A DNA stretch of 24,807 nt from a virus: IMG/VR virus record IMGVR_UViG_3300044858_002288, positions 1 through 24,807 of that record; one strand, written 5' to 3'. Both the position numbers and the translations under genes were made by a program. This document shows positions 1 to 24,807 of the stretch, piece by piece; position 1 is the first letter of the stretch, and every line of letters starts with the position of its first letter. The notes beneath the pieces were generated by a model. The model searched no databases. It was not told where the DNA came from and saw nothing but the letters and a program-made list of their open reading frames with translations.

Positions 1-22
1 TTTGGCTTATCTATCGGGTTGT

Positions 23-82
23 AACCCCCTGCAACCCCCTGCACGCATGGGGTCGTGTTTCGGGGTCGCCGTGCAGGGGGTT
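23..82. repeat. AACCCCCTGC boxes: two direct copies and one inverted copy
   Basis: Two tandem copies of AACCCCCTGC lie at 23-32 and 33-42. An inverted copy, GTGCAGGGGGTT at 71-82, pairs with 33-44 as a 12-bp stem around a 26-base loop. The cluster sits just beyond the stop of the PrimPol-helicase gene and close to the window edge. No T-run follows on either strand, so it does not look like an ordinary intrinsic terminator. It could be protein-binding boxes or an origin-like element; the sequence shown does not decide. Confidence 0.45.
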
Positions 83-100
83 CGGCGCGTGTTTGGCGCA

Positions 101-1954
101 CTATTCGACGACCATCTGCGGCGCTATTTGGATGCGTTCTAGCGTGTATCCTGCGCCCGAGGTTCCGGTGTTTCCGGTGTAGACGAATCGCCAGCCGATC
201 GACTCGATGTCGTGCGCTCGGCTGCGTCGTAGTCGTCCGGCTTTGTCGCTTCCGAATCCGACCATCTTGCAGATCTGGTTCCATGATGTCTGCCCCTGGT
301 CGGCGGCTGATAGTCGTTCCCATTCGAGGATGACGAGCTCGATGTCCGGGTCGATCGGGACGGGTGTCGTGTCGGGTTCGAGCGTGCCGGAGCCGGTGCC
401 GTCTTGCGGTACGAAGACTGCTTTCCACACGTCGGGATGCTCGTCGTCTTTGACCTTCTCGGTCGCGCAGCTGACGATACGCTCGTCGTCTTGGCTGACC
501 TTCATGATCCAGTCTGCCGCGTCACCGATGACGGTTGAGCCGCGTTCGTGTCCTGCGTTCCATCCTGCGTGGTGGATCGGCACGACTGCACAGCCGTAGC
601 GTTCGCGGAGGCTGTCGACGATGCCGATGTATTTCGTCATGTCTTGCGAGCTGTTCTCATCCAGACCCGAGGCGCTACGCGCAAGGGTGTCGATCACCAG
701 CAGCGATGGCGCCGAGGGTAGTTGATCGATTGCTAGGCATAGTTCAGCTAGGGCGATAGGATCGTTGAGCGGGACGCTGCTGGGTAGTGCGTGGAAGCCG
801 GGGATTGTGCTGACTAGGCGTGCTTGTTTCCATGCGTTGATGCGTTTGCGGAGGCTGGCTGCGCCTTCGCTCATGATGTAGGCGACGGTGCTGCCGGCGG
901 CGTGGGTGGCTAGCCCGTGATAGTGGCGCCCGGTTGTGATTGATAGGGCGAGGTCTAGCGCGTCAAAGGTTTTGCCGGACCCACGCCTACCGTAGATCAA
1001 GCCGTAGCCGCCTAGTGGTAGCACCTTGTCTACTAGGTACGCGACGGGTGGGAGGTTCTCGATCTGGGTCTCGTTGAGGAACGTGTAGCGCCGCTCGGTT
1101 GTCTCGGCGCGTTCCGTGATGAGATCGCCGAGGTACACGCTTGGCATGTATTCGGGGACGTCGGTAGGCTGGAGCTTCCCGATGCTGCGAGCGATCGCAG
1201 ACACCTCGGCGACGGGGAGTGGCGGCTTGTTCTTCAGCGCGTTCTCTGCGAGCAGCGCGGCTTCGATTGCCGTGACACTCATGCCGCGCCTTCGCATCGA
1301 TCCCGCCAGGCTCGCTAGCAGATTGTTCCTGCCGCCTTTTGTTTCGACGTGATCGTCTTCGAGGATCGGCGCGGGTGCTTTGCGTCTGCCGGTCAGGTAT
1401 TCGTGGAGCCATGCCGTGACGGGTGGCGCGGAGGTGGCGTCGGTTCCCTGTATCCACTTGTACGTCGTGCCGTTCTTGTGCCTGCTCGGTGGCGCGACGA
1501 TGTATGAGACACCACCTCGGATGTCGATGCCCGAGTCTTCGCCGGTGCCGACCGATGGTGCGTACGATCCCGACGGGTCGTCAAAGTGGACATGCCAGCC
1601 GTTGCCGGTCTTGGCGATCGGTGCCGTCATCATCGCCGTATGCGTATCTAGGTCGCAGATGTCTTTGAGGTGATCCTTCGCTGCCAGCGAGTCGAGGTCA
1701 ACGATGACGCGACGCGATGCTCCGGCGACTAGACCGATGTTCGCTTCGGGCGTGTCTTCCCATTGGGCGGCGACGAGCTCGGCGTCCAGCATCGGATTAG
1801 ATGCGCCATGCTCGCCGAGCGGGTGCTTGCCTTCCGACTCGCAGTCGACGCGTCCGCAACTGCACTTGCCTTCGTCTTTGATCCAATGGAGAGGGATGAC
1901 GCCATAGCCTAAGCTGGCGTATTTGGCGGCCGCGGTCCGTAGGCTAGGTTGCAT
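101..1954 (-). CDS. Bifunctional primase-polymerase / RecA-fold helicase
   Basis: This 617-aa protein is a predicted replication primase-helicase. The N-terminal half is an archaeo-eukaryotic-type PrimPol domain. It has a Cys/His cluster typical of these proteins (C31, C33, C38, H44), metal-binding DLD at 86-88, HVH at 121-123 and the strand GIDIRGGVSYIVAP at about 142-155. The C-terminal part is a RepA/RecA-like ATPase with Walker A GRRGSGKT at 322-329 and Walker B LLVID at 418-422, followed by a PIHHAG motif. The ATG at 1954 overlaps the end of the methyltransferase gene by 11 bp, so it is the last gene seen in the leftward early operon. In this family the two halves prime and unwind DNA at the phage origin. 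The fold assignment is firm; the exact substrate use is inferred. Confidence 0.9.
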   Translation of the reverse strand: MQPSLRTAAAKYASLGYGVIPLHWIKDEGKCSCGRVDCESEGKHPLGEHGASNPMLDAELVAAQWEDTPEANIGLVAGASRRVIVDLDSLAAKDHLKDICDLDTHTAMMTAPIAKTGNGWHVHFDDPSGSYAPSVGTGEDSGIDIRGGVSYIVAPPSRHKNGTTYKWIQGTDATSAPPVTAWLHEYLTGRRKAPAPILEDDHVETKGGRNNLLASLAGSMRRRGMSVTAIEAALLAENALKNKPPLPVAEVSAIARSIGKLQPTDVPEYMPSVYLGDLITERAETTERRYTFLNETQIENLPPVAYLVDKVLPLGGYGLIYGRRGSGKTFDALDLALSITTGRHYHGLATHAAGSTVAYIMSEGAASLRKRINAWKQARLVSTIPGFHALPSSVPLNDPIALAELCLAIDQLPSAPSLLVIDTLARSASGLDENSSQDMTKYIGIVDSLRERYGCAVVPIHHAGWNAGHERGSTVIGDAADWIMKVSQDDERIVSCATEKVKDDEHPDVWKAVFVPQDGTGSGTLEPDTTPVPIDPDIELVILEWERLSAADQGQTSWNQICKMVGFGSDKAGRLRRSRAHDIESIGWRFVYTGNTGTSGAGYTLERIQIAPQMVVE

Positions 1955-3416
1955 CGGTGGTGGTCTCGGTTGCGAATAGGTTCTGTTGCGCCAGACGATC
2001 CCGAATGATCTGAAGGTACTCTGGCTCGCGTTCGATCAGGATGCAGCGCACGTTCTCCGCGCGTGCCGCGAGTCCTGTGCTGCCTGACCCGCCGAATGGG
2101 TCGAGGATGATGCCGCCGGGTGGTGTGACCAGGCGGATTAGCCAGCGCATCAGGTCGGTTGGCTTCACGGTTGGGTGTGTGTTGTCGGCTAGGCCGCCTA
2201 CGTTGCGGTCTTGGCGGGATGCTTTTGCGGTGTAGAAGAATCGGGACGCGCCGCCACCTGGATCTGCTGGCCATGTTCCAACGGCGTCGGGTGACGATCC
2301 AGCGAACGCGCCGAGCGCGCCCTTGTTGCCGCCTTTGATTGCCGTCCTTTGGTCTTTCGGTTGCGCCACTCCGCTTTGCTGGTCCAGCATGGCGGCGGCG
2401 GTTGCGTCTAGGGCTATATTCGCAGGCCAACGACCGTTTGCGGTTGTTGGTTCTGCGTCATCTCGCCACCCATCGCCCATTGATCTGCGTGGTGCGGTTG
2501 ATCCCGGCTGGTTGATCCGAACGTCGCTCCCAATCCTGCAAGCGTCAATGTTCAGCGCGCCCGTGCCATGCTCCAGCACGTTCGCCGCTACCGTCCCGAT
2601 CAGCGGACGACGCGCCACGACAACAGGCTCGAAGGCTGGCTTGAGGGCGGTTCCCCAGCCCTGCCACTTCGAGGCTTCGGGGGTGGCGGGGGCGGTGATG
2701 TTTCCGCCGGCAATTCCAAGTCGCTCGCCACCCAATCCGCCCATGTGTGCTTCGTACTTTCCGAGAACTTCACGACTCGCCATGTTCTTACTCTCGACGC
2801 TGCGCTTGTCGCACTCTCCTTCGACCCACGCTGGGATCTCGGCGACGAGGTGGCGGATCGCTTCAATATGCTCGCGCGTCATGATTGCTGGCTGACTCGC
2901 ATCGGTGACGTAGTGGCCTCCCATGTTCGTGCCGGTCGCGTTGTCGATCTGCTTTGCGGTTAGTCCGGTACTGCGTACCCATTCGGTGAACCGATAGCGT
3001 CGCGCCTGCTGCTCATCGCTCGCGTCTGTCTTGTCAATCGCTTTGCTGACGTCGAGCGACTTCGGGAAGCCCGAGCCGTACATCCACGCGATGCAGTCGC
3101 GAATCTCGAAGCCTGCGTCCTCCACGCCCGACGCCATCCGGTGATACGTGCGCGTTCCGGCGAAGGCTAGGAGATGACCACCCGGCTTCAGGATGCGGAA
3201 CGCTTCCACAGCCCACGCCTCGGTCCACGTTTGGAAGCCGAGCGGCGTACCAAAGCCGTCCCAGCCTTTGCCCATGAACTCTAGACCGTAAGGCGGGTCC
3301 GTCACGATCGCGTCGACCGACGAACCCGGCATCCGCTTCATGACTTCAACGCAGTCGCCGGCGTATAGGATCACGTCAGCGTCGTCGAGGAATGGGGTCA
3401 GGATGTCAGGCTTCAT
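1944..3416 (-). CDS. DNA methyltransferase, probably N6-adenine, beta-type motif order
   Basis: This 490-aa enzyme is predicted to transfer a methyl group from S-adenosylmethionine to a base in a specific DNA site. The catalytic motif DPPYGLEFMGKGWD lies near residue 40. The SAM-binding motif DPFGGSGSTGLAARAE lies near the C-terminus after VKPTDLMRWL, so the order is catalytic then SAM-binding, as in the beta group. DPPY favours adenine-N6. The middle contains WQGWGTALKPAFEP and GTGALNID, which are common in phage adenine methylases. I chose the ATG at 3416 because it overlaps the upstream stop by 11 bp; a longer reading to 3458 would bury that gene. No partner restriction enzyme is visible, so an orphan anti-restriction or regulatory role is likely. 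Confidence 0.88.
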   Translation of the reverse strand: MKPDILTPFLDDADVILYAGDCVEVMKRMPGSSVDAIVTDPPYGLEFMGKGWDGFGTPLGFQTWTEAWAVEAFRILKPGGHLLAFAGTRTYHRMASGVEDAGFEIRDCIAWMYGSGFPKSLDVSKAIDKTDASDEQQARRYRFTEWVRSTGLTAKQIDNATGTNMGGHYVTDASQPAIMTREHIEAIRHLVAEIPAWVEGECDKRSVESKNMASREVLGKYEAHMGGLGGERLGIAGGNITAPATPEASKWQGWGTALKPAFEPVVVARRPLIGTVAANVLEHGTGALNIDACRIGSDVRINQPGSTAPRRSMGDGWRDDAEPTTANGRWPANIALDATAAAMLDQQSGVAQPKDQRTAIKGGNKGALGAFAGSSPDAVGTWPADPGGGASRFFYTAKASRQDRNVGGLADNTHPTVKPTDLMRWLIRLVTPPGGIILDPFGGSGSTGLAARAENVRCILIEREPEYLQIIRDRLAQQNLFATETTTDAT

Positions 3417-3558
3417 CGCTAGCCAGCGCTTCCTGGGCGATCTTGACGAGCTGCTCAAACTTCTGGTGCCGGTAGGCGCGTGGCGTGTGTTTGTATCGTG
3501 CGATCTGCTCTAGGGCTGCCCGATAGGCGGCGTGTTCGTCGGAGATGTCGCGCGTCAT
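3406..3558 (-). CDS. Small hypothetical protein (50 aa)
   Basis: A 50-aa reading frame beginning MTRDISDEHAAYRAALEQIA. Its ATG overlaps the upstream stop as ATGA (3555-3558), and its stop overlaps the methyltransferase start. It is charged, predicted mostly helical and has no membrane segment or Cys cluster. I do not recognise the family. Its tight coupling on both sides is the main reason to accept it; the longer frame that starts at 3693 runs through the neighbouring gene and is rejected. Confidence 0.6.
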   Translation of the reverse strand: MTRDISDEHAAYRAALEQIARYKHTPRAYRHQKFEQLVKIAQEALASDEA

Positions 3559-3866
3559 AGCGTCACCGAGGGCGCGTCGTCGGACAGTTCGGCGTCGAGC
3601 CAGACGAGCAGCATCGCTTGGTAGACGATCAGGTCGTGGAGTTCCTCTGCGGCTTCGAGTATGAAGCGGTGCGGATCGTTCCACTTCAGCCATTCGCGCT
3701 CATGCTCGACCTCGCCGGCGCGATACTTTGCTTCGATCTGTTCGTTGAAGTCTCGCCGGCGTGTGACCGCCTCGATCATCTCGCCGATGCCGTCGACGAC
3801 TTCGGGGATCTTCGCAGCGAGTAGAGGCCATACGTCGGGCTGGTGGATTAGGTCGATGCGTTTCAT
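3555..3866 (-). CDS. Hypothetical helical protein (103 aa), weakly MazG-like
   Basis: A 103-aa protein starting MKRIDLIHQPDVWPLL. The ATG at 3866 overlaps the upstream stop as ATGA. It is predicted almost entirely helical. The segment HRFILEAAEELHDLIVYQAM (about 70-89) has the E..EE..D..VY spacing seen in all-alpha nucleotide pyrophosphatase-like phage proteins. A complete metal-binding ExxE...ExxD set is not convincing, so I do not assign an activity. It lies within the early replication operon, where a nucleotide-pool role would make sense, but this is inference. Confidence 0.6.
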   Translation of the reverse strand: MKRIDLIHQPDVWPLLAAKIPEVVDGIGEMIEAVTRRRDFNEQIEAKYRAGEVEHEREWLKWNDPHRFILEAAEELHDLIVYQAMLLVWLDAELSDDAPSVTL

Positions 3867-4126
3867 GCGGCTGCTTTCTCGATCGGGATGTAGGTTGTGA
3901 CGGGGACGAGATGATACACATCGCCTTGCGCGGTTGTCCCGGTGTCGCACTCGTCTGCTAGGGCGGTCGTGATCTTGGCGATCAGCGTGTGAACAACGGC
4001 GAGGTCGAAATCGACATTGTGCGTGTTGAAGGCGTCAAATGTCGATTCGTGGATGATGTTGGCGAGCTCTGCTCCGTCGCGGATTCTTGGCAGGTAGGCC
4101 GGCGTGATCGTGATTGTCGTCTTCAC
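3863..4126 (-). CDS. Hypothetical protein (87 aa)
   Basis: An 87-aa protein (N-terminus MKTTITITPAYLPRI) starting at a GTG codon at 4126, in a GTGA overlap with the stop of the 24-aa membrane microprotein upstream. Its own stop overlaps the next gene as ATGA. It has a beta-rich N-terminus, a helical centre and no recognisable motif or membrane segment. I do not recognise the family. Operon position is the only context for function. Confidence 0.6.
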   Translation of the reverse strand: MKTTITITPAYLPRIRDGAELANIIHESTFDAFNTHNVDFDLAVVHTLIAKITTALADECDTGTTAQGDVYHLVPVTTYIPIEKAAA

Positions 4127-4197
4127 GGGCGCGGCTTGTCGAGCGCGAGGAACAGGATGACGAGCAGGATCAGGATCAGCGCGTCAGAGATCATCAT
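4123..4197 (-). CDS. Single-helix membrane microprotein (24 aa)
   Basis: A 25-codon frame starting ATG ATG (4197 or 4194) and ending in a TGA that overlaps the next GTG start as GTGA (4123-4126). The product is MMISDALILILLVILFLALD followed by KPRP. It is a near-pure hydrophobic helix of about 15 residues with a short basic tail. Its start overlaps the stop of the upstream gene by 14 bp. The coupling on both sides fills what would otherwise be the only gap in this part of the operon, which supports real translation. Role unknown; it could modulate the membrane or a neighbouring membrane protein. Confidence 0.55.
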   Translation of the reverse strand: MMISDALILILLVILFLALDKPRP

Positions 4198-4417
4198 CGT
4201 CGGCCTCGATGTGGTACTTCAACGATTCGAGTGCTTTTTGCGCGATAGATCCTGCCGGATGCGTTGGGAAGTAGGCGGCGATTGATCGTGCCGCGTGGTG
4301 CAGTTTGTCGTGGTTGCGGGATTGCGCGCGTGTCGCTTTCTGTTCTTTGAGGCGTCCTAGCTTGTATGCAGCGCGTTCTTCTGGTGTCGCGTTGGTTGGG
4401 TAGTCGTCGAGGCTCAT
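4184..4417 (-). CDS. Hypothetical charged protein (77 aa)
   Basis: A 77-aa protein starting MSLDDYPTNATPEERAAYKL and ending in EADDDDL. The ATG at 4417 overlaps the upstream stop as ATGA, which is why I prefer it to the in-frame start at 4429. It is strongly charged and predicted helical, with basic stretches in the centre and an acidic C-terminus. No family is recognised. It lies between two very small membrane proteins. Confidence 0.6.
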   Translation of the reverse strand: MSLDDYPTNATPEERAAYKLGRLKEQKATRAQSRNHDKLHHAARSIAAYFPTHPAGSIAQKALESLKYHIEADDDDL

Positions 4418-4518
4418 CGTCGCCGCCAACGTTGGACGACCTCGCCGACAACTAGCGCCACGATCGCGGCGACCAGGGCGATGAGGACGGCAAGATTGAG
4501 TGTTTGATCAAGGTTCAT
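4414..4518 (-). CDS. Single-helix membrane microprotein (34 aa)
   Basis: A 34-aa product: MNLDQTLNLAVLIALVAAIV, then ALVVGEVVQ and RWRRR. A hydrophobic helix (about 9-24) is followed by a basic cytoplasmic-type tail, which predicts N-out/C-in topology. Its ATG (4518) overlaps the stop of the transglycosylase-like gene as ATGA, and its stop overlaps the next ATG the same way. Size and shape resemble minimal holin-like or accessory membrane peptides, but no family can be named. Its direct coupling to a membrane-anchored muralytic-type protein hints that the two act together. Confidence 0.6.
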   Translation of the reverse strand: MNLDQTLNLAVLIALVAAIVALVVGEVVQRWRRR

Positions 4519-5204
4519 CGGAGCGCGTCTGCCGGGTCGCCGGTGGTCCAGCCGATCGTGAACGAGCATTCCCACGCCGTATGTCCGTTTGTCGGGTACG
4601 TGCGCTCTGCCCATCGCCAAAGTTTCTCGGCAGCCCAGAGTTGCTGCGCGATTGAGGCCTGACTCATCAGCTCGATGTTGCGTGCGCTGTGCGGACGAAA
4701 GTCGGTCCAGTTCTGGCGCGTAAAGCCGAGGCCTCCGGGAAACGAGTGGTTGTAATTCTGCTTCCACGCGATGCTCTGAATGCGCTGCTTGTCAGTCTTG
4801 ACATCGTGCCAGCTGATCCCGCGCTTGGGCTGCTCACACATTCCAATGCGGAGCCAAGTCCGAAAGTGGGGAGGATACCCGGCAAACGGGCTAGAGGATG
4901 CGGCATGAGGCGCAGGGCGGCTCGCGCCTTGCGCCAGGCTCGCGGAGTATAGGCCGATCAGGATGCAAGCGAGCGCCACGAAGACGCCGACGATGAAGCC
5001 GCGATCCCAGATGCGAGCCTCGCGCGCTTTGCGCCGATCCGCCTCGCGCTGGATGCCGATCTCGATGCCGACCGAGGTGGCGAGTTCACGATCACGCTTG
5101 GCGCGTTGGTCGCGTACGCGCCGGGTGTGCGCGTCGTACTCGGTGAAGGCGAACGCGATGGCGATCTCTTCGGTCTGCTTCGTGCGTGTCTTGCGGGTGG
5201 TCAT
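4515..5204 (-). CDS. Membrane-anchored Rpf-like transglycosylase
   Basis: This 229-aa protein has a basic cytoplasmic N-terminus, one transmembrane helix (about 68-92, within IVGVFVALACILIGLYSASL), a short linker and a C-terminal transglycosylase-like domain of the resuscitation-promoting-factor type. The domain shows the family pattern: C123-E124 (E124 as likely catalytic acid), GGLGFTRQNW at 157-166, ASIAQQLWAAEKLW at about 183-196, and W211-C213. Members cleave peptidoglycan glycan strands, and the fold is typical of actinobacteria and their phages. The ATG at 5204 is preceded by AGGAAGG, which supports it. A second possible ATG at 5270 overlaps the RuvC stop as TAATG and would add 22 residues. 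It may help DNA entry or host-wall remodelling, or act in lysis separately from the late lysis cassette. Confidence 0.8.
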   Translation of the reverse strand: MTTRKTRTKQTEEIAIAFAFTEYDAHTRRVRDQRAKRDRELATSVGIEIGIQREADRRKAREARIWDRGFIVGVFVALACILIGLYSASLAQGASRPAPHAASSSPFAGYPPHFRTWLRIGMCEQPKRGISWHDVKTDKQRIQSIAWKQNYNHSFPGGLGFTRQNWTDFRPHSARNIELMSQASIAQQLWAAEKLWRWAERTYPTNGHTAWECSFTIGWTTGDPADALR

Positions 5205-5269
5205 GTAGATCCTTCCTCTTGTGGTGGTGGTGTTCTTCGGGCTGCGCCCGTAGTTTCCTGCAAGATGCA

Positions 5270-5818
5270 TTACGCGCCAGAGTCGACGACTCGACAGAGC
5301 GCGCGTGCGATGCAGATCGCGTCGGCTTCGTCTTGGTCGTCGAGGTCGGGCAGGATCGTCTGCGCGTACGCCATCGGCGCTTCCTTGCCGCCTTGCTTGA
5401 TCCCGATCAGCCGGCGCCACTCGGTCGGTTGCAAGCGGTGAACAAGGATCCACGGATAAGAGCGGAGGGCGAAGGCTTCGAGGTTGCCGATCGTGAGGGC
5501 GCCGAGGATCGCCTGACGCTTGAACCGGACGTAGGCTTCCTCTAGACCGACGCAGACGACGAGGCTGGAGTCTGTTACCCGATTGATCTCGGCCATTATG
5601 TGACGCCACGCTGCTTGCCGATTGCGAAGATCATCGCCGGTGTTGCTGACGTGCATCGTGCCGCTAGCAAGCAGCTCGCCGGTGTGAAGGATCATGACGG
5701 CGTACCCGATGCGGAGTGGACTGGCGTCCAGTCCGATGATGACGGTGTGAACGCCACCCGCTCCCACCAATGGATCATCTTGGAGGATGGGAGTGGGAGC
5801 GGGTGGCGAAACTGTCAT
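5270..5818 (-). CDS. RuvC-like Holliday-junction resolvase
   Basis: A 182-aa RNase H-fold nuclease predicted to cut four-way junctions made during replication and recombination. The first strand IIGLDASPLRIGYA carries D31. The second acidic site is in CVGLEEAY (E93/E94). The C-terminal acidic motif DDQDEADA (about 160-167) supplies the last carboxylates. This D-E-D layout and the length match phage RuvC proteins. The ATG at 5818 overlaps the previous gene as ATGA. It lies in the early operon beside the SSB-like and PrimPol genes. Confidence in the fold is high; junction specificity is inferred from the family. Confidence 0.83.
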   Translation of the reverse strand: MTVSPPAPTPILQDDPLVGAGGVHTVIIGLDASPLRIGYAVMILHTGELLASGTMHVSNTGDDLRNRQAAWRHIMAEINRVTDSSLVVCVGLEEAYVRFKRQAILGALTIGNLEAFALRSYPWILVHRLQPTEWRRLIGIKQGGKEAPMAYAQTILPDLDDQDEADAICIARALCRVVDSGA

Positions 5819-6327
5819 ACGGGCGCTTCGTCGACTTTGATCGTGCGACGTTTCGCCGGGATCATGGCTTCCAGCTGCTCGCGAATCTCGTCGGGAGCAT
5901 CCTCGGCATACTGCCACGCCTTCTGCGGTGTGACATGAGCGACCAGGGGCGCTACGTTGTCAACGGCTTCCCACGGGATTACCCCGTCGGCCGCAGCCGC
6001 TTCGAGCAGTTCGCGAATCTGTGCGGACGCGATGCCAGACACGGAACCACGGCTGATTGTCTCCGACGCCTTGCCTTGCGCCGTCGTGATCGCGCCGCCT
6101 GTTCGGCGTACGCGGTCAGCGAGCTCGGCGTTGACACCCTGCTCGATGTTCCGCGCCAGCGTTCGGAGCCTTTGCGTAACAATCGACCAGATCACCAAGT
6201 CATCATCGGTGGCGAGCGTAACGTCGAGCAGCTCTCCATCCGAAGTAATGACGTGGCGGTTCTCTGCGATGTTCTGGAGCGCGCCGACGGTTAGACCGCC
6301 GACGCGCACCGCGACTTCATTCGCCAC
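5815..6327 (-). CDS. Hypothetical early protein (170 aa)
   Basis: A 170-aa protein starting from GTG at 6327, whose first base is shared with the TAG of the SSB-like gene. It has a beta-rich N-terminus (VAVRVGGLTVGALQNIAENR), a helical middle (IWSIVTQRLRTLARNIEQGV) and a helical C-terminal part ending in the charged tail KRRTIKVDEAPV. No catalytic motif or Cys cluster is visible. I do not recognise it. Its place between SSB-like and RuvC genes suggests DNA metabolism. Confidence 0.7.
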   Translation of the reverse strand: MANEVAVRVGGLTVGALQNIAENRHVITSDGELLDVTLATDDDLVIWSIVTQRLRTLARNIEQGVNAELADRVRRTGGAITTAQGKASETISRGSVSGIASAQIRELLEAAAADGVIPWEAVDNVAPLVAHVTPQKAWQYAEDAPDEIREQLEAMIPAKRRTIKVDEAPV

Positions 6328-6779
6328 TAGAACGGGATATCGCTGTCGACGAGATCAGCCGTGACGGCTGCGACGCGTTCCGTGGTTGCAGCCTGCGCAA
6401 CTTGCTGCTGGGTTGCCGGGATCGTCATCGGCGTGGTTGGGTTGAACGTGATCTGCCATCCCGACTTTCCGTTGGCTTCCCAGCGCCCGAGGTAGCAAGG
6501 TCCGATTGCGTCGGCACCCTGCGCGATTGCGTTCAGCACGTTGCGAGCCTGCGAGATGCGGGACGCGGACGCCTGGAAGGCCAGCATGGAAGGCTCCATG
6601 CCCTTTGCCTTGATCGTGAAGATCGTCTGGGGACCATAGGTTCCCTCGCGCTCTGCCACGGCATTGACCATGTAAAAAGCGGTCTGCGAGTTGTGCAGCG
6701 CCGCCTTGTCTTCGAGCGATAGGTACGGCTCGCCGCCTCCGCCGAGGATGTCCTCCGCACTAACGATATTTGCCATCAT
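6327..6779 (-). CDS. SSB-like single-stranded DNA-binding protein with acidic tail
   Basis: A 150-aa protein that begins MMANIVSAEDILGG and ends DSDIPF. That C-terminal tip is almost identical to the DDDIPF tip with which bacterial SSB proteins recruit replication and repair partners. The region TIFTIKAKGMEPSMLAF and GKSGWQITFNP could be strands of an OB-like fold, and a low-complexity Q/A-rich linker precedes the tail as in SSBs. A strong ribosome site AGGGAG lies just upstream of the ATG at 6779. It is the first gene of the leftward operon, behind the promoter at 6828-6857. The OB fold itself is not certain from sequence alone; the tail and context make the call. Confidence 0.6.
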   Translation of the reverse strand: MMANIVSAEDILGGGGEPYLSLEDKAALHNSQTAFYMVNAVAEREGTYGPQTIFTIKAKGMEPSMLAFQASASRISQARNVLNAIAQGADAIGPCYLGRWEANGKSGWQITFNPTTPMTIPATQQQVAQAATTERVAAVTADLVDSDIPF

Positions 6780-6827
6780 GATCTCCCTTGAGTTAGATGT
6801 TGGCTTGCGGCGTGTGCCGCGAGGTGG

Positions 6828-6857
6828 ATAGTACGCCTCGGCATCCCCGACTGTCTA
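6828..6857 (-). promoter_or_regulatory. Putative leftward early promoter
   Basis: On the minus strand a -35-like TAGACA (6857-6852) and a -10-like TACTAT (6833-6828) are separated by 18 bases. They lie about 50 bases upstream of the SSB-like gene and back-to-back with the rightward promoter. The match to a housekeeping-type promoter is moderate. It would drive the whole early operon down to position 101. Confidence 0.45.
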
Positions 6858-6877
6858 TACCAGTTTGTCAATTGGAC

Positions 6878-6906
6878 TTGACACCAAGATATTTATGCCT
6901 TATCTT
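6878..6906 (+). promoter_or_regulatory. Rightward promoter, copy 1 of a repeated promoter-leader cassette
   Basis: TTGACA at 6878-6883 and TATCTT at 6901-6906 are spaced by exactly 17 bases, a near-ideal housekeeping promoter. TGTCAA at 6866-6871 forms an inverted repeat with the -35 and could be an operator. The -10 is followed after six bases by an ATG at 6913, so the predicted transcript would start at or next to the A of ATG. The sequence from TTTGT through GGACTTGAC, the -10 and ATGGCAACC recurs at 17167-17224 with the same spacing. Confidence 0.75.
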
Positions 6907-6912
6907 TTGGAC

Positions 6913-7164
6913 ATGGCAACCGCCACCACCACACAGGAGATCACCACCATGAAGATCGTCACCCGCATCTACCTCGACGACAACGGTCGCTGCACTTGCG
7001 AGCAGCACGCTGGCGAGTACCTCGCCGCAAGCATCACCGCTAACCCATCCGCCCACATCCACACGACCCCGATCGGGACGTGGGAGCGAATGACCACCGA
7101 TGACATCCGTCTAGACGGCTTCGACATCTCTTGTGATCGCTGCGACACGGATCACGCAGCATGA
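6913..7164 (+). CDS. Small Cys-rich protein with leaderless and SD-led starts
   Basis: Two starts are possible in one frame. The ATG at 6913 sits on the predicted transcription start and gives 83 aa beginning MATATTTQEITT. The ATG at 6949 has AGGAG at 6935-6939 with a nine-base spacer and gives 71 aa beginning MKIVTRIYLDDNGRC. The body has a CTCEQH motif near the N-terminus and CDRCDTDH at the C-terminus, a plausible zinc-binding pair. I do not recognise the family. It opens the rightward operon and overlaps the next gene as ATGA. Confidence 0.65.
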   Translation: MATATTTQEITTMKIVTRIYLDDNGRCTCEQHAGEYLAASITANPSAHIHTTPIGTWERMTTDDIRLDGFDISCDRCDTDHAA

Positions 7165-7349
7165 GCGCGACTCTGATCTATGTATCGTCTACGCGTAACC
7201 CAGCCGTTCAAGTCTGGGCGCTAGATCGTGGCGGCTATGTCGTCGTCGAGCGAGATAGACGACATGAGTTTGACTACCTTCCCGAAGCGCGTGCATATGC
7301 CTTTGCAAAGACTCGCACGATCAAAGCAGAGCGCAGCGTGAAAGCGTGA
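7161..7349 (+). CDS. Small hypothetical protein (62 aa)
   Basis: A 62-aa product starting MSATLIYVSSTRNPAVQVWA. Its ATG overlaps the previous stop as ATGA, and its stop overlaps the start region of the cytosine methyltransferase. It is predicted as a small beta-sheet followed by a basic helix (ARAYAFAKTRTIKAERSVKA). No family is recognised; tight coupling on both sides supports translation. Confidence 0.6.
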   Translation: MSATLIYVSSTRNPAVQVWALDRGGYVVVERDRRHEFDYLPEARAYAFAKTRTIKAERSVKA

Positions 7350-8149
7350 CACCGCTCACCGTTGGAAGCACCTTCACGGGTGTCGGCGGTGCCGACCTTG
7401 GCTTCGAGCAGGCAGGCTTCACGATCAGCTGGCAATGCGAGTTGGATGCGTGGAAGCGAAGTGTTCTCGCAGCGCATTGGCCAGACGTTCAGATCTTCGA
7501 CGACATCACGACCATGCTTGACCCGCCGCCCGTAGATATTCTGATTGGCGGCTTCCCATGCCAAGACCTCTCGGTCGCTGGCCAACGAAAGGGCTTCACC
7601 GGTGAACGATCCGTCCTCGCATTCGAGTTTCTCCGACTTGCAGAGTCTATTCGACCCCGCTGGCTTGTCTTGGAGAACGTACCCGGACTCCTTAGCAGCT
7701 CACAAGGCGCAGACTTCGCCCGACTCATCGACGAAGTGGTCGCGTGCGGGTACGGCGTGGCATGGCGGATTCTCGATGCCCGATACTTCGGCGTACCTCA
7801 AAGACGAAGGCGAGTGTTCATCGTTGCCCGTCGAACCGACGCTATCGTCGATTCTCCAGAGGCAAGTCGACTCGCGCTACGCGCTCTCCGCGAAAGCGGC
7901 AGCGGGGATATTGCGTCGGGCTGGCAAGCGTGGCAGGAAACTGCCCGAGGTGCTGGAGAAAGCATTGAAGGCAGTAGCAGCGTCGGAACCCACGGACGAA
8001 CAGACGAAACCCAAACCGGCACGCTAACCCGGATGTACGCCGAACAATCAGGACAAGACTTCGGGGGGGGGGCTGGAGTCGTGACAACATCTACAACGCC
8101 ACCGCAGCCTTCGGAGCCTGGACAGAAGACACAAAGGCAGGCGTCTTGA
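7346..8149 (+). CDS. DNA cytosine-5 methyltransferase, N-terminal catalytic part (frame-interrupted)
   Basis: This 267-aa frame carries the catalytic half of a C5-cytosine methyltransferase. It has SAM motif FTGVGGADLGFEQAG (10-24), catalytic GGFPCQDLS with C72, ENVPGL at 110-115 and QRRRRVFIVA at 152-161. It then enters the target-recognition region and meets a run of ten G (8063-8072). Past the run this frame yields low-complexity sequence and stops at 8149, while motifs IX and X continue in the -1 frame. That frame is open with sensible sequence from the G run onward. One extra G, or two fewer, would give a continuous enzyme of 463 or 462 aa, close to the usual family length. The start is a GTG at 7346, overlapping the previous stop. 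The interruption may be phase variation, programmed slippage or a homopolymer sequencing error. Confidence 0.85.
   Translation: MTPLTVGSTFTGVGGADLGFEQAGFTISWQCELDAWKRSVLAAHWPDVQIFDDITTMLDPPPVDILIGGFPCQDLSVAGQRKGFTGERSVLAFEFLRLAESIRPRWLVLENVPGLLSSSQGADFARLIDEVVACGYGVAWRILDARYFGVPQRRRRVFIVARRTDAIVDSPEASRLALRALRESGSGDIASGWQAWQETARGAGESIEGSSSVGTHGRTDETQTGTLTRMYAEQSGQDFGGGAGVVTTSTTPPQPSEPGQKTQRQAS
7602..8027 (+). CDS. Protein overprinted on the cytosine methyltransferase (141 aa)
   Basis: A frame different from the methyltransferase stays open here and gives protein-like sequence. It has GLSWRTYPDSL, then SPDSSTKWSRAGTAWHGGF, GECSSLP and YALSAKAAAGILRRAGKRGR followed by KLPEVLEKALKAVA. From memory, phage proteins with a WRT...S..W..SG...SSL..ILE...LS.rA..GILRRAekRGk.LP pattern are common near phage Dcm genes. 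I cannot search to confirm. The methyltransferase frame below this segment looks like the variable stretch after QRRRR in related enzymes, so both frames appear to follow known families. Starts available are GTG 7602, preceded by AAAGGG, and TTG 7545 (160 aa). Function unknown. A dual-coded region is my inference. Confidence 0.5.
   Translation: MNDPSSHSSFSDLQSLFDPAGLSWRTYPDSLAAHKAQTSPDSSTKWSRAGTAWHGGFSMPDTSAYLKDEGECSSLPVEPTLSSILQRQVDSRYALSAKAAAGILRRAGKRGRKLPEVLEKALKAVAASEPTDEQTKPKPAR
8063..8072 (+). repeat. Poly-G tract G10 inside the methyltransferase
   Basis: Ten consecutive G lie exactly where the reading frame of the cytosine methyltransferase is lost. Gain of one G or loss of two restores the frame to the downstream part. 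Long mononucleotide runs are classic slipped-strand mutation sites, and also classic error sites for sequencing. Confidence 0.9.
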
Positions 8150-8736
8150 GCAAGCGCGACTACAAATCCACGAATCACCTCCTTGTGACTGACGGGGGGG
8201 GGCTTGCATTCCGCAAGTCCAGAAGGGCGCAAAGCATGAATGACGATGAGACATGGGTCGAAGGCGATTACGCCAATACGCTCAACTCGTTTGACGCGGG
8301 AGACGTTAGGACGACGCACGCCATCATCGGACAGACATTCCCAATCGACGACGGGCGCGACCTTGAGAAGCACCAGAACGGCACAAGCATCGGTGCTGCT
8401 GGTGATCCTGCGTACACGATCGATAGGCAACAACGCCCAGCGGTCGCGCATTTGATCCCGTTCGATACCAACTTCTCAAATCAACAAGCACCGGGTGGCA
8501 ATACGGCCGCAACGCTCGACACGCGAGGGCAGCAGGGAGTCGCTGACCAGATGAGCGTCCGCCGTCTGACCCCGACGGAGTGCGAGCGGCTCATGGGTTG
8601 GCCTGACGAGTGGACGGCACCCGAAGGCGTGAAGGCGCCCGACTCGAAACGCTACGCAGCGTGTGGCGACGGTATCGTTGCGCCCGTCGCGTTCTGGATC
8701 GCAGACCGCATCCGCATGATCGAAGGAGAAGCATGA
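8146..8736 (+). CDS. DNA cytosine-5 methyltransferase, C-terminal part (recognition region, motifs IX-X)
   Basis: The 196-aa frame beginning at a weak TTG (8146) carries the rest of the enzyme. It has part of the target-recognition region (DETWVEGDYANTLNSFDAGD), motif IX VRRLTPTECERLMGWPDEW (138-156) and motif X YAACGDGIVAPVAFWIADRI (170-189). The same frame is open upstream to the G10 tract (from about 8071), reading GWSRDNIYNATAAFGAWTED, so the true protein very likely does not start at TTG. It alone cannot methylate because it lacks the SAM-binding and PC motifs. It could complement the N-terminal part in trans if both are made, but a single frame-restored enzyme is simpler. The stop overlaps the next ATG as ATGA. 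Confidence 0.8.
   Translation: MSKRDYKSTNHLLVTDGGGLAFRKSRRAQSMNDDETWVEGDYANTLNSFDAGDVRTTHAIIGQTFPIDDGRDLEKHQNGTSIGAAGDPAYTIDRQQRPAVAHLIPFDTNFSNQQAPGGNTAATLDTRGQQGVADQMSVRRLTPTECERLMGWPDEWTAPEGVKAPDSKRYAACGDGIVAPVAFWIADRIRMIEGEA
8194..8202 (+). repeat. Second poly-G tract (G9) in the same methyltransferase
   Basis: Nine consecutive G, encoding three glycines in VTDGGGLAF, lie about 120 bases after the first tract and in the same recognition region. Here the count is in frame with motifs IX and X. A one-base change would switch the downstream part off. Confidence 0.9.
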
Positions 8737-8972
8737 GAACCAAGATCCAAGCCGACCTCTACAAAGCAGCTGACGCGCTGCTCGATGCCGAGTATCTGGT
8801 GCAGGAGAAACGCCGGCAGCGAGATGATCTGATCCGCAAGGCAGCACCCGGCATGACGCTCCAGGCGATCGGCGACACGGTTGGTCTAACGCGCGCTGCG
8901 ATCGGCCTGATCGTGAAGGTGGGCGCGCCGCCGTCCACCACCACGGGGACAAGCGACGCGCCCGCGGAGTGA
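8733..8972 (+). CDS. Small helix-turn-helix protein (79 aa)
   Basis: A 79-aa protein whose N-terminal half is a charged helix (YKAADALLDAEYLVQEKRRQ). It is followed by an HTH-like segment MTLQAIGDTVGLTRAAIGLI at about 43-62, resembling sigma-70 region 4/HTH motifs, and then a Thr/Pro-rich tail. The ATG at 8733 overlaps the methyltransferase stop as ATGA and has AAGGAG four bases upstream. It probably binds DNA as a small regulator. It is the last gene before the terminator at 9035-9074. Confidence 0.7.
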   Translation: MRTKIQADLYKAADALLDAEYLVQEKRRQRDDLIRKAAPGMTLQAIGDTVGLTRAAIGLIVKVGAPPSTTTGTSDAPAE

Positions 8973-9034
8973 CGATAGCAGTCGGGCGGCGGGTACCATT
9001 TAGGTCAGGCGCCTACCCTCCCTCGGGCGACTCG

Positions 9035-9074
9035 CACCCGGCAGGATTCGCGTCCTGCCGGGTGTTCGCATTTT
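9035..9074 (+). terminator. Strong intrinsic terminator of the rightward operon
   Basis: A perfect 12-bp GC-rich stem (CACCCGGCAGGA at 9035-9046 with TCCTGCCGGGTG at 9053-9064) and a six-base loop are followed by TTCGCATTTT. It ends the 6913-8972 transcription unit. A -10-like TATGAT at 9078-9083 just after it may start a new transcript for the next two genes, but no -35 is evident. Confidence 0.8.
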
Positions 9075-9114
9075 GTGTATGATCGACCAACAACCACCAC
9101 TAGGGGAGAACGTA

Positions 9115-9243
9115 ATGAGCAACCGTAGGCGCAAGCGAACAGGTCAGAATAAGATCGCGGCGAACCTGAAGGTGCGCTTGGACCGTGGCGCCGCGAAGCT
9201 GGCTGCGAAGTCGAAGCGTCGAGCGGCGAAGGCGGCAGCGTAA
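9115..9243 (+). CDS. Small very basic Ala/Lys/Arg-rich protein (42 aa)
   Basis: A 42-aa frame beginning MSNRRRKRTGQNKIAANLKV and ending in KLAAKSKRRAAKAAA. AGGGGAG at 9102-9108 lies six bases before the ATG, a strong ribosome site. The stop overlaps the next ATG as TAATG. About a third of the residues are Lys or Arg, and the tail resembles histone-H1-like or nucleoid-type basic repeats, so nucleic-acid binding is likely. No family can be named. Confidence 0.7.
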   Translation: MSNRRRKRTGQNKIAANLKVRLDRGAAKLAAKSKRRAAKAAA

Positions 9244-9668
9244 TGCCTCGGTTGTCGCCAAGTCGCGTACTAATGATGGAGCTGGAGATCTGCCCGGACG
9301 AGTTGGCGGATCTGATCGGCTGTCAGCGTTATCGCGTGACGCGGTACACGACGGGCGACCGGCGCATCTTGAAGGGTGCGCGTAATCGGATCATCGCGCG
9401 CTGGGGTCCGCGCGCGCAGACGTTCCTCGACGCGATCGACTTAGCGCGTGGAGACACGACGATCTACGCGCCCTGGTCGAATGACGCCGGCGCAAAGTTT
9501 GGCGAGCGTAAGGGTGGCGAGCCGCCGCTCGTCAGCGTTCACGTATTCGACGACGGTACAGACGATTGTACGTACACGATCGCCGAATGGCGCGAACGCT
9601 TCGGCGCACCCGGCTCTCACGTCGACGTTCACGGGCGCCAGTTCGGCGCCTACGCGACCGAGGATTAG
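9243..9668 (+). CDS. Hypothetical protein with N-terminal HTH-like segment (141 aa)
   Basis: A 141-aa protein coupled to the basic microprotein through TAATG. Residues about 17-40, CPDELADLIGCQRYRVTRYT, look like a helix-turn-helix of the Cro/XRE kind, followed by the basic turn TGDRRILKGARNRI. The remaining part, with VSVHVFDDGTDDCTYTIAEW, is predicted alpha/beta and is not recognised. It may be a phage regulator acting with the basic protein. It is the last rightward gene before a convergent junction. Confidence 0.65.
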   Translation: MPRLSPSRVLMMELEICPDELADLIGCQRYRVTRYTTGDRRILKGARNRIIARWGPRAQTFLDAIDLARGDTTIYAPWSNDAGAKFGERKGGEPPLVSVHVFDDGTDDCTYTIAEWRERFGAPGSHVDVHGRQFGAYATED

Positions 9669-9814
9669 GCTTGGATAGTATCCGCCTGGGCGCTACTTTC
9701 CAATACCTAAGTCGCGCAACCTTGCGACGTGCGCCGGTAAGCGCGCCTTACTTCGCAGGTATGCGCGAGTCGCCCTAAGTCTTACGCAATACACGCTGGA
9801 CGTGTAGAGCTCGC
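9669..9814. other. Convergent intergenic region with several short hairpins
   Basis: This 146-base gap lies between converging genes. It contains a run of small dyads: GGATAGTATCC (9673-9683), CGCAA-CC-TTGCG (9715-9726), GTAAG-cgcgc-CTTAC (9737-9751) and ACACG-ctgga-CGTGT (9791-9805). None has a T-run. They may jointly slow polymerases from both sides or belong to a structured RNA. No tRNA fold is seen. Confidence 0.35.
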
Positions 9815-10822
9815 CTAGTCGAGCCACAGCACGTATTCGGCAGTCACTCGGCCAGCGCGCGGATCGACGAAGTGTAGGCGCTGCGATGGCTTGCCCTTCG
9901 CGGATACAAACTCGCGCGCGTATTCGCTGCCTGATTCGGTGCTGCCCGTCATAAAGACGCGGCCACCGTTCGGGATCTGGAATTGGCTGACGTGGTGATA
10001 GTGGCCTAGGTAGCAATCCTGCCACGCTTCCAGCACACCCGAGCTCCAGGCTGTAGCCTTGCGAATGATGCCGAAGGCCGGCGTGTTGCCGCCAAAACTT
10101 TTGATCTGGTCGCCGTGGACCAAGAGGAATCGGTACTCACCGATCTCGCCGATGGCGTACCAGTTGTCTGGCGCTTCCCACGCGAGGCGCGGATCGATCA
10201 GGCGCTCGCGGACGATGCGACCGACGACGCGATCCCAGTTGTCTGGCGTCTCACCTTTCTGTCCGATCCTGCCGTGGTTGCCGCGTACTTCATGCACGAC
10301 GACGCGCTCGAAGTTCTCCAGCAACGTCAGCAGGACGGATTCGATCAGGGTGGCGGCTGCGAAGACTTGCATCGTCGCGGACGAATCCACCTCGAAGGGT
10401 TGCATCTTGAAGATGGTGACGTTCTCGATCAGGTCGCCACCGAGCATGACGTGAATCTCGTCGACCGGGTGCGCTGCGCGTTGGATCTCCGTCAGCCGTA
10501 GCACTTTGTCTACAGTCACCATCACGCGCTTGCGGCAGACCTCGGTGTCGTAGGATTCGGTCTGCTTGCCTAACTGCCAATCCGTCAGGTGGAGCAGGGC
10601 GACTTCGCCGCCTGGTCGCTTGTCGCGCTTCGGCGCCTTGACTGCCTTGCCGCGACCGGCGATGCTCGACGACTCTAGCGCGGCACGCTCAACGGCTGCG
10701 ACGAGATCCGCAGACTTGCCTTTCGCGCGTGCGAGTTGGCGCTGCAAATGCGCGCACGTTTGCGCTAGTTCGTCACACCGCACTTCGAGCGCGAGCTCGT
10801 GGCCTAGCCCCGACATTGACAC
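9815..10822 (-). CDS. Calcineurin-like metallophosphoesterase
   Basis: A 335-aa protein with a helical N-terminal extension (1-70, partly basic) and a metallophosphoesterase domain. Family motifs are in order: LLHLTDWQLG with D81, GGDLIEN with D130, RGNHGR with N182-H183, LVHGDQ with H236, and GHYHH at 273-277. These residues bind two metal ions. Such phage enzymes are often nucleases or phosphodiesterases of the Mre11/SbcD type; the substrate here is unknown. The start is GTG 10822 or ATG 10816, both overlapping the end of the preceding gene; neither has a clear ribosome site. It is the last gene of the leftward late operon. Confidence 0.85.
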   Translation of the reverse strand: MSMSGLGHELALEVRCDELAQTCAHLQRQLARAKGKSADLVAAVERAALESSSIAGRGKAVKAPKRDKRPGGEVALLHLTDWQLGKQTESYDTEVCRKRVMVTVDKVLRLTEIQRAAHPVDEIHVMLGGDLIENVTIFKMQPFEVDSSATMQVFAAATLIESVLLTLLENFERVVVHEVRGNHGRIGQKGETPDNWDRVVGRIVRERLIDPRLAWEAPDNWYAIGEIGEYRFLLVHGDQIKSFGGNTPAFGIIRKATAWSSGVLEAWQDCYLGHYHHVSQFQIPNGGRVFMTGSTESGSEYAREFVSAKGKPSQRLHFVDPRAGRVTAEYVLWLD

Positions 10823-11043
10823 GACCCGTGACGATGGTTGGCGACCTGCTTGCCGTTAGGCGCGACCGGATAGCCACGGTTGACCAGCACGCGCGTGATC
10901 GCAGTATGAGTCATCGCCGCGTCGTCGAGTGCTTCCTGTAGTTCGCGTGCGTCCTCGATTGGTAGATCGTCGAGGATGTCCGCGATCACGCATGGTCGGT
11001 GTCGCGACTTTGTTGCCGCGCCGATCTCGTCTAACAAGCCCAT
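10804..11043 (-). CDS. Small HTH-like protein (79 aa)
   Basis: A 79-aa protein starting MGLLDEIGAA. GGGAGGG lies seven bases before the ATG. The segment ALDDAAMTHTAITRVLVNRG looks like a helix-turn-helix, followed by the basic YPVAPNGKQVANHRHGSCQC with a C-terminal CxC. Similar small proteins occur beside metallophosphoesterase genes in actinophages, where they are called HTH DNA-binding proteins. The stop overlaps the metallophosphoesterase start by 19 bp. Confidence 0.65.
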   Translation of the reverse strand: MGLLDEIGAATKSRHRPCVIADILDDLPIEDARELQEALDDAAMTHTAITRVLVNRGYPVAPNGKQVANHRHGSCQCRG

Positions 11044-11072
11044 ACCGAAACCCTCCCGGTTGTGTCCGTCCG

Positions 11073-11924
11073 TTATTGTACGCGTACCGCCGCGCGGATG
11101 ACGGTCAGGCTACGCGTGCGGATCGCGACGCAGCCACCATTCGACTGACTACCCGAGTCGTCGTAAGACGTATTGGCCTCCACGGTCACGACCGAGTTCT
11201 TGCCGGGTCGCCACGTCTTTCCGCCAGCCTTGACGACTTGACCAGGCTTCCCGAGGGCGATGCCGATATGGTCGACCTCGGTGCCGTTCGAGCCGCCGAA
11301 GTCGAACAGGAGCGCGGTGCCTTTGACGATCGTCGTCTTTGATTGGGTAGCCAAGCCGTAAGCGCCACGCTCGGCGACTGCGCGGATCTCTGGCGTGTAG
11401 AGCGCGTTGTATTTGCCCTCACGTAGCCCGTACTTGGCGGCTGTCGAGCCTTCGCAGAGGAAGGCAGCAAACATCGCATACGCGCACCAGGCGTATCCCA
11501 TCTGGTAATAGTAGGCGGCGAGCTTGAGATCCTTACCGAGCATCGACAGCTGCGGCACGACGTTCGATCCGGCAGGCTTCTCCGACCAGCGCGCTACGTA
11601 CCAACCAACCATGCGGTCAGCGGCACGCTCGCCGAGGGTCAGCGACGGCAGCGGCTTCCGCTTACGCGCCGCGACACGGGCGCGCATCGCGACGGTCGGC
11701 TTCGTCTTGCCACTCATGTACGCCTGTAAGGTGGCGTCGTACGTCCCTGCGGTGTCTGCATAGCCCAGCAGGTACTTAGCCCTCTTGGCTGCGTTCGCCG
11801 TCACGGGGCCGTAAATGCCGTCTACGGCGGTCTTGGCTAGCACGCCATACTTGACGAGGTGCTCCTGCGCGAGCGCGACGCCGGTACCTTCGGTCAGCGG
11901 CGAGGTCAGGCGGAGGATCTTCAC
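11073..11924 (-). CDS. Endolysin: peptidoglycan-binding domain plus CHAP-like amidase
   Basis: A 283-aa lysis enzyme. Residues about 10-70 (EHLVKYG...VDGIYGPVTANAAKRAKYLLGY) form a PG-binding-1-type wall-binding domain. After a basic linker, the C-terminal domain shows a CHAP/NlpC-like catalytic layout: C147 in YAWCAYAMFAAF, H219 in TEVDHIGIALG and E249/N251 in VVTVEANTS. It should cut peptide or amide bonds of peptidoglycan. The start is GTG at 11924, in a GTGA overlap with the holin stop, so expression is coupled to the holin. The order XhlA-like, holin, endolysin makes this the main lysis cassette. Confidence 0.85.
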   Translation of the reverse strand: MKILRLTSPLTEGTGVALAQEHLVKYGVLAKTAVDGIYGPVTANAAKRAKYLLGYADTAGTYDATLQAYMSGKTKPTVAMRARVAARKRKPLPSLTLGERAADRMVGWYVARWSEKPAGSNVVPQLSMLGKDLKLAAYYYQMGYAWCAYAMFAAFLCEGSTAAKYGLREGKYNALYTPEIRAVAERGAYGLATQSKTTIVKGTALLFDFGGSNGTEVDHIGIALGKPGQVVKAGGKTWRPGKNSVVTVEANTSYDDSGSQSNGGCVAIRTRSLTVIRAAVRVQ

Positions 11925-12094
11925 GACCGGGCGGGATCGGTAACGAAGTACCCGGCAGCCGCGACGAGAATGGTAATGATGGCGCCTTGGACGACGGTCG
12001 GGATCTCGACGCCGGCGAGACTAGCGCCCCAGACGATGATGGTGACGAGCGCGGCAGCAAGAGCGGCGGCGGTGACTTTCGGCGAGATATGCAA
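11921..12094 (-). CDS. Holin (57 aa, two membrane helices)
   Basis: The product begins MHISPKVTAAALAAALVTII and has two hydrophobic helices (about 7-24 and 33-50) joined by the short turn GVEIPT, with a charged tail DPARS. This resembles small class II phage holins. I chose the TTG start at 12094 because AAGGGG lies six bases upstream, directly after the previous stop; a longer in-frame reading to 12130 lacks such a site. The stop overlaps the endolysin GTG, as expected for a holin-endolysin pair. It makes membrane lesions that release the endolysin. Confidence 0.78.
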   Translation of the reverse strand: MHISPKVTAAALAAALVTIIVWGASLAGVEIPTVVQGAIITILVAAAGYFVTDPARS

Positions 12095-12104
12095 GATGTT
12101 CCCC

Positions 12105-12338
12105 TTAGAGCAGATTCGTGACAACAGCACTAATGATACCCGTCACGGATGCGATACCGGCGATATAGGCCAGCGTTGCCCTGCGCGTCATCGTGCGCTG
12201 ATCCTCGCGCGCATCGACCTCGGCGCTGTGAACCTCTAGCGTCCGCAGCCTGCCGTTGAGGTCAGCCCGGTACTGGACGACCTCGATACGGAGGGATTCC
12301 ATCGCCCGATACAACCGCTCGACTTCAGCATCAGACAT
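12105..12338 (-). CDS. XhlA-like membrane-associated protein (77 aa)
   Basis: A 77-aa protein with an N-terminal coiled-coil-like helix (AEVERLYRAMESLRIEVVQY and RADLNGRLRTLEVHSAEV) and one C-terminal transmembrane helix (LAYIAGIASVTGIISAVVTNLL). This layout fits the XhlA/haemolysin-type accessory lysis proteins found with phage holins. Its stop lies ten bases before the holin start. It probably helps the holin permeabilise the membrane. The ATG at 12338 begins the lysis cassette, just beyond the invertible locus. Confidence 0.65.
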   Translation of the reverse strand: MSDAEVERLYRAMESLRIEVVQYRADLNGRLRTLEVHSAEVDAREDQRTMTRRATLAYIAGIASVTGIISAVVTNLL

Positions 12339-12379
12339 GACCGTAGTGTAATGGACTTAGTGGCAAGGTTCACCTACTG

Positions 12380-12437
12380 GCAGCCGGCGACGTCGCGACG
12401 GCTGCCGCTTGGAATGTGTTGACCAATGATGTGATTG
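12380..12437 (+). repeat. 58-bp inverted repeat, left copy
   Basis: This copy is a perfect reverse complement of 13371-13428. It encodes AGDVATAAAWNVLTNDVI in the frame of the silent cassette. The identity includes every third codon position and ends abruptly on both sides, which points to active inversion or recent conversion rather than old duplication. The first 26 bases form an imperfect dyad (9 of 13 pairs). Confidence 0.95.
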
Positions 12438-12850
12438 CGCTTCGTGAGGCTTCGACGTATATTGCTACCCAAACGCGGGCTACTTCATACTCGGCTACTT
12501 CGACTACGGTTGCTGGTGCGGCTGATGTGTTTGCATCTGATCTTACTTTTACCGCAGTAAGCGGGAAACTATACGCTTTTGAGTTGACAGCAGGGCATTT
12601 GCTGAATGGAAGCACAAGCGCCAACGTTGATGTTCATCTAGTAAATGGAGCGGGGACTAGTCTCGGCACTATGGCGTTTCTCAGAAGCGGTGCTGGTGCT
12701 ATATGGGTACCTCTCAATCTGAAACATCTCTACGCAGCGGGATCGGGAAGCGTATCGTTCAACATACGAGTAGTCTCAAGTACGTCGGATGGCACACTTG
12801 ATCCCGGCGGTTTCCTGACTCGTCTTGCCGTCTACGGACCAATCGACTAA
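12380..12850 (+). pseudogene. Silent alternative tail-fibre C-terminal cassette
   Basis: From the left repeat the frame continues as ALREASTYIATQTRATSYSA and ends GFLTRLAVYGPID. The body is Ser/Thr/Gly-rich and beta-strand-like (LYAFELTAGHLLNG, NVDVHLVNGAGTSLGTMAF, SVSFNIRVV), as in receptor-binding tips. It has no start codon for the shared N-terminus: in frame upstream there is a stop at 12344 and no ATG before the repeat. No promoter or ribosome site is seen. It is therefore a stored, unexpressed cassette rather than a decayed gene, as it carries no internal stop or frameshift. Confidence 0.75.
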
Positions 12851-12915
12851 CCTAGCGTCTCCCGCCGGGTTGCTTGCGACTCGACACGATTCCCCAACTT
12901 CCCGAGCGTGACGGG

Positions 12916-13455
12916 TTAGGCGGGTACTTCCATCACGGTGATTGTGCTGGACGCAGCGTAGGCGGTGTCACCGGATCGCCTGTTTAGATATAGGGTTCCT
13001 GCCGTTGTGAGCCATTGTAGTTTGTAGGTTGTTGCGGTTGTTGCTGCTGGTGTGTCTAGGAAGGTGTTGCTCATGTGCATGAGCGTTTGGTTTGGTGTTG
13101 CGTATGCGCCCGTTGCAAACATTCCGTTGTTTGCTGTTGTGCCACCGGTACCAGCTCCGATAGTTGTCGATCCTCTGACTAGGCGAATAACAGCGTCGCC
13201 CGTTGTAGATCCGAAGTATGCGCTGAACGTGACGAGGATGAGGCTAGTGGCGGATGATGGTGTGATGTTGACAGTTAGTCCGGTGATGTCGCCGAAGGTT
13301 GCGGATGTCGTGGTTTGTGTGATGTTCGTGACGGTGGTGCTTTTGACGTTGACGAGTACGGCTCGCGTATCAATCACATCATTGGTCAACACATTCCAAG
13401 CGGCAGCCGTCGCGACGTCGCCGGCTGCAACGGTTCCAGGTTGTATATACGCCAT
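12916..13455 (-). CDS. Tail fibre / receptor-binding protein, expressed version
   Basis: A 179-aa structural protein beginning MAYIQPGTVAAGDVATAAAW. A constant N-terminal segment (1-28) is encoded mostly by the right inverted repeat. The variable part is beta-rich and Thr/Ser/Gly-heavy (GLTVNITPSSATSLILVTFS, DAVIRLVRGSTTIGAGTGG, YKLQWLTTAGTLYLNRRSGD) and ends ITVMEVPA. The body resembles the silent cassette in layout: a strand pair, then VRLVxGSTxIG/VHLVNGAGTSLG. The gene follows the minor tail gene and precedes the lysis genes, the usual place for a tail-tip receptor-binding protein. The segment before the ATG (AGGCAGG) is a modest ribosome site. Confidence 0.72.
   Translation of the reverse strand: MAYIQPGTVAAGDVATAAAWNVLTNDVIDTRAVLVNVKSTTVTNITQTTTSATFGDITGLTVNITPSSATSLILVTFSAYFGSTTGDAVIRLVRGSTTIGAGTGGTTANNGMFATGAYATPNQTLMHMSNTFLDTPAATTATTYKLQWLTTAGTLYLNRRSGDTAYAASSTITVMEVPA
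13371..13428 (-). repeat. 58-bp inverted repeat, right copy
   Basis: The reverse complement of 12380-12437 without mismatch, located inside the expressed fibre gene at codons 10-29. Beyond the repeat the two loci share no obvious similarity at the DNA level. Confidence 0.95.
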
Positions 13456-13474
13456 GAGTCTATTCTACCTGCCT

Positions 13475-14788
13475 CTAGAGTCCGAATGTCGACGTGCCAA
13501 TAATACTAAACGGGTACTGCGCCGCAACTGCCGTGCCACTCGTCACGGTACCGTCAGCCCAGACCATCGCAGCCGTGTCCGTCGACGCCAGCGAGAACGT
13601 GACCTTGTGCGACATCGGGCGGATGTCGTTACGGATGCCGATGATCTGCACGTTCTTCGAGATCCGATCGCCGATCCGATTCGGCTGGTACTCCAGCAGG
13701 ATGATGTCTGCGATCTCTAGCGCCAGCACTTTCGTCTGGTCAGCGGTGCCGAGTCCGGCGAGCTCGACGCCCATCGTGTCGAAGCGCAGGTCTGGCTCGT
13801 CATATTTGGCTACTAGGTACTTCGCGAGCGCGAGAGCATTCGGATCGGTATCGATCAGCAGCCCGTTGTAGTCGAGCGAAGTGATGCCGTACTCACTCTG
13901 CGACGCTGATCCCGCAGCCGTCTGGATCGCGGTGCCGCCAAGCCGCGCGATGCTCACGCGGTTATACAAGAGCTCGGTGCCATAGGACACGGTAATGTCG
14001 GTGTACGGGATCGTCGTGCCGCCAGCATCCGAGAACGTGACGGTGCCGATGGTCGCCCCTGCGTTCCGATTCTTGAAGGTGACAGCGTTGGCCTTCGACA
14101 TGAACAACTGACCAGGCTCGGACGCCTCGATCAGCTGCAAGTAACCGAGCGCATCCGTGCCAGCATCAACGACGTCGGCGAGTAGCGTCTGCGCGCCCGT
14201 GTCAATATTGCGAAGCGCGGCAGGCCAATCGATCTCGCTGCGGTTCAAGATCGCGTTGATACGTGCGCCAGACGTTTGACTCGTCGCCGTGTGCGCTGCG
14301 ATCTGCTGACCACCGAACGTGATGAATCCGTCAGCGGCAACCGCGCCAGCCGTCGACTCGCCCGAGATGTTGTAATCCAAGCCCCAGTCCTCGATGATCC
14401 CGGTGAATTGCACGGCAGTCGACGCGGCGATGATCGTCGAGATCTTCAGGTTCCGCCGCGGCTTGATATCCGGGTAGTAGGGGCTGGCTTCGTAGAACGG
14501 ATCAAACGCGCGATCCTGATTGTTGAAGGTGATGTTGGCGACGCCGGTCTGGTAACGATCCAACTCGCGCGACCTGCCGCGCGTGATCGACACCGAACGC
14601 ACTCGATCCGTCACGTCATAGTCCAGCGTCCCGCCGAAACGGTATTCGGTATTGTCGAAGATGCTCTGCGGATTCGCAGCTATAGCCGCTGGCGTATTCG
14701 TCGCCGTCCCGTCAGCCCAGAGAAAGAACGGACCACCTTGGCTCGACGTGTCAAACCCGATCTGGACTAGCAGGCTCGGCGTAGCCAA
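13475..14788 (-). CDS. Minor tail protein (437 aa)
   Basis: A 437-aa protein with beta-rich sequence. VTDRVRSVSITRGRSRELDR and GVANITFNNQDRAFDPFYEA near residues 60-100 are characteristic of tail-tip/minor tail proteins of actinophages, as is NLKISTIIAASTAVQFTGII. The centre carries SEPGQLFMSKANAVTFKNR, found in the same family. The C-terminus repeats an N-terminal phrase (WADGTA at about 24-29 and MVWADGTVTSGTA near 413). The start is TTG at 14788, one base after the tape-measure stop, with AAGGAAG upstream. It probably caps the tail tube and carries the fibre encoded next. Confidence 0.78.
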   Translation of the reverse strand: MATPSLLVQIGFDTSSQGGPFFLWADGTATNTPAAIAANPQSIFDNTEYRFGGTLDYDVTDRVRSVSITRGRSRELDRYQTGVANITFNNQDRAFDPFYEASPYYPDIKPRRNLKISTIIAASTAVQFTGIIEDWGLDYNISGESTAGAVAADGFITFGGQQIAAHTATSQTSGARINAILNRSEIDWPAALRNIDTGAQTLLADVVDAGTDALGYLQLIEASEPGQLFMSKANAVTFKNRNAGATIGTVTFSDAGGTTIPYTDITVSYGTELLYNRVSIARLGGTAIQTAAGSASQSEYGITSLDYNGLLIDTDPNALALAKYLVAKYDEPDLRFDTMGVELAGLGTADQTKVLALEIADIILLEYQPNRIGDRISKNVQIIGIRNDIRPMSHKVTFSLASTDTAAMVWADGTVTSGTAVAAQYPFSIIGTSTFGL

Positions 14789-14789
14789 C

Positions 14790-17120
14790 CTAGTTCTTCC
14801 TTAGGCTGCGGGTCTGCGTTCCACCGTTCGTCGAGACACCAGCCGATGTGGCTTGGATCTGCGGACCAGCGAAGACCTGCCCGTTGCGCTTCTCAAACTT
14901 CTTGATCGACTCGACGATGACGCGACCAAGCTCGTCAGGGTTCGTGCCTAGCCCCGCCTGAATGTTCAGCACGTAAGTCGTGTTACCTCCGCCACCACCG
15001 AGCGCGTCCCGCATGATCCCCATAGCCTCACTCGACCCGAGCGGAATGACCGCCTCGCGCCCAGCCTCGCCAGCCGTAAAGACTTGCTTCTTCAAGATGC
15101 CGCCCTGCGCCAATCCAAACGTTTCACGCTTCGGGGGCTTGTTCTTCTCATCGTAAAGGCGCATGATCTCTTGGATCTCAGCACGCTCGCCCGGATCAAT
15201 ACGCCGACCAGCACGACTAGCCTCAGTCCTACGCGCGTCCTCTGCACGCTTCAACCGATCTGCTCGGTCAGCCTTATACTTGCGAACCGCCTCATCGTAG
15301 TTATCCTGCCTATCCTGCTGCACGCCGCTTTGAGCAGCCGCGACGCCAGTACCAGCGGGAGCCTGGACACCAGCAACACCGCTCTGGATACTCTGAACCT
15401 CAGCTACTAGGCTGGCGATCGCGCCCTTGAAGCCGGCGACGAATGCGATGCCGAGACTGTCGCCGAAGTCTTGCCCGATGATGGCGTTCAGATCCGCTGC
15501 AAACTGTTGCGCGCCGATCGTGCCATTGTTGAAGGATTGAATCAGGTCGTCGATCTTCTGCTGATTGGCATCTTGCGTTGCCTTGACTTCCGCGTCAAGC
15601 CGGTCGGCGGTCTGGTTGTCGATGTAATCGTTCAGCTCGCGCGTAGCCGTTGCCCGATCCTCGTCCGTCGCAGCCATCGCGACCGCCTCGGTCAGCCGTG
15701 CCTTCTCGCGCGCATCAGCCTCGGCTTTCAACCGCTTACGAATATCCGCCGCCTCTTTCGACTTGCCGCTTGCAGCGCCGATGCGCTCCAAGAATCCGCC
15801 GATCTCCGAGCCAAGCCCGGAAAGGCTAGCGCGCGCCGAAGAGATCGCATCCCTGATCGGGTCAACGAGGATGATGTCAAACGACGCCTTGAATACTTTG
15901 CCCTTGCGCCCCAGTCCTTTGGCCGCGTCGATTACTGTCCGAGAAAAGAATGCGTTCAGCCTACTCGGCAACGGCAGTAGTTCGTCGAAGATGCCAGCGA
16001 TCAATTCCATCGCTAGGGTGGTGCCGCTGATCCGAAACGTAAACTTCAGCACCTCAAACGCCTTGCTGAAAATGTCAGACAGCGACGTGCCGACACTCTT
16101 ACGACCCTCCGATGTAAGCGTGGAAACTAGCGCCTTGACAAGATCGCGACCAGCCTGCCTCGCCCTAGGCTCCAAGTTGTCGAAGAACCGATCAAACTGT
16201 TCCCGGCCGGCGATCGTGAAGGTGATTGTGCCGGTCGTGTTGACCGAGGTCTTGGAAGTCGTCCACCACTCGTACAGGTTCCGAAACTCACGACCAGCCG
16301 CATCGCGCAACTTCTCGATCACGAAGCGCACCTTGCCCTCGAACGTCGGGCGCGCAGAAAACTGGCGCACGAAGTCGAGCAGCGACTTCGTGGCACGCGA
16401 CAGGTACGGGATAAACACCGTGACCAGTTCGGCCGCGGTATTGCTAAACGTCTGCTTCAGAATGTTCAGCTGACCCGGTAGCGTCTGACCTGCCGCCTTC
16501 GCACTCCCAGCAAACTGGACTTCCAGTTCCTTCAGGATCATCTTCTGCGCGCCGATGACGTTGCCAGAATCGACGAGCGCCTTGATCGTGTCCTTCTGCG
16601 AAGCCGTAAACTGGACCCCAGCCTTGGACAACGCGCCGACGCCCTTGACGGGATCGTTCAGCGCCTTACCGACCAAGATCGCAGACGAGCTCAGATCCTT
16701 ACCCATCGCCACGGACAGGTCGAGCATCGCCACGGTAGCCTGGTCAAAGATCTTATTACCAGCCCCCGTCTCGTTGCGGATTTTGGTGAACGTCAACAAT
16801 AAGTTTTGGCCGGATTGGATCGCTTCGTCATCGACGCCACTCAACTTCATCAGGCTTTCCGACATCGTGCCGATCTGCTTACTCGTCACATTCGCCGCGC
16901 CACCCGTCGACTTCAGCACCGCGCCAGTCTGCGCCAATACCTTCTGCGCGCCCATAAACTCGTCGATCCCGATCTTCAGCGTCGCGACCAAGCCACCGAG
17001 GGCAGCTGCCCCGCCAACCAGCGCAGCCATCTTGCCAAACTTGCGGAGACCGCTAGTGCCTTGATTGAGTCCGCGAACCAGTCCCGACGTGTCGGCAATG
17101 ATGGGAACGATGAGAGCCAT
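14790..17120 (-). CDS. Tail tape measure protein (776 aa)
   Basis: A 776-aa protein that sets tail length and is threaded through the tail tube. The N-terminus ADTSGLVRGLNQGTSGLRKF and the hydrophobic stretch MAALVGGAAALGGLVATLKI are typical. The centre has a long charged coiled-coil (about 455-525, AEADAREKARLTEAVAMAAT). Near the C-terminus AQGGILKKQVFTAGEAGREA followed by VIPLGSS is a hallmark of tape measures. At about 1.5 angstrom per residue it predicts a tail near 115 nm, which is an estimate from the family rule. The ribosome site is weak. The gene start is separated from the rest of the late operon by the antisense PrimPol gene. Confidence 0.92.
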   Translation of the reverse strand: MALIVPIIADTSGLVRGLNQGTSGLRKFGKMAALVGGAAALGGLVATLKIGIDEFMGAQKVLAQTGAVLKSTGGAANVTSKQIGTMSESLMKLSGVDDEAIQSGQNLLLTFTKIRNETGAGNKIFDQATVAMLDLSVAMGKDLSSSAILVGKALNDPVKGVGALSKAGVQFTASQKDTIKALVDSGNVIGAQKMILKELEVQFAGSAKAAGQTLPGQLNILKQTFSNTAAELVTVFIPYLSRATKSLLDFVRQFSARPTFEGKVRFVIEKLRDAAGREFRNLYEWWTTSKTSVNTTGTITFTIAGREQFDRFFDNLEPRARQAGRDLVKALVSTLTSEGRKSVGTSLSDIFSKAFEVLKFTFRISGTTLAMELIAGIFDELLPLPSRLNAFFSRTVIDAAKGLGRKGKVFKASFDIILVDPIRDAISSARASLSGLGSEIGGFLERIGAASGKSKEAADIRKRLKAEADAREKARLTEAVAMAATDEDRATATRELNDYIDNQTADRLDAEVKATQDANQQKIDDLIQSFNNGTIGAQQFAADLNAIIGQDFGDSLGIAFVAGFKGAIASLVAEVQSIQSGVAGVQAPAGTGVAAAQSGVQQDRQDNYDEAVRKYKADRADRLKRAEDARRTEASRAGRRIDPGERAEIQEIMRLYDEKNKPPKRETFGLAQGGILKKQVFTAGEAGREAVIPLGSSEAMGIMRDALGGGGGNTTYVLNIQAGLGTNPDELGRVIVESIKKFEKRNGQVFAGPQIQATSAGVSTNGGTQTRSLRKN

Positions 17121-17180
17121 ACCAACAGTCTAACAGCCAAGACGTAGGCAACTTGTGCGCCCAAACTTTGTATAGCGGAC

Positions 17181-17209
17181 TTGACGAGTGGTGCTTTTGG
17201 CGGTATCTT
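17181..17209 (+). promoter_or_regulatory. Rightward promoter, copy 2 of the promoter-leader cassette
   Basis: TTGACG (17181-17186), 17 bases and TATCTT (17204-17209), then six bases to ATG at 17216. This repeats the spacing and much of the sequence of 6862-6921, including the GGACTTGAC block and ATGGCAACC. It points against the late operon and should drive only the stand-alone PrimPol gene. Confidence 0.72.
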
Positions 17210-17215
17210 TATCGC

Positions 17216-17242
17216 ATGGCAACCACCACACCCCAGGAGTAG
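17216..17242 (+). CDS. Leaderless eight-codon leader peptide MATTTPQE
   Basis: The ATG lies at the predicted transcription start. The frame encodes MATTTPQE and stops with TAG at 17240-17242, overlapping the AGGAG ribosome site of the next gene (17235-17239) and ending four bases before its ATG. At copy 1 the matching ATG is in frame with the gene body instead. Translation of this mini-frame could open or block the downstream ribosome site, coupling the two. Whether it is translated is inference. Confidence 0.4.
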   Translation: MATTTPQE

Positions 17243-17245
17243 ACA

Positions 17246-17869
17246 ATGAGCAGCATGAGTAACCTCGCAATTCGCTACGACGAGATCAAAGCGACCCGCC
17301 CCACCGTCGCGCAGATCAAAGCAATGATAAAGACGACGACTGACCTAGACGAGTTGTATGTCTTGGAGTCAGTCATGCAAGACATCGCGGACGAACAGCC
17401 CGTCGATATGGGCGCCGAGTATCTAGCAAACGGCTGGACGATCATCGGCGTCGGCGGCGACAAGCGACCCGTCGGATCGTGGCGCGTTGGTGGCTGGAAC
17501 CGAATTAGCCCGACGAGTTCGCGGAAAAAAGTCTCCAGCAAAAGTGCTGGCGTCGGAATCGTCACGGGTCCCAGCGGTCTAGTCATCATCGACCTCGATA
17601 CTCACGAAGCGATGAGCGAATGGGTCGATCGCTTCGGCGCGATCACCACGCGCACCGCACACACGCCACGCGGTCTGCACATCTACTACACGTCACCCGA
17701 GGCAAGCAGCCTGAAGCCGCGGACCAACGTCCTGCCTAACATCGACGTGCGAGCCGGAGAGTCTTACGTCGTCGCACCGGGCAGCACTCTCGACGGTGGC
17801 AGCTATGCGTGGGGAAACGATAATCCAATTGAGGATCTACCAGCCGACGTGTTGCGCCTGATCCGCTAG
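17246..17869 (+). CDS. Stand-alone PrimPol-domain protein
   Basis: A 207-aa protein with a PrimPol domain similar in motif layout to the N-terminal half of the large primase-helicase. It has GVGIVTGPSGLVIIDLD with D116/D118, RGLHIYY with H145, and NIDVRAGESYVVAP (165-178). It lacks the ATPase half and the N-terminal CxC zinc motif, and has its own helical N-terminal extension (1-60). AGGAG lies six bases before the ATG. It runs rightward inside the leftward late operon and its stop overlaps the stop of the gp10-like gene by 4 bp. The active-site residues are kept, so it may prime or extend DNA or RNA. Alternatively it could compete with, or defend against, another replicon. Confidence 0.82.
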   Translation: MSSMSNLAIRYDEIKATRPTVAQIKAMIKTTTDLDELYVLESVMQDIADEQPVDMGAEYLANGWTIIGVGGDKRPVGSWRVGGWNRISPTSSRKKVSSKSAGVGIVTGPSGLVIIDLDTHEAMSEWVDRFGAITTRTAHTPRGLHIYYTSPEASSLKPRTNVLPNIDVRAGESYVVAPGSTLDGGSYAWGNDNPIEDLPADVLRLIR

Positions 17870-18390
17870 ATACGCTGCTGCATTCGTAGGTTCACGATGC
17901 GCGAAGTGCGGTCAATGCTCAGACGAAAGTTCATCTCAATCTCAGAACGACGCGCAACGACAGACGGCCACAAGCCACGCTGCGCTTCGTAACCACCACT
18001 CGACCTAGTGAGCGCTTCATCGAAAGCGATACCACGCTGCCGAGGTGGCTTATACTTGCCGCGCGATCCTGCCTGATCCCAGATCGCGCCGCCGGCATTA
18101 GATTGGGTCAGATTGATACTTGCGTAAGAACCAGTCATACCCTTGACGCGCTTAGCTGCGCGGACACTAACCTTCAGCCCCCGGATCGCACGGGCGCGAG
18201 AATAACCAGTCCGCCCTTTTGATCCCCAATGACTTGCCGCGACCTCTGGCATCCGTGCTGCGGTCGCAGCAAAAATAGGCTGCGCCTGCTTCGTCAGATC
18301 CTTCTTCAGCTCCTTGACGAGATCAGGGTTGAACTTCCGCAGCTCGCGGAGCGTCTTCTGCAAACCCTTCACTTCGCCCGCTCTAGCCAT
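17866..18390 (-). CDS. HK97 gp10-like neck/tail protein (174 aa)
   Basis: A 174-aa basic protein beginning MARAGEVKGLQKTLRELRKF with PDLVKELKKDLTKQAQPIFA. This start resembles HK97 gp10-type proteins, which have a helical N-terminus followed by a beta core with positively charged loops. The middle contains GLKVSVRAAKRVKGMTGSYA and the tail is helical and basic. The gene starts ten bases after the chaperone frameshift product. It lies between chaperones and tape measure rather than in the usual place before the tail terminator, so the family call is tentative. A tail-assembly or tail-completion role is likely. Confidence 0.55.
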   Translation of the reverse strand: MARAGEVKGLQKTLRELRKFNPDLVKELKKDLTKQAQPIFAATAARMPEVAASHWGSKGRTGYSRARAIRGLKVSVRAAKRVKGMTGSYASINLTQSNAGGAIWDQAGSRGKYKPPRQRGIAFDEALTRSSGGYEAQRGLWPSVVARRSEIEMNFRLSIDRTSRIVNLRMQQRI

Positions 18391-18399
18391 ACGTTCAGT

Positions 18400-18803
18400 C
18401 TACCGGTTGCTGTGAACGCTTCGCCAACGAATATAGCCGAGCATCGTCCAGAGCATTCGCTCCGTCTCCAGCATCAGCACGCTAGGCGCTATTCCGGTTT
18501 CGACGGCAAGACTGGCGACGAGCCAATGGCTGCTGGACTCTCCGAGAGCTCTAAAGGGACTTCCTCGGCCCCTTCAATCTCATCCAGCGTGGCGACCCAA
18601 TCCATGAACTCCAACGTGGTCGCGCCCGTGCGCTTCTGCGAATGCCAAGCCAGCCACACGAAGTCGCGAGCAAAGATCGAATCGCCACCCATCGTCGAGG
18701 ACGGTCGCTCGAAGCGATCCTCCCACGCCACGATATCGACCAGCGCGGCACGGACAACAATGCTGTCCTTGCCTGTCTCTTTGATCTTGAATTGTAGTTC
18801 CAT
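18400..18803 (-). CDS. Tail assembly chaperone G-T, -1 frameshift product
   Basis: The zero-frame gene ends at 18489, but the -1 frame stays open to 18400. It encodes RALGESSSHWLVASLAVETG and IAPSVLMLETERMLWTMLGY then IRWRSVHSNR. This looks like the T part of phage G-T chaperones. A slippery heptamer C CCT TTA lies at 18558-18552 in the correct phase, at codon 84 of G. The fusion is 134 aa. In lambda-like phages a few percent of ribosomes slip, and both proteins help the tape measure fold and the tail assemble. Here the slip site and the open -1 frame are seen directly; the rate is unknown. Confidence 0.8.
18489..18803 (-). CDS. Tail assembly chaperone G (zero frame)
   Basis: A 104-aa protein beginning MELQFKIKETGKDSIVVRAA. 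It has WEDRFERPSSTMGGDSIFAR and DFVWLAWHSQKRTG, the W.E...  ARDFxWLAWHS pattern common to G proteins of actinophages, and an acidic C-terminal tail. GGGAGGG lies nine bases before the ATG at 18803. It lies between the major tail protein and tape measure genes, the conserved position for tail chaperones. Confidence 0.85.
   Translation of the reverse strand: MELQFKIKETGKDSIVVRAALVDIVAWEDRFERPSSTMGGDSIFARDFVWLAWHSQKRTGATTLEFMDWVATLDEIEGAEEVPLELSESPAAIGSSPVLPSKPE
18552..18558 (-). other. Programmed -1 frameshift site CCCTTTA
   Basis: The minus-strand heptamer C CCT TTA fits X XXY YYZ, so both P-site and A-site tRNAs can re-pair after slipping one base back. It lies 21 codons before the zero-frame stop. 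No strong stimulatory stem is obvious immediately downstream. Confidence 0.75.
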
Positions 18804-18841
18804 GTCCAGCCCTCCCTGGGCGTAGAGGTTACGCGATCAGA

Positions 18842-19246
18842 CTAAGCGACGGCCTTTGTGACCGTCCCGCTCACCGGAAATGCCACGTCGACCACGGCCA
18901 ACTCTCCCACAGCCCCGTTTACAGGACTCCACGAGTTCACCAAAATTGTGGCCGAGTAGCTAGGCGAAGCCGTCGAAACAGCCGTGCCGTTTGGCTTGAC
19001 AACGATGCTCGTCGTGCTGCCGATCAAAGGATAGACGAGACCTTCAATAGCACTAAAATCTTGGTGCATTGAAAGGGAGATCGTCGTGTCGAGCAGGCCG
19101 CCAACTCGGGTCTTTCCGTTGCCTGGACCGAATGCCGTCGTATCAATTTCATCGACCGTGGTCTCAATCTGAACGCTGGCGACATTCGCCGAAACGTCGG
19201 TGCCAGCGAGAACGATGTTCGCGTTAGTGAGAACGAGCTTAGCCAT
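18842..19246 (-). CDS. Major tail (tube) protein
   Basis: A 134-aa protein beginning MAKLVLTNANIVLAGTDVSA. It has VASVQIETTVDEIDTTAFGP and LLDTTISLSMHQDFSAIEGL and ends with the beta-strand stretch ELAVVDVAFPVSGTVTKAVA. The pattern of NVASVxIETTVDEIDTTAFG followed by xTxGGLxDxTISLxxxQDF is common in small major tail proteins of actinophages. It forms the hexameric rings of the tail tube. AGGAG lies upstream of the ATG, and the gene lies immediately before the tail chaperones. It is short, so no extra Ig-like domain is present. Confidence 0.85.
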   Translation of the reverse strand: MAKLVLTNANIVLAGTDVSANVASVQIETTVDEIDTTAFGPGNGKTRVGGLLDTTISLSMHQDFSAIEGLVYPLIGSTTSIVVKPNGTAVSTASPSYSATILVNSWSPVNGAVGELAVVDVAFPVSGTVTKAVA

Positions 19247-19252
19247 ATTGGG

Positions 19253-19438
19253 TTACTCCTCCTCGGAGCCGGACACGTCGGGTTGTGACTTCATTGTAGA
19301 CGACGATTCTGGCGCTTTGACAATCACGCGCCCAGACTCGATCATCACGTCCAAGCGATCCACGTCGGACGCCTTGACCTCTTGCCCCTCGGTCTTGCCG
19401 GCAACAATGAAGCCGGGTGCCACGATAAACTTTGCCAT
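19253..19438 (-). CDS. Small structural-operon protein (61 aa)
   Basis: A 61-aa product starting MAKFIVAPGFIVAGKTEGQE and ending in the acidic QPDVSGSEEE. AAGGAG with seven bases spacing points to the ATG at 19438 rather than the in-frame start at 19444. It is a small beta-type core with a disordered acidic tail. Similar short proteins occur between tail terminator and tail tube genes in siphophages, but I cannot assign a role. It might be a minor tail or assembly factor. Confidence 0.65.
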   Translation of the reverse strand: MAKFIVAPGFIVAGKTEGQEVKASDVDRLDVMIESGRVIVKAPESSSTMKSQPDVSGSEEE

Positions 19439-19449
19439 CGTCAAACTCC

Positions 19450-19854
19450 TTAGGTGTAGACCAGTACGCGGAAATCAACTGACAGATACAGCGTGTCGTT
19501 GCCGTCAATCGTGCCGATCGTGCCAGCCGACTCCACGATGCACGTCTGCACGACGCCGCCAAGCGTGGTATCCGCTTCGATTGCGGCACGAATGCCACCC
19601 GAGCCGTAGCCGAGGTAAGTGTCGAGCAGATCCTCGGCAGCGCGCTCAGACGCGCGACCAACTACGACTGTCAGCGTGTACGTCTGAAGTATGGAACCGG
19701 CCCCCATAGCGCCGTGATAGTCAATCGACTGGAGCGAGGGGAAAGCGAAGGGTGCGTTGAGATTGTCGGGCTGCCGGTCATACGTGCGTAGTCCCGTGAT
19801 CGTTGCGGCAGCTGTGGCGAGTGCCGTCTTGACTTGCCCGACGGTAGCCGTCAT
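19450..19854 (-). CDS. Tail terminator protein
   Basis: A 134-aa protein beginning MTATVGQVKTALATAAATIT. It contains GLRTYDRQPDNLNAPFAFPS and YTLTVVVGRASERAAEDLLD, then SGGIRAAIEADTTLGG and ends SVDFRVLVYT. This matches the alpha/beta layout of tail-terminator proteins, which cap the tail tube and join it to the head. The ATG at 19854 overlaps the connector gene stop as ATGA. It is placed between head-tail connector and major tail protein, as expected. Confidence 0.78.
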   Translation of the reverse strand: MTATVGQVKTALATAAATITGLRTYDRQPDNLNAPFAFPSLQSIDYHGAMGAGSILQTYTLTVVVGRASERAAEDLLDTYLGYGSGGIRAAIEADTTLGGVVQTCIVESAGTIGTIDGNDTLYLSVDFRVLVYT

Positions 19855-20468
19855 CGGAACAGACGCATCTTCTTGTATGGCTCGACGAGCATCTGAACGT
19901 CGGGATCTAGGAACCGGCTGACGCGTACCACGCCGAAGTCTCCGAAGCCGGCGACACCGAGTGGCGAGTCGTAACGCTTGAAGTGACGCGCTGCCTGGAG
20001 GATCGTCGCCTGCACAATTGCTACTGGAACCGCTGGCCATCCCCAGACGCCGGTGATCTTTACGAGCGCCTGCTCGCCAAAGTTGGCGGAGACCATTGGG
20101 AACGCGTAGTCGCCGACTGCGCGAATGCGATCGTACGCCCACGGGATGCCGTCGAGATTGCCGTTCAGCGGTTCGAGCTGGTAGTCAGTCACCGCGAAGG
20201 TAACGTCGAAGATGCCGTCTGCCTGCGTCGAGGTCTGGATCGTAATTGCGGTTCCAGCGAGATCGTCCACGGGACAGTAGAGCGGATCGGGTGCCGTGAA
20301 TAGTCGCGTAGCCGTGCCGACCGAGTAAAAGTTCCGCAGCGTATACCCGTCAATCAGACGCGATGCTGCTTCGACACTACCCTCAATCAGCGTGTCGTCG
20401 GTGTTGTCGGTAATACGCAGCGCAGCCTTGACTTGTGCGAGCGTGCAGTAGCCATTGGTGATCGCCAT
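19851..20468 (-). CDS. Head-tail connector (gp6/gp15-like adaptor)
   Basis: A 205-aa protein beginning MAITNGYCTLAQVKAALRIT. The N-terminal YCTLAQVKAALRI...DTLIEGSVEAASRLIDGYT is the typical start of gp6-type head-tail adaptors, whose helical bundle sits under the portal. The C-terminal part (ATILQAARHFKRYDSPLGVA) is also helical. It is the first head-tail gene after the capsid protein, but is separated from it here by the sugar-modification island. Upstream only a weak ribosome site is seen. Confidence 0.8.
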   Translation of the reverse strand: MAITNGYCTLAQVKAALRITDNTDDTLIEGSVEAASRLIDGYTLRNFYSVGTATRLFTAPDPLYCPVDDLAGTAITIQTSTQADGIFDVTFAVTDYQLEPLNGNLDGIPWAYDRIRAVGDYAFPMVSANFGEQALVKITGVWGWPAVPVAIVQATILQAARHFKRYDSPLGVAGFGDFGVVRVSRFLDPDVQMLVEPYKKMRLFR

Positions 20469-20477
20469 GCCTATATT

Positions 20478-21020
20478 CTACAGCGCCGCAGATAGGTTCT
20501 CGCCGTGGAAGCGATAGACCCACGTCACGAACGGAACGCACACGAAGCGAGCGCCGGCGTCGAGGGCGCGTATCCAGAAATCCCAATCCTCAAATCCGTG
20601 CGCCGCGTCCGTCCGCCAGCCGAGCTCGCTGCATAGTTCGGTGCGGATCAGCGTGGTTGCGGGGATGTAGTTGCCAGCGCGTAGCCTGTCCGCGTCGAAG
20701 GGTGCCGAAGGATTCCAACCACCTCGCCCAGTCACTTCGCAGTAGGAATACACCACGTCGGCATCAGTATGCCCGGCGAGCAACTCTAGATGACGCGGCA
20801 GCATCAGATCATCATCGGCAATCTGCGCGACCCACTCCGCACCAGTCTCGATGGCAGCCGGTAGCATCGAGTTGAGGCAGGCTGCTGGACCGATTCGCTG
20901 ATAGTCCAGGTGGATGATGTGGGCGACGGGCTGGAGTGTTTGCGCCATGACTGACGCGACGCACTCGGATCGAAGATCAACGCGGCTCGGCAGGCTCGGT
21001 GTGACGACAACTACGCCCAT
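20478..21020 (-). CDS. GT2-type glycosyltransferase (small)
   Basis: A 180-aa GT-A-fold glycosyltransferase beginning MGVVVVTPSLPSRVDLRSEC. The metal/nucleotide-sugar motif is ADDD at 68-71 (QIADDDLMLPRHLE), and a later acceptor-site motif is GFEDWDFWIRALDAG. The ATG at 21020 overlaps the upstream stop by ten bases; an in-frame start further upstream is less likely. It is the last gene of a five-gene sugar-modification island and lies ten bases before the connector gene. It should transfer a sugar to a glycan or protein; donor and acceptor are not known. Confidence 0.8.
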   Translation of the reverse strand: MGVVVVTPSLPSRVDLRSECVASVMAQTLQPVAHIIHLDYQRIGPAACLNSMLPAAIETGAEWVAQIADDDLMLPRHLELLAGHTDADVVYSYCEVTGRGGWNPSAPFDADRLRAGNYIPATTLIRTELCSELGWRTDAAHGFEDWDFWIRALDAGARFVCVPFVTWVYRFHGENLSAAL

Positions 21021-21658
21021 AACCGCCGCGTGCCTGCCTGCCGATCCCTCAACCCAGCCCAACGCTCCCAGACGGACTCGGATAGAACGCTTGCAGAATA
21101 CTCCGCCGGCAGACTACGATCCTTGCTGGTGTTCGATCCGAGCAGCCGGGTCGGAGATCCCGCCACCTTTGCAAACGGATCAACATCCTTGACGACGCTG
21201 GAGTTCAATCCGACCATTGCCCTCTCGCCAATGATGATCCACGGATGCGTCACGACGCCCTGCCCGAAGGTTGCCTCGTCATCGATGATCGTGAAGCCCC
21301 CGAGGATGCTGAAGCTTCCCATCGTGACACCGCGTCCAAGTTGCGAATCGTGAGCAATATGCGCGCCAGCCATAAGCAGCGAATCAGCACCGACGATCGT
21401 TGGGCGCACGATGCCCTGGTGGATCTGGACAAACTCTCGGATGCACGCACCATCGCCAATCGTTACGCCCTCGGCGCGATGCTTGGAGTCGAGCGAGCAG
21501 GGATACGATCCGCGATGCTGCGCCGGCGCCCCAATCACCGCATACGAACCAACGTAGACGCGATCGCCAATCGTCAACGGTCCCGTCAGGATCGCCGTGT
21601 CGGCAATCTCACAGCCTTCGCCGATCGTAACCGCGCCGTGTGTCTCGTCGATAATCAT
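21011..21658 (-). CDS. LpxA-like left-handed beta-helix acyltransferase
   Basis: A 215-aa protein built of hexapeptide repeats. It shows LpxA-type landmarks: IGAPAQHRG (42-50), IREFVQIHQG (73-82) and AGAHIAHDSQLG (97-108), with H100 and H103 in the position of the LpxA catalytic histidine. Members transfer an acyl chain to a nucleotide-linked amino sugar. Here the sugar may be the one made by the neighbouring dehydratase. Such an enzyme is unusual in an actinophage because lipid A is a Gram-negative product; related sugar N-acyltransferases also occur in O-antigen and glycoprotein pathways. It overlaps the dehydratase gene as ATGA. Confidence 0.78.
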   Translation of the reverse strand: MIIDETHGAVTIGEGCEIADTAILTGPLTIGDRVYVGSYAVIGAPAQHRGSYPCSLDSKHRAEGVTIGDGACIREFVQIHQGIVRPTIVGADSLLMAGAHIAHDSQLGRGVTMGSFSILGGFTIIDDEATFGQGVVTHPWIIIGERAMVGLNSSVVKDVDPFAKVAGSPTRLLGSNTSKDRSLPAEYSASVLSESVWERWAGLRDRQAGTRRLWA

Positions 21659-22485
21659 GCCGCCCCCGGATCATGGGGGGATTCAATGCGGACGATATTG
21701 GGAACGATGGTGGTATGTAGGGTCTCGCTGGCAGCGTGCAGAGGCTCATCCATTCGATCACCACGCCGCCGAGGCATACCTACCCGCACGCGATCGGGAT
21801 AGAGCACACGGGCAATTGAGAACATATCTCGCGGCGATCCAGGAGCGACCGCATATCTCCCCGAAGGTAGCACCGCGGCCCAGAGCAGGAGTGCTAGAGC
21901 CTCGTTGAGCGAAACAAAGTAGCGCTCGCACATTGTCACCGGGATCGGATCGGTCTCTGGCAGCGCCTTCCATATCTCAAACACGTTGCCGGACGACTCG
22001 GGTACGTTGTAAAAACGCGCCACGCTGCCGCCGGCGTTGAGGGTTATGCGCTCAGCAACTAGCTTAGTTGCCCCATATGCCGTTTCCGGGTCGCACGATT
22101 TGCATGTGCTGGCGGTGATTACGCGCGCGCTGGTCGAGCGGACTACATTCGCGGTGCCAGTGATGTTTATGGTTGCTGCGTCGAGTGGGTCGATCTCTCC
22201 GTCTGGCGCGTGCTTGGCACCCGCAAGGTGGAATACCAGCGTGGGCTTGACCCGCGCCATCACATCGTCGAGCATCGTGCGGTTCGTCACGTCACAATCG
22301 CCGATGTCTGTTCCGATCGTAGACACACCGCAATCATTGAGCAGCATGGTGATCGCCGATCCGATGCTGCCATCCGCCCCGGTGACAAGTACGCGGTGCC
22401 TTTGCAACTCATGCAGCGGAGTATCTATCTCTGGTGGATGCTCTGGCCGTCCGAGGATCGCTTCGATATTTGGGAAAGTGGTCAC
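21655..22485 (-). CDS. CapD-like NAD-dependent sugar 4,6-dehydratase/epimerase
   Basis: A 276-aa short-chain-dehydrogenase-fold enzyme. GADGSIG at 36-42 is the NAD-binding motif. HLAGAKHAP at 86-94 resembles the HLAAxKHVP motif of CapD/FlaA1 UDP-GlcNAc 4,6-dehydratases. YGATK at 137-141 has the Tyr-Lys catalytic pair, and FVSLNEALALLLWAA follows the family's late FxSxxEA motif. It should make a 4-keto-6-deoxy sugar nucleotide. GTG start at 22485 in a GTGA overlap with the upstream glycosyltransferase. No aminotransferase is nearby, so later steps may use host enzymes. Confidence 0.8.
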   Translation of the reverse strand: MTTFPNIEAILGRPEHPPEIDTPLHELQRHRVLVTGADGSIGSAITMLLNDCGVSTIGTDIGDCDVTNRTMLDDVMARVKPTLVFHLAGAKHAPDGEIDPLDAATINITGTANVVRSTSARVITASTCKSCDPETAYGATKLVAERITLNAGGSVARFYNVPESSGNVFEIWKALPETDPIPVTMCERYFVSLNEALALLLWAAVLPSGRYAVAPGSPRDMFSIARVLYPDRVRVGMPRRRGDRMDEPLHAASETLHTTIVPNIVRIESPHDPGAA

Positions 22486-23183
22486 TCGCCGCGGCCGTTA
22501 TGCCATGAGTTCGCGAGCCTCGTCGATAACCGCCAGTCAGCATCGCGCGGCAACTCGTTATCGGCAAGACCGTCCCAGCGTTCCTCAAAGTAACCGGCGT
22601 TCGCTGCGTGTGTTCGCGCATTGTGCGCCTTCAGATGCGGGGACGCTTCGATGGTGCTGGAGTTGTCGTGCTGAACGTGAGCCGACGATCCGGCGAAGCC
22701 GATGCCGCAGACTTGCGCGCGTCGCTGCCAGTCCATGTCTTCGCAGTACGCTGGGTAGAATCGCTCGCAGAACAAGCCGACCTCGGCAATGGCTCGGCTG
22801 CTGATCCAAGTGCAGCACCATCGAGGGTTGCCGGCTTGGAGAACGTCTACTCCGTCAGTCTCGCCGGCGAACACCGAGAACCCGCCATCCGTGAAGTACG
22901 CGTCCGAGTTCAGCAGCAACCAGCCGTCCGATTCTGGTGTCGCCTTTATCCCTAGATTCCAACTCGTCGCAACGCCGAGGTTTGACGGCATCGTCAGCAG
23001 ATACGTCTTATCAATGCCTTCCATCTGCCCTTCGGTCTGCCACATTCGTAGATCATCGTCACCGATTCCATCGCCATTGTCGATAATGATTAGCCGCTCG
23101 ACTTCGCCGAGGCTGCCGATCGCACGCTCCAGCAGGTCGTACCGGTTCAAGACCGGGATGATGACGGTCGCTAGTCGGCTCAT
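22482..23183 (-). CDS. GT2-type glycosyltransferase (rhamnosyltransferase-like)
   Basis: A 233-aa GT-A glycosyltransferase starting MSRLATVIIPVLNRYDLLER. It has the WbbL-type features LLTMPSNLGVATSWNLGIK and LLLNSDAYFTDGGF (NSD at 92-94 as the metal site). AYCEDMDWQRRAQVCG matches the ED.D...R motif of rhamnosyl- and related transferases. The ATG overlaps the upstream GT stop as ATGA. It should add a sugar to the glycan made by this island. Confidence 0.85.
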   Translation of the reverse strand: MSRLATVIIPVLNRYDLLERAIGSLGEVERLIIIDNGDGIGDDDLRMWQTEGQMEGIDKTYLLTMPSNLGVATSWNLGIKATPESDGWLLLNSDAYFTDGGFSVFAGETDGVDVLQAGNPRWCCTWISSRAIAEVGLFCERFYPAYCEDMDWQRRAQVCGIGFAGSSAHVQHDNSSTIEASPHLKAHNARTHAANAGYFEERWDGLADNELPRDADWRLSTRLANSWHNGRGE

Positions 23184-24442
23184 GCCGCGGCTGGATCCCA
23201 CGCGGCAAGCTGCTCCAACGCGGGACGCCAATAGTTTGCGTAGACAACATCCGCATCGTAGTCGGCAGCGAAGTCGACCGCCTGCTGGCTCGGTCCGCGC
23301 TCGGCAGCGTACGCTTCCTCTAGCGCGTCAACGATGCGCGGGATCATTGGGGTGGCGAACCACGCGTCTTGGTACGGGTCCCAGAGCGGCTGTACCTCGA
23401 CCGCCCATCCATCGCCAACCAATTCCGATTGGGCTGTCCAGTCAGAAACTATCACTCTTGTGCCACAGGCCTGCGCCTCGACTACAGGCACACCGAAGCC
23501 CTCGCCAGCCGATGTAGCCAGCAACACGTCGGCGGCGCTGTAGAGCGACGCTAGCGCCTGCTGTGGCAGGTTCATCCGATAGAGGTACTGGTCGACAAAG
23601 CAGACCTGATTCTCCGGGATACCGCACCCGCGAATCAGGGCGCGCAAGTCTACGCCAGTCGCAATCGCCGACGCCTCGGTGTGAAGGTAAAGGATCGCAT
23701 CAGGATGATTGGCGGCGAAGATTGAGAACGCCAACAGGTTCTCGCCGAAGCACTTGCGGACTGGCGTCCTGCCCTTATTCGCGGAGTTCATCATCACCAC
23801 GAAGCGATCAGACTTGACGCCCATCAGTTCATGACCCGTGACAAGGGTGCCATCCGCATCGGCGAATGATGGTGTCGGCTTGAAGACCGGCTCGACAGCG
23901 TGCGGAACATAGATCGACTCGATGCCATCGTCCGCCATCATCCGCTCGGCAAATCGGCTCATCGCGATCGGCTTGACGTTCGGACGCTTCAACCATTGCA
24001 GCACCTTCGGCGGTGCTGGCTGGTGATCGATTGGCGCCCACGCGGCGATCTTCGGGATCTGCTTTATGCCCGGATTCTCTAGCGCCCACACGTCAAACAA
24101 GATCACGACCAGGCTGGGGAGCTCGGTCCCGTGCGCCCAATGCTGCGCGTGCGCGTTCAAGATATCATCGCTATAACCGGAGATCCCGCATGGATACAGC
24201 TTTACCCCACCATTCCAAGTAGTCTCCGCGCCCTGCAAGCCATAGTTGCACGCGATTGCTACTTCGTGCTGATCGCGCGTTAGGCGCTGAACAACCTGCG
24301 CCGTCTGGACGCCGTAGCCTGTAGCAGAAAATGGAGCGTTCGAGGCCCAAAGCACGCGCTGCCGCGTCACGCCCTCGGCTTGTGGTGGTGCTGGTGGCTT
24401 TGTGTGCTTCGCCTGTTGGCGTCGCGTCGCGCGATTCGACAT
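23180..24442 (-). CDS. GT4-type glycosyltransferase
   Basis: A 420-aa retaining GT-B glycosyltransferase. A basic N-terminus (MSNRATRRQQAKHTKPPAPP) precedes a domain with LWASNAPFSATGYGVQTAQV. The C-terminal nucleotide-sugar-binding domain has the signature SAGEGFGVPVVEAQACGTRV. The ATG at 24442 lies next to GGGGGAG and directly downstream of the terminator; a longer reading to 24502 would start inside the terminator stem, so I reject it. It opens the sugar-modification island. Acceptor unknown; it could be a virion protein or the host surface. Confidence 0.83.
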   Translation of the reverse strand: MSNRATRRQQAKHTKPPAPPQAEGVTRQRVLWASNAPFSATGYGVQTAQVVQRLTRDQHEVAIACNYGLQGAETTWNGGVKLYPCGISGYSDDILNAHAQHWAHGTELPSLVVILFDVWALENPGIKQIPKIAAWAPIDHQPAPPKVLQWLKRPNVKPIAMSRFAERMMADDGIESIYVPHAVEPVFKPTPSFADADGTLVTGHELMGVKSDRFVVMMNSANKGRTPVRKCFGENLLAFSIFAANHPDAILYLHTEASAIATGVDLRALIRGCGIPENQVCFVDQYLYRMNLPQQALASLYSAADVLLATSAGEGFGVPVVEAQACGTRVIVSDWTAQSELVGDGWAVEVQPLWDPYQDAWFATPMIPRIVDALEEAYAAERGPSQQAVDFAADYDADVVYANYWRPALEQLAAWDPAAA

Positions 24443-24454
24443 ACTCCCCCGTCC

Positions 24455-24499
24455 AAAAAAAATAGTGGCTACCCGACAAACGATCTGCCGGGTAGCCAC
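24455..24499 (-). terminator. Intrinsic terminator behind the major capsid gene
   Basis: On the minus strand a perfect 11-bp stem (GTGGCTACCCG at 24499-24489 pairing with CGGGTAGCCAC at 24475-24465) is followed by TATTTTTTTT. It lies 15 bases after the capsid stop and 12 bases before the first sugar gene. It should end most capsid transcripts, so the genes beyond depend on read-through, antitermination or an unseen promoter. Confidence 0.9.
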
Positions 24500-24514
24500 C
24501 ATTCTACCTATCGA

Positions 24515-24807
24515 TCAGGATGCGCCACCGATGAAGTGGTTGACGTGACTGACCTGCGGCAAGTTGCCGTCCACGCGAAGGATCGTGCGGAGCGTGACCA
24601 GATCCGTCGAGAACGCGAAGTCACTCGAAGAATCGACACGAATGCCGCCGACCTGACGAACGTAGTAGCTGGGAAGATGACCAAAGATGACGCTCTTGGC
24701 CGCAGTACCGGCATCAGCCATTGCTGGGTTCTCGTAGAGCGGGAAGCCGAGCAGCGTGTCGGGGGTGTTCTCATTGAGGCGAGGCGCGAAAACGTAATTC
24801 CCGGCCG
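24515..24807 (-). CDS. Major capsid protein, HK97 fold, C-terminal end (partial)
   Basis: Only the last 96 residues lie in the window; the gene continues beyond the right edge. They read AGNYVFAPRLNENTPDTLLG, then FPLYENPAMADAGTAAKSVI, FGHLPSYYVRQVGGIRVDSS and the end LPQVSHVNHFIGGAS. The phrases TLLGFPLYENPAM, SVIFGHLPSYYVRQVGGI and LRTILRVDGNLP are typical of the C-terminal P-domain region of HK97-type capsid proteins. It forms the icosahedral head. The short frame beginning at 24721 is just an internal methionine of this gene. Confidence 0.88.
   Translation of the reverse strand, partial: AGNYVFAPRLNENTPDTLLGFPLYENPAMADAGTAAKSVIFGHLPSYYVRQVGGIRVDSSSDFAFSTDLVTLRTILRVDGNLPQVSHVNHFIGGAS

Follow-up and report, generated by a model that had tools for sequence, protein, structure and literature searches.

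A protein-coding frame nested in a phage C5-cytosine DNA methyltransferase gene, probably encoding a second subunit of the enzyme

The window, i.e. the whole stretch of DNA analysed here, is an entire IMG/VR virus record of 24,807 bases, which also encodes a primase/polymerase-type protein, an exonuclease, a tape measure protein, a glycosyltransferase and a second DNA methyltransferase; the latter belongs to a different family and lies on the opposite strand (1944-3458, minus strand; PHROG 67, E 6e-77). The gene studied here starts on the plus strand with a GTG overlapping the stop codon of the preceding open reading frame (7161-7349), and its first part, hereafter alpha (7346-8149), corresponds to the N-terminal part of a C5-cytosine DNA methyltransferase with motifs I-VIII (PHROG 116, E 2.5e-69; PF00145, E 3.2e-50, far over the cut-off). 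As the original prediction had it, this frame contains PCQ (motif IV, 7556-7564), ENVPGL (motif VI, 7673-7690) and QRRRR (motif VIII, 7799-7813). Motifs IX and X are present, but in a second open reading frame, the C-terminal part of alpha, which occupies 8146-8736 on the plus strand in the -1 frame relative to the first part (PF00145, E 4e-8), with motif IX (RRLTPTECERLMGW) at 8560-8601 and motif X at 8665-8688. The frame change between the two halves is located at a tract of ten G (8063-8072), and the same tract and break are found in a relative (L001, tract at position 2113). With alpha split at this tract, the enzyme may or may not be active in this particular phage. A run of nine G follows at 8194-8202, and runs of 8-11 G were seen downstream of the core described below in 19 of 182 loci, with an A run in one more; in several loci, the window and L001 among them, the alpha frame stops near the G run and motif IX is in another frame. 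These runs look like slippage-prone sequences that might form a phase-variable switch in the phage methyltransferase, or they may reflect an assembly error.

Inside alpha, the +1 frame stays open between 7545 (TTG) and 8027, and both frames of the same strand are open over 7602-8027, where a second protein had been proposed. This nested gene, hereafter beta (7602-8027, plus strand, 141 aa), has its best candidate start at GTG 7602, with a Shine-Dalgarno-like GAAAGGG (7587-7593) 8 nt upstream, a signal that is weak alone and is to be read with the enrichment of such start signals at the family level. The equivalent start is a GTG in three close relatives (L001, L003, L004) and a neighbouring ATG in a fourth (L002). 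The second-frame peptides GLSWRTYPDSL, SSTKWSRAG, GECSSLP and GILRRAGKRGRKLP all read as described, the RTYPDSL region lying opposite motif VI and the KDEGECSSL region opposite motif VIII. The methyltransferase frame opposite the GILRRA core does read as the FERE.L.GD..PRREAGQG stretch that had been proposed. The core itself (SAKAAAGILRRAGKRGRKLP, 7887-7946) follows the pattern YxLSxKAxxGILRRAxxRGxxLP which, together with its location in the +1 frame of alpha, places the window beta in the nested family; it comprises two modelled helices and resembles the hinge that follows motif VIII in canonical C5-methyltransferases. The family model, built in part from this sequence, matched its own record at E 9e-51. 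A Pfam search with the window beta gave no match at E up to 1, and the best PHROG match was weak (16143, E 0.0017). A hidden HNH or other endonuclease was rejected, as no Pfam family was found in the window protein and no HNH family among 19 members.

Beta recurs in many phages. Searching phage genomes by tblastn with beta returned 132 records at E up to 0.01, and the 60 of these matches that were listed include P1, P7 and SJ46 as well as phages of Mycobacterium, Vibrio, Ruminococcus, Akkermansia, Pseudanabaena, Caulobacter and Roseobacter. Of 21 annotated loci from phage and plasmid collections, 20 have beta in frame +1 of the methyltransferase CDS, the exception being FP_Toutatis (L017), and the nested frame was itself annotated in one of the 21, Streptococcus phage MM1 1998. 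Scans with the beta alignment confirmed at least 590 of at least 600 matching stretches in viral sequences and at least 583 of at least 595 in GTDB genomes, with 80 loci kept from each. One or more alpha motifs occur in the -1 frame in 179 of the 182 loci with the beta core; the other three are at a contig edge (L006), masked (L152), or combine a truncated alpha with an altered motif VIII (L136). Five loci of Gram-positive phages (L102-L104, L106, L107), read by hand as they are without the strict core, have a shorter core that ends near YFLS. A divergent nested +1 frame with a RLSTKALDGILRR...LP core was also seen in Vibrio phage 1.052.A (L374, 1793-2152, 28.9 bits), which suggests that the family may extend beyond what the scans show.

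The converse selection gave the same picture: among 80 viral loci picked by alpha alone, partly on the same contigs as in the beta scan and with an alpha alignment built from beta-carrying loci, beta was present in all 80. Thirteen of these had been skipped by a motif rule at first scoring and all were then scored, with 67 at 118 bits or more and the other 13 at 45-195 bits. Finally, 15 bacterial genomes with a prophage-type gene returned 27 distinct PF00145 genes as loci, 17 of which scored 160-252 bits for beta, and the 10 host-type genes at most 22 bits or nothing. Given this clean split with no scores between, beta is a property of one phage-type class of C5-methyltransferase and not of the whole family. 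The nested beta is thus spread over phages and prophages of many bacterial phyla, including the dmt genes of P1 and P7; the expectation that the dual coding is conserved across distant phages, with a recurrent GILRRAxKRGKxLP core and homologues overlapping a Dcm-type gene, was borne out.

Similarity in a second frame could arise as a by-product of alpha conservation, or from an RNA or DNA element, with no second protein. Alpha conservation alone does yield some +1 similarity, with null means of about 10-50 bits, and host enzymes reach up to 22 bits. To set the null, the alpha protein was kept fixed while synonymous codons were permuted 300 times, and the +1 frames were scored with leave-cluster-out profiles: the actual beta score exceeded every permutation in 18 of 18 sequence clusters. 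The window beta scored 176.6 bits against a permutation mean of 36.8 (sd 14.8, maximum 82.4), and its +1 frame stayed open in just 8 of 300 permutations. The gap among the 27 PF00145 genes, 17 at 160 bits or more and 10 at 22 or less, also speaks against a by-product.

The codon positions are consistent with this result. In the core (79 of 88 loci, copies of 85% or more dropped), entropy at beta positions 1, 2 and 3 is 0.94, 0.79 and 1.56 bits, and amino-acid entropy is 1.29 for beta vs 2.37 for alpha. Since beta position 3 is alpha position 1, this pattern goes beyond what alpha constraint alone would give. Core positions 26, 29 and 30 (L, A, L), which lie outside all search patterns, are kept in 79, 73 and 79 of the 79 loci. 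Changes at alpha position 3, divided by those at position 1, were compared by region in 117 close pairs: the ratio is 2.27 upstream, with 2.28 downstream and 2.54 in the N-terminal overlap, whereas around motif VIII it falls to 1.45 and in the core to 0.78. Constraint on beta is therefore strong in the core and the middle, and none is visible in the N-terminal part (ratio 2.54). Reduced synonymous change in the overlap, which had been suggested as a check, was thus seen in the core, where the second frame is kept and not freely broken by synonymous variation, and not in the N-terminal half. Two-way resampling of 81 loci, left once copies were removed, indicated constraint on both frames: conditional on alpha, the core beta outscored each of the 200 resamplings at every one of the 81 loci (median z 7.1); conditional on beta, the core alpha did so at 52 of them (median z 2.9), and alpha would gain a stop in 74% of the core resamplings. 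An RNA or DNA element is also at odds with the variation at beta third positions and with the synonymous exchanges among Arg, Leu, Gly and Ala codons. Barring errors in the alignments, the shuffles, codon-position tests, close pairs and resampling refute both a by-product and such an element, chance included, and we give this explanation next to no weight. The nested second frame is real, far beyond chance.

The question of how the +1 product would be made is related to the starts. An ATG with a Shine-Dalgarno match of at least 4, open to the core, is found inside alpha in 91 of 131 loci (left once copies were removed) vs 9.2 expected, and many of these pairs are located at the family start. 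Alternatively, the product could come mainly from ribosomal frameshifting, as a fusion of the alpha N-terminus to beta and not from its own start, and the annotated CDS of FP_Toutatis, which passes from the alpha frame to the beta frame, would fit such a mechanism. In that locus (1558-2163) the CDS fuses the N-terminal half of alpha to the C-terminal half of beta, with the remainder of alpha in another frame; this fusion may be natural, or it may stem from a mutation or a sequencing error. It is one of 21 annotated loci, and the strong enrichment of internal starts argues against frameshifting, which we regard as very unlikely.

The nature of beta is indicated by its core. In the structural model, the confident part consists of two core helices (window residues 97-110 and 116-127; pLDDT about 88-96 by blocks, vs about 50-70 for the rest of beta). 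A fold search with the model of a relative (L038) gave no match at E ≤ 0.001 among the 23 listed, and a PDB sequence search with beta gave none. When the beta alignment was compared with 28 full-length single-chain C5-methyltransferases, the best match was the segment directly after motif VIII, the hinge, whose consensus in these enzymes is DIL...VdeKYTLSDKLWaYLq.YAeKH; the hhalign score was 39.2, vs a mean of 11.8 (sd 2.2, maximum 19.7) for 100 column-shuffled alignments. With a hinge profile, the window beta scored 13.1 bits and MM1-type betas 15.7-19.9 bits, in both cases with 0 of 200 nulls as high, and the alpha frame gave no positive score in 31 loci. The similarity is found at profile level and is weak per locus: 15 of 31 loci beat all 200 nulls, the rest are weak singly, and the P1 score (L007) was matched or exceeded by 12 of 200 nulls. 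In phage RB43 the enzyme is a single chain whose own frame includes the hinge (28.5 bits), and no beta frame was found at that locus. The beta core is thus probably the methyltransferase hinge displaced into the +1 frame, with an alpha that has none. If so, the methyltransferase frame is probably the newer text over the core, and it is the N-terminal half of beta alone, opposite motifs IV-VIII, that looks overprinted. The idea of a second protein overprinted on the methyltransferase therefore stands as regards a nested protein, and has to be amended as regards the core, which is probably a displaced piece of the methyltransferase and not an unrelated protein.

The position of motif IX brings further information. 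Among 143 classified loci (of 182, with 5 fragmentary or fused loci and 34 near copies left out), motif IX is in alpha in 102, in beta and absent from alpha in 10, and in another, downstream open reading frame in 17; 9 are without a motif IX that we could find and 5 are cut by contig ends. Eight loci (L029, L030, L031, L035, L039, L042, L044, L052) have motif IX in beta with motif X back in the alpha frame, and in two others (L024, L143) beta carries motif X besides motif IX, the motif X assignments being made by eye for L024, L044 and L052. A related layout is that of PHROG 1008, in which a nested +1 frame ends in motif IX (e.g. LNPEFVEWLMGYPTGWT) and alpha carries I-VIII and X; of 14 loci examined, 10 had a detectable alpha and 9 of these showed this layout (motif X by eye), and the tenth, L337, is a single-chain enzyme matched over its own motif IX region only. 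Two loci look similar to this type, L376, whose nested frame has motif IX, and ShiLan gp70, whose nested frame shows no clear motif IX over the part read. The N-terminal halves of window-type and PHROG 1008-type betas are more alike than the null mean in 9 of 9 loci, with 2-28 of 300 nulls as high, and the reverse comparison is mixed (0-300 of 300 nulls as high). The N-terminal half alone was not retained as a tie between the two types, the similarity being modest against shuffles and partly above the level expected from the shared alpha.

In lines whose alpha is without motif IX, the enzyme is complete only if beta provides that motif, which makes beta an enzyme subunit there. The window is among the 17 loci with motif IX in a downstream frame: its beta ends at 8027, ahead of any motif IX, and alpha has motifs IX and X in its C-terminal part. 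The necessity of beta does not follow from motif content there, and the subunit reading is best for the window too because its core is shared with the relatives that carry motif IX in beta. Alternatively, beta might be a real nested protein of another kind, an accessory factor such as a regulator or an anti-restriction or anti-defence protein, nested for compactness or coupled expression. An alpha that retains motif IX, as in 102 of the 143 loci, could act alone, and known families do not place the protein: Pfam and NCBIfam searches of family members gave just scattered one-member matches at E 0.02 or worse, and PDB sequences and folds gave none. The resemblance of the core to the hinge and the presence of motif IX in some betas where alpha is without it argue against such a factor. 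Independent copies would also be expected for it, and none was found away from a methyltransferase gene among the matches listed in the viral and genome scans. We thus consider the accessory factor improbable.

Several known systems are comparable. M.EcoHK31I recognises YGGCCR and has its small-subunit gene inside the large-subunit gene, in a different frame; M.EaeI is similar. M.EcoHK31I is described as a two-polypeptide C5-methyltransferase with motif IX on the small subunit and motifs I-VIII, X and the target-recognition domain on the large one (PMC3404938). The combination of a small second polypeptide and an alpha that bears motifs I-VIII is found here too, and the motif layout matches that of the eight loci above. 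The window also has its second polypeptide within alpha in another frame. In contrast, the window alpha keeps motifs IX and X and its beta consists of the hinge and a variable N-terminal half, so that motif IX in beta and absent from alpha, seen in 10 of 143 relatives, is not the arrangement of the window. Judged by motif layout, M.EcoHK31I would be a relative in design, and the two-polypeptide design was already known. M.AquI is described as a C5-methyltransferase split in the variable region into two polypeptides, with motifs IX-X in beta (PMC3404938); the L024 and L143 betas likewise carry both motifs, whereas the passages on M.AquI mention no long nested overlap. The ShiLan domain is described as an out-of-frame HNH insertion in phage methylases (PMC11855218). 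There, too, a phage methylase gene harbours a further protein in a different frame, but as a homing endonuclease insertion this protein does not overlap the conserved methylase motifs and is unrelated, and no such HNH domain was found in the window beta.

A precedent also exists as a database annotation. In Streptococcus phage MM1 1998 (DQ113772, orf13/orf14), the nested +1 gene is present as orf14, which bears the label 'C5 methyltransferase beta subunit' and matches PHROG 16143 over its full length; it differs in that its core stops soon after YFLS, without GILRRA. We found no paper on this orf14. PHROG 16143 is the core-only nested family, matching 11 of 19 members, and PHROG 1008 the nested +1 type with motif IX; both are described as plain 'DNA methyltransferase', with no mention of nesting. 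No paper describing the nested family was found among the open-access papers searched, nor were the core-only variant with a complete alpha, its spread over many phyla and its presence in P1 dmt found in print there. The conserved dual coding had been expected to be unusual, and given the MM1 1998 record and the M.EcoHK31I design it is not wholly unprecedented.

Taken together, we propose, with a probability of roughly 0.78, that the window encodes a two-polypeptide C5-cytosine DNA methyltransferase whose beta subunit is nested in the +1 frame of alpha and which would operate in the manner of M.EcoHK31I, and the best reading of the sequence is a variant in which beta retains the hinge only. 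Alpha would be initiated at its own start and beta separately, at an internal GTG or ATG with a Shine-Dalgarno-like sequence. Alpha would provide SAM binding and catalysis (motifs I-VIII), and in the window variant motifs IX-X as well. In single-chain enzymes the hinge is directly after motif VIII; here, with an alpha that appears to have none, beta would supply it in trans (consensus SLSDILE..vP.rYyLS.KA..GILRRA.KRG), joining the catalytic domain and the target-recognition region. One shared message might keep the partners together and in proportion. We infer from these genomic data that beta is translated in the cell, that it assembles physically with alpha and that methylation needs it. As to how this arose, a single-chain ancestor of the gene probably slipped into the +1 frame beyond motif VIII and later returned to its original frame, and the point of return would differ by lineage (before IX, before X, or never), giving the three layouts. 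The +1 stretch would then have gained an internal start upstream, so that the N-terminal half of beta came to read across motifs IV-VIII and would be the truly overprinted part. What alpha now reads over the former hinge would be the FERESL.G.PP.REAG stretch, which is poorly conserved; the hinge would be the old text and the alpha reading the newer one.

The dmt genes of phages P1 and P7 carry the nested beta, which in P1 scored 165 bits with a profile that includes P1 sequences (through L007) and has an ATG 7 nt after GTGGAG; in the reference P1 genome it is 157 aa long. The reference P1 record has 535 annotated features and no frame nested in dmt in the stretch shown. In the P1 locus used here (L007, OP279344, dmt at 1401-4442), an intein-like insertion separates the PC and Q of motif IV, and the dmt CDS is longer than that of the reference P1 (3042 vs 2265 bases). 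Many P1-like plasmids in E. coli cover just 40-49% of the query. According to the reference record, Dmt methylates adenine in GATC 'and perhaps' cytosine. In a broader proposal, which we judge slightly more probable than its opposite, phage C5-methyltransferases as a class, P1 Dmt included, would be reading-frame relays encoding an obligate heterodimer in one DNA stretch, the ancestral hinge, in some lines with motif IX or IX-X, having moved into the nested +1 gene. Were this true, the mere 'perhaps' on record for cytosine methylation by P1 Dmt would be accounted for. With the subunit model, this unproven activity becomes directly testable. If beta is needed, cytosine methylation assays would require both polypeptides, and tests with alpha only would miss the activity. 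Beta is missing from nearly all annotations examined, though it lies inside a very familiar phage enzyme gene; under the broader proposal, few long nested genes on the same strand would be as widespread in tailed phages, and it would have been overlooked through the habit of annotating the longer frame only. The loci would also offer a large natural data set, across many phyla, on two-frame selection and on how a single-chain enzyme may be split without gene fission.

Follow-up and report, generated by a model that had tools for sequence, protein, structure and literature searches.

The segment at positions 12380–13428 of this viral DNA is a real receptor-binding switch, which would act as a two-position invertible switch for the C-terminal head of a tail-fibre protein. 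The window, as we call the whole stretch analysed here, is the complete IMG/VR record IMGVR_UViG_3300044858_002288 (24,807 bp). In the reading that we prefer, to which we give a probability of roughly 60%, this two-head switch is flipped by homology-driven inversion with gene conversion. The constant start of the gene, 9 codons long, would stay outside the invertible segment, the inverted-repeat arm would encode a helical neck common to both versions, and each cassette would supply a different beta-rich head; a flip of the segment would swap a 179-aa fibre for a 165-aa one. The flip itself would proceed by homologous recombination or annealing between arms of 40–62 bp, gene conversion would keep those arms identical, and host and/or phage recombination functions, among them a RuvC-like resolvase, would serve the flip with no dedicated site-specific invertase. 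An initial annotation had proposed an invertible tail-fibre switch with two cassettes, and that proposal now has the support of several lines of evidence: haplotypes recovered independently, spacers in both directions, cassettes that swap between active and silent positions, purifying selection on silent cassettes and a lectin-like fold of the active form.

The two arms, at 12380–12437 (plus strand, silent side) and 13371–13428 (minus strand, active side), are 58 nt long, 100% complementary and separated by 933 nt. The next-best inverted repeat anywhere in these 24.8 kb reaches 29 nt at 76%, so a chance origin of the 58-nt arms is negligible. The expressed gene is a minus-strand ORF of 179 aa (13455–12916) that starts outside the right-hand arm, crosses it in codons 10–29 and enters one cassette. 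From the left-hand arm, which encodes AAGDVATAAAWNVLTNDVI and has homologous counterparts in all switch-bearing relatives, a plus-strand frame in phase with the arm runs open for 156 codons (12380–12847) to a stop at 12848–12850. This silent C-terminal cassette (12380–12850) has no start codon: in-frame ATG, GTG and TTG are absent from the preceding stop to the arm, and the outer flank of the arm (12339–12379), which is kept in relatives, supplies none. The stop codons of the two cassettes face each other 65 bp apart, across a spacer at 12851–12915. The sequence thus arranges a constant N-terminus with two alternative C-terminal cassettes, one joined to the start codon at a time, and the protein predicted after inversion has 9 + 156 = 165 aa in place of 179 aa. 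The initial annotation had described the perfect repeats, the codons that they occupy, the reading phases and both protein lengths correctly, as well as a rightward cassette lacking a start codon and internal stops. Our scan of the segment found no sigma-70-type promoter where 0.8 would be expected by chance; when applied to an actinophage, such a scan gives weak evidence.

A conserved tail protein directly upstream (13475–14788, minus strand), 88–98% identical in the near group, forms the fixed anchor of the locus, and a conserved 77-aa gene lies downstream of the switch (12105–12338, minus strand), followed by a holin (11921–12130, minus strand; phrog_9284, E 2e-10) and an endolysin (11073–11924, minus strand; phrog_21825, E 6e-11). 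With the tail protein as query, we found 28 relatives in IMG/VR. The exact arm pattern matched no record in that database, and a wobble-tolerant pattern recovered ten further contigs, from different datasets, that together with the window make up eight haplotypes. In these contigs, the arm lies downstream of the tail protein at identical codons (MAYVTPGTV followed by AAGDVATAAAWNV), and nine of the ten hold both inverted arms (40–62 bp) with two convergent cassettes; the other, L011, stops before the second arm. The outer edge of the arm falls at the same codons in every haplotype, each of which has two cassettes and never more. The cassettes themselves are very different, to the point that over all sixteen the only invariant residues are those encoded by the arm. 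Neither the entire 179-aa protein nor the silent cassette retrieved any close relative when used as a query, because the cassettes are too divergent.

The expressed gene (12916–13455) appears from phage tail-fibre matches and from its model to consist of 9 constant residues, an arm-encoded helix and a TNF-like lectin head. In the predicted structure (mean pLDDT 69.8), a low-confidence helix at residues 11–31 covers the arm and is joined by a beta sandwich. A Foldseek search with this model matched TNF-like lectins, namely the N-terminal lectin of BC2L-C and PLTL (blood-group sugars), with E about 2e-5 and TM by target of 0.63–0.75, along with the C-terminal domain of chlamydial Pgp3, the lambda gpJ tip and many phage proteins, tail fibres among them. 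The active cassette as modelled has a jelly-roll fold that resembles the TNF-like trimeric lectins BC2L-C-N and PLTL. By sequence, it has matches in P-SSP7, pelagiphages and a Limnohabitans phage, in regions that are either tail fibre or without annotation, and other cassettes of the group have tail-fibre and minor-tail PHROG matches. It is likely a receptor-binding head, with binding suggested by the fold and by tail-fibre homology. Prediction of both structures had been put forward earlier as a check; the model of the silent cassette was poor (pLDDT 47), too poor for a structure search. The window's silent cassette had no relative in the phage collection.

Comparison among haplotypes shows that inversion has really happened, since the spacer occurs both ways round, cassettes are active in some phages and silent in others, and the phylogeny demands repeated flips. 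The spacer (56–74 bp in relatives) is conserved and not palindromic, and in most haplotypes it is ~90% identical although the adjoining cassettes are unrelated; from its direction one can tell which way the switch is set. In an alignment to the window, the spacer points the same way in the window, L004, L005, L012 and L028 and the opposite way in L009, L013 and L015, so that the flipped form, which the initial annotation had proposed to look for in related genomes, is present in three of eight haplotypes. As a separate matter, the spacer is unsupported as a strong terminator hairpin (z −0.7 and −1.2). Orientation could not be traced on the tail-gene tree, whose resolution was too low, and on the downstream-gene tree, taken instead, at least two changes of spacer direction are forced on supported branches. 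Among the cassettes, the silent one of L005 is homologous to the active one of L012 (72% aa, E 8e-87), the active one of L005 to the silent one of L015 (70% aa), and the silent one of L005 to the active one of L015 (38%). This reciprocal active/silent homology and the opposite spacers give L005 and L015 the look of a flipped pair in which both cassettes and the spacer have been exchanged. Both orientations were found between related phages only. The earlier suggestion that exchange is active or recent finds support on the evolutionary time scale only, from flips between haplotypes.

The arms behave in a way that bears on how the segment is flipped. Within a phage, arm partners have 0 mismatches over 38 nt in all eight haplotypes, compared with a mean of 13 mismatches when arms are paired at random between phages (permutation fraction 0.0006, or 0.005 without the window). 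Over the same group, the arm sequence moves: the arms of the window depart from the rest at 4–5 of 9.7 synonymous sites within 12 codons, and their synonymous difference (0.41–0.52) is no lower than that of the flank gene (0.26–0.42). Among the arms outside the window, only two synonymous sites vary over the first 36 nt. The flank would lead one to expect more, and a DNA-level constraint on those arms is possible. Arms that keep their identity to the partner while their sequence drifts are better accounted for by inversion through homology, coupled to gene conversion, than by a fixed recombinase site, because a site-specific enzyme would keep the sequence constant and, acting alone, would not homogenise the arms.

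We regard it as unlikely that the flip of this switch is instead the work of a site-specific invertase supplied in trans by the host and directed to a site within the arm. Such service has been proposed for the Bifidobacterium phages Bb423phi2 and 689b-1, in which an 8-bp inversion has no recombinase nearby (PMC6109161). Serine-invertase systems (Gin/Cin/Min) have inverted crossover sites that are imperfect dyads of about 26 bp. A weak, imperfect 26-bp dyad (12-2-12, 9/12 matches) lies exactly at the fixed outer arm edge of our locus, with 8–9/12 in switch arms versus 3–7 at that place in switchless relatives, and the limited variation of arms outside the window would also suit a recognised site. 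However, the dyad is not clearly above what codon choice alone yields (P = 0.06 for at least 9 matches and 0.30 for at least 8) and its sequence varies between phages, the 4–5 synonymous changes of the window are shared by both arms and spread across the putative site, and reciprocal site-specific exchange alone would not homogenise the arms within each phage.

The serine recombinase family PF00239, at a cutoff of E ≤ 0.1, was matched in 0/22 and 0/14 group records, and the positive controls did match; the tyrosine recombinase family PF00589 had no match in any group record scanned, and none beside the cassettes, and the IS110-family enzyme PF02371 was matched in 0/22 group records, with control genomes matching for both. 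Relatives reach beyond the capsid gene to the terminase, and in L078 the window's PrimPol gene is followed by a methyltransferase, an HNH gene (both named by eye) and the terminase, which closes the map. When the records are put side by side, a complete gene map of ~33 kb results, tiled over strains rather than drawn from one genome. The serine or tyrosine invertase for which the initial annotation had proposed a search of the rest of the genome was not found in the records that tile it; since the map combines different strains, a recombinase might nevertheless be present in one phage or another. A diversity-generating retroelement was considered separately and rejected, reverse transcriptase (PF00078) being matched in 0/15 records.

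What the genome does encode is a RuvC-like Holliday-junction resolvase (5270–5917, minus strand; phrog_827, E 1e-4), a candidate part of phage homologous recombination that is also found in four relatives (E 6.5e-7 for one genome). We think it improbable that one of the small genes without an assigned function encodes a phage recombinase of a family not yet recognised, and that this enzyme flips the switch. Several ORFs of the window indeed have no family match, but serine, tyrosine and IS110-type families are all unmatched in the tiling records, and only the 65-bp spacer lies between the cassettes. In classical switches, by contrast, the enzyme gene sits beside or between the cassettes.

The silent cassettes bear the marks of use. 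They are intact in all eight haplotypes, open over 156–199 codons, and silent-versus-active dN/dS is ~0.24–0.25 for the two closest pairs, a rough value with synonymous distances near 1 or above; it is no higher than that between active cassettes (0.34–0.36). Under neutrality, the window's silent cassette would be expected to have about 1–2 stops at 0.10–0.15 changes per site, a distance comparable to that of the flank gene. Since all eight frames are open and dN/dS is this low, the silent cassettes are, by these sequence measures, used and under purifying selection.

Among the relatives, L018 is without a silent cassette, has its spacer joined to the outer flank (about 11311+1137 to +1230) and carries two tandem fibre genes, and L007 and L025 retain a 17-bp remnant of the silent-side arm and nothing more of it (in L007, about 4851+960 to +990); these look like lost switches. 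Other cassette combinations show that single cassettes are replaced too, with DHETRI-type and EAARD-type cassettes adjoining different spacer ends in different phages. From the remnants and the single-cassette replacements, the switch is probably old in this phage group and sometimes lost. The same observations, together with the fact that no near-identical phages with opposite orientation were found among the relatives, could be read as signs of a slow evolutionary archive, in which the silent cassette would serve as a reserve, seldom expressed, and would be inverted or traded when phages now and then recombine at the arms and spacer. We consider this very improbable, given that every silent cassette is intact with a dN/dS of about 0.24 and that the arms are identical to each other in every haplotype. 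Moreover, 10 of 26 relative contigs end −402 to +29 nt from the near arm edge, as a heterogeneous population would give; this suggests mixed populations at that point, with other causes possible. Finally, a chimeric inverted join, conceivable for a metagenome contig whose exact phage has one record only, is already refuted as an explanation by independent contigs from different datasets, all ten of which show this architecture at the corresponding position although their sequences and edges differ.

Its probable engine, inversion through homology together with gene conversion, would set this locus apart from the best-known switches. Like the Mu G segment (Gin) and the P1 C segment (Cin), it has a constant fibre start outside and two facing C-terminal parts inside an invertible segment. 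However, no serine invertase is found in the tiled genome, the arms are 40–62 bp of drifting homology rather than a fixed crossover site, and the phage is an actinophage-like siphovirus. The analogy to Mu, P1 and R64 drawn in the initial annotation is therefore functional and not mechanistic, because the tiling records lack serine, tyrosine and IS110-type recombinases. The phiH1, phiCh1 and ChaoS9 haloviruses also have invertible alternative tail-fibre parts, an oppositely oriented pair of genes, but with an integrase-type recombinase between them (PMC6471424), whereas no recombinase was found here.

Inversion in actinobacterial phages is itself established, contrary to the earlier impression that no such switch had been described for a phage of this type. 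In Bifidobacterium prophages, the Rin shufflon exchanges receptor-binding C-termini by inversion; it has several cassettes and 11-bp rix sites, with a tyrosine recombinase encoded next to them (PMC6109161). The present locus would likewise exchange receptor-binding C-termini by inversion in a probably actinobacterial phage, but with two cassettes, long arms and no recombinase found. In Bb423phi2 and 689b-1, a segment of ~500 bp in virion genes inverts at an 8-bp sequence without a neighbouring recombinase, and the authors, in whose account this and Rin are the first such systems to be found in phages that infect actinobacteria, thought service in trans possible (PMC6109161). Within the open-licence literature, our locus is nearest in kind to this 8-bp inversion, with which it shares a probable actinophage setting and the lack of a recombinase beside the segment; it differs in having 40–62-bp arms that evolve in concert across eight haplotypes, where theirs has 8 bp and a gene function that is unknown.

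The closest cultured relative, by synteny and by the tail protein (36% identity), is Pontimonas phage phiPsal1 (MG835450), which has no integrase but differs in lacking the inverted repeat and switch at the corresponding locus. It has been described as lytic, with no sign of integration (PMC6106888). A profile of the tail protein, run against genomes of bacteria and archaea, found no prophage; the host is probably actinobacterial, by analogy with phiPsal1 only. The genome and its relatives show several further features. Most of the relatives retrieved with the small terminase (L066–L077) have their first base no more than 27 nt from the matched start of that gene, L078 being the joined form, which suggests fixed physical genome ends just upstream of the small terminase. 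A stand-alone PrimPol N-terminal domain (17246–17869, plus strand) lies on the opposite strand among the tail genes, besides the full PrimPol-helicase encoded at 101–1954, and a C5-cytosine methyltransferase (7346–8736, plus strand) appears split into overlapping ORFs at 7346–8149 and 8146–8736. Between the capsid and neck genes lies a putative sugar-modification cluster (20478–24502, minus strand) of glycosyltransferases and epimerase-like and acyltransferase-like genes; the names were given by eye and from resemblance to phiPsal1, which has glycosyltransferases at the matching position.

To our knowledge, known phage host-range switches depend on a dedicated recombinase. We see an even chance that these phages represent a small aquatic actinophage lineage that does without an invertase, with arms of 40–62 bp flipped by general homologous recombination, a pool of cassettes reassorted between phages at the arms and spacer, and a locus repeatedly lost with arm remnants left behind. 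If repeats alone suffice, any phage could gain such a switch by inverted duplication, and searches based on invertase genes would miss switches of this kind. The direction of the spacer offers a sequence-only marker of the switch that can be read in existing metagenomes. Homology-driven inversion would also explain how small, lytic-looking aquatic phages hold two host-recognition heads in ~1 kb.
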